From Maribacter stanieri (GTDB lineage: Bacteria; Bacteroidota; Bacteroidia; Flavobacteriales; Flavobacteriaceae): DNA of 64,000 nucleotides. The notes beneath the pieces were generated by a model. It did not search any database and was not told the DNA's origin. It saw only the letters and a list, made by a program, of their open reading frames with translations. The position numbers and the translations under genes are program-made. The stretch spans positions 731,856 to 795,855 of the forward strand of contig NZ_FOYX01000001.1 of the NCBI RefSeq assembly GCF_900112245.1, given 5' to 3'. Below are positions 1-64,000 of this stretch, piece after piece (positions within the stretch are counted from its first letter, which is position 1; each line of letters opens with the position of its first letter).

Positions 1-945
1 GGTATTGATGGTAATACTTTTAGGCAACAACACACTGTAAGTGCTAACTACTATTTTAAATTTAAGGCGGCAGAATTGTCTTATTCAGGAATCTATGGCA
101 GTGTTTTCCCAGGATGGAATTTTGAAATGGATGCCTATTATGCCAATGACCGCTATGTAAGTAACTTCTTTGGTTTTGGTAACGAAACGGTAAATAATGA
201 AGAGGTATTGGATAGAGACTACTACAGAGGAAGAATTAGAACTTTTAAGGCAAGTGCCGGTTTAGCTTACTACAGTCTTAGAATTAAAGGATTGTTTGAG
301 TCTTTTAAGGTGGCCGACAACCCTGACCGACTTTTCACTATCGGTAACTTAAATGATAATGTTTTCGAAAATCAGAATTATGGTGGAGCCGAATTAACTG
401 GAGAATATGATCGTGACGATGCTGGTGATTTTCCTTCCAAAGCTATTTATTTCGGCTTTTCTGGAGGCTATAAAATGAATCTTAACAATAACACAAACAA
501 ATTTGGATACGCTTCTTTAAAAGTTGGTTTTGATCACAAATTAGAATCAAAAGGTAATTTAGTGTATAGCACCATGGCTGAATATAAAGGTCTTTTCGAT
601 TATAACGATGTTTACTTTTATCATACCCCTTCTCTTGGTGGCGGAAATGGACTACGCGGTTTTAGAGATGAGCGTTTTACCGGTAAATCATACTTTTATC
701 AATCCTCTGATATTAAGCTGAAACTTAAAAGATATGTTACAGCAGTGTCACCAGTTACCATTGGTATGTATGGCGGTTTTGATTATGGTAGGGTGTGGAT
801 GCCAGATGAAAGTTCAAATGTGTGGCACACTTCACAAGGTGGTGGTTTTTGGATCAGCAGCCTGAAAGCGCTAACATTTAATATCGGCTATTTCAATTCT
901 AAAGAAAGTAACCTAATTCAAGTTGGTTTTGGACTTTCCATATAA
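1..945 (+). CDS. C-terminal part of an Omp85/surface-antigen-like outer-membrane barrel protein (partial)
   Basis: The frame is open from the first base of the window, so the gene starts outside it; 314 residues are visible. The sequence alternates aromatic and polar residues in the manner of amphipathic beta strands, and it contains a GGGNGLRGFRDERF stretch followed by a strand-rich end closing in FGLSI, typical of the last strands of an Omp85/BamA-type (surface antigen D15) barrel. In Flavobacteriaceae such a C-terminal barrel is often attached to a calcineurin-like metallophosphoesterase; that part would lie upstream and cannot be seen, so the phosphoesterase idea is inference. The barrel would sit in the outer membrane. 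The next gene starts 50 bases downstream on the same strand and may be co-transcribed. Barrel assignment is fairly safe, exact family less so. Confidence 0.7.
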   Translation, partial: GIDGNTFRQQHTVSANYYFKFKAAELSYSGIYGSVFPGWNFEMDAYYANDRYVSNFFGFGNETVNNEEVLDRDYYRGRIRTFKASAGLAYYSLRIKGLFESFKVADNPDRLFTIGNLNDNVFENQNYGGAELTGEYDRDDAGDFPSKAIYFGFSGGYKMNLNNNTNKFGYASLKVGFDHKLESKGNLVYSTMAEYKGLFDYNDVYFYHTPSLGGGNGLRGFRDERFTGKSYFYQSSDIKLKLKRYVTAVSPVTIGMYGGFDYGRVWMPDESSNVWHTSQGGGFWISSLKALTFNIGYFNSKESNLIQVGFGLSI

Positions 946-995
946 CACAAAATTTATTTTGTACTTTTCTAAAGTATTCCAACCATATAGATATC

Positions 996-2207
996 ATGTC
1001 TTCAATAGTTTCTAAAGCCGAAGTATTTGCCACCGATAAATTAACTGGACATATAAACCCAAATTATCTTTATCATAATCTCAGGCATACACAACGGGTG
1101 GTTGATAGTACCAAAGAATTAATTGAGGGGGAAAATATTAAGGACAATGAAAGTGAATTGCTTTTAGTAGCAGCTTGGTTTCATGACCTTGGTTATACTA
1201 TTACATACCATAATCACGAAGAGCATAGTTGTAAATTGGCTAAAGAGTTTTTAACTGAAAACAATTATCCAACACCATTTATAGAGCAGGTATGTAGCCT
1301 AATAATGGCAACTAAGAAAAATTACTCGCCCGCTAACGAATTAGAAAAAATTATGCGCGATGCAGATTCTTCTCATTTTCATATAAAGAATTATATGGCG
1401 ACTACCGAACTACTGAGAGAAGAACTTTCGTTGTTAGGTATTCAAAGCAATACCCCTGTAGATTGGCGAGAAGAAAACATCAAACTTTTACGCACCAAAC
1501 ATAGGTTTTATACTGACTATGCAATTCGTACCTGGCAAAAGGGAAAGGATAAGAATATTAAAAGGCTTATTAAGGCTAAAAAGAAAAATAATGAACTAGT
1601 CAAAAAAGAGAATTTAAAAGCTCATTTTAAAGGGGAATTGCCCGACAGAGGAATACAAACATTGTACAGGGTTACGTTACAGAGCCATTTAAAGCTTAGT
1701 GATATTGCCGATACAAAAGCGAACATTCTACTCTCTGTAAATGCAATTATAGTTTCTATGGCATTGGCAAATTTAGTTCCAAAATTGGATAACCCTTCAA
1801 ACGATTATCTATTTTACCCAACATTTCTTTTTATAGTTTTCAGCGTAGTTTCTATGGTGATGTCAATTATTGCCACTAGACCCAATGTAACATCTGGACA
1901 GTTTACAGAAGAAGAAGTAACCAGCAAAAAGGTTAACCTGCTATTCTTCGGAAATTTTCATAAGATGAAATTAGAGCAGTATAACTGGGCAATGACAGAG
2001 CTAATTAAAGATAAGGACTATATCTACAGCTCATTAACAAAAGATCTTTATTTTCTTGGGATTGTTCTGGAAAGGAAGTACCGAATTTTACGGTGGACAT
2101 ATACCGTTTTTATGACCGGTATGATTATTTCAGTAATTGTATTTGGTATTGCACTTAAGTTTTATGGTCCGGAAAGAATTTTAGAACTCCCCGTTATGCA
2201 GCCTTAA
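996..2207 (+). CDS. HD-domain phosphohydrolase fused to a Pycsar-effector-type transmembrane domain (PycTM, formerly DUF5706)
   Basis: A 403-residue protein with two parts. Residues about 5-200 form an HD domain: His31 in NLRHTQ, His63-Asp64 in AWFHDLGY, and Asp122 in MRDADSSH give the H...HD...D metal-binding set. Residues about 225-400 match the PycTM effector family: the segment DIADTKANILLSVNAI leads into a membrane helix, a second helix lies near 272-292, then the GNFHKM and YSSLTKDLYFLG segments, and a last helix near 367-388. In Pycsar anti-phage systems PycTM proteins respond to cCMP or cUMP made by a neighbouring cyclase; no cyclase gene is visible here. HD domains are often nucleotide or cyclic-nucleotide hydrolases. 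The protein should sit in the inner membrane with the HD domain in the cytoplasm. The combined function is unknown. Confidence 0.8.
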   Translation: MSSIVSKAEVFATDKLTGHINPNYLYHNLRHTQRVVDSTKELIEGENIKDNESELLLVAAWFHDLGYTITYHNHEEHSCKLAKEFLTENNYPTPFIEQVCSLIMATKKNYSPANELEKIMRDADSSHFHIKNYMATTELLREELSLLGIQSNTPVDWREENIKLLRTKHRFYTDYAIRTWQKGKDKNIKRLIKAKKKNNELVKKENLKAHFKGELPDRGIQTLYRVTLQSHLKLSDIADTKANILLSVNAIIVSMALANLVPKLDNPSNDYLFYPTFLFIVFSVVSMVMSIIATRPNVTSGQFTEEEVTSKKVNLLFFGNFHKMKLEQYNWAMTELIKDKDYIYSSLTKDLYFLGIVLERKYRILRWTYTVFMTGMIISVIVFGIALKFYGPERILELPVMQP

Positions 2208-2215
2208 AAAGGCAA

Positions 2216-2341
2216 TTATATTCCAAAAGCCATTAACAGCACACATAAAAGTATGCCAATGGCTGCAATTACAATAGTAAATTTTAATGCTTTCGCTAAA
2301 ACTGATTCTTTGCTTTGATTATCGACATTTACTCTGGTCAT
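2216..2341 (-). CDS. 41-residue single-helix membrane peptide
   Basis: Reading the minus strand from ATG at 2341 gives 41 residues: a polar start (MTRVNVDNQSKESVLAKALK) followed by one hydrophobic helix of about 20 residues that ends in MAFGI. It fills the gap between the HD-PycTM gene and the rubredoxin gene and is convergent with the former, separated by only 8 bases. The pattern of a charged N-terminal tail and a clean membrane helix is coding-like, but the gene is short and has no recognised family. It could be a small membrane protein or a chance frame. Confidence 0.45.
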   Translation of the reverse strand: MTRVNVDNQSKESVLAKALKFTIVIAAIGILLCVLLMAFGI

Positions 2342-2485
2342 GTGTGGTGGTTTATTTAGTATTATACCACAAAGTTAAAAATTGACATGTTGAAGTTTTA
2401 ACCTCATACACTAATTTCTTATCTCCATCACACATAAACTAATTAGCTGTTTTTGTGACAACTACCACTTTTTAAGTTTATTCGC

Positions 2486-3922
2486 TTAACTCATTTGAAT
2501 CATTGTTTCCTTAAACTTTGCCTTTGGTGCAGAACAAACAGGACATTCATAATCTTCGCCTATATCTTCAAATTTTGTGCCCGCTGCAATATTCAAGGCT
2601 GCATCCCCAAAAGATTCATCATAAACGGTTAGGCAATCTTGACACTGAAACAATGTCTGTTTTGCTTCAACCACCTCCACATTTGTAGTCTCTTCTGCAT
2701 CATCTAAACGACCTAATTGTTCAAAATACATCTTACTCAATTCCATCAACAAACCAGGTAATTCTATCTTATCTATATCTTGAGCGTAAGTAATATATTT
2801 TTGGCTGTTAGGGTCAAAATGTTCAAAATGTAGAACATTGTATGTTGGGCGAACCTCAAAGTCTTTAACAATAGTGGGCAAACTATTCTTTTCAATAATC
2901 ACCGAGGCAAAATGAGAACGTTTACCCACCTCATTGCTAATACCAAATGTTAGACCGTAAGTACTAATATCATTTTGATCAAAACTTCGAACCAAATACT
3001 TCTTTAGCTCCAGCGCCTCGCCATCATCAATAGGCACATGCCAATTCATCTCTAATTGAGAATGCCTTACATTGATTCCTCTTTTACCTAAAAAGCGCTC
3101 TAAGGCTGGTCTGCTAGATTTCTTAATACCTTTTACTACAAAAGATTTCCATGGGGTAATGCAGATTTTACCAATACTATTATCTAGGCAAAAGCCGCAG
3201 AATTCTTTTAAGAAGGATAGGTCATATTTATTGTTTCTCCAATAAAGACCAAGCCAATACATATCTGATCCCAAACGGTTCATACCCTCATAGTATGGGA
3301 AGGTTTGAAAAGGAACTTTTAATTCCTTTTCCATGGTTTTGTTGTTGGTCTCTAAATTCTTGTTCATGACAAAAAACAACTCATCTATGTCCGTAATATC
3401 TTCGTAAATTTCTTCAAACTGTTTAGAGATAGAATTAATATCCCAACTATAAATAAGCACCGGATAAAATGCGGACGATTTCCAGTGTGGTAGTTTAATA
3501 TTCAAATACCAATAATCTTCTTGTTCAGATGCTATAAAGTTGAGGTTACCACTAAAAATAGGAACTAAGCGTTGTCTTGGATCAGTAATATTGATTTTCA
3601 ACTTGGGTAAAAAATCAAATCCTTCTAAAATATATAAGTAGGTAGAACCTTTTAACCAATGGGTCATATCAAAAATATCTGCAGAGACGTAAGAGCTAAC
3701 GATATTCTGAAATGAACGATTAGCAATAATATCTGTATTGAATTTAGAGATACTTTCTAGTTGTTCTTCTTTTGCATCCTTCAGGGGAAACAAAATATCT
3801 TGTCGAGACCCAAAATTTACACTTGTAAGTCCGGCAGACTCCAGCATGGTAATAATATCTTTCAATTCACCAGGAGATGTAACTCCGCCTTTTATCAATA
3901 TTCTATGAAGATCATCATTCAT
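2486..3922 (-). CDS. Siroheme-reductase-like scaffold with C-terminal rubredoxin domain; probable electron carrier for nitrate reduction
   Basis: A 478-residue protein. The last 55 residues are a rubredoxin: C427-x2-C430 followed by C460-x2-C463, with the usual CxxCxxxY and CPxCxxxK surroundings. The preceding 400 residues resemble the ferredoxin-like halves of nitrite/sulfite reductases and CobG (for example KICITPWKSFVVKGI), but the C-x5-C and C-x3-C motifs that bind the [4Fe-4S] cluster and siroheme are absent, so this part should not carry siroheme. The gene follows the nitrate reductase fusion by 11 bases, so the two are almost certainly one transcript. An electron-transfer role for the nitrate reductase is inferred from the rubredoxin and the position. 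Such proteins are usually annotated simply as rubredoxin. Confidence 0.7.
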   Translation of the reverse strand: MNDDLHRILIKGGVTSPGELKDIITMLESAGLTSVNFGSRQDILFPLKDAKEEQLESISKFNTDIIANRSFQNIVSSYVSADIFDMTHWLKGSTYLYILEGFDFLPKLKINITDPRQRLVPIFSGNLNFIASEQEDYWYLNIKLPHWKSSAFYPVLIYSWDINSISKQFEEIYEDITDIDELFFVMNKNLETNNKTMEKELKVPFQTFPYYEGMNRLGSDMYWLGLYWRNNKYDLSFLKEFCGFCLDNSIGKICITPWKSFVVKGIKKSSRPALERFLGKRGINVRHSQLEMNWHVPIDDGEALELKKYLVRSFDQNDISTYGLTFGISNEVGKRSHFASVIIEKNSLPTIVKDFEVRPTYNVLHFEHFDPNSQKYITYAQDIDKIELPGLLMELSKMYFEQLGRLDDAEETTNVEVVEAKQTLFQCQDCLTVYDESFGDAALNIAAGTKFEDIGEDYECPVCSAPKAKFKETMIQMS

Positions 3923-3933
3923 GTCTCGCTGTT

Positions 3934-6900
3934 TTAATTTGCTAATACCAGTTGTTTCTTTAATAAATCTTTTATTTCGGGCTTACAACTTCCACAGCCC
4001 AAACCTGCGCCTGTCTCTGAGCATAATTTATTGAAATCCGAACATCCACCTTTGATGGCATCTACAACATTACCTTCACCAACCTGACTGCAAGAGCATA
4101 CCAGTTTCCCTTTTAAAGCAACAGATGTTGAAGCACCACGCAACAATTCATTCCGTTTTTCAGATAGTTCAATCTCTTCTTCTATCAGTCTTTTAAATTC
4201 TGCAAATTCATTTTTATCACCCAATAAAATGGCACCTTTTAACGTATCGTCTTTTACAATACATTTCTTATAAAAACGCTTACTTACATCCATTAAAATG
4301 ATTTCCTCATAAGTAGCATCGCCAATGGGTGAATTCACCATACCAATACTACAGAGGTCCAGATTTTCGAACTTTAAAATATTCATCAATACCGAACCAT
4401 TGTAAATACTACTAAAGTCTCCAAGAATAAAGTTAGCCGCAATATTTGCTTGTTGCTCAGCAGCTGAAGTAATACCGAAAAGCGAATTTTTGAACTCTGC
4501 TATTTCTCCTAATGCGAATATAGATGGGTCGCTACTTTGCAAATATGAATTTACCACGACACCTCTACGCGTATTGATGCCTGTTTGTTTTGCCAATTCA
4601 ATATTTGGTCTGGTACCGATAGCATACACTATAGCATTACATTGAATAGTACGACCTGTTTTAAGATTTACAGAAAGACTATGTTTTTGGTTCCTATCCT
4701 CAAATACGGTACTTACCTCATTATCGAAATACAGATTTATACCACGCTCCATAACATCTTCTGCCAATAAACGACTTGCAATGCTATCTAGCTGCCGTTC
4801 CATTAATCGTGGTGCACGTTGTATAATACTAATATTGATATTGATTTTTTTCAATGCAGCAGCGAGCTCTAGTCCTAATAGGCCTCCACCTACAATAACC
4901 ACATTTTGGTCTTTTGCCTGTAACCCGGTTTCAGATAAATATTTTCTTAATTTATCGGCATCTCCTCGTTCACGCATCGTAAAACGACCGGGTAATTGTA
5001 TCTGAACATCACTAGGTATAAAGGCTCTACTACCGGTTGCCATTATTAGTAAATCGTACGTATGTTTTTCTCCTTTAGAATCTACTATAATTTTATTTTC
5101 CGAATCTACATTTTCAATTCCTACTCCGGAATGTAATACTACATCTAGCTTTTTCAACTCCCCATCTTTAAGTTTCTCTAAAGCTTCCCAAGAAAGTTCA
5201 TCACTTACATATTCTGGGAGTAAAACACGATTATAAAAAGGGTCTTTTTCTTTTGAAAATACATGAAGTTCATCAATACTATTTTTCTCTCTATATGATT
5301 GTATAAAGCGATATGCCGCAGCACCTGCTCCAATTACAACAACCTTCTGTTTTTCTTTGACAAACTTGGTAACCTCAACGGCACAATACTTAAAATCTGG
5401 CTCTTTTGAAACGGGATCCACTAAATCATTAGTCAGGTTATTTGCCCTACCAAAATCATTGTTCAATACTTTACCCCAATGCATAGGCAAGAAAACAACA
5501 GACTCTCTTATGTCATAATTGAGCTGCACTTTTACTTGTACTTGCCCTCTTCTACTTTTTACTACCGCAATATCACCTTCTTTTATTTTTCTCAAATAGG
5601 CATCTACAGCATTCATCTCTAGATAAGGCTGCGGTATATGGGTCAACAACCTTTTTACCTTACCAGTTTTGGTTCTAGTGTGCCACTGATCACGAACCCT
5701 ACCTGAATTTAATATTAACGGATAGTCATTATCTGTTTCTTCAGATTTATTGTAGAGTGTAGGTGGCGCATTAAAATGTGCCTTTTTATCGTTGGTAAAG
5801 AACTTGCGATCGGTAAATAACCTTGGTGTACCCTTATGTGTTTTATGTGGCACTGGCCACTGAAAACTACCTTCATTGATCAAACGTTCATATGATAGAC
5901 CAGAAATGTCTATTTCAGTGCCTTTTGTCAATAAACAGTGCTCGTCATAGACTTCACTGCTATTCTTATAATCAAAACCTTTATAACCCATTGCCTGTGC
6001 GAAACGCCAAATGATTTCTGCATCTGGTAATGCTTCACCTGGTGCATCTATAACTTTAGGCAAATGACTAATTCGTCTTTCTGAATTGGTCATGGTACCT
6101 TCTTTCTCCAACCAACCTGCTGCCGGTAATAATAAATCGGCAAATTTGGTGGTTTCTGAGTTATGGGATATATCTTGAACTACTACGAATTTTGCCTTTT
6201 TTAAAGCTCTTTCTACTTTGTTAGAATTAGGCATACTTACGGCAGGGTTGGTACATACGATCCAAACTGCTTTTAACTTTCCTTCATCTAGGGCATCGAA
6301 CATTTCTGTTGCTGTGTACCCTGGTTCGGCTTGTATTTCGCCACCTCCCCAAAAATCTGATACTTCTTTTCTATGTGCAGCATTCCCTAAATTTTTATGT
6401 GCTGCGAGTAAGCTTGCCATACCACCTACTTCTCTACCACCCATGGCATTTGGCTGACCTGTCAATGAAAACGGTCCAGCACCTGGTTTTCCTATTTGCC
6501 CAGTTAACAACGATAAGTTTAATAACGAGACATTTTTAGCCACACCAATAACACTCTGGTTCAACCCCATAGTCCACATGCTAATAAATTTTTTAGCATT
6601 ACCAATATACTCGGCAGCTTTGCGAATATCACCAACGGGAATACCACATTTTTTAGCGGCTTCTTTCAGTGATAAGGTAAACGCCATTTCTTTAACCGCC
6701 TCATAATTTACGGTGTGCTTTTTTATAAAGGCGGAATCTATTTTTCTTTTCTCAATTAATCGGCGGGCTATGGCATTGAAAAGAATAACATCGGTACCCG
6801 GTAATATCTGTAAATGTAAATCTGCCCCTGCGCACGTCTGTGTTTTACGTGGATCTACTACAATTATTTTTACCTGCGGATTCTCCTCTTTATGCTTTTC

Positions 6901-7464
6901 TAATCTTCTATATAAAATAGGATGGCACCATGCCGGGTTTGCACCTGCTATCAAGAAGCAATCTGCCAACTCAATATCTTCATATGAAATAGGCACAGAA
7001 TCTTCGCCCAAGGTTTTTTTATACCCTACCACGGCAGAACTCATACACAGCCTAGAATTGGTATCTATATTATTGGTGCCAATGAACCCTTTTGTAAGTT
7101 TATTGATGAGGTAATACTCTTCTGTTAAACACTGACCAGATACATAAAAACCAACACTATCTGGACCATGTTTGGCAATAATACTTTTAAAAACTGCAGC
7201 GGCACGTTCAAAAGCAGCGTCCCAAGAGACACGTTGCAAAGGGTGATTTCTGCTCCATTTCATTTCTGGATACAGAATACGATCTGTAGTATCTTGAGCT
7301 ACGTAATTTAGATTACGTCCTTTGCTACACAGCATTCCTTTATTAGATGGATAATCGGGATTACCATCTACTGAAATAGTTCCTTTTGCGTCAACATCTA
7401 CAAGTATACCGCAGCCTACACCGCAATAGGAACATATTGTTTTATGAGTTTTATTGCTATTCAT
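3934..7464 (-). CDS. nasC: Assimilatory nitrate reductase fused to NasB-like FAD/NAD(P) domain and BFD [2Fe-2S] domain
   Basis: An 1176-residue fusion reducing nitrate to nitrite in the cytoplasm. The start is taken at 7464 (MNSNKT...) because homology begins there; an upstream start at 7581 would add 39 unrelated residues and overlap the operator. Residues 1-710 are a molybdopterin oxidoreductase: C11, C14, C18 and C46 bind an N-terminal [4Fe-4S] cluster, and C140 in SRLCMSS is the probable molybdenum ligand. From about 730 a pyridine-nucleotide-disulfide oxidoreductase domain follows (VVVIGAGAAAYRF and VVIVGGGLLGLELAAAL dinucleotide-binding motifs). The end is a BFD-like [2Fe-2S] domain with CSC and GCGSC motifs. 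In many bacteria the two halves are separate NasC and NasB subunits. The gene is preceded by a perfect TACGTA-N4-TACGTA palindrome and followed closely by the rubredoxin gene. Confidence 0.92.
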   Translation of the reverse strand: MNSNKTHKTICSYCGVGCGILVDVDAKGTISVDGNPDYPSNKGMLCSKGRNLNYVAQDTTDRILYPEMKWSRNHPLQRVSWDAAFERAAAVFKSIIAKHGPDSVGFYVSGQCLTEEYYLINKLTKGFIGTNNIDTNSRLCMSSAVVGYKKTLGEDSVPISYEDIELADCFLIAGANPAWCHPILYRRLEKHKEENPQVKIIVVDPRKTQTCAGADLHLQILPGTDVILFNAIARRLIEKRKIDSAFIKKHTVNYEAVKEMAFTLSLKEAAKKCGIPVGDIRKAAEYIGNAKKFISMWTMGLNQSVIGVAKNVSLLNLSLLTGQIGKPGAGPFSLTGQPNAMGGREVGGMASLLAAHKNLGNAAHRKEVSDFWGGGEIQAEPGYTATEMFDALDEGKLKAVWIVCTNPAVSMPNSNKVERALKKAKFVVVQDISHNSETTKFADLLLPAAGWLEKEGTMTNSERRISHLPKVIDAPGEALPDAEIIWRFAQAMGYKGFDYKNSSEVYDEHCLLTKGTEIDISGLSYERLINEGSFQWPVPHKTHKGTPRLFTDRKFFTNDKKAHFNAPPTLYNKSEETDNDYPLILNSGRVRDQWHTRTKTGKVKRLLTHIPQPYLEMNAVDAYLRKIKEGDIAVVKSRRGQVQVKVQLNYDIRESVVFLPMHWGKVLNNDFGRANNLTNDLVDPVSKEPDFKYCAVEVTKFVKEKQKVVVIGAGAAAYRFIQSYREKNSIDELHVFSKEKDPFYNRVLLPEYVSDELSWEALEKLKDGELKKLDVVLHSGVGIENVDSENKIIVDSKGEKHTYDLLIMATGSRAFIPSDVQIQLPGRFTMRERGDADKLRKYLSETGLQAKDQNVVIVGGGLLGLELAAALKKININISIIQRAPRLMERQLDSIASRLLAEDVMERGINLYFDNEVSTVFEDRNQKHSLSVNLKTGRTIQCNAIVYAIGTRPNIELAKQTGINTRRGVVVNSYLQSSDPSIFALGEIAEFKNSLFGITSAAEQQANIAANFILGDFSSIYNGSVLMNILKFENLDLCSIGMVNSPIGDATYEEIILMDVSKRFYKKCIVKDDTLKGAILLGDKNEFAEFKRLIEEEIELSEKRNELLRGASTSVALKGKLVCSCSQVGEGNVVDAIKGGCSDFNKLCSETGAGLGCGSCKPEIKDLLKKQLVLAN

Positions 7465-7772
7465 TTTATCAATGATAAAGAATGGTTCAGAAGTATACTG
7501 CAAATTATAAAAAGTACGTATAAATACGTATTTTTTTATCGTAAATGTTCTGCGTAATATCGAGTGATCCGCAATTATCACCCTTTAAGACTGAGAATAG
7601 ATCAATAAATAGGAAAGTGAGGTATTGAAATGTTAAAGTGGAATGTTGATAGACGAAACTGTACTGAGAATACTTTTAAGCGGAATTGACTGTTTTAACT
7701 ATGAACATTAGGGAAGTAAATCTGTGTTTGCTTTCCGACACCCACATAGCGAAGTTTTTTGGTTAACTCATT
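7465..7772. other. Intergenic region upstream of the nitrate reductase gene
   Basis: A 308-base stretch between the nitrate reductase start and the stop of the unknown gene at 7773. The part next to the reductase holds a perfect operator-like palindrome (7515-7530) and, just downstream of it on the minus strand, the AT-rich TATAATTTG (7501-7509), a near match to a promoter box. The remaining 200 bases show no convincing gene, hairpin or repeat. Confidence 0.6.
7515..7530. promoter_or_regulatory. Perfect TACGTA-N4-TACGTA palindrome upstream of nitrate reductase
   Basis: Both half-sites are exact and the spacer is TAAA. It lies 51-66 bases before the nitrate reductase start codon. The inner ACGTA-N4-TACGT unit has the same 14-base geometry as FNR and CRP sites, so the FNR/CRP-type regulator at 15094-15852 is the natural candidate to bind it. 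Confidence 0.65.
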
Positions 7773-8486
7773 TTACTTGTCTTCACAATAAAATTCCAAT
7801 AGTTCATAAGTCAATCTCGGAATGTTTTTTCTAGTTTCTCTATCAATTCCTTTTACACTCTGTAATTCCGATTTTAATTTTAAATAAGGATTAGATGTTA
7901 AAAGTCCTGCTGAATTAATATCTTTTCCCAATTCCTCGTTTAATATCGACTTGTCAATTTCAAGATTTTCAATGAAATCAAATCCAGTTTTTAAAAGGTC
8001 ATTATTTTCAAATTGTTTCGCCTGTTTTTGAAGAAACGATTTTCCAAATTCTTTAAAGTCATTGACTATTAGTTCAATGATTTCAGTAGTGGTTTTCACT
8101 CGTCCATTATGAAAGTAGTAAGCTTCCTCCGCAGGGATAATTCCAGTTCCTTTCTTTAAAACAAGCAAGTCTATATGTGGATTAATTAGTCCTGAATTAT
8201 AGCTGTTAGAATTTAAATAATTTTTATTTATTCGTGAGGCTACAGAACAGCTAAAGTTTCTGTCTTTTAGTGCAAAAATTACATGCAGGTATTCATTTAT
8301 ATTTCGACCATTAATTATTCGGGTATTCTGGAATGTGCAACAACCATTTCTATATTCTAAAAAATCAAATTCTGGCAATCCTCGTTCAAATTCTGAAATC
8401 AAAATCTGTTTCATTTGCCCCCTTTTTAATTCAGGTGAGTCATCTTTCTTTTCAATTTTCGATTTGATTTTTAAATACCAGCTCAT
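7773..8486 (-). CDS. Unknown protein (237 residues) inserted in the nitrate island
   Basis: I do not recognise this protein. The start is taken at ATG 8486 (MSWYLKIKSK); a GTG six codons upstream at 8504 is also in frame. It has no signal peptide and no clear membrane helix. The N-terminal half is beta-rich and the second half helical, with several aromatic residues. The general character recalls DUF4304-type proteins of unknown function, but that is weak. It lies between the NarL-type regulator and the nitrate reductase on the same strand, yet nothing in it suggests a nitrogen role. Its neighbours are tightly packed nitrate genes, and 308 bases follow its stop, so it may be a late insertion. 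Function unknown. Confidence 0.65.
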   Translation of the reverse strand: MSWYLKIKSKIEKKDDSPELKRGQMKQILISEFERGLPEFDFLEYRNGCCTFQNTRIINGRNINEYLHVIFALKDRNFSCSVASRINKNYLNSNSYNSGLINPHIDLLVLKKGTGIIPAEEAYYFHNGRVKTTTEIIELIVNDFKEFGKSFLQKQAKQFENNDLLKTGFDFIENLEIDKSILNEELGKDINSAGLLTSNPYLKLKSELQSVKGIDRETRKNIPRLTYELLEFYCEDK

Positions 8487-8525
8487 TTTTTTCAGCTTGT
8501 GCACAACAATAAGGTAGGGGAAACT

Positions 8526-9197
8526 TTAGATAAGATTATGCTTCTGTGCCTTTTTAGAAAGGTCGATAAGGTTTTTTACATCCATCTTACGCATTAAATT
8601 AAAACGATGCGTTTCAATTGTACGTTTACTGTTTTGTAGTTTTTCTGATATCTGTTGATTTGTTAAACCAGACAATACCAACTCTAATACCTTAAGCTCT
8701 TTGTTGGTTAAATCAAAAACATTGTCAGCGCTTTTACGTGGCTCTTCTTCTTTAACCACTTGTTTTTTAGCTCCCAATAAGTTATTTACCAAAACATTAC
8801 TTATATCTCCACTAAAGTATTTACCGCCTTCTCTAACGGTATGTATTGCCTTAATAAATTCTGACTTGTCGGTGTCTTTTAATAGATACCCATTTGCGCC
8901 TGAACTAATAGATTTTAAGATATATTCTTCAGAATCATGCATGGAAAGTATAATGGTCTTCACCTCTGATTTACTTTTGGTAAGTTCAGCTACGGCATCA
9001 ATACCGTTCATGACGGGCATCCTAATATCAATGATTAAAAGATCAGGATTTACCTTGCCTACCAATTCAATAGCCTCTTTACCGTTCGATGCTTCACCGA
9101 TCACTTCCAAATCAGATTCGGACTCCAATAAAGAACGGATTCCGTCCCTAACCAAGGCGTGATCATCTGCCAATACTATTCTTGTTATTTCACTCAA
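8526..9197 (-). CDS. NarL/FixJ-type response regulator
   Basis: A 223-residue regulator with an N-terminal receiver domain (acidic pair Asp11-Asp12, phosphoacceptor Asp57 in LLIIDIRMP) and a C-terminal LuxR-type helix-turn-helix (TNKELKVLELVLSGLTN, then RTIETHRFNLMRKM). No ATG precedes the receiver fold, so TTG at 9197 is the likely start. The likely partner is the NarX-type kinase at 22006-23856, since no other kinase lies in the island; this pairing is inferred. A TACGTA-like palindrome with one mismatch sits 5-20 bases before the start codon. It probably controls nitrate-responsive transcription. Confidence 0.85.
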   Translation of the reverse strand: MSEITRIVLADDHALVRDGIRSLLESESDLEVIGEASNGKEAIELVGKVNPDLLIIDIRMPVMNGIDAVAELTKSKSEVKTIILSMHDSEEYILKSISSGANGYLLKDTDKSEFIKAIHTVREGGKYFSGDISNVLVNNLLGAKKQVVKEEEPRKSADNVFDLTNKELKVLELVLSGLTNQQISEKLQNSKRTIETHRFNLMRKMDVKNLIDLSKKAQKHNLI

Positions 9198-9201
9198 AAT
9201 A

Positions 9202-9217
9202 TAGGTAATTATACGTA
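9202..9217. promoter_or_regulatory. TACGTA-N4-TACGTA-like palindrome before the response regulator
   Basis: The plus-strand sequence is TAGGTA-ATTA-TACGTA, one mismatch from the perfect palindrome seen at 7515 and 18392. It ends only a few bases before the regulator start codon, so binding here could also block translation initiation or a promoter. Confidence 0.5.
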
Positions 9218-9236
9218 CCGTGCTAAATTACATATT

Positions 9237-9284
9237 TTAAAAACAACAATACGGTCTACACAACCAATGCTGCATAGACCGTAT
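9237..9284 (-). terminator. Hairpin terminator after the porin gene
   Basis: The arms 9249-9258 (ATACGGTCTA) and 9275-9284 (TAGACCGTAT) are perfectly complementary, with a 16-base loop, and on the minus strand the hairpin is followed by a T-rich run. It lies 25 bases beyond the porin stop codon. Confidence 0.6.
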
Positions 9285-9308
9285 AACTAACTAAATTCTT
9301 GTAAAACT

Positions 9309-10592
9309 CTATTCTTTTTTGGTATTCAAAAACTGAGGCTTAATGGTCAACTGTACCCAAGCCCAGTTTTGGCTACTTGCCGCTAAATCTTCTGTAACCC
9401 CTTTTAGCTCATACATACCGTCAGCAGCGAACATTTGAGAATACCCAACTGCTAACCCATAACCATTGAAAGCCTTTGAAAAGACCAAGTCAATTTCTGT
9501 ACCCAATGATTTTTCTCCGCTTGGCAATTCTTGTTCTCCACTAAAATTTAAGACTTTAACCAGTAAGCTAGATTTCTTTCCTAAATCGAATTTTGCACTG
9601 GCGTGAATGTCAAACAGACCTACAGAATTTGCATGGTTACCTACGTAGAAATAATCCATGAATCCGTTAAACTTATGATTGGTTCCGTATAACGGAAAAA
9701 ATGCCTCTGTTTTGTCTGTAGTATCGGCTTTGTTTCCACTGATAACTTCTGTACCTAAACCTAAAGCTACCTTATCACTAGCCTTATACCCAAGCTCTAA
9801 ACCTAGTAAATATGCACCACCAACTTTTACTTCGTTCTGTCTTTCTCCCGTTTGTAAAAATAAGTTGGCATTTGCACTGAAGCTTCCTGCTTTATATGCT
9901 AAATGTGTACCAATAGTTTGCAAGCTACTTACCCCATCTGCAGCACCTTCAGTATCAAAATTTTGGAAACCATTATTCAATGCCAATATGCTACCGGAGA
10001 ATTTATCCCATTGTTGCTTGGCATAAAGGTATTGCATGGTTTTATATGTAAAAAAACCTGATGTATTATATGCTGTACCTACAGATTGAAACCCTGTTGG
10101 GTTATCAAAATCTTGACTAAAAGCAAGACCTACATCTAACATGAATTTATCTTTCTTATACTTTAAAAGTCCCGCATCATGGTTTCTACCTTGTTGCGCC
10201 CAATCTAATCCGCCAAAAATACGTTGGTCATCATAAGAGATTACTTGTCTTCCTAATTTAGTAGACCATCCTTTGCCTAAATTAATATTTGCCCATGCTT
10301 CAAATACTGCAAAAGAATCGTTCTGATCATCTGGTAGAATTTGTCTGTTCTCGCCCCAAACCATTACATCTTGTATGCTTAAGTAAAACTGATACGCTTC
10401 TGATTCATATTTGGCATTTAACCGTGCACGGGTAGAGATTGCGAAACCGGCATCTGCAGCATCAGGAATTATGCTTCCGAAACCATTTCTGTATTCTGTT
10501 CTTGGTCTAAACTGCCCGTCTAACGTAAATTGGGCATAAATTGAGTTTGCCGCAAGAAACAATAAGGTGATGATTAAGTATTGTTTTTTCAT
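9309..10592 (-). CDS. Alginate-export-type outer-membrane porin of the nitrate cluster
   Basis: A 427-residue protein with a signal peptide (MKKQYLIITLLFLAANSIYAQ) and a long series of amphipathic beta strands. The opening FRPRTEYRNGFG and the LGRQVISYDDQRIFGG stretch match the alginate-export (AlgE-like) barrel family, which in Bacteroidota includes general small-molecule porins. It is the last gene of a minus-strand run starting with the nitrate ABC importer (34 bases after the downstream ATPase), so nitrate or nitrite passage across the outer membrane is a reasonable inference. A hairpin terminator follows. The barrel fold is well supported, the substrate is not proven. Confidence 0.8.
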   Translation of the reverse strand: MKKQYLIITLLFLAANSIYAQFTLDGQFRPRTEYRNGFGSIIPDAADAGFAISTRARLNAKYESEAYQFYLSIQDVMVWGENRQILPDDQNDSFAVFEAWANINLGKGWSTKLGRQVISYDDQRIFGGLDWAQQGRNHDAGLLKYKKDKFMLDVGLAFSQDFDNPTGFQSVGTAYNTSGFFTYKTMQYLYAKQQWDKFSGSILALNNGFQNFDTEGAADGVSSLQTIGTHLAYKAGSFSANANLFLQTGERQNEVKVGGAYLLGLELGYKASDKVALGLGTEVISGNKADTTDKTEAFFPLYGTNHKFNGFMDYFYVGNHANSVGLFDIHASAKFDLGKKSSLLVKVLNFSGEQELPSGEKSLGTEIDLVFSKAFNGYGLAVGYSQMFAADGMYELKGVTEDLAASSQNWAWVQLTIKPQFLNTKKE

Positions 10593-10626
10593 AATCGTAA
10601 TTTTTAATAATTGATTGAGTTATTTG

Positions 10627-11451
10627 TTAGTGTTCTAAAAAGTCTATTAGGTGTTTTCTATAGGTGTAATAATCATCGTTCTCTAAAACGGATTTACGAG
10701 TTCGCGGTCTTTCAAAATCAATAGAAAGAATATCTCCAATTTTTGCCTTTGGTCCACTGGTCATCATAATGACGCGATCTGCTAGAAAAATAGCTTCATC
10801 AACATCATGTGTAATCATAACCGCAGTAATTTTCTCCTTGTTCCAAATCTCTATAAGAATATCTTGTAATTCTCCCCTAGTCAGCGAGTCTAACATTCCA
10901 AAAGGTTCATCTAACAACAATACTTTTGGCTTAATAGCAAATGCTCTTGCAATACCCACACGTTGTTGCATACCTTGAGATAATTCTGATGCTTTTTTAT
11001 GGAAGGCATTCTCTAGACCTACTTTGTGCAAATAGTATTTTGCAATGTCTTGGCGCTGCCCTTTTGTTGCATGAGGAAAAACTTGATTAACCCCAAGCAA
11101 TACATTCTGCAAGGCCGTCATCCAAGGCATTAAACTTGGCGACTGAAAAATAACTCCCCTATCTGGTCCAGGACCTTTTACAGGATTTCCTAATACCGAA
11201 ATATTACCTCCGGAAATTGGATTTAAACCTGCTATCATAGAAAGCATGGTTGTTTTACCACAACCTGAATGCCCTATAATCGTCACAAATTCTTCTTTCA
11301 AAATTTGAAGATTCAAGTCTTCGAGCACTACGTAATCTCCCTTTGGTGTTGGATATACCTTTTTTAATTTAGAAAGGTCAAGCATTACTTTTGATGGATA
11401 GACAATGCCATTTTCTGAATATACTTCGTTAGCTTGTTGTGTTGTGTTCAT
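10627..11451 (-). CDS. nrtD: Nitrate ABC importer ATPase (NrtD-type)
   Basis: A 274-residue ATPase of the nitrate/sulfonate/taurine class. Walker A is GHSGCGKTT at 60-68, the signature LSQGM at 157-161, Walker B LLLDEP at 178-183, and the H-loop is intact in ITHDVDEA with His215. It lies 11 bases after the partner ATPase and pairs with it to power the NrtB permease. Its complete catalytic motifs contrast with the degenerate H-loop of the neighbour, so this subunit probably provides the main functional site in a heterodimer. Confidence 0.9.
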
Positions 11452-11462
11452 ATACTATTTCT

Positions 11463-12302
11463 TTAGGCTACAAAGCTCTTAGGCGTTAGCTCTGGTAATT
11501 TATATTCTACGTCAGAAACTGTTTTTCTCTCATCACCTATATCCATTAAGTATTCGATGATGGAGTTTCTTGTTTTCTTGTACTCAGGATTATCGTTCAT
11601 TGCCGTTTTATCTCGAGGTCTTTCAATATCAATCTTAAACTCTGGACCTAAAGTGGCATTCGGACCTGGTTTTAATGGAATTATTCTATCTGCCATATAA
11701 ATACCCTCATCAACATCGTTGGTAATCAGCAATGCGGTTCGCTTGTCTTGGCTCCAAATATTTAAGATTTCATCTTGTAAATTTCCTCTTGTCAAAGCAT
11801 CTAATGCTCCTAAAGGTTCATCCATAATGATCATTTCAGGATTCATGGCCAAAGCACGTGCTACCGCAACCCTTTGTCGCATTCCCCCTGATAATTCTTT
11901 AGGTCTCTTATTAATTGCCGGAGTAAGGTTTACCATGCCTACGTAATTTTTCACTATTTCCATCAAGGCTTTTTTATTCTCCTTCGGAAAAGCTTCTTTT
12001 ACCGCCATGTAAATATTTTGACCCACTGTCAACCAAGGCAACAGCGAATAGTTTTGAAAAATAACGCCACGCTCATGACTAGTATCGGTTACCGGAACTC
12101 CTTTAAAAAGAACCTCTCCGCTAGTTGGTTGTAATAGCCCGTTTATAAGATTTACTAAAGTGGTTTTTCCACTTCCGGTAAATCCTACAATAGCTACAAA
12201 CTCACCTTCATCCATAGTCAGGTTGATGTTAGAAAGTACTTCTGTACTACCATCTCCCTCACCATAGGTTTTATAAATATTATTTAGTTCTAAATATGCC
12301 AT
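11463..12302 (-). CDS. nrtC: Nitrate ABC importer ATPase (NrtC/NrtD-type) with Asn in the H-loop
   Basis: A 279-residue ATPase with Walker [10 protein letters not shown] (40-48), signature LSGGM (137-141) and Walker B MIIMDEP (157-163). The H-loop reads [10 protein letters not shown], with Asn195 where the switch His usually stands, so its own ATP site may be weak. Unlike cyanobacterial NrtC it has no C-terminal NrtA-like domain. It is translated 19 bases after the permease gene and 11 bases before the second ATPase, within one operon. The role is to energise nitrate import together with the intact partner ATPase. Confidence 0.9.
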
Positions 12303-12321
12303 GTTCTATCTTTTGAAAGCG

Positions 12322-13422
12322 TTATGCCATTTCATTTTTATTGAAAGAAACCATATTCTGTACAGCAAGCATTAGTCTATCTAACAAGAAACCAATGATA
12401 CCAATGACGAACATTGCCACAATAATTTTTGAGTTAGAATCGTTAGCACCGTTCTGAAATTCTTCCCATACGAAAAGACCTAATCCCTGACTTTGTGCTA
12501 AAAGTTCAATGGCAATCAATACCATCCACGCCACAGATAGCGTAATACGAAGTCCCGTAAAAATTAACGGTAAAGAAGAAGGTAATATCACCTTGAATAC
12601 TTTTTGAAAAGTGCCCAACTTTAATACTTTGGCAACATTGATATAATCCTTATCTACAGATGCAACACCCATCGCCGTGTTTACCAACGTTGCCCACATG
12701 GCACAAAGACCTACACTAATAAATGATATTACAAATGCATTATCAGAACTGTCGCCGATATACAATGTCTTTACGATCATAAAAACCAATAGGTACCATA
12801 CAACTGGCGATACTGGTTTAAAAATTTGAATGAACCAGTTGAAGGCGCTTCGTAATGAAGGACTAAGACCTATAACTATCCCTATAGGTACTGCGATAAA
12901 CATTGCTAAAAGAAAACCGGCAAATACTGTTTTTATACTTGTTAATACTATATCTACAAATGAGGCTCTACCTGTATATACAATAGGATCTTTACCTTGA
13001 GAAATCATTTTCTCATTAGTGACCGCCATTTTCTCGGCAAATGCCGCTTTATCTGCACGTATAACTTGATGATCCGCTATCAATGATTGTAAGGATGCCC
13101 ATACTTGAGATGGTGATGGCAAAGTATTGGGCTGGCAACTACTGTCGCCAGATTCAATACATGCACGTTCAGCAACTGCAGCCGCTTCTCCCTGTTCTTG
13201 CAGTGCTTTTTCCACTCTGTAATTTGCCTCTTTGTTATACAAGGCTTTAGACCCCATCTGCCATAAACCAATAAACAATAAGATGGATAGAAGAGTTATA
13301 CCAGTATTTTTTAAGGATTTTATAATGCCATCTTTTTTAATACTTGGCGTAAGTTTCAAAAGCATTTGCTTCAAACTAGAAGACAAACTATTTTCGTTTT
13401 TTAAGACCATTTCTTGTTCCAT
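12322..13422 (-). CDS. nrtB: Nitrate ABC importer permease (NrtB-type) with a large periplasmic insertion
   Basis: A 366-residue inner-membrane permease of the BPD transporter class. TM1 lies near residues 40-60. It is followed by roughly 100 polar residues with two Cys (ACIESGDSSCQ), then about five helices from residue 165. The coupling loop with the EAA-like pattern is at VAKVLKLGTFQKVFKVILP. Typical NrtB proteins are about 270 residues, so the extra length comes mainly from the segment between TM1 and TM2, which should be periplasmic and may contact the lipoprotein NrtA. It sits between NrtA and the ATPases in one operon. Confidence 0.9.
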   Translation of the reverse strand: MEQEMVLKNENSLSSSLKQMLLKLTPSIKKDGIIKSLKNTGITLLSILLFIGLWQMGSKALYNKEANYRVEKALQEQGEAAAVAERACIESGDSSCQPNTLPSPSQVWASLQSLIADHQVIRADKAAFAEKMAVTNEKMISQGKDPIVYTGRASFVDIVLTSIKTVFAGFLLAMFIAVPIGIVIGLSPSLRSAFNWFIQIFKPVSPVVWYLLVFMIVKTLYIGDSSDNAFVISFISVGLCAMWATLVNTAMGVASVDKDYINVAKVLKLGTFQKVFKVILPSSLPLIFTGLRITLSVAWMVLIAIELLAQSQGLGLFVWEEFQNGANDSNSKIIVAMFVIGIIGFLLDRLMLAVQNMVSFNKNEMA

Positions 13423-13455
13423 ACTATTTAATTTAAGGTCAATGAATTACTTTAA

Positions 13456-14844
13456 TTATTTCTTGTCTTTATTTCCGATCGAGAAACTGTTGATATACCC
13501 AATTGGATCCTTGGCATCATAGCTAGTACCATCTATAAAGTCTGAAGTCACTGCTTTGTAACCATCTGTATCTGGCACGTCTGCTGCTGGTATTTGACCT
13601 TCTGCAACCAAAAGATCTGCGGCTTTTTTCCATATATCCGGTCTGTAGATATCTTTAATCGTACTTGCGTACCAATCAGAAGATTTTGATTCAGGAATTT
13701 GACCCCATCTACGCATTTGTGTTAAGAACCATATTCCGTCAGAATAGAAAGGATATGTTGCATTGTACTTATAGAATACATTGAAATCTGGCATTTCACG
13801 CTTGTCTCCTTTTTCGAATTCAAATGTTCCAGTCATAGAGTTTGCCAATACCTCTTTTGGTGCACCCACATATTGAGACATGGAAAGTATATCTACAGCC
13901 TCTGCTCTATTAGAAGGTTCATCTAGCCATTTACCAGCTCTAATTAATGCTTTTGTTACCGCTATAGCAGTATTGGGATTTTGCTCTACAAACTGCTTTG
14001 TCATTACAAATACTTTCTCAGGGTTGTTCTTCCAAATATCATAGTTGGTTGTTACCGGTACACCAATACCTTTAAATACCGCTTGTTGGTTCCAAGGCTC
14101 ACCTACACAGTACCCATAAATAGTACCTGACTCTAATGTAGCTGGCATTTGTGGCGGTGGCGTAACTGACAATAATACTTCAGCGTCTATCTGCCCTTGC
14201 ACATTATCTGCTGTATACATACCTGGATGAATACCAGCGGCAGCTAACCAATAACGCAATTCATAGTTGTGGGTAGAAACCGGAAAAACCATTCCCATTT
14301 TAAATGGTTTCCCCTCATTTTTATACGAAGTAATTACCGGCTTTAAAGCATCTGCTTTAATTGGGTGAATAGGCTTACCATCTGAATCTGCAGGTACATT
14401 TGGCTTCATTTTAGACCAAACATCATTAGAAACCGTAATTCCGTTACCATTTAAATCCATTGAAAATGGAGTAACCAATTCTGCTTGTCTACCAAAACCT
14501 GCTCCTGCAGCAATTGGCTGACCTGCCAACATATGTGATCCGTCTAATTGACCATCTATTACACGGTCTAAAACATTTTTCCAGTTAGATTGTGCTTCTA
14601 CCGAAACAAAAAGTCCTTCTTCTTCAAAAAAGCCTTTTTCTTTTGCAATGGCCAAAGGCGCCATATCGGTAAGTTTTATAAATCCAAAAGTTAATTGTGG
14701 CTTTTCAATGTCTAACATTTTAGTTTTTGAGGCTACAGCTTCTTCTGAAACCGTTTCGGCTTTCTTGCTTTTTGTATCTCCACAGGCCGTAAATACCAAG
14801 GCGAGGGAAAGGGTTAAAACAGACGAGGTAAAAATGTTTTTCAT
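13456..14844 (-). CDS. nrtA: Nitrate/nitrite-binding lipoprotein of the ABC importer (NrtA-type)
   Basis: A 462-residue substrate-binding protein. The signal peptide ends in a lipobox (VFTAC, Cys21), so it should be lipid-anchored. The segment [20 protein letters not shown] is the conserved start of NrtA/CmpA-type binding domains, and later parts ([29 protein letters not shown]) also fit that family. It begins an operon with NrtB, two ATPases and the porin. Two TACGTA-like palindromes lie 21-56 bases upstream of the start. Nitrate rather than bicarbonate is inferred from the surrounding reductase genes. Confidence 0.92.
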
Positions 14845-14864
14845 AATCTTATTATTTAGTGTTC

Positions 14865-14880
14865 TACGTATTAATACTTA
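14865..14880. promoter_or_regulatory. TACGTA-N4-TACGTA-like palindrome before nrtA (proximal)
   Basis: The plus strand reads TACGTA-TTAA-TACTTA, one mismatch from the perfect motif. It is 21-36 bases before the nrtA start. Confidence 0.5.
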
Positions 14881-14884
14881 TTTC

Positions 14885-14900
14885 TACAAATATATACGTA
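14885..14900. promoter_or_regulatory. TACGTA-N4-TACGTA-like palindrome before nrtA (distal, degenerate)
   Basis: The plus strand reads TACAAA-TATA-TACGTA. One half-site is exact, the other has two mismatches. Its centre is 20 bases, two helical turns, from the proximal copy. It overlaps a candidate promoter box, so part of the match could be coincidental. Confidence 0.35.
14887..14894 (-). promoter_or_regulatory. TAnnTTTG promoter box for the nrtA operon
   Basis: The minus strand reads TATATTTG, an exact match to the Bacteroidota -7 consensus TAnnTTTG, 43-50 bases before the nrtA start. No clear -33 TTTG box was identified. It overlaps the distal palindrome, which would fit regulation by occlusion or contact. 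Confidence 0.4.
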
Positions 14901-15093
14901 ACAGCATTTTCCATAAGTGATATAAGCGATGTTTAAACCTCTTTTTACCACATATTAAAACCCAGTAATTAGCCATATTAGAAACTGCTAAAAAACATGT
15001 TTTACAAACAAACCATTGTTTTACAATAGTTTACATACATTAAAGTGAATCGTGTTAACTACGTAAATTAAAGAATGATAGAAATACGTACTA

Positions 15094-15852
15094 TTAGCTG
15101 TCTAGGTAGAAATTGTGCTCTGATATTTCTTTTTTAAGCAATTCAATATTAGAAATACCAACTCTTTTACCTTTGGTAAGTAACAAGCCTTCTTTTTTAA
15201 GAATAGAGAACATTCTTATGACCTGTTCTTCTGTGGTACCTGCATAATCTGCATACTCACGTCTACTTAATAAAAGAGAAGAAAATTCGTTAGTTTGTCC
15301 AAACTTACGATTGATATATAATAAGGTGTCTATGACACGTTCTCTAACCGTCATTTGAGATAACGATTTTACTCGGATTTCACTACGATTAAGTTCATTC
15401 GCGTAAAACAACATAAAATCATATGTTAGACTAGGTGTTTCCCTTAATGTTTCTTGAAGTAATTCTTTTGAGAAATAACATAAGGTACAATCTACCAAAG
15501 CAATGGCACTTATGGGGTACGTCTCTTCTGTACCAAAACCTCTATGCCCAATAATTTCTCCCGGAGTTGCAAAGCGTACAATTTGTTCTTTGCCATGAAG
15601 ACCGGTTCTCAATACTTTGACCTTGCCACTTAGCAGAAAAAATAGCCCGGTAACAGAGGCACCTTCCATAATAAACTGCTGCCCCTTTTTACATTTAATT
15701 TCTTTTCTAGCCTGAACTAATTTTTCAATATTAGAAGAATGAATATTCTTTTGAATTAGGCATTTCTTATTGGTACAAATACTACAGGCACTATCAAGTA
15801 GTTCAGAATTATTGGAAGAAAACTTTGATATGTTTGTTGTGCCTGTACGCAT
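15094..15852 (-). CDS. FNR/CRP-family transcription regulator with a cysteine cluster
   Basis: A 252-residue regulator. Residues about 45-150 form a cyclic-nucleotide-binding-type beta roll and 160-245 a winged helix-turn-helix (RREYADYAGTTEEQVIRMF). Before the roll lie C23, C26 and C31 (CSICTNKKC), and C122 is in ALVDCTLC. E. coli FNR binds its [4Fe-4S] cluster with C20, C23, C29 and C122, so an oxygen- or NO-sensitive cluster is possible, though not shown. The recognition helix has EEQVIR instead of the FNR E-x2-SR or CRP RE-x2-GR pattern, consistent with a different DNA site such as TACGTA-N4-TACGTA. It is translated 12 bases after the NarK-type transporter, so the two share a transcript. 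Confidence 0.88.
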   Translation of the reverse strand: MRTGTTNISKFSSNNSELLDSACSICTNKKCLIQKNIHSSNIEKLVQARKEIKCKKGQQFIMEGASVTGLFFLLSGKVKVLRTGLHGKEQIVRFATPGEIIGHRGFGTEETYPISAIALVDCTLCYFSKELLQETLRETPSLTYDFMLFYANELNRSEIRVKSLSQMTVRERVIDTLLYINRKFGQTNEFSSLLLSRREYADYAGTTEEQVIRMFSILKKEGLLLTKGKRVGISNIELLKKEISEHNFYLDS

Positions 15853-15864
15853 AGATAATCTTAT

Positions 15865-17292
15865 TTATATAGTACTTGGAGATAAATCAATTACAGGCTT
15901 GCTAACTGTATTCAATTCTTCTTTCACTTGTTTTTCATCTTCTGTAGAGAATTTAATAGCAAGTGTTGTTAAGGCCGTAACGACTACAAAACCACCAATT
16001 ATAAAGTAACCACTTGACACTGCACCCGAGGCAGCAGCAGCTTGCGCCGCTTTCATAGCCTCTTCTCCTAAATTTGCGTTCGAAGCCAATGCATTGGTTT
16101 CTGCCAAGGATGATTTTGATTTTAGCAATAGTGCAGCTAAAAACGCACCTACATTACCACCAGCACCAACAATACCTGAGATAGAACCAATTGCTTTTTT
16201 ATTTATGAAGGGAACTACTGAGAAAGTTGCTCCTTCTGCCATTTGGACCGTTATACTAAAAGCTATTAAGAATATAATGCCCATTGCAAAACTTGTGGTC
16301 AATGAAAAGACCGAAAGCATCGCACCTTCAAGTGCCAGAATTACGGTTAAGAAAAGTACTCTACCACGTAAACCCTTTAATCTACCAAAACGGTCACCGA
16401 AAAACCCGCCTAACGTTCGGGCAAATATATTCATGAGCGCAAATGAAAGTACCAAGTTACCGGCAGTGGATCTTGTTAGTCCGAATGTGTTTTGCAAGTA
16501 ATCATCCATAGTACCATAAACGGTAAGCTCCATTCCAAAAGATGCTGCATATACAATGAAAAGTATCCATACTCTATAATCTTTCAGTACACTTACAAAT
16601 GATTCCTCATCTTTTTTAAGCTTCGGCATTTTACCCGCTTCCTTTAACTCCTTAAAATTACCCTCTGGAGTGTCTTGAGTAAAAAAGTAATATACAACAC
16701 CCATTATCATTGCAATAACACCAGCTATAATCATGGAGTAACGCCAAGCAATTTCATCTGCAACTCCAAAACTGACCACTGCAGCAGCTATTAAAGGCAT
16801 ACCAAGACGGTTGGCACCACCACCTAAATTACCCCATCCTGCTGAGGTAGCATTGGCAGTACCAACAATATTGGGGGCAAACATAATAGAAGTATGAAAC
16901 TGAGTAATTACAAATGATGCACCTATAAAACCTATAAACAACCTACATATTAAGAATTGCGTTGGTGTTTGAACAAAGCCAATAAGTATTACAGGTATAG
17001 CTCCTAAAATCAACAAATAAGTATAACATAATCTTGGGCCATATTTATCACATAATTTTCCAATTAACAATCTAGCGAAAACAGTACCGGTTACTGCCAG
17101 TATAATCGAATTCCACTTTTGATCGGGAGTCAACCCCAAATCCTTAACCACATCTGGCATAAAAGGAACTATACCAAACCATGCAAAGAAGCATATAAAA
17201 AACGCTATTGATGTAATCCAAAAAGTACGTATTGGCATACTTTTCAAATCAGTTAACTTTAAAGTGGTCGATTTTTTGGATTGATTTTCCAT
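15865..17292 (-). CDS. narK: Nitrate/nitrite major-facilitator transporter (NarK/NrtP-type)
   Basis: A 475-residue protein with about 12 membrane helices. The first loop motif KLCDKYGPRLCY and the Gly-rich stretches GWGNLGGGANR (TM5 region) and ISGIVGAGGNVGAF (TM11 region) are the nitrate signatures of the NNP family. It imports nitrate and possibly exports nitrite across the inner membrane. It is a second uptake route beside the ABC importer. Two TACGTA palindromes and an exact TAnnTTTG box lie upstream. The FNR-type regulator gene follows at 12 bases. Confidence 0.92.
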   Translation of the reverse strand: MENQSKKSTTLKLTDLKSMPIRTFWITSIAFFICFFAWFGIVPFMPDVVKDLGLTPDQKWNSIILAVTGTVFARLLIGKLCDKYGPRLCYTYLLILGAIPVILIGFVQTPTQFLICRLFIGFIGASFVITQFHTSIMFAPNIVGTANATSAGWGNLGGGANRLGMPLIAAAVVSFGVADEIAWRYSMIIAGVIAMIMGVVYYFFTQDTPEGNFKELKEAGKMPKLKKDEESFVSVLKDYRVWILFIVYAASFGMELTVYGTMDDYLQNTFGLTRSTAGNLVLSFALMNIFARTLGGFFGDRFGRLKGLRGRVLFLTVILALEGAMLSVFSLTTSFAMGIIFLIAFSITVQMAEGATFSVVPFINKKAIGSISGIVGAGGNVGAFLAALLLKSKSSLAETNALASNANLGEEAMKAAQAAAASGAVSSGYFIIGGFVVVTALTTLAIKFSTEDEKQVKEELNTVSKPVIDLSPSTI

Positions 17293-17322
17293 AATAATAT
17301 AGATTTCATTTATAACTCAGTA

Positions 17323-17330
17323 CAAACCTA
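17323..17330 (-). promoter_or_regulatory. TAnnTTTG promoter box for narK
   Basis: The minus strand reads TAGGTTTG, an exact -7 consensus, 31-38 bases before the narK start. The centre of the proximal palindrome (17341-17356) is about 18 bases upstream of this box, where the -33 element would lie, as expected for an activator replacing that element. Confidence 0.5.
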
Positions 17331-17340
17331 CTATAATAAA

Positions 17341-17356
17341 TACGTAATTATACGTA
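17341..17356. promoter_or_regulatory. Perfect TACGTA-N4-TACGTA palindrome before narK
   Basis: Exact half-sites with spacer ATTA, 49-64 bases before the narK start codon. Confidence 0.65.
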
Positions 17357-17380
17357 GTTTTAAATATTTTGCTCATTTAC

Positions 17381-17396
17381 TACGTATAATTACATA
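17381..17396. promoter_or_regulatory. Second TACGTA-like palindrome before narK
   Basis: TACGTA-TAAT-TACATA, one mismatch. Its centre is 40 bases from the proximal copy, close to four helical turns, suggesting two bound dimers on one DNA face. Confidence 0.5.
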
Positions 17397-17539
17397 ATAC
17401 ATATAATTTGGAGCTGATAATTATTACATTAGGAATTTCAGGAAGACGAAAATCAATTATTAGGAATTTTCAATTTGAAACAGAGGTTGGTTCCAAAGAA
17501 TACTAAGTAAGCATAAGTATTTGATGTTAAAAAAAATTG

Positions 17540-18331
17540 CTAAATAGCATTATGCAACACACGTTGTACTTCCTCTTCAAAAAAGGAAGGATGATCTGCT
17601 ACAACATCACCTATTACTATAATTCCATGCATCGTTGTATCTATATTAGGTGTATGATGATGAATACTATCTAAGGTAGCTACAACACATCTTTCATTCT
17701 CTGTAGTTCCATTTTGTATTACGGCTATAGGCGTAATTCTACCCCTATATTTACTAACCTCATCTACAATTTCACTAAGTTTTCTTATTCCCATTAATAT
17801 TACCATTGTGGTAGATGATTTAGCGGCATATTGCAAATCTTGTGAGAATGTACCATCTTTTTTAGTGGCAGTCATTACCCAAAAACTACTGCTTACCCCT
17901 CTTTTGGTCATAGGTATTCCTTGACTAGATGGTACGGCAATTGAACTTGAAATACCTGGTATTATACTTACAGGAATACCAAAGGCTTCTACATACTCTA
18001 TCTCTTCATTTGCCCTACCAAAAACAAATGGATCACCGCCTTTTAATCTCACCACATGTCCGTATTCGAAGGCATATTCGACTATCAATTCATTAATCTC
18101 ATCTTGAGTATGAGAATGTTTTCCGCATCTTTTACCCGTATATATCTTAGGAATATCAGTACGTAGTTCAGATAACAGTTCATCACTAATTAATGCATCG
18201 TATAATATAACATCTGCCTCGTTCAAAACTCTCAAACCCCTTACTGTTATTAGGTCTTTTGCTCCAGGTCCTGCTCCAACCAAACTTACTTTTGCCGTTT
18301 TCTCTAATTCCATCTTCATAGTATTTAGCAT
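17540..18331 (-). CDS. cobA: Uroporphyrinogen-III C-methyltransferase (SUMT)
   Basis: A 263-residue single-domain enzyme that methylates uroporphyrinogen III twice with S-adenosylmethionine to give precorrin-2, the first step to siroheme. Visible motifs are VGAGPGAKDLITVRG near the start, VRLKGGDPFVFGRANEE, and PGISSSIAVPSSQGIPMTKR. Three Met codons (residues 1, 5 and 7) precede the domain, so the exact start is open. It is divergent from nirB and shares with it a control region containing a perfect palindrome. The later siroheme steps are encoded at 23843-24427. Confidence 0.93.
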   Translation of the reverse strand: MLNTMKMELEKTAKVSLVGAGPGAKDLITVRGLRVLNEADVILYDALISDELLSELRTDIPKIYTGKRCGKHSHTQDEINELIVEYAFEYGHVVRLKGGDPFVFGRANEEIEYVEAFGIPVSIIPGISSSIAVPSSQGIPMTKRGVSSSFWVMTATKKDGTFSQDLQYAAKSSTTMVILMGIRKLSEIVDEVSKYRGRITPIAVIQNGTTENERCVVATLDSIHHHTPNIDTTMHGIIVIGDVVADHPSFFEEEVQRVLHNAI

Positions 18332-18391
18332 TATAAATTATCGATTCTTCAACAAGAATACGTAATTATTTTCATAAAATTATCAACTATA

Positions 18392-18407
18392 TACGTATTT
18401 ATACGTA
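18392..18407. promoter_or_regulatory. Perfect TACGTA-N4-TACGTA palindrome between cobA and nirB
   Basis: Exact half-sites with spacer TTTA. It lies 31-46 bases before the nirB start and 61-76 bases before the cobA start, so one site could serve both. A lone TACGTA half-site lies at 18359-18364. Near-consensus boxes adjoin on each side (TAATATTG at 18406-18413 plus strand, TATAGTTG at 18384-18391 minus strand), each with one mismatch. Confidence 0.65.
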
Positions 18408-18437
18408 ATATTGCTAAGTAGCTAAATAAGTAAGCGT

Positions 18438-20957
18438 ATGAAAACTATACTAGTTGTCGGTAATGGAATGGTAGGATACAAATTTTGTGAGAAGTTTGTC
18501 GCTAAAGAAGAAAGCAAGCAGTTTAAATTGGTTGTTTTTGGAGAAGAGCCCAGACCTGCATATGATAGAGTTCACCTAAGTGAATTTTTCGAAAACCAAG
18601 ATGCTAAAGCCCTAGAAATGGCTCCTGCAGAATGGTACACAGAAAATGGTATAGAATTAATTGTAGATGAACGCGTTGCGGACATCCACAGAACCAATAA
18701 AACCATCACTACCGCAAAAAATAGGGAGTTCTCATATGACTATTTGGTTTTAGCCACAGGGTCATCTGCTTTCGTGCCGCCTATTAAAGGTGTTGAAAAA
18801 GAAGGTATTTTTGTATATAGAACTATTGAAGATTTAGAAGGCATGCTGGCGTACGCTGCTAAAATAAAGGCAAAGAACCCAAATGCTAAAGCTGCTGTTT
18901 TAGGTGGCGGACTGCTAGGACTAGAAGCTGGTAAAGCGGTAATGGATATGGGCTTGGAACCACATATTGTGGAGTTCGCACCTAAGTTAATGCCAAGACA
19001 GTTAGATTCTAGAAGTAGTCAGGTACTACAATTAAAACTGGAATCTATTGGTTTAAACATTCACTTGAGCAAAGCTACCAATCAAATTCTTGGGGATGAC
19101 GGATACATTACAGGAATGGAGTTTGGAGAGGATGATGTTTTAGATGTTGAAATGTTAGTGGTTTCTGCAGGTATACGCCCAAGAGACGAGCTAGGTAGAA
19201 GTTGCGGATTAGAAGTTGGTGTTCGTGGCGGTATTGTTGTAGATAACAAAATGCAAACATCTGATAGCAATATATATGCTATAGGCGAGATTGCTCTTTA
19301 TAATCAAATGATTTACGGATTAGTTGCACCTGGCTACGATATGGCCGGTGTGGCAGTAGACCAAATTATAGGTCTTACAGAAACTCTAATGCCTGCTGAA
19401 ATAGACATGTCTACCAAATTAAAATTGATCGGTGTTGATGTAGCAAGTTTTGGTGAACCTTTTATGCCTGCAGCTAAGGGTCACTCTATCATATTCGAAA
19501 ATAAAACACAGCATTTATATAAAAGAATCAATGTAAGTCTTGACGGCAAAAAACTGTTGGGAGGAATTTTAGTTGGTGATGCTTCAGATTATAGCATGTT
19601 ACACCAAATTTATTTGAACGGAATGCCTATTCCTGAAGATGCTTCTCAATTAATTTTACCTGCTAGTGAAGGTGGTGGTTCTTTTGGTGATGTTATGGAT
19701 TTACCAGATGGAGCACAAATATGTTCTTGTGAAAATGTTACAAAAGGACAAATTTGCGGTACTATTGAGAGTGGTGAATCTAAAGACCTTGCCGATGTGG
19801 TTAGTTGTACTAAAGCAGGTACTGGTTGTGGAGGATGTAAGCCCATGGTAAAAGACCTTACCGAGGCTACTCTAAAATCTTTAGGCATAGAAGTTAAAGA
19901 TTCAATTTGCGAACACTTTGATTTAAACAGACAAGATTTATATAAAATCATTCAAGTAAAAGGCTATAATACTTTTAATGAAGTTCTTGATAATCACGGA
20001 AACGGTGGTCATGGTTGCGAATTGTGTAAACCGGTTGTTGCTTCTTTGATGGCTAGTATTAATGCAGATACTGCTAATAAAGAGTATGCCATACAGGATT
20101 CTAATGATAGATTCTTAGCAAACATTCAGCGTAATGGAACGTATTCTGTTGTTCCTCGTGTTCCTGGTGGAGAAATTACACCAGATAAGCTAATTGCTCT
20201 TGGAGAAATTGCTAAAAAATATGATTTATATACCAAAGTAACTGGTGGTGTTCGTATCGATTTATTTGGTGCTACCTTAAACCAATTGCCATTAATCTGG
20301 AAAGATTTAATTGATCATGGTTTTGAAAGTGGACATGCCTACGGGAAATCTCTACGTACAGTAAAAACTTGTGTAGGTTCTACATGGTGTCGATACGGCA
20401 TGGATGAAAGTGTAAGTTTTGGTATCGAATTAGAAAATAGATATAGAGGAATACGTGCTCCACACAAAATTAAAGGTGGTGTTTCTGGCTGTATTCGTGA
20501 ATGTGCCGAAGCTCGTGGAAAAGATTTTGGTTTAATTGCTGTAGAAGGTGGTTGGAACTTATACCTTGGCGGTAATGGTGGCGCTACACCCAGACATGCT
20601 GAATTATTTGCAGAACAAATAGATAATGCAACCGTAATTAAATATATAGATCGTTACCTAATGTTATACATGCGTACTGCAAAGCCTTTACAAAGAACAG
20701 CAGCATGGCAAGAACGTTTAGAAGGTGGACTTAATTATTTAAAAGAAGTAATTATAGATGATAAACTAGGGATTGCAGAAGATTTAGAAAATGAAATGCA
20801 AACATTAGTTAATAAGTTTGAGTGTGAATGGACACAAGCTATTAACGACCCAGAAATGATGAAGCGTTTTAATCACTTTGTAAATAGTGAAGAAGAAGAT
20901 GACAACTTAGTTTTCGTTCCATTAAGAGAACAAAAAATGCCAGAAAAATGGGTCTAA
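18438..20957 (+). CDS. nirB: Nitrite reductase (NAD(P)H) large subunit
   Basis: An 839-residue cytoplasmic enzyme reducing nitrite to ammonium. The N-terminal half is an FAD/NAD-binding oxidoreductase (ILVVGNGMVGYKF, AAVLGGGLLGLEAG). A BFD-like [2Fe-2S] domain with C429-x-C431 and GTGCGGCKP follows, then a second, shorter Cys-containing segment (GHGCELCKP). The C-terminal siroheme domain has C645-x5-C651 (CVGSTWC) and C685-x3-C689 (CIREC), which bind the [4Fe-4S]-siroheme pair. Length is normal for NirB. It heads a plus-strand operon with nirD, a DUF4202 gene, the sensor kinase and the siroheme synthase. Confidence 0.96.
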   Translation: MKTILVVGNGMVGYKFCEKFVAKEESKQFKLVVFGEEPRPAYDRVHLSEFFENQDAKALEMAPAEWYTENGIELIVDERVADIHRTNKTITTAKNREFSYDYLVLATGSSAFVPPIKGVEKEGIFVYRTIEDLEGMLAYAAKIKAKNPNAKAAVLGGGLLGLEAGKAVMDMGLEPHIVEFAPKLMPRQLDSRSSQVLQLKLESIGLNIHLSKATNQILGDDGYITGMEFGEDDVLDVEMLVVSAGIRPRDELGRSCGLEVGVRGGIVVDNKMQTSDSNIYAIGEIALYNQMIYGLVAPGYDMAGVAVDQIIGLTETLMPAEIDMSTKLKLIGVDVASFGEPFMPAAKGHSIIFENKTQHLYKRINVSLDGKKLLGGILVGDASDYSMLHQIYLNGMPIPEDASQLILPASEGGGSFGDVMDLPDGAQICSCENVTKGQICGTIESGESKDLADVVSCTKAGTGCGGCKPMVKDLTEATLKSLGIEVKDSICEHFDLNRQDLYKIIQVKGYNTFNEVLDNHGNGGHGCELCKPVVASLMASINADTANKEYAIQDSNDRFLANIQRNGTYSVVPRVPGGEITPDKLIALGEIAKKYDLYTKVTGGVRIDLFGATLNQLPLIWKDLIDHGFESGHAYGKSLRTVKTCVGSTWCRYGMDESVSFGIELENRYRGIRAPHKIKGGVSGCIRECAEARGKDFGLIAVEGGWNLYLGGNGGATPRHAELFAEQIDNATVIKYIDRYLMLYMRTAKPLQRTAAWQERLEGGLNYLKEVIIDDKLGIAEDLENEMQTLVNKFECEWTQAINDPEMMKRFNHFVNSEEEDDNLVFVPLREQKMPEKWV

Positions 20958-20993
20958 CTACGCTTTAAGCAACCAATTTCTAAAATTTAAACA

Positions 20994-21371
20994 ATGACTA
21001 TAATTTCAGATAAATATAAGACCGTAAAACCAGAGGAAGTAACAGTTTGGTTTAAAGCAGCACCAGTTACTGCGTTTCCAAAAGATGGAGGCGCTTGTGT
21101 AAAATATAAAGATCTACAAATTGCTGTATTTAATTTTGAACGACTAAATACATGGTACGCTTGCCAAAACCTTTCTCCCGAAAAACAAGAAATGGTTTTA
21201 AGCAGAGGTATGATTGGTGACCATAAGGGTATACCAATGGTAGCCTGTCCGTTACACAAAAAGACATTTTCATTAGAAAATGGCGAAAATTTAAATAGTG
21301 ATTTGGACCCAATAGCGGTATATCCTATTAAAATAGAGGATGACTTTGTGTATGTTGGCTTTTCTGAATAG
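20994..21371 (+). CDS. nirD: Nitrite reductase (NAD(P)H) small subunit
   Basis: A 125-residue protein with a Rieske-like fold, 36 bases after nirB. The cluster ligands of true Rieske proteins (CxH and CxxH) are only partly present: the first motif reads YACQNL and the second ACPLHKKTF. NirD subunits commonly lack a functional cluster and act structurally with NirB, so this agrees with the family. Order and strand support co-expression with nirB. Confidence 0.92.
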   Translation: MTIISDKYKTVKPEEVTVWFKAAPVTAFPKDGGACVKYKDLQIAVFNFERLNTWYACQNLSPEKQEMVLSRGMIGDHKGIPMVACPLHKKTFSLENGENLNSDLDPIAVYPIKIEDDFVYVGFSE

Positions 21372-21392
21372 CTTTGAGTAAATTAATGACTT

Positions 21393-21983
21393 ATGGCGAC
21401 GACAGATAAATTACGGGTAGCATTTCAACATTTTGACGAAGCCAATACCCAAGACCCAAATACTGAAGTTTTTGAAGGTACTACCTACCCTAAAGAAGTA
21501 CTCTACGGTATTCGAATGACCGAGCGCCTTAACGAGTTTGACCCAACTGCATCTGAAGCATTACGTTTAACCGCCAGATGTCAGCATATTTGTAGATGGG
21601 AAATACCAAGGGAGTCATATGAAATGAATCGCGAAGGGTACCTTAGATGGAGACAAGATCTAAAAAAATTCCACGCCAATAAAGCTGCGGCTATTTTAGA
21701 GGAAATTGGTTATGATCAAGATACAATTGATAAAGTGCGTTTTCTATTAGAGAAAAAACAGCTGAAAAAAAACGAAGAAACACAAAGCTTAGAAGATGTT
21801 ATCTGCTTGGTTTTTCTAGAGTTTTATTTTGAGCCTTTTGCCCATAAACATGCAGAGGACAAGACTATAGACATTCTTCAAAAAACATGGAGAAAGATGT
21901 CTGAAAAGGGGCAAAGTGCCGCATTAAAATTACCATTATCTAAATATTCTTTAGATTTAATTACCAAGGCGCTACACGCCTAA
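21393..21983 (+). CDS. DUF4202 family protein of the nitrate cluster
   Basis: A 196-residue soluble protein of the DUF4202 family (TARCQHICRWEIPRESY, HANKAAAILEEIGYD and EDVICLVFLEFYFE segments). The His and acidic residues in these helical blocks recall an HD-like metal-binding fold, but no canonical HD pair is evident. It lies 21 bases after nirD and 22 bases before the sensor kinase, so it belongs to the nitrite reductase operon. Its role is unknown; co-location suggests regulation or cofactor care for nitrite reduction. Confidence 0.8.
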   Translation: MATTDKLRVAFQHFDEANTQDPNTEVFEGTTYPKEVLYGIRMTERLNEFDPTASEALRLTARCQHICRWEIPRESYEMNREGYLRWRQDLKKFHANKAAAILEEIGYDQDTIDKVRFLLEKKQLKKNEETQSLEDVICLVFLEFYFEPFAHKHAEDKTIDILQKTWRKMSEKGQSAALKLPLSKYSLDLITKALHA

Positions 21984-22005
21984 AATAATTTACTTCTTAT
22001 TATTT

Positions 22006-23856
22006 ATGGCCAATAACGACCACAATATACCATTGGACACGGCTACCTTTATACGTATACGTAAGTGGTATCTATTGGCATTGGCGGCTATTGCTATTAC
22101 CGTCATTATTGCCCAAGTACTTATCCAATTACACCTAAAAGCGCAATCTGGAGATTCTCAACTTATAAATATAGCCGGTAGACAACGTGCTTTTAGTCAA
22201 AAATTGACCAAAGAGACCTTACTTTTAAAAGATTTAAGTGATCCAGAAGATAAGAAGATGGTACTCTCTGAAATAGAAAAGACTCTTGAAATTTGGAAAG
22301 TATCTCACGTAGGGCTTCATATGGGCGATGCCTCCTTTAACCTGCCTTACGAAGATGACCCTAAGGTCAAGGCATTATTTAAAAAGCTTGATCCGCACCA
22401 TTCGGCAATGGTTGGTGCTTTAGAGCACGTACTTGTAAAACATCAACAAGATATTAATGCATCTGTACAACAAAATGATCTAGATGCCTTGCTGAACAAT
22501 GAGCGTCAGTTTTTAAAACTCATGGATCAAATTGTAAACGAATATGACGCACGTAGTAATGAACAGCTTCAGAAACTAAAACAAAAGGAATACTGGTTAT
22601 TGGCTTTTTCGTTATTAATTCTCTTGTTAGAAATCTTCGTGATCTTTAGACCGCTATCCATCCAAATTAAAAATACTATTGGTCATCTTATGGGTAAGGA
22701 TGAGGAATCTAAAGGTCAACTAGAAAAGATTCAAAACCTGTATGAGGAAAAGGAACAATCCTTAAAAGAGTTACAAGAACTGAATTTCGTTATAGACAAC
22801 GCTGCCCTATTTGCGAGTATTCGTAAAGATGGTTCCATAGTTTTTATCAGTAAAAAATTTTTAAATCTATTAGACCATGAAACTATACCGGTTAATAAAC
22901 CTTTTTCAGAAATACTAACCACAGAGGAAGGTCAGCAATCATACCTAAAAGAGGTATTGAAAATAAACAGAAAGAATATTATTCGAAAAGAAGAATTGCA
23001 AGTGGTCACTTCTAAAGGAACTACAATTTGGCTAGACATGTCAATTGTACCCATGCATCAATCTACCTTAGAACAAGATATTTTAATTCTATGTTCAGAT
23101 ATCACCGAACGAAAAGAAAATCAGCTTAAAGTACAAGAACTGACCAAGCAGAATTTTGAGGAACGCATGCAGCAAAAAAAGGCGCAAGCGAGTCAAATAG
23201 TAGAAGGGCAAGAAGAAGAACGCAAGCGTATTGCCAAAGATATTCATGACGGAATAGGGCAAATGCTAACTGCTCTCAAATTCAATATCGAATCTATAGA
23301 TATTGAGGATAAAGCTAAAACCGGTGAGAAAATTACCTATTTAAAAAGCTTAACGTCAGACCTAATAAAAGGGGTAAGAACGGCCACTTTTAACCTTACT
23401 CCCCCAGAATTAAGTGACCACGGCATATTTCCTGCTATTCATAAAATGACCACAGAGCTTTCTAAATTAACCGGTAAGACGGTTCTGTTTAAAAATAAGA
23501 CCGATGCTAATATTAGGTTCGACTCGCTAGCTGAAACCAATATTTATCGTGTTACCCAAGAAGCGGTTAACAATGCCATAAAATATGCAGAAGCAAATTA
23601 TATTTTGGTTACCTTAAATTACTCCTATCCTATTTTAAGTGTAGTCATAGATGATGATGGCAAAGGTTTTGATGATTCCATTTTAGGAAAATTACCAAAA
23701 AATAATAGTGAAGGCGGTATGGGTCTGTTTTTTATGAAAGAACGTATCGACTATATTAACGGTCGCTTATTCATAAACTCTGAACTTGGTAAGGGTACGC
23801 GTGTCACCATTAATTATAAAACCGAAGAAAACAAAATTTCACATGGAACGGAATGA
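22006..23856 (+). CDS. NarX-type nitrate-sensing histidine kinase
   Basis: A 616-residue membrane kinase. TM1 is at about 21-42 and TM2 at 197-214. Between them is a helical periplasmic sensor of the PilJ/NIT type, beginning with a P-box-like stretch (LINIAGRQRAFSQKL, residues 53-67) similar to the nitrate-binding segment of NarX. A coiled coil and a PAS domain (about 255-370) follow, then HisKA_3 with His414 in KDIHDGIGQM, and a GHKL ATPase domain (EAVNNAIKYAE, DDDGKGF, GGMGLFF). Its partner is probably the NarL-type regulator at 8526-9197, about 13 kb away on the other strand. It overlaps the next gene by 14 bases. Confidence 0.9.
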   Translation: MANNDHNIPLDTATFIRIRKWYLLALAAIAITVIIAQVLIQLHLKAQSGDSQLINIAGRQRAFSQKLTKETLLLKDLSDPEDKKMVLSEIEKTLEIWKVSHVGLHMGDASFNLPYEDDPKVKALFKKLDPHHSAMVGALEHVLVKHQQDINASVQQNDLDALLNNERQFLKLMDQIVNEYDARSNEQLQKLKQKEYWLLAFSLLILLLEIFVIFRPLSIQIKNTIGHLMGKDEESKGQLEKIQNLYEEKEQSLKELQELNFVIDNAALFASIRKDGSIVFISKKFLNLLDHETIPVNKPFSEILTTEEGQQSYLKEVLKINRKNIIRKEELQVVTSKGTTIWLDMSIVPMHQSTLEQDILILCSDITERKENQLKVQELTKQNFEERMQQKKAQASQIVEGQEEERKRIAKDIHDGIGQMLTALKFNIESIDIEDKAKTGEKITYLKSLTSDLIKGVRTATFNLTPPELSDHGIFPAIHKMTTELSKLTGKTVLFKNKTDANIRFDSLAETNIYRVTQEAVNNAIKYAEANYILVTLNYSYPILSVVIDDDGKGFDDSILGKLPKNNSEGGMGLFFMKERIDYINGRLFINSELGKGTRVTINYKTEENKISHGTE

Positions 23857-24427
23857 GCTTTACCCTGTATTTTTAAAAGTATCTAACCTTCATATTTTAA
23901 TTGTTGGCGGTGGAAATGTTGCGCTGGAGAAATTGACATTTCTATTAAAATCTAGTCCTAATGCACAAGTAGAAATGGTAGCACCTATGTTTAGGGAAGA
24001 AACCGTTGAGCTAGCCAACAAATTCAATATAAAAATGAATGTGGCAGATTATGATGTTTCTTATTTAAAAGGGAAACATATTGCAATTGCCACTACAGAT
24101 AATGTACCCGTAAACGAGCAGGTATATCATGATTGTAGGGAAAGACAGATTCTAGTCAATGTTGCAGATAACCCACCTTATTGTGATTTCTACATGGGCG
24201 GCATCGTTACTAAAGGCAATGTAAAAGTGGCCATTTCTACCAACGGAAAATCACCTACAACAGCCAAAAGACTTCGTCAATTTTTTGAGGATGTTATTCC
24301 GGAAAATATAGACGATCTTGTAAAAAACCTCAACGAGTTTCGAAAAACCATAAAAGGCGATTTCGAAGAAAAAGTGGAAACCTTAAATGAGTTTACCAAA
24401 GGTTTAGTGAATAAGAAAGAGGAGTAA
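23843..24427 (+). CDS. Precorrin-2 dehydrogenase / sirohydrochlorin ferrochelatase (siroheme synthase)
   Basis: A 194-residue protein equivalent to the N-terminal half of CysG, or Met8. The start is ATG 23843 (MERNELYPVF), because the frame upstream only overlaps the kinase. The NAD-binding motif is HILIVGGGNVALEK, and the segments IATTDNVPVNEQVYHDCR and VNVADNPPYCDFYMGG are typical. It oxidises precorrin-2 and inserts iron to give siroheme. Together with CobA (17540-18331) the siroheme route is complete for NirB. It closes the plus-strand operon. Confidence 0.92.
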   Translation: MERNELYPVFLKVSNLHILIVGGGNVALEKLTFLLKSSPNAQVEMVAPMFREETVELANKFNIKMNVADYDVSYLKGKHIAIATTDNVPVNEQVYHDCRERQILVNVADNPPYCDFYMGGIVTKGNVKVAISTNGKSPTTAKRLRQFFEDVIPENIDDLVKNLNEFRKTIKGDFEEKVETLNEFTKGLVNKKEE

Positions 24428-24428
24428 T

Positions 24429-24986
24429 CTAGTTCTCATTACTAACATGCGCAACGTCATGACTACAGCTGTAATGTGCATTATCGGCAGCATAAACAGA
24501 AGCATCTGCAGATTCTTGCGCATCTTGTATTAAGCGCTGTGCTATACGCATATGGTATTGTAAGTTGCCAAGATTGTTCGCTTTTGCAGCATTTTTGACA
24601 TTCTCAAAAGCTTCCGTAGAAAAATCACGAGAATCTATGGCGTGCCTTTCAGCATCTATGGTATAACTCATAACTTCTGCCAAGCCGCAACTTTCAGAAT
24701 CGTATTGCGCCTCAGAAGCTAAAATTACCGCTTCATCCGCGGCGTTTACTGCCTGCCCCATTAATAACATTACTGTTTTAGTGTTTTTTCGCGCCTTAGT
24801 TATAGACGCATCAAAAGAAGCTATTTCAGCTGAAGTACTCAGTGAGTCTGAAAGCTGACTTACTTGCTGCATATAACTCTGAACATCACTTATTTCACTT
24901 TTAAAAACTTCACATTGGGCTTGTAAATATGTTGATGTAAAAAACAATAATACAGCAACTTTTAGGCATGTTTTAATCTTGTTCAT
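24429..24986 (-). CDS. Secreted helical protein of unknown function
   Basis: A 185-residue protein with a signal peptide (cleavage expected after TYLQA). The mature part is nearly all helix with many Ala, Ser, Asp and Glu residues, suggesting a helical bundle or coiled coil. Three Cys remain in the mature part, one at its start, one in the middle (ESCGLA) and one near the end (HYSCSHDVAH), the last flanked by His. No family is recognised. It is convergent with the nitrite operon, with its stop almost touching that of the siroheme gene, so there is no sign of co-transcription. Confidence 0.7.
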   Translation of the reverse strand: MNKIKTCLKVAVLLFFTSTYLQAQCEVFKSEISDVQSYMQQVSQLSDSLSTSAEIASFDASITKARKNTKTVMLLMGQAVNAADEAVILASEAQYDSESCGLAEVMSYTIDAERHAIDSRDFSTEAFENVKNAAKANNLGNLQYHMRIAQRLIQDAQESADASVYAADNAHYSCSHDVAHVSNEN

Positions 24987-25184
24987 TCTTGGGGGAAATT
25001 ATTTGGTTATGGTATTAACTTCAATAATTTCAAAATCGTATTATAATTAGGCCAACTGCATAAAATAAGGAGAATTCTTGTTAAATGGACTTAATTTAGA
25101 CTTCTTACTACTATCCCCTAACTAAACTAAGTAGAGTTTGGGAGATTTAAATATCTTTAAAATCTATATCACATTATCATACCT

Positions 25185-26243
25185 ATGACCCACCAATCTA
25201 TCTTACATATTCTATTAGAATTTAACCTCAACACAAGCAAATTTGAATTCACTACTTTAAACTCAGGTCTAATAAACGATACATATTTGGTCTCAGGTGA
25301 TACAGGTCAACAATATATTCTACAGAAAATAAATCATAAGGTATTTAAAAACCCTGAGGTGTTGATGAATAACATTAATTATACCCTGCCCTCTTTGTCT
25401 GCAAATGATTATGCTCAAATAACTTTTCTTTCTACCACGGACGGACAAAACTGTCTTAAGAAAGATGATGAATTTTGGCGTATAATGACATTTATACCTA
25501 ATAGTACAACGTATGACACCACTACGGATACAGACATTGCTTTTGAAGCAGGACGAATTATTGGTAGGTTTCATGATTTATTAAAAACGGTAGATGTTGA
25601 GATAATTGAAGACACCTTACCTAAGTTTCATAATCTTGCATATAGAACTCAAGAGTTCAAAGAAGCACTAAAAAAAACTACTCCAGAAAAAAAGGAAATT
25701 GCTCATAACGCTATCGAACAGGCGCATCATTTTCTTAAAGAATTGGAACAATTAAATAATGAGAACCTACCTTTTAGAGTTTGCCATAATGATACCAAAC
25801 TGAACAATATTTTGTTCACTAAGGCAACCCAAAAAGCACTTTGCCTTATTGACCTTGATACGATTATGAAAGGCTATTTTTTCTATGATTTTGGTGATGC
25901 CATTAGAACGGTCGTAAATAATGCTCCTGAAGATGAGCAAAATCACGATTTAATTCATTTCGATGAACATCTTTTCAAAGCCTTTGTTGACGGACTAGCT
26001 TCTAACAATACATTTTTATCTTCTGCCGATATTTCAAGTCTGCCCTTAGGAGCCGTATTTATGCCATTTATTCATGGGTTACGTGCATTGACCGACTACC
26101 TGAACAACAATAAATACTACAAGGTAACTTACGAAAACCAAAATCTAGACCGCTGCCTTAGCCTTTTCAATTTTGCAGAAAAAGCATTGGCCAAAAAAGA
26201 CTTTATGGCAAGTTATACGCAACAAAAACTTGGACGCTTATAG
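25185..26243 (+). CDS. Aminoglycoside-phosphotransferase-family kinase (NahK-like)
   Basis: A 352-residue kinase-fold protein. The catalytic loop FRVCHNDTKLNNILF and the metal-binding LIDLDTIMKGYFFYDFGD are both present, and the N-terminal lobe contains YILQKINHKVF. The sequence type resembles N-acetylhexosamine 1-kinase and related sugar kinases rather than antibiotic-modifying enzymes, and the word aminoglycoside reflects only the Pfam family name. It stands alone between convergent or unrelated genes. The substrate is unknown; a sugar or small alcohol is likely. Confidence 0.82.
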   Translation: MTHQSILHILLEFNLNTSKFEFTTLNSGLINDTYLVSGDTGQQYILQKINHKVFKNPEVLMNNINYTLPSLSANDYAQITFLSTTDGQNCLKKDDEFWRIMTFIPNSTTYDTTTDTDIAFEAGRIIGRFHDLLKTVDVEIIEDTLPKFHNLAYRTQEFKEALKKTTPEKKEIAHNAIEQAHHFLKELEQLNNENLPFRVCHNDTKLNNILFTKATQKALCLIDLDTIMKGYFFYDFGDAIRTVVNNAPEDEQNHDLIHFDEHLFKAFVDGLASNNTFLSSADISSLPLGAVFMPFIHGLRALTDYLNNNKYYKVTYENQNLDRCLSLFNFAEKALAKKDFMASYTQQKLGRL

Positions 26244-26245
26244 CC

Positions 26246-26950
26246 TTATTTTTTATGTTTTTTATCCCACCAAATATAAGCCCCAAAAGCAAGTAAACTA
26301 ATTACCGAACCCCACAGCAAACCCATTTTTAACTCATCTATACTTTTGCCGAAAATTGCAATAAACGCAGTTAAGGGGGCTATACCTACCAAGGTTGCAC
26401 CCATAAATTTCCAATACCCCATTCGTAGTAATCCGCCAACGAAACTAATGGCATCGTTAGATAAAAAAGGATTTAATCTTGTTACAATTACTGCCCAAAA
26501 TCCGTAGTCATCTAAAAAAGATGCTACCTTTTTCTCAGATTTCTTTCCAATAATGCGCTTTACAATGGTGTCTCCAAAGTAACTACCTATAAAATACCCA
26601 ACAGTAGAAGCCGCGTATACCGATGCAATGATTATAACACTACCCCAAATAGGTCCGTACGCCAAGACGGATACCACCATTAAAAGAATACTAGGCACTA
26701 CCAACAAAAACATTTGGGCAATCATAGCTAAAACCAATACTATAGGACCTAACCACCCAAAACCAGATACCCATTTTTGTACGCGCTCTTCATCATCACT
26801 AGTTAATACAGACCATGCCTCATCTAAAAATTCCTTTACTTCTGGTATTAAAAAGTAAGAAGTCACAATACCAAATACCAAAGCAATTGATATATATAAT
26901 GGCAGTTTGCTTTTCGTTGTCGAAGATGTATCGGAATAGTTTTTCGTCAT
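26246..26950 (-). CDS. TVP38/TMEM64-family membrane protein (DedA-like)
   Basis: A 234-residue protein with about five hydrophobic segments. The core includes SYFGDTIVKRIIGKK and VTRLNPFLSNDAISFVGGLL, the re-entrant-loop pattern of the SNARE-associated/VTT domain. These proteins sit in the inner membrane and are linked to lipid scrambling or transport in the wider superfamily. It begins 4 bases after the stop of the gene at 26955-27839, so the two form an operon. Confidence 0.85.
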   Translation of the reverse strand: MTKNYSDTSSTTKSKLPLYISIALVFGIVTSYFLIPEVKEFLDEAWSVLTSDDEERVQKWVSGFGWLGPIVLVLAMIAQMFLLVVPSILLMVVSVLAYGPIWGSVIIIASVYAASTVGYFIGSYFGDTIVKRIIGKKSEKKVASFLDDYGFWAVIVTRLNPFLSNDAISFVGGLLRMGYWKFMGATLVGIAPLTAFIAIFGKSIDELKMGLLWGSVISLLAFGAYIWWDKKHKK

Positions 26951-26954
26951 TGGC

Positions 26955-27839
26955 CTATAGCTGTAATTTTAACTTGGTGATAGTTCCTATACCATCTTTT
27001 TTGCCTTCACTAGAAATGTACAATGACCCGTCTTTCCCAAAGGTGATTCCCTCTGGTTGTGGAAATATATTTTTATCTAAACGATACCCTTTTTTAGCTG
27101 TTCCGTTTTCATCTAAAATCAATAATTTAGGTTTTGCCCCTTCTAACATATACATTTCCTTTGTTTGTGGATGAATGGCAATATCCGAAGGGCGAAAGTT
27201 TTTATACACTTTTTTTTCTCTAAAGTGCTTCAATACCTCATCATCCATTTCTAATTGCAGGACAGGATTATCTACTAATTTATAATCCTCTAAGGAAAAA
27301 GCATATACTCCTTTTCGATCATCCGAATCTATGTCACGATCTTTAGGTATTATCAATAATTGATGATTTGCTAAGTCTAGCTCAAGACTTTCCATATTGT
27401 TCTTTTCGTTGAATTTGGTTTTGTACGATGTTGTTTTTTTATCGGAATCTTGATACTTCTCAATAATGGTTATAGTACCATCACTCTCCAATACATAGGC
27501 GTCTTCACCTTCAATAGCCAAACCTTCATAATCGCCAGCGCCTCCAAATTCAATTTCTTTAACTACTTTTTTCTTATCAAGGTCATAGATAAATATGATT
27601 CCGTCTTCGTCTTGCACTGCAGCTATTTTATTTTCGCCTATCCAGGAAATACCAGATACTTCTCGTAGTTCTGATGGTAGCTCCCAACGACCAGAAATCT
27701 CATAAGCTACCTTATCTGCACCATCATAGGGCATCCAATCCCTAAAGTTCATGAAGAGGAACCCCATGCCTAAAACAATGGCAGCGATTGTCCAGAGTTT
27801 TATGGTTACCATATTCAATGTACTATTTGTAGTTTTCAT
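26955..27839 (-). CDS. SdiA-regulated-type beta-propeller protein, membrane anchored
   Basis: A 294-residue protein with one N-terminal helix (about residues 12-30) followed by a repeated beta-propeller. The stretches REVSGISWIGENKIAAVQDEDG, split over two blades, and FRPSDIAIHPQTKEMYML match the SdiA-regulated family (YjiK-like). It is likely periplasmic, anchored in the inner membrane. It is translated just before the TVP38-like gene. The function is unknown; YjiK-like proteins are predicted esterase- or phytase-like propellers. Confidence 0.8.
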   Translation of the reverse strand: MKTTNSTLNMVTIKLWTIAAIVLGMGFLFMNFRDWMPYDGADKVAYEISGRWELPSELREVSGISWIGENKIAAVQDEDGIIFIYDLDKKKVVKEIEFGGAGDYEGLAIEGEDAYVLESDGTITIIEKYQDSDKKTTSYKTKFNEKNNMESLELDLANHQLLIIPKDRDIDSDDRKGVYAFSLEDYKLVDNPVLQLEMDDEVLKHFREKKVYKNFRPSDIAIHPQTKEMYMLEGAKPKLLILDENGTAKKGYRLDKNIFPQPEGITFGKDGSLYISSEGKKDGIGTITKLKLQL

Positions 27840-27941
27840 AATTCCTTTATTTAAAACTATTTATATAAAAATAGCCTTCAAATCTGTAAAGAAATAGGAA
27901 CAAGTGTTTTCTAAAAGACTTTTACAAAAACCTTAACTTTT

Positions 27942-29207
27942 TTATGGAAATATTAAGGTGAACATGTGTTGTCCTTCAAATGAATACTGCAGTTGAAGAT
28001 GGTACTTATCTGCAATAGCCTTACTAATGGCAAGCCCTAATCCGGTTGAGCGACTATCTGCAGATGATTTTTTGAATCGCTTAAATAGATTGTCGGAATT
28101 TAATGCGCTATTGGTTCCATGATTTTTAATGGTTACCGAGTGCTCTTCTATACAAATGTCTACGGTCTTACCTGTTTCACCATGTAAAATGGCGTTTTTG
28201 ACAAAATTAGAAATCATGATAATTGCCAGATCTTTATTCATCATGCACGATACCGCTGCACTTGAATTTACATTTATACGCATATCTCTATGTTCGGCAA
28301 AATCAGCAAAATCATTTGTAATAGAATCGACAAGGGTATTAACATTTAAACGTTCCTCCTCTAAGTATTGTTTATTATCAATTTTAGAAAGCAATAATAA
28401 CGATTTATTCAGCCTAGTTAAACGAGTAAGGTTATCTAAAACCGCACCTATTTCTTGCGTTTGTAAGCCTGATAATTCATTCTTCTCCAGCAATAATTCT
28501 AACTTATTAATTGCAATGGCAAGTGGTGTCTGTAATTCGTGAGCGGCATTTTCTATAAATTCCTTTTGGGCAATGTAACTATCACGAGATTTCTCTGTTA
28601 ATCTTTCTACGCTTTCATTAAGTAGTTTAAACTCAACAATATCAGTAGGCTCTTGTTTTATTGGATCATCTTTTTCGATACGGAAACCCTTTAGTCGATC
28701 AATAAGTGTATAGAACGGTTTCCAAACTTTTTTCATGACCAAATTATTAAGAACCACAATACTCAGTATTAATAACAGATAAAGACCCACCAAATATTTA
28801 AACAGGTTCTCTATTTGGTCATCCTCTTCTACCATAGAGGTAATGAGCTTTATCTTATAGTGATTACCATCTTGCTCAAAGATACTTTCAAGTATACGTA
28901 TAGGCTCATATTCATCTTCATTCTGCATGTACATTAAAGTATCCCTATAACTATCTTTTAGCTTAGTATGACTATCAATTTCTGTCCTTTTTATGGTGTA
29001 ATTATTAACACCAAACTCATTATCATGTAATAAATCTGGGTCAACTTTTACTGCCCTTATAATAAGCTCTTTTTGGTTTTCCAATCCGTCATCTAAACTA
29101 TCGTACACCTCATCTAACATTGCAAAATAAAAAATAACCGCCCATATAGATATGAGTACGATCAGCAGTAATGCAAAGTATTTTGTAGAGTGGTTTAGAA
29201 GCTTCAT
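27942..29207 (-). CDS. Two-component sensor histidine kinase
   Basis: A 421-residue kinase. TM1 lies at about 10-30 and TM2 at 137-157, flanking a periplasmic sensor of about 105 residues. A linker leads to HisKA with His223 in AAHELQTPLA and to the ATPase domain (FVKNAILHG, STGLGLAISKAI). It follows its response regulator by 30 bases. The pair is divergent from a PepSY-like secreted protein, which suggests that the system controls or senses an envelope process. Confidence 0.92.
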   Translation of the reverse strand: MKLLNHSTKYFALLLIVLISIWAVIFYFAMLDEVYDSLDDGLENQKELIIRAVKVDPDLLHDNEFGVNNYTIKRTEIDSHTKLKDSYRDTLMYMQNEDEYEPIRILESIFEQDGNHYKIKLITSMVEEDDQIENLFKYLVGLYLLLILSIVVLNNLVMKKVWKPFYTLIDRLKGFRIEKDDPIKQEPTDIVEFKLLNESVERLTEKSRDSYIAQKEFIENAAHELQTPLAIAINKLELLLEKNELSGLQTQEIGAVLDNLTRLTRLNKSLLLLSKIDNKQYLEEERLNVNTLVDSITNDFADFAEHRDMRINVNSSAAVSCMMNKDLAIIMISNFVKNAILHGETGKTVDICIEEHSVTIKNHGTNSALNSDNLFKRFKKSSADSRSTGLGLAISKAIADKYHLQLQYSFEGQHMFTLIFP

Positions 29208-29237
29208 AATATTCGAAAAATTGTTCTGTCAAGTATG

Positions 29238-29915
29238 TTACACTACTTGTAATTTATAACCTACACCATATACTGCCTCTATTTCTATGGTGGCAGTAGC
29301 ATCTGTAAGTTTTTTGCGCAGGTTTTTAATTTGCGAATAGATAAAATCGAAACTATCGGCTTGATCAATGTGGTCTCCCCACACATGTTCAGCTAAAGCT
29401 GTTTTGGTAACTAAACGGGTTTTATTAGAAATCATATACAAGAGTACGTCATACTCTTTGCGATTAAGTGTCACTTCTTTATCATTTATATGAACACTTC
29501 TATTTTCTGGGTTTATGCTAACGTTGCCTATTTCAATGAGCTTGTTACCATCAAAACTTCTACGACGAACAATAGCTTTTACACGCGCATGTAGTTCTGC
29601 CATATGAAAAGGTTTGGGCAGGTAATCATCTGCACCTAAATTAAGCCCTTTTATACGGTCATCTAAAGAATCTTTGGCTGATACAATGATTACTCCATCA
29701 TCCTTACCTAGTTGCTTCAATTGCTTTAAAAGCTCCAGTCCATTTCCATCAGGCAACGTAATATCCAACAAAACACAATCGTAATCATATACACCTATTT
29801 TAGTACTGGCTTTCTTATAATCAGAAGCGGTCTCTACCGTATAATACTCGCGCTCTAAAGTCTGCCGCATATTCTCTAACATCTCTGGCTCGTCTTCTAT
29901 AATTAGAATTTTCAT
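29238..29915 (-). CDS. OmpR-family response regulator
   Basis: A 225-residue regulator with a receiver domain (Glu7-Asp8, phosphoacceptor Asp51 in VLLDITLPDGNG, Lys in the IIVSAKDS segment) and a winged helix (NRKEYDVLLYMISNKTRLV, FIYSQIKNLRKKL). It is the first gene of a two-gene operon with the kinase. A long imperfect inverted repeat (29950-30024) lies between it and the divergent PepSY-like gene. Confidence 0.93.
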   Translation of the reverse strand: MKILIIEDEPEMLENMRQTLEREYYTVETASDYKKASTKIGVYDYDCVLLDITLPDGNGLELLKQLKQLGKDDGVIIVSAKDSLDDRIKGLNLGADDYLPKPFHMAELHARVKAIVRRRSFDGNKLIEIGNVSINPENRSVHINDKEVTLNRKEYDVLLYMISNKTRLVTKTALAEHVWGDHIDQADSFDFIYSQIKNLRKKLTDATATIEIEAVYGVGYKLQVV

Positions 29916-29949
29916 GACACTATAGTTTGCAACAACAATATAGTAGAAT

Positions 29950-30024
29950 TCTAGAAAGAAATGGGAATCGTAAGCCTATGTTACTGACTCTAAAAAAATA
30001 ACGGTATTCCCAATTCCTTCTAGA
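29950..30024. repeat. Imperfect inverted repeat in a divergent promoter region
   Basis: The arms 29950-29968 and 30006-30024 are 19 bases each and complementary except at two positions, separated by 37 bases. They lie between the OmpR-type regulator and the PepSY-like gene. They could be regulator sites or a structured leader. Confidence 0.55.
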
Positions 30025-30066
30025 TTTGGTCTGTTTCTTTGAAGCGAATTTAAAAATTAACTGATA

Positions 30067-30513
30067 ATGAAAAATAAGAATTTAATAGCGGTAGTATTAA
30101 CCGTACTTGGAACATTTACCGTTTTTGCACAGGACATTGATCCAAATACCGTACCTACAAATTTAAGACAGAGTTTTGAACAGCATTATCCTCAGGCAAG
30201 TGATGTGGAGTGGGAGTTAGACGGACAGTCATACAAGGTTGAATTTGACCATAATAGACTGGAGCATGAAATATGGTATGCTACGGATGGAAAAGCTACT
30301 AGAGCGGAACATGAAATTACCGAAGCAGATTTACCACAGGCCATTACATCTGTAATAGCCAGAAACTATGTCGGATACAAAGTAGATTCTGTCGAAAAAA
30401 CTACCGTAAACGGGTCTACTACTTATGATGTAGAGCTTGAAAAAGGATGGAATGATGAAAAGGATGTTGTCTTTAATGAAAGCGGAAAAGTACTTAGCGA
30501 AATGATTGATTAA
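30067..30513 (+). CDS. PepSY-like periplasmic protein
   Basis: A 148-residue secreted protein with a signal peptide (cleavage near FAQ-DIDPN) and two repeats of the PepSY-like (DUF2874) type: LRQSFEQHYPQASDVEWELDG, split by strands, and ITSVIARNYVGYKVDSVEK. Such proteins are periplasmic and often neighbour two-component systems, whose kinase they may modulate. It is divergent from one here and ends at a good terminator. Confidence 0.82.
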   Translation: MKNKNLIAVVLTVLGTFTVFAQDIDPNTVPTNLRQSFEQHYPQASDVEWELDGQSYKVEFDHNRLEHEIWYATDGKATRAEHEITEADLPQAITSVIARNYVGYKVDSVEKTTVNGSTTYDVELEKGWNDEKDVVFNESGKVLSEMID

Positions 30514-30542
30514 TGTTTCTTTGATTGGGAGATGTGGGAAAG

Positions 30543-30570
30543 GCCGGAACTTAGTTTTCGGCTTTTTTTT
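30543..30570 (+). terminator. Rho-independent terminator after the PepSY-like gene
   Basis: A stem of GCCGGAA (30543-30549) with TTTCGGC (30556-30562), including one G-T pair, is followed by eight T residues. Confidence 0.8.
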
Positions 30571-30596
30571 GTTTCAATTTCTAGAAATATTTACTG

Positions 30597-31175
30597 CTAA
30601 TCACCTTGTTTTTTTATTAGTAAATCATCTAACAATGTTCTTACTTTTTTACTGTTCCAATCTGCTGCACCGGTTTCTTTAATGATAATATTTCCTTTAC
30701 CGTCAATAACATAATTTGTGGGTATGCTATTTTCTTGCAACACCTCTGGAGCTTGCATTTGCGGAAAATAGATTGGAAGGTCATAACCTTTTTTCGTAAT
30801 AAAGCGCTGTACCTTTTCTGGTGCTTCTTGGGTCAACAACATAAAATTAACCTTGTCTCCATAATTAGTATACAAATCTTGAATTCCTGGTAGTTCTGCA
30901 ATACAAGGCGGACACCAAGTTGCCCAATAACTAATAAATGTAACTTCTCCTTTTCCTACCGATATGCTTTTAGCTTCACCCTCCATATCTACAACAGTAT
31001 ATTGAAACGGAGTTACTTGATTTTGGTCTTCTACATCTTCTACGGTTGGCGACCAAATTGCAACTTTCAATTTGTTTACTGCAACCTGAATGGGTGTTCT
31101 CGTCTGCGGTATGAATAGCAGAACTATGAACACTACAAAAATGATATCGCTGATTTTAAACTTTCGTTTTTTCAT
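30597..31175 (-). CDS. TlpA/ResA-like membrane-anchored thioredoxin
   Basis: A 192-residue protein with one N-terminal anchor helix (about 10-23) and a thioredoxin fold carrying the redox pair C88-P-P-C91 in WATWCPPCIAELPG. The fold faces the periplasm, and family members reduce disulfides, for example for cytochrome maturation. It converges with the PepSY-like gene. The closest genes upstream on the same strand are small membrane proteins, so a shared transcript cannot be excluded. Confidence 0.88.
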   Translation of the reverse strand: MKKRKFKISDIIFVVFIVLLFIPQTRTPIQVAVNKLKVAIWSPTVEDVEDQNQVTPFQYTVVDMEGEAKSISVGKGEVTFISYWATWCPPCIAELPGIQDLYTNYGDKVNFMLLTQEAPEKVQRFITKKGYDLPIYFPQMQAPEVLQENSIPTNYVIDGKGNIIIKETGAADWNSKKVRTLLDDLLIKKQGD

Positions 31176-31283
31176 GTGAAGTCTGAGTCGAGAAATAAGG
31201 CTATTCTTTACAATTGTATTTTATTGTCTCTTTTACATTACAAAAAGGTTTGAAATGTTCAATTTGTTCAAATTATACGACAC

Positions 31284-31472
31284 TTAAGCCTTTCTCTTTT
31301 CTTTCAAATATCCGTTTAACATTATTCCGAATAAAGCAACCCATAGTAAGCGAAAGAACCAAATATTCATTTCAAAACCGAAAAATTCACCTGTATCACT
31401 CGTTGTGAAAAAGCTATACACAATCTCAATTAATGCTATTACCATTCCAATAATGGAAAATACTTTTCTCAT
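31284..31472 (-). CDS. Small membrane protein (62 residues)
   Basis: Two hydrophobic segments (about 4-22 and 37-54) are separated by a short polar loop (TTSDTGEFFGF), ending in a basic tail (LKEKRKA). It is 40 bases downstream of the 80-residue membrane protein gene. No family is recognised. The helix-loop-helix and positive-tail pattern supports a real gene. Confidence 0.55.
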   Translation of the reverse strand: MRKVFSIIGMVIALIEIVYSFFTTSDTGEFFGFEMNIWFFRLLWVALFGIMLNGYLKEKRKA

Positions 31473-31512
31473 CTTTTTGATTTTAAATTAATATCCGACT
31501 AAAACTTAACAC

Positions 31513-31755
31513 CTACTTTCTAGAATCTAATTCCTTTTTCAAGGCTTTCATGTTCTTTATATTCAACGGGATTATAGCTGATAATGCCAAAGGAACGGCT
31601 AATAACGGAGTAATACCATCTTGAAAGGAAACATAGATAAAGAAAAGTAATATTCCGCCCAAAACGATAGACAAAAGCCAAACCATAGTCTTAGCTGCGG
31701 TATGTTTCTTAATTAATTCTTTAGTGCTGAGTTTAGATAATGATGTCTGATTCAT
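31513..31755 (-). CDS. Small two-helix membrane protein (80 residues)
   Basis: The N-terminal SKLSTKELIKKHTAAKTM is followed by two membrane helices (about 24-43 and 49-65) and a basic end (NMKALKKELDSRK). Flavobacterial homologues with this layout are often labelled redox-active disulfide protein 2, but this one contains no Cys, so that label should not be taken as a function. It lies upstream of another small membrane protein on the same strand. Confidence 0.65.
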   Translation of the reverse strand: MNQTSLSKLSTKELIKKHTAAKTMVWLLSIVLGGILLFFIYVSFQDGITPLLAVPLALSAIIPLNIKNMKALKKELDSRK

Positions 31756-31825
31756 GTGCCTTTAATTAAAATAATTTCACCAGTTTCCCTTTTCATAGGT
31801 TAGTGCTATAGCTTTCTTTTAAAAT

Positions 31826-32359
31826 TTATTTGCAGTTCGCTTGTGTTGCCTTATTCCTCCATTGAATCCAGTATTCTTGTAAGCCTTCTGGTGTGGTTTT
31901 CAAATCACTAATATGCAGTTCATCGTCAGGTAGTAAAACATTGCTTAATTCTTTCTTTCTAATCGCTAATAACGGGGCATGGTTCCAATCGCCCACATGG
32001 TCAAAAGAAGTAAAGGCATCGCATGGTTCGGTAACTGAAATAAAAGGAATTAGCAGTTTATGGGTAACCATACCTGAGCCCATACCCAATGTGGTCATTT
32101 TAATACTAGCAAAATCAACCTTGGTATATAAGCCCTTGTTATAGTATTCTTTTAATTTATCGCCAACTTTATGCGACATAGTGTTGGAGAACTGATGGGC
32201 AACATCAGATCCGTTTATAAATTCCGATCCATAATACGTGCCCTTACAACCATTTTCATCACATTCAATAGTAGTAGTGTTTGTATCATTAGCCAGACCA
32301 TAAACCGTAGTTGGTAAGCAGCTTAAAATAAAGGGTAACAATAAATAATATCGTAACAT
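31826..32359 (-). CDS. Secreted protein of unknown function (177 residues)
   Basis: A signal peptide (about 1-22) precedes a mature region with four Cys (IECDENGCKGTYYG, VTEPCDAF and the last residues QANCK), which may form disulfides in the periplasm. The TYYGSEFINGSDVAHQFSN segment is Gly- and aromatic-rich. No family is recognised. It follows a small HTH-like gene by 29 bases on the same strand. Confidence 0.65.
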   Translation of the reverse strand: MLRYYLLLPFILSCLPTTVYGLANDTNTTTIECDENGCKGTYYGSEFINGSDVAHQFSNTMSHKVGDKLKEYYNKGLYTKVDFASIKMTTLGMGSGMVTHKLLIPFISVTEPCDAFTSFDHVGDWNHAPLLAIRKKELSNVLLPDDELHISDLKTTPEGLQEYWIQWRNKATQANCK

Positions 32360-32388
32360 AGAAATCCATTACTTAAGCTTCATTAATA

Positions 32389-32661
32389 CTATTGCTCGTT
32401 CTCTTCTTCTTTAGACTTATTGTATTTAGTAAACTCTACCTTTTTATCTTCCAAAATTTTATAAAAGCGTCGGTGAGATATTTTAAGGTCTTTCGTTATT
32501 TGAGCTACCTTTTTCTTTTTCTTCTTGTACAGTTTAATCTCTGCAGTTACTGCCTTATTAAAATAATAGTTGTGCAGGGCATCCACAACCTCTAGTTCTG
32601 TCTTATTACTTGAATTTACAAGGTGGTCTATTTCAGATTTTATATTTTGTAAGCCTTTCAT
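32389..32661 (-). CDS. Small basic helix-turn-helix-like protein (90 residues)
   Basis: A helical, very basic protein. The middle carries a poly-Lys run (YKKKKKKVAQ), followed by a short HTH-like unit ITKDLKISHRRFYKILED. This resembles a minimal DNA-binding protein, but no family is recognised and RNA or nucleic-acid binding in general is possible. It starts 8 bases after the stop of the 58-residue gene upstream, so the two are probably co-translated. Confidence 0.6.
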   Translation of the reverse strand: MKGLQNIKSEIDHLVNSSNKTELEVVDALHNYYFNKAVTAEIKLYKKKKKKVAQITKDLKISHRRFYKILEDKKVEFTKYNKSKEEENEQ

Positions 32662-32669
32662 TTCTTTGG

Positions 32670-32846
32670 TTATTTTTCGGGCACAGGATCCGTGAACCTT
32701 TGTGTAAGATCGGCGTACTTTTCTAAATCTTCTAGGGAATGATTTCCATAATCATTGACAACATTGAATTTCACATTGTTGTTTGCTAAGAAAGTGGCTA
32801 CTCTTTCTAATTCTTCTGGGGAACCTTTAATTTCAATCTTTGCCAT
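32670..32846 (-). CDS. Short acidic protein (58 residues)
   Basis: Minus-strand reading from ATG 32846 gives 58 residues beginning MAKIEIKGSPEELERVATFL and ending in RFTDPVPEK. The pattern of a beta strand, a helix and a strand (KFNVVNDYG), followed by an acidic helix (SLEDLEKYADL), looks like a folded coding product. It is 8 bases upstream of the basic 90-residue HTH-like gene. The acidic-plus-basic small pair recalls antitoxin/toxin or regulator pairs, but there is no direct evidence for that. Confidence 0.6.
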   Translation of the reverse strand: MAKIEIKGSPEELERVATFLANNNVKFNVVNDYGNHSLEDLEKYADLTQRFTDPVPEK

Positions 32847-33075
32847 TATTTACAAATGCATTTAGTTTAGTGTTTGCCTAATTTAACATTATTCTTTTGA
32901 ATATGGGCAAGGCAGAGCCCAACCAATAGGTCTACCTCTTAAAGTTAATTCTTTTTTTAAGTTCCTTTCTACCACACTATCAATTCTATATGTTTTATTA
33001 AAATGGTTGAATTATTTTTTCTTGTATTGTGGTAACGGCTTGGTAAATCAGATTCTTTTACAAAACTATCTAAAC

Positions 33076-33101
33076 AAAAAAAGCAGCCCAAAGGCTGCTT
33101 T
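33076..33101 (-). terminator. Terminator after the lipoprotein gene
   Basis: The stem AAGCAGCC (33081-33088) and GGCTGCTT (33093-33100) with a CAAA loop is preceded on the plus strand by an A run, giving a T tract on the minus strand. It lies 28 bases after the stop of the gene at 33129. Confidence 0.75.
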
Positions 33102-33128
33102 TATATTATTCAAAAAATATCATTATTC

Positions 33129-33890
33129 TTAGTCACCGTAATAGGTAAACGTGGTTAAGTACGTTACGTTATCGCCACCATCTGCAGATACTGAAGAAAC
33201 AGTTGCCGCTGTTGGATAATCGCCATCATAAGTATAAGACAGATTTATAGTGTATTCAATTTCACCTTCTGCGTTTTTATATACTATTTGAGATGGGTTG
33301 TTGTTTGGGAATAATGCTTTTGCCCTTACAATTTCTTCTGCCTGCGGTGCCGCTGCAAAGTTTAATTTAATTTGATCCAAGACATCGATCATACCTGCAG
33401 CCTCAGCTGTTTTGTAAAACGGATTCGGTTTGTTGTCATAAGAGATTTCTGCCGTATAATACACCACTTCTTCTTCCCCGGTCATATAATCATAATCGTA
33501 CTCAATAAACTGCAACACAGATGGGTTTCCGTTCTCATCATACTCTTCTATTTGTCCGGTTTCAAAAGCATCATACGGAGATTCGTATAATTCTTCTACG
33601 TTTCCATTGTCTCCGTTACCGGTTACATTACTTAGGTTTCCATCTTCATACGTGAAATTGGTAGTTTCGGTTCCGTCGAAAATAGAGGTCAATCGTAAAT
33701 CTCCGTTATAAGAAAATAAAATGTTATTACTCTCATCTGGATCTTCAACAGACGTAACATCAATAGAAGTAATTAGCTTTGTTTCTACATTTCCGTTTAC
33801 ATCTTCAAATTCTTCTGAAGTAGACTTCTCACAGCTAAAATTTATAACTGCAATCGATGATAATAATAGTAGGTGATTAATTCGTTTCAT
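33129..33890 (-). CDS. Lipoprotein of unknown function, rich in beta strands
   Basis: A 253-residue protein with a lipobox (VINFSC, Cys20), so it should be lipid-anchored. The mature part has short repeated strands of the YDxxGxL/YxYDGD type (ILFSYNGDLRLTSIF, FTYEDGNLSNVTG, LSYTYDGDYPTAATV), reminiscent of the YD-like repeat lipoproteins of Bacteroidota. It is acidic. Function unknown. It has its own terminator. Confidence 0.72.
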   Translation of the reverse strand: MKRINHLLLLSSIAVINFSCEKSTSEEFEDVNGNVETKLITSIDVTSVEDPDESNNILFSYNGDLRLTSIFDGTETTNFTYEDGNLSNVTGNGDNGNVEELYESPYDAFETGQIEEYDENGNPSVLQFIEYDYDYMTGEEEVVYYTAEISYDNKPNPFYKTAEAAGMIDVLDQIKLNFAAAPQAEEIVRAKALFPNNNPSQIVYKNAEGEIEYTINLSYTYDGDYPTAATVSSVSADGGDNVTYLTTFTYYGD

Positions 33891-34228
33891 AGGTAAATTT
33901 TGGTTTTAATTTATTTGTTAGGTCTATACTTAACACATGTATTTTATAAATATTGCACGTGCCTTTATTACGGATTTCCGTAATATTTAGAACAAGTCAA
34001 CCGCTATGGGATTTGTAGGAATATTTTGATGTAAATCTTTCTTGAAATTTTAAAAATGGCAACTATTTCTTAACATCCAATATTACATAAAACAGATACT
34101 TTGTGAGATACCTTAATTCCCTGTTAAACTTTAAAACAACAGGGGGCACCTACTATTATAATTCTTATTTTTAGTTAAGATACATGGTTCATGTATCACC
34201 AAACCAACAAACTTAAATCAACAACAAC
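33891..34228. other. Divergent intergenic region with a short perfect inverted repeat
   Basis: A 338-base region between the lipoprotein gene (minus) and the DUF1080 gene (plus), so it should hold both promoters. The only clear structure is GATACATG-GTT-CATGTATC at 34179-34197, 32 bases before the DUF1080 start. No coding frame was seen. Confidence 0.5.
34179..34197. promoter_or_regulatory. Perfect 8-bp inverted repeat before the DUF1080 gene
   Basis: GATACATG and CATGTATC are separated by GTT. The position, 32-50 bases before the start codon, fits an operator for a dimeric regulator, but no second copy was found in the window. Confidence 0.35.
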
Positions 34229-35254
34229 ATGAAAAAATTACCAGTTTTCCTCATGGTCTTTTTATGCACCATAACTTCTTCAATTGCAAAAACTACAGAT
34301 GTACTCCCCGAACCTGAAAACACCTTTATTGGCACTTGGACCATAGATGTCGTCGGTGGCGGTGTCGCTTGGCTAAAAGTGCATGAAGACCAAGGCGTTT
34401 TAGATGGAGAATTATTATGGATAGGAGGCAGTGTGCTTCCAATATCCGATGTGTATTTGGTAAATGAGAATACTTTGATCGTTACCCGTACTTCTGATGA
34501 AAAGCTTAAAACAACTTCAGGAAATGAACGCACACACACCAGAACATGGACAATGCGCATTACCAAAATAAATGAAGCCATTGCTGGTACCATGACCGGA
34601 CCTGCTTGGGGAAAAACAGGCGAAAACATAAGTTATTTTACAGGTTCCCGTATGCCTGCTGTTGGTCATGCACCTAATTTGAAAGCATTAAAATATGGAA
34701 AGTCTATAAAGTTATTTAACGGAAAAGACTTGACCGGATGGAGAACCATTGACCCAAAAAGCCCGAACGGATTTAAAGTGGTAAACGGAACCATGCAAAA
34801 TAACCCGGTACAACCTGAAAATGGAGAGCACATTTATTATGGAAACCTACGTACCGACCAAGAATTTGAAGATTTTAATCTAAAATTAGAGGTTAATGTA
34901 CCTAAAGGAAATAATAGCGGTGTTTACCTTAAAGGGTTATATGAAATACAAGTTGTGGACTCTTACGGTCTAGAGTTAGACAGTCATAATATGGGAGCAT
35001 TATATAGTCGTGTTACTCCAAGTGAAAATGCGGAAAAACCTGCAGGCGAATGGCAAACCCTAGATATTACCCTTGTAGACCGTCATGTAACGGTTATTTT
35101 AAATGGAAAAAAGATAATTGACAATGCTGCCGTTGAAGGTCCTACTGGTGGGGCAATCAGTTCTGATGTATTTGCTCCGGGTCCTATTTACTTACAGGGC
35201 GACCACGGTAATGTAGCTTATAGAAATATTGTATTGACGCCAATACAAAAATAA
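34229..35254 (+). CDS. Secreted DUF1080 (3-keto-disaccharide hydrolase-type) protein
   Basis: A 341-residue protein with a signal peptide (about 1-20). Residues about 28-145 form a small beta-rich module, and about 148-340 a DUF1080 domain (IKLFNGKDLTGWRTID, NSGVYLKGLYEIQVVDSYG, GPIYLQGDHGNVAYRNI), a jelly-roll fold related to concanavalin-like lectins. Family members act on 3-keto sugars or bind glycans in the periplasm. It heads a trio with a sorbosone-dehydrogenase-like lipoprotein and a DUF3500 protein. Confidence 0.85.
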   Translation: MKKLPVFLMVFLCTITSSIAKTTDVLPEPENTFIGTWTIDVVGGGVAWLKVHEDQGVLDGELLWIGGSVLPISDVYLVNENTLIVTRTSDEKLKTTSGNERTHTRTWTMRITKINEAIAGTMTGPAWGKTGENISYFTGSRMPAVGHAPNLKALKYGKSIKLFNGKDLTGWRTIDPKSPNGFKVVNGTMQNNPVQPENGEHIYYGNLRTDQEFEDFNLKLEVNVPKGNNSGVYLKGLYEIQVVDSYGLELDSHNMGALYSRVTPSENAEKPAGEWQTLDITLVDRHVTVILNGKKIIDNAAVEGPTGGAISSDVFAPGPIYLQGDHGNVAYRNIVLTPIQK

Positions 35255-35358
35255 CTCGTCTAGAATACAGAAAACACTCAATAATGACATCGTTATATAA
35301 CAGTGTCATTATTTTCTGTGGTTTTAGATGTCACATAACAACTTATTAAAATCAACCT

Positions 35359-36624
35359 ATGACCATCAACTTTAAAATCAAAAACCGACTGCCATTTCTT
35401 ACCACAATGGTATGTGCTGTTTTATTCATTCAGTGTAAAACAGAACCCAAACCTGTTGCAAAAACAGTTATTAATGAAACCATTTTAAAAGCTCCCGACG
35501 GATTTTCAGTTGCCGAAATCGGTAAAGATTTGGGTGCTGTGAGGCATTTGACCGTTGCAAAAAACGGAGACATTTATGCCAACAGATCTGTATTAAAAGA
35601 CGGTAAGGCAATTATCTTACTTAAAGACAGCAATAACGATGGCACTATAGATGAACAACAACAATTTGCCGAGTTGCCAGGCACCGGAATTTTAGCTACC
35701 GATGACTACCTATATGCTTCTTCTAATTCTGCCGTATTCCGTTATCAGCTAAATGAAAACCATGAGATTGTTGACACAAATTCTCCGGAAAAATTAGTGG
35801 ACGGACTCATTGATATGGGTATGGACAATGCCAAGCCTTTTACCATTGACAATAATGATAACCTATATGTAACCATTGGTTCTTGGAACGACGCCTGTAG
35901 GGATGATAATTCAGGTATGATGCCGTGTACTTTATTGGACTCTGCAGGGGGTATCTGGAAGTTTAAAGCCAATATGCTCAATCAAACTTTTGCTGATGGT
36001 TCGCGATACGCTACGGGACTTAAAAATGCGGTGGGTATCAACTGGAATGCTAAAACGAATTCCTTATTTGCAACAGATCATGGTCGCGGTGGATTGCACA
36101 ATTTTTATCCTGATGTATTTACCCAAAAACAGGATGGTGAATTACCTGCTGAAACTTTATATGAGCTTAAAGAAGGCGATGATGCGGGATGGCCTAAAAC
36201 CTATTACGATCATTTTAAAAACAGTCGATTGCTTGCTCCTGAATATGGTGGTGACGGTGAGCAAATAGCCGAAGAAAATTTTATAAAACCTATAGCAGCC
36301 TTTCCTGCACATTTAGCCCCTAATGATTTGTTGTTCTATACCGGTGATATGTTTCCTGAGAAATATAAGAACGGAGCGTTCATTGCCTTTCACAATCAAT
36401 CGTCTGAACTTAAAAAAGGATTCTTTGTAGCTTTTGTTCCTTTTAAAGATGGAAAGCCTAGCGGTGATTGGGAAATTTTCTTGGACAACTTTGCTGGATT
36501 CGATTTAGCAAACCCATCAGAAGGTACATTAAAACATCGCCCTTGTGGATTAGCACAAGGTCCGGATGGCGCATTATATGTGTGTGATGATTTTGGCGGA
36601 AGTATATTTAAGGTAACCTATTAA
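35359..36624 (+). CDS. Sorbosone/glucose dehydrogenase-like beta-propeller lipoprotein
   Basis: A 421-residue protein with a lipobox (LFIQC), followed by a six-bladed PQQ-dependent sugar dehydrogenase fold: APDGFSVAEIGKDLGAVRHL, TGLKNAVGINWNAKTNSLF, ATDHGRGGLHNFYPDVF and HRPCGLAQGPDGALYVCDD. Family members oxidise sugars with PQQ or heme at the cell surface. It is 104 bases after the DUF1080 gene and 9 bases before the DUF3500 gene, suggesting one sugar-related unit. Substrate and cofactor are unknown. Confidence 0.85.
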   Translation: MTINFKIKNRLPFLTTMVCAVLFIQCKTEPKPVAKTVINETILKAPDGFSVAEIGKDLGAVRHLTVAKNGDIYANRSVLKDGKAIILLKDSNNDGTIDEQQQFAELPGTGILATDDYLYASSNSAVFRYQLNENHEIVDTNSPEKLVDGLIDMGMDNAKPFTIDNNDNLYVTIGSWNDACRDDNSGMMPCTLLDSAGGIWKFKANMLNQTFADGSRYATGLKNAVGINWNAKTNSLFATDHGRGGLHNFYPDVFTQKQDGELPAETLYELKEGDDAGWPKTYYDHFKNSRLLAPEYGGDGEQIAEENFIKPIAAFPAHLAPNDLLFYTGDMFPEKYKNGAFIAFHNQSSELKKGFFVAFVPFKDGKPSGDWEIFLDNFAGFDLANPSEGTLKHRPCGLAQGPDGALYVCDDFGGSIFKVTY

Positions 36625-36633
36625 TTTTCACAC

Positions 36634-37638
36634 ATGAAAAAGCATTTTATTCTAATCATTGTTGCCGTTTTTCCTTTGTGTGGGTTCGCTCAAGATGTTA
36701 CGATTGTAAATCAATTTATCAGCTCGTTGACAGCGCCACAAAAGTCAAAAATAGTACATGAATTTAAAGAAGATACACGAGAAGATTGGCACTTTCTACC
36801 TTGGAGTTCTTATGAACGACAGGGACTTCCTTTAAAAGAGCTAACCGCAAATCAAAAGAAATTGGTTCACAAGCTTTTGCAATCTTCATTAAGCGAAAAG
36901 GGCTATAAGCAGACCACCGAAATTATTGGTTTAGAAAACGTATTGGCTGCTATTTCTGGAGACTCGGTCTATAGAGATCCCCAAAAATATTACGTTTCTA
37001 TTTACGGCAACCCTGCAAATGAAGATACATGGATGTGGACTTTTGAAGGGCACCATGTGTCTTTACATTTTACAACCGTTGCCGATATGGTTTCCTATTC
37101 ACCAAGATTCTTTGGTTCTAATCCTGGAAGAATAATGGATGGGAAACATAAAGGATTTAGTCCGCTGGTAAATGAAGAAGACTTAGGGCTAGCGCTCGTA
37201 AATATGTTAAGCGATAACCAGAAAAAGATTGTAATTTTTAATGACAAAGCATATAACGATATTCAAAGCTGGAATAATTCTGTAGCAGAAAAACTTCCCT
37301 CTGAAGGCATTTTGGTGAGCGATTTAAACGCAAACCAGAAAAAACAGGTTATGCGTATTATACATGAATATGTATCTACCATACCAACAGATCAAGCCAA
37401 GGAAAAAATGGATGCAATTAGAAACGAAGAATTAGATGACATGCGATTTGCATGGGCTGGGGCAACGGTTCTTGGTAAAGCACATTATTACCGTATTCAA
37501 GCCAAATCATTTATGATCGAATTTGATAATAGCCAAGACAATGCCAACCACATACATTCTGTCTGGCGCGATTTTGATGGTGATTTTGGTAGAGATTTAT
37601 TAAAAGAACATTACAAAAACAGTACACATCATCACTAA
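36634..37638 (+). CDS. Secreted DUF3500 protein
   Basis: A 334-residue protein with a signal peptide ending at GFAQ. The body matches DUF3500: FLPWSSYERQGLPLKELTAN, WMWTFEGHHVSLHFT, RIMDGKHKGFSPL, and the repeated phrase LTANQKKLVHKLL / LNANQKKQVMRII. The conserved His residues (GHHVSLH, GKHKG, KAHYYRIQ) suggest metal binding. The protein ends in a natural HHH run. It is co-transcribed with the sugar dehydrogenase-like gene and ends at a strong terminator. Its enzymatic role is not established. Confidence 0.82.
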   Translation: MKKHFILIIVAVFPLCGFAQDVTIVNQFISSLTAPQKSKIVHEFKEDTREDWHFLPWSSYERQGLPLKELTANQKKLVHKLLQSSLSEKGYKQTTEIIGLENVLAAISGDSVYRDPQKYYVSIYGNPANEDTWMWTFEGHHVSLHFTTVADMVSYSPRFFGSNPGRIMDGKHKGFSPLVNEEDLGLALVNMLSDNQKKIVIFNDKAYNDIQSWNNSVAEKLPSEGILVSDLNANQKKQVMRIIHEYVSTIPTDQAKEKMDAIRNEELDDMRFAWAGATVLGKAHYYRIQAKSFMIEFDNSQDNANHIHSVWRDFDGDFGRDLLKEHYKNSTHHH

Positions 37639-37654
37639 GGTTTTCTTAGAATAT

Positions 37655-37691
37655 TAAAAAAAAGCCCATCAGAATCTGATGGGCTTTTTTG
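37655..37691. terminator. Bidirectional terminator between DUF3500 and M14 peptidase genes
   Basis: AAAGCCCATCAGA (37661-37673) pairs with TCTGATGGGCTTT (37675-37687). A tracts on one side and T tracts on the other let it act for both convergent genes. Confidence 0.85.
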
Positions 37692-37718
37692 TATTTAATT
37701 AATTATTTCTAAAATCAC

Positions 37719-40334
37719 TTACTCTGCAGCACCTTCAAAAATGCTGTTGAAAATAAGCTTGTACGTTCCTCTTGGTTGCGCTCTAAATTGAGGTCTAAAT
37801 GCAAACAACACTACAGAACCTTTACCATAAGTTGCTTTTACCATAGCTGGCTTTTTAGCAATGTACTTTTTCTCGCCCATTGCCCAGCCGCTCATTAATA
37901 AATCTTTTTCTGCATAGTTGGCAATAACTTCAACCTGTGGTGCCGGAGCATCTTTGATATCTTCTGTACCGCCTTCTCCCTTTTTCTCTTGTTTATCTAT
38001 AACAAAAGCACGACTCTTATTAAAAGAAACCGCAACAGTGTCTTGCATACCAAAAGCCAACGGATGGGTTGTGTCTATCCCTGTTTTTATCAATGATCCA
38101 GGTATAAAGAACTCCTTACTATCCGTGCCTTCCGTAGCATCTTTAATTGGCAAACCAAATTGCTCTATTACATAATTACTGGCATCATCAAAAGCAATTA
38201 ACGTTCCTCCATTTTTTACATAGTTGCTTAATGCTAAAGATCCTTCTAAACCAATACCTCCTGTAAATTTCTCTGGCATTTTTAATGGCGAATTACCATG
38301 TAAGATTGATTTTGCACGTTGAGACGGAAGTATTAAAACATCATACTGAGACAAATCTTTTGTTTGAATATCTTTATCATGAAGCGTATCTGTTTCAAAA
38401 GCATATTCATCCATTATAAAACGTGTCCATCCTTCATCCATATTAGAAACCCAAGACTTGTATAGCCCTACTTTTGGAGCATGCACCTTGGTCAATTCTA
38501 CTTTTGGCTTTGCCGATAGCCCTGTAACTTCAAGACCATATTCGTTTGCCAAATCTTCTATAGAAGCACTACCACCAGATACAATATAAGAACCTGCAGG
38601 ATACTCTGTTTTCCCAGATTTAAAGGATGCTTTCGTTTTATATGCCGTACCACCTGCTTTCAACACTTTATTTGTTGCTACTACAGATGCATTGCTATTG
38701 GCACTTAATAAATATCCAAAAGAAGCATTGCCTTTTACCTCACCTTCATAGTAAGATGCTAAATCTGACAACTTCTCTGTAACCACTTCAAAAGGTTCCG
38801 CAATTTTATCTACCGTAACTCCCATTTGCATAGGTAGTGTCCAACCAGCTAAATCATACGGAGTATCTGGAGGACCTCCAGGATATTGAAACCGAGTTGG
38901 ATAATTTTGCTTTTCCATCAAGTCCATTAAATAGGGTCTAAACGCTTGTGCCGTATAAATTACATAAGCTCCTTTTTCATATTTCTTTCCGTTGATTTCA
39001 ACGTTTTTGGTCGTTCTTTCTATTTCAATTCCACCTCGTTGCAACACATTTACAAGATTTACAGACTCAAAAGCATCCCATTGTTCTTTTCCGATTACAT
39101 AAGCAAACGGACCTTCTGTTTTAGACTCTTCAATTGCAGAAGCACCCATTTTGTAGATATTATGCAAATAGTTGCTTTTGCGGTCAGCTGCTAAATCTAA
39201 CGTTGCCCATGTAGCGGTCAACATATAATCTACGGCATCACGAAAATGAGATTCGCCACCTTTCCAGGGATCTGGGTACATAATATCGGTACCATCTGTA
39301 GGAGTACCACCGGCAACTGTTTTAGGTAGTTTTTCTGGATCATAGAATCTTGGTGTTGGTGAGGTATGACCCACTTCTGTCAAAATACCGATCATGTTAT
39401 GGTAGTAAGGTGTTGTACGACCTCCACCGTTCCAAAACATGGTATAAAAGTTATCGGCAATTGCACCAGGCATATTCTCCAATGAAAAACGTTTGGTCAT
39501 CGCAGAACCTACTTCACTAACTCCCGCAGTAATCGCTGGATGAATTTTAGGGTTCACTGGATCTGCATATGGGGGCAAAGATATTTTTGTCCACGATGGA
39601 GAAGATTGGTGGTGGTTATATACAATCTGCGGATACCACTCGTTGTATAAAATCTTAGTGACATTGTACGTCTCTGGCATGGTATTCATAAACCAATCCC
39701 TATTATTATCATGACCCATATAGTAGTGATATAAAATTGGAGGTCTAGATGTTTCATAGGCGGTACCTAAATTTTTCTTGTACCAGTCTACCACAATATC
39801 CAAACCATCGGGATTCATTACCGGCATTAAAATAGTAATGACGTTTTCCCTAATTTTTTTCATTTCAGTACTTTCAGAAGTGGTCAAGGTATACGCCAAT
39901 TCTGAAGTCATTTGACCGTGAGCTAATTCGGTAGAGTGCATTCCGCCATCTACCCAAACAATTGCTTTACCTTCTTCAGATAATTTTAAAGCTTCATCTT
40001 CAGAAACTTGTACTCGTGCTAATTTGGTGCTGATGTCTTTCCACTTGTCTAAATCTTTTAAGTTCTCTTCACTAGAAATAAACAGGATGTACATTTTTCT
40101 ACCCAACACCGTTGTGCCTATTTCTACTTTTTTAACCCTATCGGATGAAGCATCTAATTGAGATAAGTAATCTTCAATTTGGCTGTAGTCTGCCAATTTA
40201 TAATCGTCGCCGACCTTAAAGCCGTAAACATCTTCTGGAGAAGGTACTTTTTGCGCCATCGAAACAGATATGCACGAGAGGGCTAGTACAAGGGTCAGTA
40301 ACACCGACTTGCACTTAGAGTTTTTTGTAGTCAT
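37719..40334 (-). CDS. Secreted M14-family zinc carboxypeptidase-like protein
   Basis: An 871-residue protein with a signal peptide (cleaved near SMAQ). The N-terminal third is an M14 peptidase domain: GGMHSTELAHGQ gives the His-x2-Glu zinc ligands, and YNHHQSSPSWTKISLPPYADP supplies the third His region. The remaining part holds a GATase-like region of about 400 residues (GIGLEGSLALSNYVKNGGTL, VLFAFRPQFRAQPRGTY), as in the large Bacteroidota M14 proteins. It should act on peptides or peptidoglycan in the periplasm or outside the cell. It stands alone. Confidence 0.87.
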   Translation of the reverse strand: MTTKNSKCKSVLLTLVLALSCISVSMAQKVPSPEDVYGFKVGDDYKLADYSQIEDYLSQLDASSDRVKKVEIGTTVLGRKMYILFISSEENLKDLDKWKDISTKLARVQVSEDEALKLSEEGKAIVWVDGGMHSTELAHGQMTSELAYTLTTSESTEMKKIRENVITILMPVMNPDGLDIVVDWYKKNLGTAYETSRPPILYHYYMGHDNNRDWFMNTMPETYNVTKILYNEWYPQIVYNHHQSSPSWTKISLPPYADPVNPKIHPAITAGVSEVGSAMTKRFSLENMPGAIADNFYTMFWNGGGRTTPYYHNMIGILTEVGHTSPTPRFYDPEKLPKTVAGGTPTDGTDIMYPDPWKGGESHFRDAVDYMLTATWATLDLAADRKSNYLHNIYKMGASAIEESKTEGPFAYVIGKEQWDAFESVNLVNVLQRGGIEIERTTKNVEINGKKYEKGAYVIYTAQAFRPYLMDLMEKQNYPTRFQYPGGPPDTPYDLAGWTLPMQMGVTVDKIAEPFEVVTEKLSDLASYYEGEVKGNASFGYLLSANSNASVVATNKVLKAGGTAYKTKASFKSGKTEYPAGSYIVSGGSASIEDLANEYGLEVTGLSAKPKVELTKVHAPKVGLYKSWVSNMDEGWTRFIMDEYAFETDTLHDKDIQTKDLSQYDVLILPSQRAKSILHGNSPLKMPEKFTGGIGLEGSLALSNYVKNGGTLIAFDDASNYVIEQFGLPIKDATEGTDSKEFFIPGSLIKTGIDTTHPLAFGMQDTVAVSFNKSRAFVIDKQEKKGEGGTEDIKDAPAPQVEVIANYAEKDLLMSGWAMGEKKYIAKKPAMVKATYGKGSVVLFAFRPQFRAQPRGTYKLIFNSIFEGAAE

Positions 40335-40540
40335 TTTCGAATTAGTTTGTTTGAACTAGGAATTTAAGAAATAGTAGAGAGCTAGATAAATGTTACGAAG
40401 AAAGATTATGTTAAAAGAAATGTTAATTTCTAAGTCGGTAATCTAACGGGGTTGATTTTATTGAATTGTATGTTAAGCTGAATTCTATCAGTAATTTAGA
40501 AAACACTTACGAGCTAATACTACCTAGTGTAAAAAGAAAA

Positions 40541-41587
40541 TCACTTTACAATATTGTTATTTATTGGACCAGGCTGTTGAACTTTAATAGCGCGATTATA
40601 GGCAGGATTATTTTGAAAATACTCCGCCCGAGTAATTTTAGAGGTTTTGTGATCTCCCGTATGGCTCCACCCTGGTGGCATAAAAACATACATAATCTTA
40701 TTTTTTATTCCTGGTGCCCTACTTACATCTTTAAAAAGAGCCGCGAACTCACCAAAATAGACATCAAGAAAATTACCCGAATCCATTTCTCTAGTAATAC
40801 CATATTCTATTTCAATTTCTTTCTTCTCTTCTTGATACGTACCAAAAGCATGGTCCCATATATTCAATAGATTACAGAAATTAGTATCCATATACAACGG
40901 ATTTCTTGCATGATGTACACGGTGGTGAGATGGTGTAAGTATTATCTTGTTCAAAGGTCCAAAACGTGCATCTTTAATTACATTCTCGCCTATATGGATA
41001 AATGCTCCATAAGTACCATCTATAAACATAATTAAAAACAACAGTTCTGGTTGAATACCCAATAAAATACAGACCGTAGTACGTATAATATCTGCATAAG
41101 GCGCCTCTAAAAAGAAATGTGCATGCGTTACCGAAAGATTCATGTTTTCAGGTGCATGATGTGTGGAATGAAGACACCAAAAAAGACGGACTTTATGACC
41201 CCAATAGTGATATAGAAAATGAGCAAGCTCCCACACGATATAGCCATAAATGAACCAATACCAAGTCATTTCTGTCTGGAACGGTGCATAAGATTGAAAT
41301 AAGCCAATGCAAATTGTTACCATTGCAATAGCGATAAACCTACCTATAAATCTATTAAACACATATATTAAGAAATTTACCTTGTAAACTTTGGTATCTG
41401 GCTTTTTATAGATTAAACCTAGAATCAATTCTAATATTAATAAGAGTGGTATAATAGGGTAGATGAGCGATACTACACCATCAAATGTTCTGAACTTACC
41501 ATAGTCTCCTGTCTGTAGTATTTCAAAAGCATTTGAAATACCTAGAAACCCAATTATTTCATTAAAAAATGTTTCGAAAATTTCCAT
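40541..41587 (-). CDS. Sterol-desaturase/fatty-acid-hydroxylase-family membrane enzyme
   Basis: A 348-residue protein with about five membrane helices. The di-iron His boxes are HFLYHYWGHK, LHSTHHAPENMN and SHHRVHHARN, the typical HxxxH, HxxHH and HxxHH set. Family members hydroxylate or desaturate lipids such as fatty acids, sterols or carotenoids. The C-terminal 70 residues are soluble. Upstream and downstream genes give no pathway hint, so the lipid is unknown. Confidence 0.87.
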   Translation of the reverse strand: MEIFETFFNEIIGFLGISNAFEILQTGDYGKFRTFDGVVSLIYPIIPLLLILELILGLIYKKPDTKVYKVNFLIYVFNRFIGRFIAIAMVTICIGLFQSYAPFQTEMTWYWFIYGYIVWELAHFLYHYWGHKVRLFWCLHSTHHAPENMNLSVTHAHFFLEAPYADIIRTTVCILLGIQPELLFLIMFIDGTYGAFIHIGENVIKDARFGPLNKIILTPSHHRVHHARNPLYMDTNFCNLLNIWDHAFGTYQEEKKEIEIEYGITREMDSGNFLDVYFGEFAALFKDVSRAPGIKNKIMYVFMPPGWSHTGDHKTSKITRAEYFQNNPAYNRAIKVQQPGPINNNIVK

Positions 41588-41874
41588 GCTTATTGTTTTA
41601 GTAAAATATTAATGACATCACTACAAATACGTCATTAATTCTGATCTGAAATTATAAATATGGTTGATTCTACTAAAGAACTTTAAAAATAACAAAGGCA
41701 TAAACAAATTCGACGAACAAGAGATCGGGGTCGACCGAAGTTGGAATTTATTGAATGGAGTATATTCTAATAAAACAGGTTTCTAGGCTTAAATTATTAC
41801 GGGAACTTTGAAAAAATTAGAGGTTGAGCAAGTAGATATAAAGCGTATACCTGAATTACGACATTCTTAAAAAC
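41588..41874. other. Gene-free AT-rich region beside the tRNA
   Basis: Between the hydroxylase start and the tRNA terminator. Short open stretches (for example near 41790-41870 on the plus strand) have no start codon or length to support a gene. They might be a decayed gene remnant, but I cannot assign one. Confidence 0.4.
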
Positions 41875-41902
41875 AAAAAAGAGAAGCCTTTTTGGCTTCT
41901 CT
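41875..41902 (-). terminator. Terminator of the CAU tRNA gene
   Basis: GAGAAGCC (41881-41888) and GGCTTCTC (41894-41901) form a perfect stem with a TTTTT loop, and the flanking A run gives a T tract on the minus strand, directly after the tRNA. Confidence 0.8.
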
Positions 41903-41905
41903 TAG

Positions 41906-41979
41906 TGGTCCCACCTGGACTCGAACCAGGGACCACCTGATTATGAGTCAGGTGCTCTAACCAGCTGAGCTATAGGACC
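41906..41979 (-). tRNA. tRNA with CAU anticodon (Met elongator, or Ile2)
   Basis: On the minus strand the acceptor arm GGTCCTA pairs with TGGGACC (one G-T pair). The D-loop AGCTGGTTAGA, anticodon stem CCTGA/TCAGG with loop CTCATAA, and T-loop GGTTCGAGTCC are all in place, for 74 bases. The CCA end is not encoded. A CAU anticodon can read Met, or Ile AUA after lysidine modification; the 5' G1-C72 pair excludes the usual initiator mismatch, and I cannot separate Met from Ile2 by eye. Confidence 0.92.
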
Positions 41980-42123
41980 GGTTACAATTCTATATGTTGC
42001 TCTGTAAACTCTTTTTTCGATTAAAATCGATAAAGACTGGTGCTCAAACCAGCAATTACAGAACTCGCGAATTGCGGATGCAATATTACTACTTATTTTT
42101 AACTGACACAAACAAAATAGTCC

Positions 42124-42528
42124 TTACTCCCTAATTTCTTGACACAGCTCGACCAATACCCCATTTGCAGTTTTTGGGTGAACGAAAGCAACTAACTTAT
42201 TATCAGCTCCTTTTTTAGGCTTTTCATTCAGAAGTGTAAACCCTTCAGACTTTAATCTAGCTATTTCTGCTACGATATCTTCTACCTCAAATGCTACATG
42301 GTGTATGCCTTCTCCCTGTTTTTCTAAGAATTTGGCAATAGGTCCATCTGATTCTGTGGCAGCCAAAAGCTCGATTTTATTAGGTCCGTTTTGAAAGAAA
42401 GAAGTCATTACGCCTTCAGAAGCTACTTCTTCTTGTTTATAGGGTGCTACACCCAATAATTTCTCAAAAAGCGCATTGGAATCTTCCATGTTTTTCACCG
42501 CTATACCTAAATGTTCAATCTTTTTCAT
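42124..42528 (-). CDS. mce: Methylmalonyl-CoA epimerase
   Basis: A 134-residue vicinal-oxygen-chelate enzyme that interconverts the (R) and (S) forms of methylmalonyl-CoA in propionate metabolism. The start is ATG 42528 (MKKIEHLGIAVKNMED), matching the family start; an in-frame ATG-like extension to 42636 overlaps the rbfA promoter and is discarded. Metal ligands are His7 in EHLGIAV and the GEGIHHVAFEV and VELCQ segments. It is divergent from rbfA. Confidence 0.93.
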   Translation of the reverse strand: MKKIEHLGIAVKNMEDSNALFEKLLGVAPYKQEEVASEGVMTSFFQNGPNKIELLAATESDGPIAKFLEKQGEGIHHVAFEVEDIVAEIARLKSEGFTLLNEKPKKGADNKLVAFVHPKTANGVLVELCQEIRE

Positions 42529-42582
42529 GTCTAAATTTGCTTCAGAGTGCATCACATAGGGGTTAAGATACATTTTAATATG

Positions 42583-42590
42583 TATTTTTG
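42583..42590 (+). promoter_or_regulatory. TAnnTTTG promoter box before rbfA
   Basis: TATTTTTG matches the -7 consensus exactly. It ends only 4 bases before the rbfA start codon, so transcription would start at or very near the ATG, giving a leaderless or almost leaderless message. No clear -33 box was seen, so this is tentative. Confidence 0.35.
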
Positions 42591-42594
42591 CAGT

Positions 42595-42987
42595 ATGGAA
42601 ACGCAAAGACAACGTAAAATAGCTGGGGTCATTCAAAAAGATATTGTAGATATTCTACAAAAAGCTGCCATTGATGGTGGACTTCGTAATACCCTTATAT
42701 CTGTGTCTAAGGTTGCAGTGACCACAGATTTATCTATCGCGAAAATTTACCTAAGTATTTTTCCGAACGATAAAGCAGGTGAATTAATGGAAGGTATTAA
42801 ATCTAACCAACCATTAATTAAACACGAACTTTCTCAACGTACCAGAAACCAACTGCGTAGGGTGCCAGAATTATTATTCTATTTAGACGATTCATTAGAT
42901 TATATCGAGAATATTGAAAAGTCTTTAAAAAGAGAAGAAAACCCTATAGAGAATAGAGATTTATTACCTAAGCGTAAAAAGTCTTAA
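42595..42987 (+). CDS. rbfA: 30S ribosome-binding factor A
   Basis: A 130-residue KH-type protein that helps mature 16S rRNA and the 30S subunit. The start is ATG 42595 (METQRQRKIAGVIQKDI), matching the family; upstream in-frame codons belong to the mce control region. The core shows ISVSKVAVTTDLSIAKIYLS and the end RRVPELLFYLDDSLDY, both typical. The next gene begins 4 bases later, so the two are co-transcribed. Confidence 0.95.
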   Translation: METQRQRKIAGVIQKDIVDILQKAAIDGGLRNTLISVSKVAVTTDLSIAKIYLSIFPNDKAGELMEGIKSNQPLIKHELSQRTRNQLRRVPELLFYLDDSLDYIENIEKSLKREENPIENRDLLPKRKKS

Positions 42988-42991
42988 TCGG

Positions 42992-44197
42992 TTGAATTTT
43001 CCGCTCTATATCGCCAAAAGATATGTACGTTCAAAAAGTACCCAGAACGCGGTTAACATCATTAATTTTATCACCTTTTTAGTTATAGTTATTGGTTCTG
43101 CAGCACTGTTTATTGTGCTTTCGGCTTTCGCCGGATTAAAAACCTTTAGCCTTTCCTTTACCGAGTCTTTTGATCCACAATTAAAAGCACTACCCGCAAC
43201 TGGAAAGATTTTTACCCTATCACCAGAGCAAGAACAACGTTTACAATCTGTAGACGGACTCGCATTTTACTCTAAAGAAATAGAAGAGAAAGTATCTCTT
43301 GAACATCGAGGCAAAAATCATATTGCATATATAAAAGGTGTGGATAGTAACTACACCAAGGTTACCGGTGTAGACAGCACGCTCTATATTGGAGATTGGA
43401 CTATTAACGACACTCAAGTTGTAGCGGGTTTGGGTATTGCCAATATTCTTGGGGTAACCATTAACCAGTTTCGCAGTCCAATGCAGATTTATGCTTTTAA
43501 ACCCGGTAAAGGCTCTATATCTCAACAAAGTATATCATCGCTCTACAATCAATTGCCTATGGTTATTGGTGGGGTATATGCCGTAGAAGCTGATTTGGAT
43601 AATAAATATGTATTTGCCGATTTACGTTTGACTCAGGCATTATTAGAAAAAGATTCCCTACAGATTTCTGGTATTAATTTTAAGATGGATGATGGTGTTG
43701 AACCTAGTGCTGTACGCTCAGAAATTCAGGCTGTTTTAGGTTCTAATGTGCAATTAAAAAATAGACAACAGCTGAATAGTACCCTCTATAAAATGTTGAA
43801 TACCGAAAATGTAGCTACGTATCTTATTTTCACCTTAGTACTTATTATTGCTCTTTTCAATGTTGTTGGTGCTATCATTATGATGATATTAGACAAGCAA
43901 CAGAATTCAAAAACACTGTACAGTCTTGGTACAACGATTAAGGAGTTAAGACGTATTTACTTTGTTCAAGGAATTCTTGTTACAGGTTTTGGAGGATTAA
44001 TTGGCGTGCTAATAGGCGTGCTAATTGTATGGTCACAACTGGCATTTAGTTGGCTAAAAATTACACCATCACTAGCCTACCCAGTAAAGTTTGAGTTCAT
44101 TAATATTACCATTGTTTTGGCAACAATTATTGTACTTGGTGTTATTGCTTCTAAAATAGCTAGTAGCCGTATCAATAAAAAATTGGTAGACCTTTAG
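42992..44197 (+). CDS. LolC/LolE-like ABC transporter permease (FtsX family)
   Basis: A 401-residue protein with a TTG start (MNFPLYIAKRYVRSKS), four bases after rbfA. One helix near residues 25-48 is followed by a periplasmic domain of about 220 residues and three helices at 275-400, the MacB/FtsX layout. It resembles the LolCE permeases that extract lipoproteins from the inner membrane. No ATPase is next to it. The rbfA neighbourhood is common in this group. Confidence 0.88.
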   Translation: MNFPLYIAKRYVRSKSTQNAVNIINFITFLVIVIGSAALFIVLSAFAGLKTFSLSFTESFDPQLKALPATGKIFTLSPEQEQRLQSVDGLAFYSKEIEEKVSLEHRGKNHIAYIKGVDSNYTKVTGVDSTLYIGDWTINDTQVVAGLGIANILGVTINQFRSPMQIYAFKPGKGSISQQSISSLYNQLPMVIGGVYAVEADLDNKYVFADLRLTQALLEKDSLQISGINFKMDDGVEPSAVRSEIQAVLGSNVQLKNRQQLNSTLYKMLNTENVATYLIFTLVLIIALFNVVGAIIMMILDKQQNSKTLYSLGTTIKELRRIYFVQGILVTGFGGLIGVLIGVLIVWSQLAFSWLKITPSLAYPVKFEFINITIVLATIIVLGVIASKIASSRINKKLVDL

Positions 44198-44277
44198 AAG
44201 GCCCTCATTATCTGCCCAATACAATATCCCACCTTTGTTTTTGTTATCTTATAGCACAATTAACCATTAACAAAGGC

Positions 44278-45384
44278 ATGAAGATTTCAAAAGTACCCTC
44301 CCCTACACTTTTAGTTATAACATTAATTATCTGTTCTCTTTTCACCACAAACGCACAGAAAGCTGGTGGGTTTTACGAAAAGCTACGAGAATTTAATTTC
44401 CCGTATTCCCCTGCTCCTGCTGGTGTAGTATATTACAAAATGGACCACAATTTAAAATCTGGTAGTATTACCATGAAAGACTACCGTGGTGAAATTGTTA
44501 CTATCGATAATTTTAACCATAAGCGTCCCACTTATCATCCTGACTATAAAAATTATACGAATCCGCTTAGTGTGCTTCAAACGTATGATGACTTAAAAAG
44601 CAATAAAACCAACACCATTTATTACAACCTAAACAGTAGTAATATTGAATTGTATTACAATAAAGGTGAAAGCGATACTATCTATGATGTGTTCGCCAAT
44701 TTTAAAGCTAAATATACTGCCAAATACCATGGCAAAATTATAGCTGAAGATTCTTTAATATTTAACGACAAAGTAGGCGAAATTGTTAGTAAGCTTAAAG
44801 GCAAAGATTTTGCTATAGTAGCTGTAAATAAAAGTAAAAATGTTTCCTACGATGCAAATGACCAAATTCTTGTAACGGTACATAATGCTTACCAAGGTTT
44901 TGTAAGAAGAGCACAAATGTCTTATGGCAAAAACAATATGGCTTTTATTAAGCTTAAGAAAACAAAGAAACTTGCTTCTGAAGATGACGTAAACCAACTT
45001 ACGGAAGCTATTAAAAACTTGCAAGCCATAGATACAGGTCTTAAATCTAGAAATACAAGAAACGAAGAAGTACAACGGTTAATTGAAAAAATTACTGCCT
45101 TAATTGATTCTGAAGATTACAAGACATACGATGATTACAAAGTGTTTGTACACGGAAATTTAGGCTCGTTATATACTCTTCTAGAGGATTATGACACAGC
45201 AATAGCTCAATATGATTTAGGCGCATCACATAGCTCTCGTGGCGGTCTAAGTTCTTACCTGAATGATGGTAAACATAAAGCCGAATTTAGAAAGGAACGA
45301 AAAGAAAAGTTGTTTCTCGATGGAGAAAACAGCGTTAAACCTGAGTTTAGCGAAAGATACAATAAGCGATACCAAGGCAACTAA
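44278..45384 (+). CDS. Secreted protein of unknown function (368 residues, first of a pair)
   Basis: A signal peptide (about 1-26) precedes a mature region with about 210 residues of mixed strands and helices and a helical C-terminal part (about 240-340) that may form TPR-like hairpins (VFVHGNLGSLYTLLEDYDTA). The C-terminal end is very basic and acidic (FRKERKEKLFLDGEN). No family is recognised. It is followed after 64 bases by a second secreted protein of the same length with a similar outline; sequence identity between them appears low. Confidence 0.7.
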   Translation: MKISKVPSPTLLVITLIICSLFTTNAQKAGGFYEKLREFNFPYSPAPAGVVYYKMDHNLKSGSITMKDYRGEIVTIDNFNHKRPTYHPDYKNYTNPLSVLQTYDDLKSNKTNTIYYNLNSSNIELYYNKGESDTIYDVFANFKAKYTAKYHGKIIAEDSLIFNDKVGEIVSKLKGKDFAIVAVNKSKNVSYDANDQILVTVHNAYQGFVRRAQMSYGKNNMAFIKLKKTKKLASEDDVNQLTEAIKNLQAIDTGLKSRNTRNEEVQRLIEKITALIDSEDYKTYDDYKVFVHGNLGSLYTLLEDYDTAIAQYDLGASHSSRGGLSSYLNDGKHKAEFRKERKEKLFLDGENSVKPEFSERYNKRYQGN

Positions 45385-45448
45385 CCAAAATTTATCTATA
45401 GACAGTATTTCATTTTCAGAACATGAAATACCCTAAAACATCTAACCA

Positions 45449-46555
45449 ATGATCAAGAAAATCATTCCATTACTATTTGTTGTTCTCTTTAATTTACAGC
45501 TACAAGCTCAGTCTTTAAAATCTAAAGGTTTCAGGGTGTATATGCCCAACTATGCTGAACAATTGGCGCCCAGACAAAGCGAAACCTATTGGGCAGAAGT
45601 AGTATTAGGACCAGAAGAGGTATTAAACTTTACAAAAGACGAATTTCAAAAAGGTCTTCAGCTTGAGGATTTTAAAGAAATAACAGGTGAACAATCTCCA
45701 GATATGTTTTTTGCCATAAACGGTATATCAGCAGATGACTTAGAAGTTACAGGTACAATTGCACCTATAGCAGGTGATACCTATAGTATTGATATATCTC
45801 CAAAAGACAATAAAAGCGTAAAACTCCTTTTCTATTATAAAGAAGAATTGACACAATTATGGCAAATACCCCTTTTGCCAAAAGTAGATGTGCAAGGAAA
45901 TAAAATTCCAATCACCATCAACTTTCCTGAAGATGAAAAAGAAAAGTATCTAATGTTAGAAAGTGGGCGTGCGGTGCCAGATATAAGTCCGTATATGGTA
46001 GAAATGTACTTGGATAAAAAGCTTGGAGAATCTTTTCTTTCGAAAATCATAAATACAATACAAGATATCTACGATAATAATATGGTGGAGATTTATACCA
46101 ATTTTTACTTTGTAAAAGACAAGAAAAACAAAGCATTGGCAGATGAAACCAAAGACAAGCTTTCTGAGATGTCAGAACTATCTAAAGCCAGTTTATCTAC
46201 CCTGAGTGCGGTAAGAGAAAATAAGAAGGAGATAGATGCACATATCACCTATTGGAAAAATTTATTACCAAATTATAAAGATACCAGTGACAAAAAAATA
46301 GCTAAAATTAGATGGGGTATACTTATGAACCTATCACAGTTGTCACTAATGGTAGAAGATTTTAAAAATGCAAACACCTATTTAAACCAAGCTTCTGAAC
46401 TAGATGTAAAATCTAACGCAGTAAAACAATCACAAAAAGATTTAAGTAAGCTTTATTCTGATTACATGTTAAACTATAACGAAGCAACTGGAGAAAGAAA
46501 ATATTCCAAAGGCTATGAAGTTAGCACCTCTGCAAAAATAATAAGAGTGTTATAA
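45449..46555 (+). CDS. Secreted protein of unknown function (368 residues, second of a pair)
   Basis: A signal peptide (MIKKIIPLLFVVLFNLQLQAQ, cut near QAQ) leads to a beta-rich N-terminal half (SPDMFFAINGISADDLEVTG, PIAGDTYSIDISPKDN) and a helical second half with possible TPR-like helices (MNLSQLSLMVEDFKNANTY). No family is recognised. The layout of strands then helices parallels the gene before it, so the two may act together in the periplasm. Confidence 0.7.
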   Translation: MIKKIIPLLFVVLFNLQLQAQSLKSKGFRVYMPNYAEQLAPRQSETYWAEVVLGPEEVLNFTKDEFQKGLQLEDFKEITGEQSPDMFFAINGISADDLEVTGTIAPIAGDTYSIDISPKDNKSVKLLFYYKEELTQLWQIPLLPKVDVQGNKIPITINFPEDEKEKYLMLESGRAVPDISPYMVEMYLDKKLGESFLSKIINTIQDIYDNNMVEIYTNFYFVKDKKNKALADETKDKLSEMSELSKASLSTLSAVRENKKEIDAHITYWKNLLPNYKDTSDKKIAKIRWGILMNLSQLSLMVEDFKNANTYLNQASELDVKSNAVKQSQKDLSKLYSDYMLNYNEATGERKYSKGYEVSTSAKIIRVL

Positions 46556-46566
46556 TCTTATAGAGA

Positions 46567-47565
46567 TTATGGATTCACAAATTCGTGATCTCCAAACTTT
46601 TGCATCACCTCATCAAAGGCTGCAAATACCGATGCAGAATCATCACTGGTCACCATCTTCATGCGATATTCCTTAAAATTTGGAATTCCCTTGAAATAGT
46701 TGGTATAATGTCTACGTGTCTCAAAAACACCTAGTATTTCTCCCTTCCAGTCAATGGACATTTGTAAATGACGACGAGCGGCATCTACCCGTTCTTCCAT
46801 AGTTGGTGGAGCTAAATGGGTTCCTGTTTCAAAAAAGTGCTTAACCTCTCTAAATATCCAAGGATAACCAATACTTGCCCTGCCGATCATTGCTCCGTCC
46901 AAGCCGTATTCATCACGCATTTTCATGGCTGCTTCTGGAGAATCTACATCACCGTTACCAAATACAGGTATATGCATTCTAGGATTGTTCTTAACCTCTC
47001 TAATCGGGTTCCAATCTGCATTTCCCTTATACATTTGTGCACGGGTTCTACCATGTATTGAAATTGCTGCACAACCTACATCCTGTAATCGTTCTGCAAC
47101 CTCAACAATTTTTATAGAATCATCATCCCAACCCAACCTAGTTTTAACGGTAATAGGCAAGTTGCTATGTTCAACCATAGCTTTGGTCAGAGAAACCATT
47201 AAATCTATGTCCTTTAATATTCCGGCTCCAGCACCTCTAGAAACCACCTTTTTTACCGGGCAACCAAAATTGATATCAATAATATCTGGTCTTGATTTCT
47301 CTACAATCTCTACAGATTGTAACATACTTTCTAAATTAGCCCCAAAAATTTGAATACCTACAGGGCGTTCCTTTTCATAAATATCAAGCTTCATAACGCT
47401 CTTTGCAGCATCACGGATTAACCCTTCAGATGATATAAATTCAGTATAAACCACATCGGCTCCCTGCTCTTTACAAAGGGCACGAAAAGGTGGGTCACTA
47501 ACATCTTCCATTGGCGCTAAAAGCAATGGAAAATCTGGCAGTTGTATGTCTCCTATTTTTGGCAC
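46567..47565 (-). CDS. dusB: tRNA-dihydrouridine synthase B
   Basis: A 332-residue FMN enzyme that reduces uridine in tRNA. GTG at 47565 is the likely start (MPKIGDIQLP). APMEDVSDPPFR, DINFGCPVKKVVSRGAG with catalytic Cys102, KTRLGWDDDS and IHGRTRAQMYKG are family signatures. Length fits DusB. It converges with the preceding secreted-protein gene. Confidence 0.93.
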   Translation of the reverse strand: MPKIGDIQLPDFPLLLAPMEDVSDPPFRALCKEQGADVVYTEFISSEGLIRDAAKSVMKLDIYEKERPVGIQIFGANLESMLQSVEIVEKSRPDIIDINFGCPVKKVVSRGAGAGILKDIDLMVSLTKAMVEHSNLPITVKTRLGWDDDSIKIVEVAERLQDVGCAAISIHGRTRAQMYKGNADWNPIREVKNNPRMHIPVFGNGDVDSPEAAMKMRDEYGLDGAMIGRASIGYPWIFREVKHFFETGTHLAPPTMEERVDAARRHLQMSIDWKGEILGVFETRRHYTNYFKGIPNFKEYRMKMVTSDDSASVFAAFDEVMQKFGDHEFVNP

Positions 47566-47777
47566 TGGTGTATTCTAATTTTCGGGTGCAAAGTTATATA
47601 AAAATAAGAGAAGCTCATTACATGCCAATTTTAGTAAACCTGATGGTTTTGAACCTCATGTTATATAATTAAATGCTAGTTTCTAGAAAGAATGTAAATT
47701 AGTGCCAAAACCAACCTTCTACTGTGCACATGCGCACAATCTAAAAAATCAGCTATAAAGTTTTAGACAATAATCTT
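47566..47777. other. Divergent intergenic region before the Lgt-like operon
   Basis: Some 212 bases that should hold the dusB and Lgt-like promoters. A short inverted repeat TGTGC-ACATGC-GCACA lies near 47723-47738. No gene was seen. Confidence 0.4.
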
Positions 47778-48560
47778 ATGAATAGTGCTATGCTTATTGT
47801 CTCCATTCCCTTTGAACCTATTGTATTTGGGATTAAATTAAACATGCACCTTATTCTTGAATACCTAGCCTTTTTTATAGGATTCAGGTATTACGTTTAC
47901 TTACGTAAAAAAAGTACCGATATAATTTCTTCTAATAATCGCCTATCAATTATAATAGGTGCTGTTTTTGGTGCTTTGGTGCTTTCTAGAATCGTTGCCT
48001 TTTTTGAAAATCCGATAGCTCACCATAATGAGGATTGGCTTTTTAACCTCAACAATAAAACTATTATGGGCGGACTCTTTGGTGGGTTGTTAGGGGTAGA
48101 GCTTGCCAAAAAAATTATTGGTGAAAAACATTCTTCTGGAGACCTTTTTACGTTACCTATAATTCTTGGTATTATCATTGGTCGCTTGGGTTGTTTTCTC
48201 GCAGGTATAAAAGAGTTTACCTATGGAAAAGAAACTTCATTTTTTATGGGCATGGATTTAGGTGACGGAGTTACAAGGCACCCAATAGCGCTTTATGAAG
48301 TAGTTTTTCTTATACTTCTTTTTATAATCATAAAACGCCTTCAAAAAACAGCTATCTTTTTTGTAAATGGGAATTACTTTAAGCTTTTTATGGTCAGTTA
48401 TTTCTCATTACGTTTCTGTATAGAATTTCTAAAACCAAATAGTTTTTATATGCTAGGTCTCAGTAGCATTCAATTATTATGTTTAATTTGTTTGATTTAC
48501 TACTATAAATTCATCCTTCAGGGAATTACATATGTCCGAAAAAAACTATACGTATTATGA
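47778..48560 (+). CDS. Divergent Lgt-like (prolipoprotein diacylglyceryl transferase family) membrane protein
   Basis: A 260-residue protein with about seven membrane helices and the Lgt fold. It keeps G-R136 in GIIIGRLGCF, H168-P-x2-L-Y-E174 in RHPIALYE and R212-x3-E216-F in LRFCIEF. It lacks the His of the E. coli HGG motif: the equivalent stretch reads TIMGGLFGG. The Asn after GR (GRxGN) is Cys139 here. True Lgt moves diacylglycerol from phosphatidylglycerol to lipoprotein Cys; loss of that His suggests a different reaction or partner. Its end overlaps the radical SAM gene by 29 bases, pointing to translational coupling. The housekeeping Lgt should be encoded elsewhere. Confidence 0.78.
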   Translation: MNSAMLIVSIPFEPIVFGIKLNMHLILEYLAFFIGFRYYVYLRKKSTDIISSNNRLSIIIGAVFGALVLSRIVAFFENPIAHHNEDWLFNLNNKTIMGGLFGGLLGVELAKKIIGEKHSSGDLFTLPIILGIIIGRLGCFLAGIKEFTYGKETSFFMGMDLGDGVTRHPIALYEVVFLILLFIIIKRLQKTAIFFVNGNYFKLFMVSYFSLRFCIEFLKPNSFYMLGLSSIQLLCLICLIYYYKFILQGITYVRKKLYVL

Positions 48561-49926
48561 TTTTACACTAAGTCTTTGTCCAGAATGTCTTAGAAGGGTA
48601 GATGCCAAAATCGTTTTTGAAAACGAGAAAGTGTATATGCTTAAGAACTGCAAAGAACATGGTAGGTCTAAAGTTTTAATTGCTGACGATATTGAATATT
48701 ATAAGAACATAAGAAACTATAACAAAGCTTCTGAGTACCCAAAAACCTTTAATACAAAAACACACTATGGTTGCCCTTACGATTGCGGACTATGCCCAGA
48801 TCACGAGCAACATTCATGTTTAACCGTAATTGAACTTACAGACCGTTGCAACCTTACATGCCCAACCTGTTATGCAGGATCTTCGCCCACTTATGGCAGA
48901 CACAGAACCTTAGAGGAAATTAAAAAGATGTTGGATGTCATCGTTAAAAATGAAGGCGAGCCAGACGTTGTTCAGCTTAGTGGTGGTGAGCCAACTATAC
49001 ACCCAGAGTTTTTTGAAATACTGGATTACGCAAAATCACTTCCTATTCGGCATTTGATGTTAAATACGAACGGAATTAAAATTGCAAAGGATTTTGAATT
49101 CGCAAAACGATTGGCAACCTATGCCCCAGATTTTGAAGTGTATTTACAGTTCGATTCATTGGATAACAAAGTATTAAAAACACTAAGAGGCGCAGACCTG
49201 GCAGATGTTCGTTTACAGGCCCTTGACCATCTTAATAAATTAAACCTTTCTACCACACTTGTAATTGTTATACAAAAAGGTCTCAACGACCATGAAATGG
49301 GTAGCACTATTGACTTTGCCTTAAAACAGAAATGTGTACGTGGTGTTACGTTTCAACCCACGCAAATAGCTGGGCGATTAGAGAATTTTGAAGTGGATGA
49401 AAACCGAATTACATTAACCGAAGTACGACGAAAAATACTTGAGCAATCTCCTATTTTTGAATCTGATGATTTGATACCTGTACCATGTAATCCTGATGCT
49501 TTGGTGATGGCTTACGCCTTAAAATTAGGCGATGAAGTGAATCCGTTAACACGTTTTATAAACCCCGATGATTTATTGAACGAAGGTAAAAACACTATTA
49601 TTTACGAGCAAGATGAGCAGCTACATGGTAAAATGATCGAACTTTTTAGCACAGGAAATTCTGTAGAAAAAGCATCGGAAAATCTTAAAAGTATTATGTG
49701 TTGCCTACCAGAAATTGATGCTCCAGAATTGGGTTATGACAATTTGTTTAGAATTATAATCATGCAATTTATAGACGCTCATAACTTTGATGTTCGTGCT
49801 ATTAAAAAATCATGTGTACACATTGTAAACAAAGATTATAAGATTATTCCGTTTGAAACAATGAACCTTTTTTATAGGGATGATAAGATTGAACGTTTAA
49901 AAGAACTACAAAACGAAATGCTATGA
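48532..49926 (+). CDS. Radical SAM enzyme of the tetraether-lipid-synthase-like (Tes/MJ0619-like) family
   Basis: A 464-residue radical SAM protein. An N-terminal zinc/iron site (C16-x2-C19, C40 with His43, as CPEC and CKEHG) is followed by C81-x3-C85-x2-C88 and C96, a candidate auxiliary cluster (GCPYDCGLCPDHEQHSC). The SAM-cluster motif is C106-x3-C110-x2-C113 (CNLTCPTC), and GGEPTIHP lies in the core. The C-terminal third has C319, C390-C391 and C428 (SCVHIVNKDYKIIPF). This Cys layout and the N-terminal order resemble archaeal tetraether synthase and its bacterial relatives; family assignment is from memory. Those enzymes join lipid tails through radical chemistry. Overlaps on both sides tie it to the Lgt-like and small membrane genes. 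Confidence 0.8.
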   Translation: MSEKNYTYYDFTLSLCPECLRRVDAKIVFENEKVYMLKNCKEHGRSKVLIADDIEYYKNIRNYNKASEYPKTFNTKTHYGCPYDCGLCPDHEQHSCLTVIELTDRCNLTCPTCYAGSSPTYGRHRTLEEIKKMLDVIVKNEGEPDVVQLSGGEPTIHPEFFEILDYAKSLPIRHLMLNTNGIKIAKDFEFAKRLATYAPDFEVYLQFDSLDNKVLKTLRGADLADVRLQALDHLNKLNLSTTLVIVIQKGLNDHEMGSTIDFALKQKCVRGVTFQPTQIAGRLENFEVDENRITLTEVRRKILEQSPIFESDDLIPVPCNPDALVMAYALKLGDEVNPLTRFINPDDLLNEGKNTIIYEQDEQLHGKMIELFSTGNSVEKASENLKSIMCCLPEIDAPELGYDNLFRIIIMQFIDAHNFDVRAIKKSCVHIVNKDYKIIPFETMNLFYRDDKIERLKELQNEML

Positions 49927-50120
49927 TATTAGAAGTTGGTAATCTAGACGGTCTTGCTACTTTATTGTTTCTTATAATGTTTGGTCCCGCAATATTGTTC
50001 ATTATTATTGGAGCTATTTTGTTTTATTATAAGAAGAAAAAAGCGGGGAAAGTCTTTATGATTTTAGCAGGTGTATATTGCCTAATTAGCTTAGGAGTCT
50101 GTGGTGCAATGATGGCATAA
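49923..50120 (+). CDS. Small two-helix membrane protein of the radical SAM operon
   Basis: A 65-residue protein with two membrane helices (about 13-34 and 42-62) separated by a basic loop (YYKKKKAGK). Its ATG overlaps the stop of the radical SAM gene (ATGA), a classic coupled start, so it is very likely expressed with it. No family is recognised. It may anchor the soluble enzyme to the membrane or hold the lipid substrate; both ideas are inference. Confidence 0.72.
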   Translation: MILEVGNLDGLATLLFLIMFGPAILFIIIGAILFYYKKKKAGKVFMILAGVYCLISLGVCGAMMA

Positions 50121-50125
50121 ACAAA

Positions 50126-52525
50126 TTATAGACGTTTGCCTTCTTCAGTGTTTTTTCGTTTGTAATTGTCCCGTATTTTGGTATTTCCAAACTTATATCT
50201 AAAGCCAAATACGAACAATCGGGTCTCTTTTCTAGTACTTGTAATGTTATTTTGATCTAGATAATCTCTAGTAGAAAACATATTTCCGTTATTAAAAATA
50301 TCATCAACACCCATAGAGATACTGGCATCTTTGTTCCAGAAAGTTTTTCTAAAATTTAGCCCTAATTTACTATACGATTCATAAGTAGCGTTTCCTTGAA
50401 TAGATGGAGACAAATAAGTAAATGTTACATCTGCATAGAGCGATTTATCCTTTAAAAGTGTAAAGTAATTATTAGCGCGAAGATGAGTGGTCCAAATAGA
50501 ATTTTCTATGGTAGTGTTTGTTTCTACATCTATAAAGCTATCCTTATCATGATAGTGGCTTACAAGAAAATACAAATACCAAAACGAGGTTAAATCTTTA
50601 GAAACACTCGCATCTATACCGTAAAAATAATTGGTTTCTAAATTTATATATTGAGCCCTAAGGGTATTGGTGGCATTGTCCTGAAAAATTTGTTGCACTT
50701 GCTCGTTCGATTTTTTATTGGCAAAGACTAGAACTTTAAAATCTCGGTCATAAACATAGTCAAACTGGACATAGTCACTATAGGCCGGTTTTAAACTAGG
50801 ATTCCCTTCAGAAATAGAATTTGCTGACAAGTAAAATTGAAACGGATTTATACTACTATATCTTGGTCTGGTTATACGTCTATAATACTTAAAGTAAATA
50901 GCATTTTTCTCTTTCGTATAAGACATCGACATATTTGGGAACAGGTTAAAATAAGAACTGGTGTTTTGTAATGAAAGATTGTCTAATTCTCCTTTTGTAT
51001 CTATATACTCCGTTCGTAAACCCAAATTTAATTTCCATTTATTCCAGCTGCTGTTTACACTAGCATAGCCTGCGTAAATTTGTTCGTCGTAATCAAATAT
51101 ACCCGAGCCTGTAGGGTTTATACCTTCTAAAGTATCGTCAAACCCAGATTGTATAATACTTGCCTCTGAATTTATCGTTGCAATTCTTAAACCTGTTTCC
51201 ATTGTGGAGTGTTCAGATAACGGTAATGTAAGATCCGTTTGGGCACTAAAAAGATTAATGATTTGGTCAGAATTTATATTCAAGGTATTCTCGGAAGTGT
51301 TTTCTGTAAAACCTTGCACAATATCATTATTTACTTCTTGGTTTAGTTTAGAATCATAATATGTAAAGTGTGCATTAGTAGATAATTCCGCTCCTTTATC
51401 ATTCAGCTTATAAACCCAATCTAAATAGTTAGACGAGTTGAATTTATCTGAATTCAAAATATTAAGTCCGTATAAACGCGCCATAAATTCACCCGTGGTG
51501 TCTTCTATATCAGTTATTGAAGAAAAATTTATTCCGCCGTTAGGTGAAAAGCTTGATGTGGAAGAAAGGCTAATTGCATTTTTCTCGTCTAATTCAACAT
51601 CTAAGAAAAGGTTTAGATTATGGCTTCTTTTATTGCTTATAGATTTCTGTTCGGCCGTCCAAACTTCACTTTCTTGTCCGCTTTCAAAATAGGTAGTAAT
51701 ATCAGAATATCTCGTCCAATCTCTATCATGACTAAAACTGTAATTGGTAGAAAAATCTATCTTTTTTCCCTTAAAAAAATGATCCATACCCAAAGTATGT
51801 TTAGGTAATACTCCTTGTGTATATCTATTAAAAAGGGCTCCATTATACCCAGCAACTAGGTTTTTTTTCATTTTTATGTCAATCAACAAACCGCCTTCTG
51901 CACTGTATTTAGCCGGCGGACTCGTAATCACTTCTATAGATTCTACGTTGCTTGCAGAACTGCCCGTAAGTAGATTAATAATATCATCTTCCGGTAAATT
52001 AACGCGTTTACCATTGATCATAATATTCACCTTAGAACTACCATTTACATACAAACGATTATTCATCACCATTACACCCGGAGTTCGTTTTAGAACATCC
52101 CAAATATCACCATCAGAAAGTGCGGTATTTTCAACATTAAAAATATGACGATCTGCTAATTGTTCTAGTTTTGGTTTTTTTTGGGTTACTATAACCTCAT
52201 CTAATTCTTGTGAGCTCTGTAGTATAAGAGGTGATATTTCAATACTTTCTGTAATGGTAGTTAATGGACTCTCTACCGTATTGGCAATATAACTTGCAAC
52301 TATACGATAACTACTAGGTGATATAGCCTTAAATTCATAATATCCTTGATCATTTGTAACGGTACCCTTTATAAATTCACCTTCTTCACTTAGTAAAATT
52401 ACATTTGCAAGAACCACAGGCTCGCTATTGTCATCTATCACTAAACCGTTTATAATAAAATCTTGAGAAAACGCCAGGGTAAACGTAAGACAAAGTAGTA
52501 ATGTTATATAAGTATCCCTAGCCAT
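50126..52525 (-). CDS. Outer-membrane beta-barrel receptor with carboxypeptidase-like domain (TonB-dependent type), copy 1
   Basis: A 799-residue protein with a signal peptide (cut near AFSQ), a carboxypeptidase-regulatory-like domain (about 22-105), a plug-like region (about 110-220, with VIVTQKKPKLEQLADRHIFN) and a large barrel (about 230-780). The layout matches the OMP_b-brl_3 family. A similar protein is encoded next to it (52636-55062), so they probably arose by duplication. The ligand is unknown. It converges with the radical SAM operon. Confidence 0.87.
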   Translation of the reverse strand: MARDTYITLLLCLTFTLAFSQDFIINGLVIDDNSEPVVLANVILLSEEGEFIKGTVTNDQGYYEFKAISPSSYRIVASYIANTVESPLTTITESIEISPLILQSSQELDEVIVTQKKPKLEQLADRHIFNVENTALSDGDIWDVLKRTPGVMVMNNRLYVNGSSKVNIMINGKRVNLPEDDIINLLTGSSASNVESIEVITSPPAKYSAEGGLLIDIKMKKNLVAGYNGALFNRYTQGVLPKHTLGMDHFFKGKKIDFSTNYSFSHDRDWTRYSDITTYFESGQESEVWTAEQKSISNKRSHNLNLFLDVELDEKNAISLSSTSSFSPNGGINFSSITDIEDTTGEFMARLYGLNILNSDKFNSSNYLDWVYKLNDKGAELSTNAHFTYYDSKLNQEVNNDIVQGFTENTSENTLNINSDQIINLFSAQTDLTLPLSEHSTMETGLRIATINSEASIIQSGFDDTLEGINPTGSGIFDYDEQIYAGYASVNSSWNKWKLNLGLRTEYIDTKGELDNLSLQNTSSYFNLFPNMSMSYTKEKNAIYFKYYRRITRPRYSSINPFQFYLSANSISEGNPSLKPAYSDYVQFDYVYDRDFKVLVFANKKSNEQVQQIFQDNATNTLRAQYINLETNYFYGIDASVSKDLTSFWYLYFLVSHYHDKDSFIDVETNTTIENSIWTTHLRANNYFTLLKDKSLYADVTFTYLSPSIQGNATYESYSKLGLNFRKTFWNKDASISMGVDDIFNNGNMFSTRDYLDQNNITSTRKETRLFVFGFRYKFGNTKIRDNYKRKNTEEGKRL

Positions 52526-52635
52526 TAAGTGTGCAAATTGTATTTAAATGTAGGAAAGTAATATTGAATTATCTTACAGTATTCTTAAATTTTTCTTAAC
52601 AAATAAATAACCTGCTGACTACGAATATTTTAGCT

Positions 52636-55062
52636 CTATTCAAGGCGTTCGCGCTCAATTTTTTCAATATCACGTTGGTTGTCTTCTAGGCGAAAATTAC
52701 CAAAGTTGTACGTGAATCCGAACTTTACATATTGGGTTTCTGGAACCGTTAAATAACCGTTGTCTTGGTTTAAATATTTAGAAGAAACAAACGCATTGCT
52801 TTTATTTAAAAGATCATTAGCGCTAATACTAAGTACTGCTCTATTTTTTAAAAAAGATTTTCTAAGACCTACGGTTAGGTTGGTAGATTCTTCTTGTATA
52901 AATGAGCCCTGCAAAAAACCAGAGAGATAAGTAAATCCCAATTCTCCTTTAAAACTACCATCTTTAGAAAGTGTAATATAATTGGTAAGATCAACGTACG
53001 CTCCATTAAAACTATTCTTATAAGAATATTCATCGCTTTGTAGAGCAATAAAAGATTCATCTTCATGAAAAATGGAAATATAGCTATACAAATACCAATT
53101 GTTTGTTATCGATTTACCGTATGTAAAATCAAAACCATACGATGTGCTTTCTAGAACGTTTTGAGTAATGTCTCGTAAAACAAAATTATCATTGTCCTGA
53201 AAAGTGAGCGTAGAAATATACATTCCATTATCACGATAATAGAAGTCAAAAAAGTATTCTTGATTAAGGGTATAGTTTAAGTTAAGATTGTGGCTAAAAC
53301 TAGGTGTTAAATTAGGATTTCCCTCTTCAAAAGTTCGTTCGTTTATATAGGTTCTAAAAGGATTTAAATCTTCGTATCTAGGTCTTTGTACTTTTCTAGC
53401 ATAATCAAAAGATAAGCTATGATGCTCATTAATATTATGAAGAACATATAATGAAGGAAAAAGTTCAAAATAACTTAACTTATTCATATCAGCAACATTT
53501 ACAGATAACCCAGAACTTTCTGTCTGTTCTGCCCTAAGACCTGTTTTTAAGCTCCATTTTTCCCAATCTTTTGATAAGCTAAAATAACCAGCATAAACAC
53601 TTTCATCATAGGTATAATCATCAGATAAATTAGGTATAAATTCTGTACCGTTATTCTGTAAAAAATAATCTAATCTACTTTCAGAATCAATAAAAGAACC
53701 TTTTACACCCGTTTCAAAAAATACACTACCTAAATAATCAGTATAATCTATTTGCGCCGTCTTTATATCTATTTGTTGATCTGCAAGGGTAGAGAAATTG
53801 AAATCGCGTAAAAAAGAACCACTAGGTAAAAAATAATTGGAATTAACATTTTGGTTACGATCTAAGTCGAAATAGGTATAGTGCGCATTTGCAGTTATAT
53901 TTCCTTGATTTTTAAATTGATGTTTAAAAGTAAGGTCGCCCGAAATGTTATTCTTTTTTTCATTAAAAAAGCTGTTGGTGTTAAAAATAGAATCTAGAAC
54001 TCCCGCGCCATTTTTAATTGTTGTCTCTTGAAAAAAATCTGCATCTCGCTTTGGCTGAAATTGTGCATTACTAGTTAAACTAAGAGAATTCTTATCATCA
54101 AATTCATAATCAACAACAAGACCAGCACTATGGTTATTACTTCTAATCACTTGGTCAAAATCAGTATCCCAAATAGAAACAATACCGCTGTCGTCCATAA
54201 AATTTGTGTTATTTATAGTGTTCTTATACTCCTTTTTGGGAGCATAATTATAACTGGCATTTAGGTTTAACTTCTTGGTCTTATAAAAATGAGAAGTGCC
54301 AAAATTATATTTAGGAAATACACCTTGAGTATACCCTGCATTAACATTACCCTTATAGCCTATTGATAGATTTTTACTGGTAACAATATTTAAAATTGAA
54401 CCTCCTTCGGCATCATAACTTGCTGGTGGATTATGAATAACCTCTACCGATTTAATATTCTCGCCCTGGTAATTTTCTAGAAGACTTCTTACCTCTTCTG
54501 CAGATAATTGAACTTTTCGGTTATTAATATATACTGTAGTAGCTTGGTTTCTAACTTTAAGGTCATCGTTCATAACAATAACTCCAGGTGTTTGGCTTAA
54601 GATATTCCAAGAACTATTCTGAGAAAGCACTGTGTTTTCCACATTAAAAACAATACGGTCTACCTTACGTTCTACCACAGGCTTATTGCTTACAACGGTT
54701 ACTTCGTTAAGCTCTTCTGTATGTTGTTCTAAAATTAAGGCTCCAATTTTAGTGTCTTTTAAAATCTCAATAGCTAAATTATCTGACATTTGACCAACGT
54801 AAGATGCCTTTAAAAAATATAGCCCTTCAGCAATATCTGAAAATAAAAAAACTCCATTTTCATCGGCAGAAGTACCTTTTACCAATACAGAATCTGTTAC
54901 TGTAAGTAGAAAAATAGAAGCAAAAGCTACGGGTTCTTGATATTGGTCTTTAACCTCACCTTTAAGTTCAAAGGTTTGGCTATGTCCATAATGAGATAAC
55001 CCTATGGTAAAGAATAAAATAGCAATTATTAGTTTCAAAGGCAATTTGGGGTTGATAGTCAA
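52636..55062 (-). CDS. Outer-membrane beta-barrel receptor with carboxypeptidase-like domain (TonB-dependent type), copy 2
   Basis: An 808-residue paralogue of the preceding gene with the same order: signal peptide (cut near HSQ), carboxypeptidase-like domain, plug (VTVVSNKPVVERKVDRIVFN) and barrel. The start is TTG 55062, since no ATG lies before the signal peptide. Shared phrases include the VENT(A/V)LS region and GYTQGVFPK / RYTQGVLPK. It is 110 bases upstream of copy 1 and probably a duplicate. Confidence 0.85.
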   Translation of the reverse strand: MTINPKLPLKLIIAILFFTIGLSHYGHSQTFELKGEVKDQYQEPVAFASIFLLTVTDSVLVKGTSADENGVFLFSDIAEGLYFLKASYVGQMSDNLAIEILKDTKIGALILEQHTEELNEVTVVSNKPVVERKVDRIVFNVENTVLSQNSSWNILSQTPGVIVMNDDLKVRNQATTVYINNRKVQLSAEEVRSLLENYQGENIKSVEVIHNPPASYDAEGGSILNIVTSKNLSIGYKGNVNAGYTQGVFPKYNFGTSHFYKTKKLNLNASYNYAPKKEYKNTINNTNFMDDSGIVSIWDTDFDQVIRSNNHSAGLVVDYEFDDKNSLSLTSNAQFQPKRDADFFQETTIKNGAGVLDSIFNTNSFFNEKKNNISGDLTFKHQFKNQGNITANAHYTYFDLDRNQNVNSNYFLPSGSFLRDFNFSTLADQQIDIKTAQIDYTDYLGSVFFETGVKGSFIDSESRLDYFLQNNGTEFIPNLSDDYTYDESVYAGYFSLSKDWEKWSLKTGLRAEQTESSGLSVNVADMNKLSYFELFPSLYVLHNINEHHSLSFDYARKVQRPRYEDLNPFRTYINERTFEEGNPNLTPSFSHNLNLNYTLNQEYFFDFYYRDNGMYISTLTFQDNDNFVLRDITQNVLESTSYGFDFTYGKSITNNWYLYSYISIFHEDESFIALQSDEYSYKNSFNGAYVDLTNYITLSKDGSFKGELGFTYLSGFLQGSFIQEESTNLTVGLRKSFLKNRAVLSISANDLLNKSNAFVSSKYLNQDNGYLTVPETQYVKFGFTYNFGNFRLEDNQRDIEKIERERLE

Positions 55063-55168
55063 ATCTAATTAAAAAAACGTTGTAATCCTTTACAATATAT
55101 GTAATCCAAAGTAATCTAGACAACAATAATTAGGCAACCACACTAAAGCTTAGCGATATAAATTAGAT

Positions 55169-55176
55169 TATATTTG
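55169..55176 (+). promoter_or_regulatory. TAnnTTTG promoter box for lepA
   Basis: TATATTTG matches the -7 consensus exactly, 66-73 bases before the lepA start. No -33 TTTG element was identified. Confidence 0.4.
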
Positions 55177-55241
55177 CAATTGCTCTTTAGTGCCGGGCAT
55201 TATTTCTAATATAAATTGGCATTATTATTACTGTTACCGCT

Positions 55242-57038
55242 ATGAAAAACATTAGAAATTTCTGCATTATTGCACATATTGACCATGGTAAAAGCACCTT
55301 GGCAGACAGACTGTTAGAATTTACTGGTTCTGTTACCGATCGAGAGAAAAAGGAGCAATTACTTGACAGTATGGATCTTGAGAGAGAACGTGGTATCACC
55401 ATTAAAAGTCATGCCATACAAATGGACTATACTTATAAGGGTGAACAATATATTCTTAATTTAATTGACACTCCTGGTCACGTTGATTTTTCATATGAAG
55501 TTTCTAGATCAATAGCGGCTTGTGAAGGTGCATTGTTGGTTGTAGATGCGGCACAAAGTATACAGGCACAGACCATTTCTAACCTGTACTTGGCTTTAGA
55601 AAATGATTTAGAGATAATTCCTGTTTTGAACAAGGTAGATTTACCTAGTGCAAACCCAGAAGAGGTAACAGATGATATAGTTGATCTTTTAGGCTGTAAA
55701 GCTGAAGATGTTATACCTGCCAGTGCAAAAACTGGTATAGGTATCGAAGAAATACTAAGCGCAATTATTGAAAGGGTACCCGCTCCAAAAGGAAACCCAG
55801 ATGAAGCTTTACAAGCACTTGTGTTTGATTCTGTTTACAATCCTTTTAGAGGGGTTGAAACTTATTTTAGAGTAGTAAACGGGTCTATTAAAAAAGGACA
55901 AAAAATAAAATTCGTTGCAACCGATAAAAGTTATTTTGCCGATGAGGTAGGTACTTTAAAATTAACGCAACATCCAAGGAAAGAAATTCATGCAGGTGAT
56001 GTTGGTTATTTAATTACTGGTATTAAAGATGCACGTGAAGTAAAAGTAGGTGATACAATTACTGATTCTGCTCACCCAACCACAAATGCAATTGCTGGTT
56101 TTGAAGATGTAAAACCAATGGTATTTGCAGGTATATATCCTGTTGACACCGAAGATTTTGAAGAATTAAGGTCTTCAATGGAAAAATTACAATTAAACGA
56201 TGCTTCTTTAGTTTTCGCTGCTGAAAGTAGTGCTGCCTTAGGTTTCGGTTTTCGTTGTGGATTCTTAGGAATGTTACACATGGAAATCATTCAAGAGCGT
56301 TTAGAGCGTGAGTTTGATATGACCGTTATTACAACGGTACCCAACGTTAGTTATCACGCCTTTACACGTAAAGACCCTGATGTTCCCCTGATTGTCAATA
56401 ACCCTACGGATTTACCCGATCCATCAACAATAGATCGTGTAGAGGAACCATATATTAAAGCAACCATTATTACAAAATCTGATTTTGTTGGTAATGTGAT
56501 GTCTCTTTGTATAGAAAAAAGAGGGTTGATTACCAATCAAACTTATCTGACTACAGAGCGTGTTGAGCTAAATTTTGATATGCCACTGGCGGAAATAGTA
56601 TTTGATTTCTATGATCGCCTTAAAACGGTTTCTAAAGGGTATGCTTCTTTCGATTATACTCCAATTGGTATGCGCGAATCTAAATTGGTTCGTGTAGATA
56701 TTCTTTTAAACGCACAACCGGTTGATGCACTTTCCGCATTAATACATTTTGATAGTGCTACTACCATTGGTAAAAAGATGTGTGAGAAATTAAAAGAACT
56801 AATACCAAGGCAACAGTTTGATATTCCTATTCAAGCAGCAATAGGTTCTAAAATTATTTCTAGAGAAACCATAAAAGCTTTACGTAAAGATGTAACCGCT
56901 AAATGTTATGGTGGTGATATTTCTCGTAAAAGAAAATTATTAGAAAAGCAAAAGAAAGGTAAAAAACGAATGCGTCAGGTTGGTAATGTAGAAATTCCAC
57001 AAGAGGCGTTTATGGCTGTTCTAAAATTAAACGACTAG
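55242..57038 (+). CDS. lepA: Elongation factor 4 (LepA)
   Basis: A 598-residue translational GTPase that acts on stalled or mis-translocated ribosomes. The G-domain motifs are [14 protein letters not shown] and NKVDLPSA, and the LepA-specific C-terminal basic stretch [19 protein letters not shown] is present. Length is usual. It is monocistronic, with two hairpins downstream. Confidence 0.97.
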
Positions 57039-57144
57039 CACTCCCGTAATATAATTTAATTTATTTGGCAGGCCAATTCTCTAAAGACCTCTTCATCTGT
57101 TGAGTTTTCCTTTAATTAGATAGCTGTTGTAGTATAAAGTAAAA

Positions 57145-57173
57145 ATCTGCTCATGACCTTAAAATGAGCAGAT
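57145..57173. terminator. Hairpin after lepA
   Basis: ATCTGCTCAT (57145-57154) pairs with ATGAGCAGAT (57164-57173) across a 9-base loop. No strong T tract follows, so it may slow rather than end transcription. Confidence 0.5.
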
Positions 57174-57178
57174 ATGAA

Positions 57179-57206
57179 AATACCATAGAAATTATTCTAT
57201 GGTATT
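57179..57206. terminator. Hairpin between lepA and the antiporter gene
   Basis: AATACCATAGAA (57179-57190) pairs with TTCTATGGTATT (57195-57206) with an ATTA loop. It lies between the convergent genes and could act in both directions. Confidence 0.55.
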
Positions 57207-57228
57207 ACAAATGAAAAGAACTTTGTGG

Positions 57229-59091
57229 TTATTTCGTATTGTCGTTGACCTCTTCTTTATCAGGGTCTTCCATAGGGAACATTTTACCCAAGTAAGCCAA
57301 TTTGTATCCTTTTTGAATGTCGGTAAAGTCTTTACTGAAAGCAGTTATAATTTGAATATCTCCATCTGGATCTATTAAAAATAACGGCACAATGTCAGCA
57401 TCAGCCTTTGTTATTTCTATTAAGCCTTCATAATGTTCTGTATCATGAAGTTCAATTTCGTGTATGGAAGGATATTTTCTTGCCGCTTCTGTCAATTTGA
57501 TAAAATCATCGGTATGTGAAAACAATCCTTCTTTAGGGTTGTTTTCTGGGTCTCCCATTTCATCTGTGTCAACTAATCTAAAAGAACCATTCTCGCCAAA
57601 TACGTCTTGAAACTTATCTATGGCATATCTATTTATATCAGAATTTGGGGTCAAAGCCATTAAATAACCTATATCGTTAAGCTCTATATTATCGGTTAGA
57701 TTATCAGAATATATATTGGCTGAAATCGCCTCTAATCCTAATTTATTCGCCTTTTCGATGTTAGATTGATTGTTGTCAATAAGCACTACATGTCTATCAT
57801 TTTTATGTAAATAATCTCCAATTAATCGAGATACTTTAGAAGCTCCTAAAATCAATATCCCTTCAGACTTATTAAGAAAAACACCAACTAGTTTAGCAAA
57901 AATTCTAGCGGTAGTCGCATTTAATAATACTGTACCTAAAACAATCATAAATACTAAAGGAGTAATATATTCTGCACCAGCTTCTCCCCTAGACAGTAAT
58001 TTTGATCCAAAAAGTGAGGCTATCCCTGCCGCTACTATACCTCTTGGCCCTACCCAACTAATAAACAGTTTTTCATTTAATTTTAAATTAGAGCCAATAG
58101 AACTCAAAAACACTCCCAATGGTCTAATTATTAATACGATGGACAGGAATAATGCTATTGTTTTCCAAGTGTATATTAACTCTAAGTCTGCTATATTGAT
58201 GTTAGCCGCCAATAATATGAATAATATTGATATTAGAAGAATACTCAATGATTCTTTAAAATAAAGCAACTCTTTAATGTTTGGCAAGTTTGTGTTCCCC
58301 ATTACCATACCCATAACCACAACTGCTAAAAGACCAGATTCATGTGCAAAAACATCAGACATTACAAAAACCCCCAACACCACAGAAAGGGATACCACGT
58401 TTAATAAATAATGCGGAATGAAACTCTTTTTAATTAAGAATGTAAGCGCATGGGCAAAAGTAAATCCGAAGGTAAAACCAAATAACAGAATTTTTCCAAA
58501 CTCTATCAGTGCCGTAAGTGTATATGCCTGACCTTCACCTACACTAATAAACTCATACACCAAAACCGCAGCCAATGCACCTATAGGATCAATTAGAATT
58601 CCCTCCCATTTTAAAATTGCCGAAACATCCTTTTTAAGTGGAATATTTCTTAAAATAGGGGTGATAACGGTAGGTCCCGTTACAATAATCAAAGCAGAAA
58701 ACAAGAAACAAAGTTGCCACGAGAGTCCGAATAAAAAATATGCAGCCAAAGAGGCTCCAAAAAAAGTAGTTAAACTACCAAGTGTTATTAGTTTGGTTAT
58801 AACTGGACCAATGTTGCGTATCTCTGATCGCTTTAAGGTTAGACCCCCTTCAAATAAAATTATACTTATAGCTAACGATACAAAGTAGTATAAACTTTCG
58901 CCAGGAAACAAACCATTGTTTCCATTCCAAATTGGTTCTATAAGTTTAGATCCATCTTCGGTATATAAAGTGGACAACGGACCTACAATTAATCCTATAA
59001 GAATTAGAGGTAAAATTGCTGGCAATTTTAATCGCCATGCAACCCATTGAGCAAGTATACCCAAAATGATAATTCCAGCAAGCTCTATCAT
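57229..59091 (-). CDS. CPA1-type cation/proton antiporter with C-terminal TrkA-like domain
   Basis: A 620-residue protein with about 12 membrane helices and the SWVGPRGIVAAGIASLFGSK motif of CPA1 exchangers. Residues about 405-520 form a nucleotide-binding TrkA-N-like domain (GILILGASKVSRLIGDYL, HVVLIDNNQSNIEKA), and about 530-600 a further regulatory region. Such antiporters exchange Na+ or K+ for H+ across the inner membrane. It is divergent from the universal stress protein and SulP genes. Confidence 0.88.
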   Translation of the reverse strand: MIELAGIIILGILAQWVAWRLKLPAILPLILIGLIVGPLSTLYTEDGSKLIEPIWNGNNGLFPGESLYYFVSLAISIILFEGGLTLKRSEIRNIGPVITKLITLGSLTTFFGASLAAYFLFGLSWQLCFLFSALIIVTGPTVITPILRNIPLKKDVSAILKWEGILIDPIGALAAVLVYEFISVGEGQAYTLTALIEFGKILLFGFTFGFTFAHALTFLIKKSFIPHYLLNVVSLSVVLGVFVMSDVFAHESGLLAVVVMGMVMGNTNLPNIKELLYFKESLSILLISILFILLAANINIADLELIYTWKTIALFLSIVLIIRPLGVFLSSIGSNLKLNEKLFISWVGPRGIVAAGIASLFGSKLLSRGEAGAEYITPLVFMIVLGTVLLNATTARIFAKLVGVFLNKSEGILILGASKVSRLIGDYLHKNDRHVVLIDNNQSNIEKANKLGLEAISANIYSDNLTDNIELNDIGYLMALTPNSDINRYAIDKFQDVFGENGSFRLVDTDEMGDPENNPKEGLFSHTDDFIKLTEAARKYPSIHEIELHDTEHYEGLIEITKADADIVPLFLIDPDGDIQIITAFSKDFTDIQKGYKLAYLGKMFPMEDPDKEEVNDNTK

Positions 59092-59267
59092 TTAATTAGT
59101 TTTGGATAAAAATAACAATTAAACAGCATTATATCTCATAAAATCCAAAGCCATGAACGGCTATTTTAATTGTTTGATTTAACGGGGTTGGCCCTACTTC
59201 TTATTAATTAGCCTTACCTTGGAAGACACAACCTAATAACCGTTCACTTATCAAGTTATATAACTCC

Positions 59268-60095
59268 ATTTTATTCGGCTTTGCATTTTCCCCTTCTCTA
59301 AAGGTAAATATATTAGAATCTACACGTATTGCATATTACTTAAACTGCAAACTTATTTTACTTCATGTAGGTGAAAAAACAGCTGAGAAGTCTGCCAAAA
59401 TTGATGAAATTATTTCTGAAACAGATTATAGTGACAGTTTTATTGAAGTAATATGGAAAGAAGGTAACCCTGAGACCGTAATTACGAAAGCCTGTTTGGA
59501 TCTTAAGATAGATTTACTGATTTTAGGAGCCCTTCAACATGAAAATAAATTTCAATTTTATGTTGGTTCAATTGCTAGAAAACTTACTAGAAAAGTAAAT
59601 TGCTCTGTACTATTACTAATAAAACCCGCTGAAAAAAGAGTGCCCTGTAAGCATGTAGTGGTAAACGGGTTAGACGCTCCTGAAACACCCTTGGCTATTG
59701 AACATGCTTTTTTTATTTCTAATCTATTAGGTGCACAACAAATTACCATTGTAGAAGAAATCCACACAAAAGAGATTCATGTTGCTGTTGAAGATGATCG
59801 CTCATTAAAAAAAGCTAACATTATAAAACAACGCTTAAGGCATAGAGAAGATTCTAGGGTAAATAACATAGTAGGTACATTACCCGAAAATATCACCAAG
59901 GGCATTAAAGTAAAAACACAAAGTATTTTTGGTAAAAGAGGTTACTCCATAGGGCACTATGCAGAAGTGGTCAGAGCTGATTTACTAGTTATGAACGCCC
60001 CTATTAAAACAAGTATTTGGCATCGCATTTTTCCCCATGACATCGAATATATTCTTTCTGATTTACCAACCGATTTATTAATTGTTAGAAAATAG
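59268..60095 (+). CDS. Tandem-domain universal stress protein, probable non-ATG start or start-lost gene
   Basis: A UspA-type protein. Homology starts upstream of the first ATG/GTG/TTG (TTG 59496): from 59268 the frame reads ILFGFAFSPSLKVNILEST, then LNCKLILLHVGEKT, a typical N-terminal Usp domain, and continues into the second domain. The ORF is open from 59208 (after a stop at 59205-59207) yet contains no ATG, GTG or TTG before 59496. Starting at ATT 59268 gives 275 residues, a normal length for tandem Usp proteins of this group; the TTG start would delete most of the first domain. Either a rare start (ATT) is used, or the start is lost and the gene is decaying. It is followed 2 bases later by the SulP gene. 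Confidence 0.7.
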   Translation: MLFGFAFSPSLKVNILESTRIAYYLNCKLILLHVGEKTAEKSAKIDEIISETDYSDSFIEVIWKEGNPETVITKACLDLKIDLLILGALQHENKFQFYVGSIARKLTRKVNCSVLLLIKPAEKRVPCKHVVVNGLDAPETPLAIEHAFFISNLLGAQQITIVEEIHTKEIHVAVEDDRSLKKANIIKQRLRHREDSRVNNIVGTLPENITKGIKVKTQSIFGKRGYSIGHYAEVVRADLLVMNAPIKTSIWHRIFPHDIEYILSDLPTDLLIVRK

Positions 60096-60097
60096 AT

Positions 60098-62320
60098 TTG
60101 ATCGCTAAAAAAAGTAAAAAAGCAAGTTTCATTTCAACGCTTCCTAAGAATTTATTTTCTGGATTCGTTGTTTCACTAATAGCGCTTCCTTTAGGTTTAG
60201 GACTGGCTCTTGCTAGTGAGGCTCCTCCTATTTCAGGTATTATAGCCGCTGTAGTTGGTGGTGTGGTCGTTGCGCTGTTAGGAGGTTCTAATGTAACTAT
60301 AACCGGACCAGGCAATGGTTTAGTAATTGTTCTGTTGGGAGCTATTACAACGTTAGGGGGCGGAGATCTCTATGCGGGATATCTATTTACACTTGCTGCC
60401 ATTGTTTTCTCTGGAATATTGATGCTTATTTTAGGTTTTCTAAAAATGGGACGATTAGCAGATTTTTTTCCGGCATCTGCTATTGAAGGTATGCTAGCAG
60501 CAATTGGGTTGGGTATATTGGCCAAGCAGTTTCATATAATGATTGGGCATAATAATGAACATGGTAGTATAGTTCAGCTTTTAATGCAGATTCCCGAAGG
60601 CTTAATAGATCTCTATCAAAACTTTCATATAGAAGAATTTATAGCTGCAATTATTGGTGTAATTGCACTTTTAATTATGGCAAATTATTCTAAAATTAGA
60701 AACAAGTATCTACACTTGATTCCCGCTCCTATGTGGATTCTAATCCTATCCGTAAGCTTTAGTTATATTTTTGTGTCGTTAGACTTACCATACCCATTAG
60801 AAGATAAGTTTTTGGTTAATATCCCAGATAACGTATTATCTAATTTGGCTTTTCCAGATTTTTCAAAAGCACTGGAAATTGATTTTATAATGACTGTTTT
60901 TGCTATTACCCTTATTGCCAGTATAGAATCTTTATTAAGTATAAAAGCTGTTGATAAACTAGACCCTGAAAGAAGACGATCTAATGTAAATAAAGACCTT
61001 AAGGCACTTGGTTTAGCTACTTCTCTTAGTGGTTTGGTGGGTGGTTTAAATGTCGTTACCGTTATTGCCAGAAGCTCAGTAAACGTAAATAACGGAGCAA
61101 CCAATAGGTCTGCCAATATTTTTCATGCACTTTTCTTAGTCATTTTCGTATTGCTTTTTCAAGACCAATTAAGACGTATACCATTGGCTGCTTTGGCAGC
61201 GATACTAGTATATACCGGTTATAAACTTGCTACGCCAAAAAACCTACAAAAAATTGCTCTTATAGGTAAAGAGCAGATTATTATATTTTTGGCTACACTA
61301 CTAACTACGCTGTTTACCAACTTAATAACGGGAATTGCAATAGGTATTTTAGTTACGTTTATTATACATGTAGTTTTAAATAGAAGTATCTCCCTTTTTG
61401 TAAATCATCTGGCCAAACCAAACATATTAATGTTCAAGGAAAAGGACGCTGGCAACTACTATATAAGCATTAAGTATTTTGCCACTTTTCTTAATTTTTA
61501 TAAACTAAAAAACAAGCTAGACATTATCCCAGAGAACGAAAATGTAATCTTAGACTTTTCTTTATGCAGTTTTGTAGATCATACAGTTATGGAAGGATTA
61601 GAAAACTACGTAGATACGTTTAGTAAAAAAGAGGGAAGCATTGAAATTATTGGACTTGACAAGCATGGCGCAGACTCTAAACATCCCTTTGCTATTCGTA
61701 AATTATTACCGTTTAGTAAACTTGGTTCCATTGAAAAATACTTTACCAAAAGGCAACGATTATTAAAAACATTGGCCCAAGAATACAAGTGGTCTTATGA
61801 GCCAAAAAGGTCAGATAAAACTAAGTTTTTAAATAAATTCATATTCTTTAAAAACAGAAGAGTTCCTTATTTCTACAATAGTTTTTATGATGATTCTAAA
61901 ACCTTTCATCTATTTGATGTAGAGTTTAATGAAGGGGAGTTTATCGCCAAAGAAATTGTTAAAACCACCATTTTACATATTAAATTAAAGCAAACTATAC
62001 CTGTATTTTCCTTGGACAAAGAAGGCCTTTTGGATTTTGTATATGGAATGGCAGGATTTGAGGATATTGAACTAGAAAACCATCCGGATTTTAACAAGCG
62101 TTTTTTCTTAAGCGGTGAGCATAAAACAGATATTCAAGATTTATTTACAGACGAGTTAATTCTCTTTTTAGAAAGTAACCCTTATTACCATATTGAAACC
62201 AATGGTAATTCTATTCTGATCCTAAAGAAAGAGCGATTACTAAGCGTTAAGGAGATTAAGGCTATGCTTTACTTTGGAAAACAACTTAATCTACTATTAT
62301 CTGAGAGTGTTTCTATATAA
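60098..62320 (+). CDS. SulP-family inorganic anion transporter
   Basis: A 740-residue protein with a TTG start (MIAKKSKKASF), 2 bases after the universal stress protein. Residues about 15-430 hold the SulP membrane core (GFVVSLIALPLGLGLALASE near the start, GPGNGLVIVLLGAITT). The 440-740 region is cytoplasmic and begins with a STAS-like segment (NVILDFSLCSFVDHTVMEGL). In Bacteroidota such proteins are predicted bicarbonate or sulfate transporters. Next to a cation/proton antiporter, a role in pH or bicarbonate balance is plausible but inferred. Confidence 0.87.
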   Translation: MIAKKSKKASFISTLPKNLFSGFVVSLIALPLGLGLALASEAPPISGIIAAVVGGVVVALLGGSNVTITGPGNGLVIVLLGAITTLGGGDLYAGYLFTLAAIVFSGILMLILGFLKMGRLADFFPASAIEGMLAAIGLGILAKQFHIMIGHNNEHGSIVQLLMQIPEGLIDLYQNFHIEEFIAAIIGVIALLIMANYSKIRNKYLHLIPAPMWILILSVSFSYIFVSLDLPYPLEDKFLVNIPDNVLSNLAFPDFSKALEIDFIMTVFAITLIASIESLLSIKAVDKLDPERRRSNVNKDLKALGLATSLSGLVGGLNVVTVIARSSVNVNNGATNRSANIFHALFLVIFVLLFQDQLRRIPLAALAAILVYTGYKLATPKNLQKIALIGKEQIIIFLATLLTTLFTNLITGIAIGILVTFIIHVVLNRSISLFVNHLAKPNILMFKEKDAGNYYISIKYFATFLNFYKLKNKLDIIPENENVILDFSLCSFVDHTVMEGLENYVDTFSKKEGSIEIIGLDKHGADSKHPFAIRKLLPFSKLGSIEKYFTKRQRLLKTLAQEYKWSYEPKRSDKTKFLNKFIFFKNRRVPYFYNSFYDDSKTFHLFDVEFNEGEFIAKEIVKTTILHIKLKQTIPVFSLDKEGLLDFVYGMAGFEDIELENHPDFNKRFFLSGEHKTDIQDLFTDELILFLESNPYYHIETNGNSILILKKERLLSVKEIKAMLYFGKQLNLLLSESVSI

Positions 62321-62713
62321 ATGTAGAACAAAATAAAAGCAATTATTTAAATGATTTTGAGTGCTTAAGAAGTACTTTATTAATATCAATTTATGAGTAT
62401 TGAACAAGTGTCTAAACTTTATAAAATCATAACCCTCTAATATACAATTCTTAAGTGTTTTTCTTACACTACTTTTTTATCTTACAAAAGACGAAGAAAA
62501 TACGCCATTTTAGACAATACTTATTTAACTTAGCATAGCTCCCCAAAGCTCAACCGAATATTGTTTTAGGTAAAATGATTTCAATTGTTATTTATTCTTC
62601 TTTTATGGGGAAAGTATGTTGTTATCTACCAAAAACAGCCACACATCTTGTATGGTATAGTAGAATTAAATAATAAACCTAGTTAACCACAAGTATAATT
62701 GAAAAAACCAAAA
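62321..62713. other. Gene-free region before the sensor gene
   Basis: A 393-base AT-rich stretch. Only very short open frames are present (for example 15 codons from ATG near 62393). No repeat or hairpin stands out. It should contain the promoter of the sensor gene. Confidence 0.5.
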
Positions 62714-64000
62714 ATGTCTGAACCCGAAAAGAGTTCCGTCTTTAAAAACCCCTTATTATATGGTTTTTTAGCGTTTTTTCTTGTGCTCATTATTACCCAG
62801 TTCATTGCCTTTCAAAAATACCAACTTCATCAAAAGACAGAAAGACAAGAAATAGAACAAAGAGTTGCTACCTTAAAGGTGGACTTACAGAATGTATTAA
62901 GTCAAAGCTTTTACGCCACACAAACTTTATCCTTTATTGTTGGTCAATATGGAGTACCAAAAAATTTCGATAGCGTTGCACAATTACTTTTAAATAGTAA
63001 CAAAAGTATTGATGCTCTTGAGTTAGTAAATAGTGATGGAGTAATTACCCATGTTTATCCATTAGAAGGAAATGAAGTATTAGGTCTTAACATTTTAAAT
63101 GATCCAGACAATAAATTTGGAGCAAAGACCACTCTTGAAAAAGGAGATTATTACACCGCCGGACCTATATATTTAAGACAAGGTGGCTCTGGTATTATTG
63201 GAAGAAGACCTTTATATAAAGAAGGTGAATTTAATGGTTTTGTAGCAGCCGTTGTACGTTTAACAACCGTAGTTGATGAAATACAAATAGATACTATTAA
63301 AGAAGCTCCATTCGCTTATCAACTAGTTAAAATCAATCCAGATAATTCTGAAGAGACCTTTTACGCTTCTCAGGACATTAATAAGAATGAAGCAATATCT
63401 GTTCCACTTATAGCAAGCCAAGGAGAATGGAAACTATATGTTTTTTCAAATAACAACAGTTCGTATTCAACATCTATTCTATTTTCAGTGTTAGGCTTTT
63501 TATTATCTCTAGTTTGTGGAATTCTGTCTTGGTTTTTGATGAGGCAGCCGGCAAAATTAAACAAACTGGTAGATGAGAAAACAGCACTGTTAAAATCAAG
63601 TCAAGATAGATATCGCCTTTTAATAGAAGAGGCTTCCGACTGTATTATTTTAAGTGATTTTAGTGGTAATGTTTTAGACATCAACCCTTATGGGGTTCAA
63701 ATGTTTGGTTATACTAAAGAACAATTGTTGACCAAAAACTTAAAGGATCTTGTTTCTGCCGAAGACTCAATTCAACTTCCATCTCGTTTTTTTAAATTAA
63801 AAGAAGGCAACACCATTCGTTCAGAGCGAAATTTCATTAAAAAAGATGGCACACCATTTTATGGGGAGGTAAGCGCAAAAAAATTAAATGAAAATGCGGT
63901 TTTAGGTATTATAAGAGATATTACCGAAAGAAAAGAACTTGAACTAATTGCCGAAGAAAATTTAGCGAAATTCAGTAAAGCTTATAATAATCGTTTTGTA
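62714..64000 (+). CDS. CHASE-PAS sensor protein, probably a histidine kinase (5' part, cut by the window edge)
   Basis: From ATG 62714 (MSEPEKSSVF) the frame stays open to the end, 429 codons. One helix (about 15-34) is followed by a periplasmic CHASE domain (LELVNSDGVITHVYPLEGNE, split over strands; GPIYLRQGGSGIIGRRPLY), a second helix near 255-275, and a PAS domain from about 295 (YRLLIEEASDCIILSDFSGN, IRDITERKELE). The output domain lies outside the window; histidine kinase is likely for this layout, though a diguanylate cyclase is possible. No stop or frameshift was seen. Confidence 0.8.
   Translation, partial: MSEPEKSSVFKNPLLYGFLAFFLVLIITQFIAFQKYQLHQKTERQEIEQRVATLKVDLQNVLSQSFYATQTLSFIVGQYGVPKNFDSVAQLLLNSNKSIDALELVNSDGVITHVYPLEGNEVLGLNILNDPDNKFGAKTTLEKGDYYTAGPIYLRQGGSGIIGRRPLYKEGEFNGFVAAVVRLTTVVDEIQIDTIKEAPFAYQLVKINPDNSEETFYASQDINKNEAISVPLIASQGEWKLYVFSNNNSSYSTSILFSVLGFLLSLVCGILSWFLMRQPAKLNKLVDEKTALLKSSQDRYRLLIEEASDCIILSDFSGNVLDINPYGVQMFGYTKEQLLTKNLKDLVSAEDSIQLPSRFFKLKEGNTIRSERNFIKKDGTPFYGEVSAKKLNENAVLGIIRDITERKELELIAEENLAKFSKAYNNRFV

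What the first reader, a model, noticed from the sequence alone, without database searches (positions are those of the whole stretch)
47778..50120. Three-gene coupled operon: Lgt-like protein without its catalytic His, Tes-like radical SAM enzyme, small membrane protein
The Lgt-like gene overlaps the radical SAM gene by 29 bases and the small gene overlaps by ATGA, so the three are expressed as a unit. The Lgt-like protein keeps GR, HPxxLYE and RxxxEF but reads TIMGGL where Lgt has HGG, and has Cys after GRxG. The radical SAM protein has the N-terminal CPEC/CKEHG site, an auxiliary-type Cys set, CNLTCPTC and C-terminal Cys residues, resembling archaeal tetraether synthase and its bacterial relatives. 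Tes-type enzymes make C-C bonds between lipid tails; Lgt-type proteins bind phosphatidylglycerol. A shared lipid or lipoprotein substrate would make this an undescribed membrane-lipid modification.
Basis: partly seen in the sequence, partly recalled or inferred. Interest (0 to 1): 0.85.

Follow-up and report, generated by a model that had tools for sequence, protein, structure and literature searches.

The report
Widespread Lgt-like, Tes-like, Cys-tail cassette
Three overlapping genes in this window belong to an apparently undescribed gene set, found in many bacteria and a few archaea, that pairs a lipid-transfer-enzyme relative and a radical enzyme with tiny membrane proteins ending in a conserved cysteine, and that may attach or tailor a lipid on that cysteine.

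Summary
The linkage is real and wide. In 149 same-family genomes the Lgt-like protein (297 bits or more) occurs in exactly the 20 with the full-length radical SAM protein, and it lies near that gene in 72 of 80 named loci of several phyla. 'Tetraether-synthase-like' is only partly supported: the protein misses the Tes and TrsS cut-offs, forms a separate clade and lacks the C-terminal Cys set of Tes. A canonical lgt exists elsewhere. Best reading: the Cys tail is a lipobox-like target of the Lgt-like enzyme, and the radical enzyme acts on the same lipid or protein. The chemistry is untested; no structure model could be made.

The parts
47778..48560 (+). Lgt-like integral membrane protein (P0001, 260 aa), Lgt paralogue with Cys139 at the place of E. 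coli Lgt Asn146 and Met97 at the place of His103
   Evidence: PF01790 78.7 bits, below TIGR00544 cut-off (33.8 of 118.9); alignment A4; profile alignment to 5azb
48060..48077 (+). TIMGGL (residues 95-100), at the place of the HGGL motif of Lgt; no His at that place in any of the 113 relatives with a readable residue
48183..48194 (+). R136-L-G-C139: Arg equals Lgt Arg143 (114 of 114 readable); Cys139 in 110 of 112 readable relatives, Asn in L062 and L063
48411..48413 (+). R212, equals Lgt Arg239; 114 of 114 readable
48532..49926 (+). Tes/TrsS-supergroup radical SAM protein (P0002, 464 aa)
48577..48660 (+). N-terminal rubredoxin-like metal site C16-x2-C19-x20-C40-x2-H43, same spacing as GDGT-MAS C9-x2-C12-x20-C33-x2-H36
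   Evidence: sequence; PMC9433317 passages
48772..48795 (+). C81, C85, C88: N-terminal auxiliary [4Fe-4S] motif
   Evidence: invariant in the 32-row A3; PMC9433317 passages
48847..48870 (+). CNLTCPTC: radical SAM CX3CX2C cluster (C106, C110, C113)
49486..49815 (+). C-terminal Cys set C319, C390-C391, C428; C319 and C428 invariant in the 32-row A3; different from Tes
49923..50120 (+). Small two-helix membrane protein (P0003, 65 aa), no family match above cut-off
   Evidence: profile A5
50031..50051 (+). KKKKAGK loop (residues 37-43) between the two helices; predicts the C-terminus at the periplasmic face by the positive-inside rule
   Evidence: K+R count over 120 relatives
50100..50102 (+). Cys60 in SLGVCGAMMA: the conserved C-terminal Cys, proposed acceptor
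   Evidence: invariant in 19 of 19 rows of A5

Best explanation
The three genes are one system that modifies a small membrane protein on its C-terminal cysteine. Shown by sequence: gene coupling, co-distribution, kept PG-site arginines in the Lgt-like protein, and a near-universal Cys at the end of the last helix of the small proteins. Inferred: the small protein inserts with its Lys/Arg loop in the cytoplasm, so that the Cys, in a lipobox-like L/F-G/A/S-x-C setting, sits at the outer face of the inner membrane, where Lgt works. The Lgt-like enzyme then moves a diacylglyceryl (or similar) group from phosphatidylglycerol to this Cys, giving an 'inverted', C-terminally lipid-bearing protein. The Tes-like radical SAM enzyme attacks an unactivated C-H bond of the same lipid's tail, before or after transfer (less likely, of the small protein itself). 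Likelihoods: one functional system 0.95; the Cys is the point of the system 0.75; the Lgt-like enzyme lipidates that Cys 0.5; the radical enzyme works on the lipid tail 0.35.
For: Co-distribution: full-length Tes-like in 20 of 149 same-family genomes; Lgt-like at 297 bits or more in the same 20 and no others, next best 104 bits; small protein at E 1.5e-7 or better in 19 of the 20, plus G003 and G072. Wide linkage: 72 of 80 named loci have an Lgt-like gene on the same strand, 68 of the 72 within 2 kb. Two genomes with a Tes-like gene but no Lgt-like gene beside it, G180 and G414, carry one elsewhere (302.8 and 311 bits). Lgt-like and Tes-like distances correlate at r 0.86 over 108 loci, 0 of 1000 permutations as high. 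Small proteins: 125 of 133 operonic small membrane ORFs have Cys in the last 18 residues against 35 of 87 controls; small-x-Cys motif 120 of 133 against 19 of 87; K+R before the last helix exceed those after the Cys in 116 of 120. A stricter signature gives 66 ORFs in 435,194 strand-bases near the genes and 5 in 1,333,488 elsewhere in the same loci. N-terminal parts vary (B-box zinc finger in L118, zinc ribbon in L062) while the Cys helix stays. The orphan copy in G003, where neither enzyme was found, reads SSGFFYAIIA: the Cys is gone. The Lgt-like protein keeps the Arg143, Arg239 and Tyr235 equivalents, whose variants failed, or for Tyr235 nearly all failed, in E. coli Lgt (PMC4728403 passages).
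Against: No chemistry is shown. The motif was defined after seeing the sequences, and relatives are not independent. Lgt His103, essential in E. coli, is Met here, and Arg246, where Lys was not tolerated in E. coli, is Lys here and in 104 of 114 readable relatives. The radical SAM protein should be cytosolic while the Cys is predicted outside. The Cys context fits the standard (recalled) lipobox only loosely. By the strict chain rule 30 of 126 loci show no operonic small ORF: 17 of the 30 do under a looser rule that required the Cys, 4 more by eye, L035, L084 and L128 show none, and 6 are cut by contig or locus ends. The strict signature is met near the genes in only 55 of 80 named loci. The cassette is patchy, 20 of 149 same-family genomes, so it is not a general need. 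G003 is one case and only 80% complete.
Confidence: 0.5

Rival explanations
1. The product is a free membrane lipid: the radical SAM enzyme joins or alters acyl tails of phospholipids, the Lgt-like protein binds or transfers the head-group side, and the small protein is only a scaffold or regulator.
For: Closest solved relative is GDGT-MAS (E 3e-69; profile A3, E 3.9e-106 over nearly the whole length); N-terminal rubredoxin, auxiliary cluster and SAM motifs kept with Tes spacing. Met439 of GDGT-MAS aligns with Met411, and neither it nor Tyr459 is needed in vitro, so their conservation or loss does not decide. A Black Sea survey reports Mss homologues in Armatimonadota, Omnitrophota, Patescibacteria, Woesearchaeia, Spirochaetota and Bacteroidota (PMC11868695 passages), groups that also hold loci of this family, so some could be what is counted there as the lipid-coupling enzyme Mss. 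In deep-branching loci an ICMT/PEMT-type methyltransferase sits in the cassette.
Against: Three C-terminal Cys positions and about 22 residues of Tes are missing; below the Tes cut-off. A scaffold role does not explain the C-terminal Cys, tandem duplication, variable N-terminal domains, or Cys loss in the orphan.
Confidence: 0.24
2. The small proteins are precursor-like substrates of the radical SAM enzyme: it makes a peptide modification (for example a thioether or methyl group at or near the C-terminal Cys) before membrane insertion, and the Lgt-like protein lipidates or holds the product.
For: Small, tandemly duplicated ORFs coupled to a radical SAM gene resemble maturase-substrate pairs; several NCBIfam peptide maturases are weaker relatives.
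Against: The candidates are hydrophobic membrane proteins of about 55-200 aa, no leader/core split is visible, and the nearest characterised relative works on lipids.
Confidence: 0.18
3. The Cys is a redox or metal ligand: it pairs with Cys139 of the Lgt-like protein or passes electrons towards the iron-sulfur enzyme, and no lipid is attached.
For: Both proteins carry a conserved Cys, in the Lgt-like protein at a place near the Lgt active site; some deep-branch Lgt-like proteins have three Cys (GC...GCCYG).
Against: The Cys stands alone in 68 of 120 small proteins, the two Ktedonobacterales Lgt-like proteins have Asn instead of Cys139 although the Cys-tailed small proteins are there, and the partner belongs to a lipid transferase family.
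Confidence: 0.08

Closest known systems
Lgt, prolipoprotein diacylglyceryl transferase (PF01790, E. coli Lgt 5azb)
   Same: Sequence family, Arg143/Arg239/Tyr235 equivalents, RHP and LYE motifs
   Different: His103 to Val/Met, Asn146 to Cys (110 of 112), under the equivalog cut-off; found only with the Tes-like gene in the 149 same-family genomes; a higher-scoring Lgt is present in addition in the own genome and in the five bacterial genomes checked
Tes / GDGT-MAS, archaeal tetraether synthase (NF045702, 7tol)
   Same: Rubredoxin site, N-terminal auxiliary cluster, CX3CX2C core, nearly full-length homology
   Different: Three C-terminal Cys positions and about 22 residues missing, Tyr459 absent; separate clade; different partners
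TrsS radical SAM (seleno)protein (NF045646)
   Same: Best NCBIfam hit (329 bits) along most of the length
   Different: Under the cut-off (490); two plasmid relatives of the broader group (Mycolicibacterium, Halorarius; 36 and 30% identity) sit beside a methyltransferase-domain gene and no annotated Lgt; whether those two are TrsS was not tested
Mss, bacterial membrane-spanning lipid synthase
   Same: Radical SAM enzyme reported to keep the Tes architecture (PMC13274423 passages)
   Different: Relation unknown: no Mss sequence was in hand
C-terminal lipid anchoring by archaeosortase
   Same: C-terminal lipid anchoring of proteins (PMC12186497 passage)
   Different: No sortase-like gene noticed beside the cassette here; proposed acceptor is a Cys thiol

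Membership tests
Lgt (prolipoprotein diacylglyceryl transferase) | Pfam LGT above gathering score | tested here: met
   78.7 bits, cut-off 24.9
Lgt (prolipoprotein diacylglyceryl transferase) | TIGR00544 equivalog cut-off | tested here: not met
   33.8 of 118.9 bits
Lgt (prolipoprotein diacylglyceryl transferase) | His103 of the HGGL motif | tested here: not met
   Met in P0001; no His in 113 readable relatives; but Tyr/Phe in some housekeeping-type Lgts, so not decisive
Lgt (prolipoprotein diacylglyceryl transferase) | Arg143 and Arg239 | tested here: met
   R136 and R212, each 114 of 114 readable
Lgt (prolipoprotein diacylglyceryl transferase) | Asn146 in the signature motif | tested here: not met
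   Cys139; Cys in 110 of 112 readable relatives, Asn in L062 and L063
Lgt (prolipoprotein diacylglyceryl transferase) | Diacylglyceryl transfer activity | not testable with these tools
   needs biochemistry
Tes tetraether synthase | NF045702 cut-off | tested here: not met
   292.2 of 450 bits
Tes tetraether synthase | Rubredoxin C-x2-C-x20-C-x2-H, N-auxiliary CX3CX2C and SAM CX3CX2C | tested here: met
   against PMC9433317 passages
Tes tetraether synthase | Three C-terminal Cys positions conserved in Tes | tested here: not met
   12 of 12 archaeal Tes have them, P0002 none in register; L062 keeps one (PFC)
Tes tetraether synthase | Tyr459 | tested here: not met
   Ile431 in P0002; Tyr in 11 of 12 archaeal Tes; Y459F and Y459L variants of GDGT-MAS are active, so weak
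Tes tetraether synthase | Groups with archaeal Tes in a tree | tested here: not met
   Split 100/100; tool warns that long branches meet
TrsS | NF045646 cut-off | tested here: not met
   329.1 of 490 bits
TrsS | Adjacent methyltransferase-domain gene | tested here: inconclusive
   None among the ORFs beside the cassette in the window; present beside two plasmid relatives; that this defines TrsS is my inference
Mss bacterial membrane-spanning lipid synthase | Homology to a proven Mss | tested here: inconclusive
   No Mss sequence in hand. Thermotoga maritima (that it has Mss is recalled) gave no match at E 1e-40 to the Tes profile or 1e-30 to the TrsS profile; against this, published Mss hits share several phyla with this family
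Classical bacterial lipoprotein (small protein) | N-terminal signal peptide with lipobox | tested here: not met
   The conserved Cys is C-terminal

The most novel reading that the evidence does not exclude
A third kind of lipid anchoring: an inverted, C-terminal lipobox on small membrane proteins, read by a dedicated Lgt paralogue, with a radical SAM enzyme that joins or remodels the tails of the protein-bound lipid, possibly producing a protein tethered to a membrane-spanning lipid, in many bacterial phyla and a few archaea.
Probability: 0.3. Interest if true: 0.92.

Novelty: new variant of a known kind. Interest (0 to 1): 0.74.

Why it matters
If right, S-lipidation of proteins by the Lgt fold is not restricted to N-terminal lipoboxes, and radical SAM lipid chemistry may act on protein-bound lipid. 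It also warns that surveys reading 'Tes homologues' in bacteria and marine archaea as tetraether makers (one used E below 1e-50 and identity above 20%, PMC8941075 passages) probably count members of this different family: P0002 matches GDGT-MAS at E 3e-69 in a search of PDB chains. The one Marine Group II hit reported there could be of this kind, as locus L121 is (that its family, Thalassarchaeaceae, belongs to Marine Group II is recalled). The cassette is present in named bacterial strains (for example Flavobacterium tyrosinilyticum L108, Paenibacillus harenae L074, Cylindrospermum L100), so it can be tested directly.

Tried and rejected
Rejected: 'the Lgt-like gene is the genome's lgt' (a higher-scoring Lgt exists; also in five of six other genomes checked, the sixth an archaeon with the Lgt-like one only). 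Rejected: 'it is Tes' and 'it is TrsS' by curated cut-offs, residues and tree. Weakened: His loss and Tyr459 loss as signs of changed function. Led nowhere: families for the small proteins, solved structures for P0003's family (11 weak matches, best E 0.075), more copies of it in the own genome (one match). A first control for the Cys (37 of 87 in the last 22 residues) was high, I think because it includes spurious ORFs; a stricter signature was then used, whose five control hits look like spurious ORFs by eye. Of the 30 genomes that match the small-protein profile at E 0.01, nine match only at 0.0016-0.009 and were not counted. In one search the rule also picked a 226-aa ORF in L048 and a 214-aa ORF in L055 with Cys-rich ends, which I did not count; the L048 one lies, like the DUF4395 ORFs, between the radical SAM and Lgt-like genes.

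Rows dropped before counts: L001, L002, L023, L050, L051; L001-L003, L016, L023, L048-L051, L053, L062, L063, L125, loci without an Lgt-like ORF and rows outside length limits. A3 and A4 hold non-redundant rows within length limits, and I left out L103 and L125 (A3) and L062 (A4). L062 matters: its Lgt-like protein, like L063's, has Asn and not Cys at place 139; one search recounts all 116 Lgt-like ORFs.

Literature: searches list no paper that by title and abstract describes this cassette; only open-licence PMC papers were searched. Papers seen as passages: PMC9433317 (also its section 4), PMC8941075, PMC4728403, PMC13274423, PMC13188914, PMC12186497, PMC11868695; others as listings only. On recheck I raised the free-lipid rival from 0.22 to 0.24 because Tyr459 is dispensable and Mss surveys overlap in phyla.
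Full report
Observation. P0001 (260 aa) matches LGT PF01790 with 78.7 bits, well over the gathering score, but only 33.8 of 118.9 bits on the Lgt equivalog model. P0002 (464 aa) matches Radical_SAM and an N-terminal zinc ribbon. P0003 (65 aa) has no family above a cut-off. The genome has a second Lgt with 183.3 bits, so housekeeping lipoprotein modification is presumably covered.

The radical SAM protein. Its best curated models are TrsS (329 bits, cut-off 490) and Tes (292 bits, cut-off 450). Five relatives from other phyla score likewise below both (TrsS 315-377, Tes 276-342). The only close solved structure is GDGT-MAS 7tol. The rubredoxin site has the spacing published for GDGT-MAS (C9-x2-C12-x20-C33-x2-H36; PMC9433317 passages), and the two CX3CX2C sites are kept. 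In the C-terminal part, three Cys positions found in 12 of 12 archaeal Tes (the Cys of the HPHCG-like motif, RC-x-IH, PFC) are not kept in register in P0002, and about 22 residues after C319 are missing; C319 and C428 are invariant in the 32-row alignment instead. C428 is only one residue out of register with the RC Cys, so an alignment shift is possible there. Locus L062 (Ktedonobacterales) keeps the PFC Cys and looks intermediate. That the Tes Cys positions are cluster ligands is my inference from conservation. Tyr459 (Tyr in 11 of 12 Tes) is Ile431 here, while Met439 aligns with Met411; variants of GDGT-MAS at both places stay active, so neither decides. A tree of 51 proteins separates 12 Tes and two distant proteins of the same phylum from all 37 family members with 100/100 support; the root is arbitrary and the tool warns that long branches meet.

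Co-distribution. In 149 same-family genomes a full-length P0002 homologue occurs in 20, with one further fragment, G072. The Lgt-like profile A4 finds proteins of 297-326 bits in exactly those 20; the next score is 104 bits. The small-protein profile A5 finds 21 genomes at E 1.5e-7 or better: 19 of the 20, plus G003 and G072; nine more match only at 0.0016-0.009. The missing one, G113, has a divergent small ORF at the place, ending FSMCFGLLAGF (locus L022). In G072 only a fragment of the radical SAM gene and a small-gene stretch with a stop remain, and no Lgt-like protein is found. In G003 (80% complete) neither enzyme is found, and the lone small protein ends SSGFFYAIIA, without the Cys. These genomes share ancestry and so are not independent.

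Wider linkage. In 395 genomes of the phylum 34 match at E 1e-25, of which 31 at 1e-100 or better. In the 46 loci L003-L049 without the fragment L023, 44 show an Lgt-like ORF within the fetched flanks, cut by the locus end in L016, L048 and L049. The two others (L035, L047) carry an Lgt-like gene elsewhere in the genome (G180 302.8 bits, G414 311 bits). 72 of 80 have an Lgt-like gene on the same strand, 68 of the 72 within 2 kb, 64 upstream and 8 downstream. Of the 8 without, L059, L061, L067, L072 and L103 are cut by a contig end on at least one side close to the gene; L101 (5.2 kb upstream, little downstream), L113 and L123 have flanks without it. In L053 the Lgt-like gene is read in two overlapping frames. 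Lgt-like and Tes-like distances over 108 loci correlate at r 0.86, none of 1000 permutations as high (rows left out are listed under Tried and rejected). In 12 loci, all of the deep-branching group, an ICMT/PEMT-type gene is present near the radical SAM gene (PF04140 and PF04191 above cut-off in the two tested); two neighbouring ORFs tested are DUF4395.

The small proteins. They occur one to four in a row and, across phyla, share little but the last helix. With a rule that ignores Cys, 96 of 126 loci show at least one operonic ORF with two or more predicted helices, 133 ORFs in all, some of them clearly spurious. Of these 125 have a Cys in the last 18 residues, against 35 of 87 control ORFs (Fisher p 9e-19); 120 fit small-x-Cys, against 19 of 87 (p 6e-26). 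In the 120, position -2 is G, A or S in 109, the Cys is the 3rd to 17th residue from the end, and K+R are 0.158 per residue before the last helix and 0.028 after the Cys, higher before in 116. Cys is 0.7% of the body and 5.9% of the last 18 residues (all). A stricter signature gives 66 ORFs in 435,194 strand-bases near the genes (55 of 80 named loci) and 5 in 1,333,488 elsewhere. Of the 30 loci without a strict-rule ORF, 17 have one under a looser rule that includes the Cys, and L069, L118, L119 and L121 show one by eye; L035, L084 and L128 do not, and L033, L048, L049, L059, L061 and L101 end too soon. Variable N-terminal parts on a constant Cys helix (B-box in L118, zinc ribbon in L062) are what one expects of a modification signal. 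The motif was found by looking, so the p-values describe rather than test it.

The Lgt-like protein. In the 34-row alignment R136, C139 and R212 are invariant. The profile aligned to E. coli Lgt 5azb puts R136 on Arg143, C139 on Asn146, R212 on Arg239 and the TIVGG stretch on SFHGG. A recount of all 116 Lgt-like ORFs found beside Tes-like genes gives Arg 114 of 114 and 114 of 114 readable, Cys 110 of 112 readable with Asn in L062 and L063, and no His at the His103 place in 113 readable. In E. coli Lgt, all tested variants of His103, Arg143, Arg239, Glu243 and Arg246 failed to complement (PMC4728403 passages); the R246K change that failed there is the natural state here. Housekeeping-type Lgts of Paenibacillus and Ktedonosporobacter have Tyr or Phe at the His103 place, so the His is not universal. 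Lgt paralogues with GCFF-GCCYG also occur in same-family genomes without the Tes-like gene (L165, L166, L168; 82-103 bits).

Mechanism. The Lgt active site presumably faces the periplasm (PMC4728403 passages); by the positive-inside rule the small proteins' Cys does too. This makes the Cys the natural acceptor for the Lgt-like enzyme. The radical enzyme is most simply an enzyme on the lipid tail, as its nearest characterised relative is, but its altered C-terminal part and cytosolic place leave the substrate open. These steps are inference; no activity was tested and no structure model could be made.

Relation to known systems. It works perhaps like Lgt plus a Tes-type enzyme, but neither protein passes the curated cut-offs for Lgt, Tes or TrsS. 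Two plasmid relatives at 36 and 30% identity (Mycolicibacterium, Halorarius) sit beside a methyltransferase-domain gene, so partner choice differs between branches of the supergroup. The relation to bacterial Mss is open: Thermotoga maritima (Mss there is recalled) gives no match at E 1e-40 to the Tes profile or 1e-30 to the TrsS profile, but a survey reports Mss homologues in several phyla that also hold loci of this family (PMC11868695 passages). Zeng et al. counted bacterial Tes homologues at E below 1e-50 and identity above 20% (PMC8941075 passages), limits that P0002-type proteins probably pass. No paper describing the cassette was listed in nine searches of the open library, which misses most subscription journals.

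Noticed in passing
window 50126-52525 and 52636-55062 (- strand): Two tandem paralogous outer-membrane beta-barrel proteins (OMP_b-brl_3 with carboxypeptidase-regulatory-like domain) lie downstream on the other strand.
   Followed up: partly
window 44278-45384 and 45449-46555 (+ strand): Two consecutive 368-aa ORFs with signal-peptide-like starts and no Pfam match at 0.001.
   Followed up: partly
L052-L061, L048, L049: The deep-branching version of the cassette carries an ICMT/PEMT-like methyltransferase (12 loci), and DUF4395 ORFs in at least L056 and L057, with a three-Cys (GC...GCCYG) Lgt-like protein in L052, L054-L057 and, as GC...GCCGG, L060.
   Followed up: partly
L165, L166, L168: Another Lgt paralogue type with GCFF-GCCYG in same-family genomes without the Tes-like gene; role unknown.
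   Followed up: no
L167 (G242): A distant (33% identity) radical SAM relative also sits next to an Lgt homologue of about 124-128 bits, hinting that the pairing is older than the family studied here.
   Followed up: partly
L062 and L063: Ktedonobacterales cassettes look intermediate: Lgt-like protein with Asn instead of Cys139, and (L062) a Tes-type PFC Cys in the radical SAM protein.
   Followed up: partly
L118 6898-7158, and L119 upstream of the Lgt-like gene: A small protein with one hydrophobic helix and the Cys tail (L118 ...LLLITICGALIFSY); in L118 the N-terminal part is a B-box zinc finger.
   Followed up: partly
L138 734-943 (G003): Orphan small-protein relative without the conserved Cys in a genome where neither enzyme was found; the genome is 80% complete.
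   Followed up: yes
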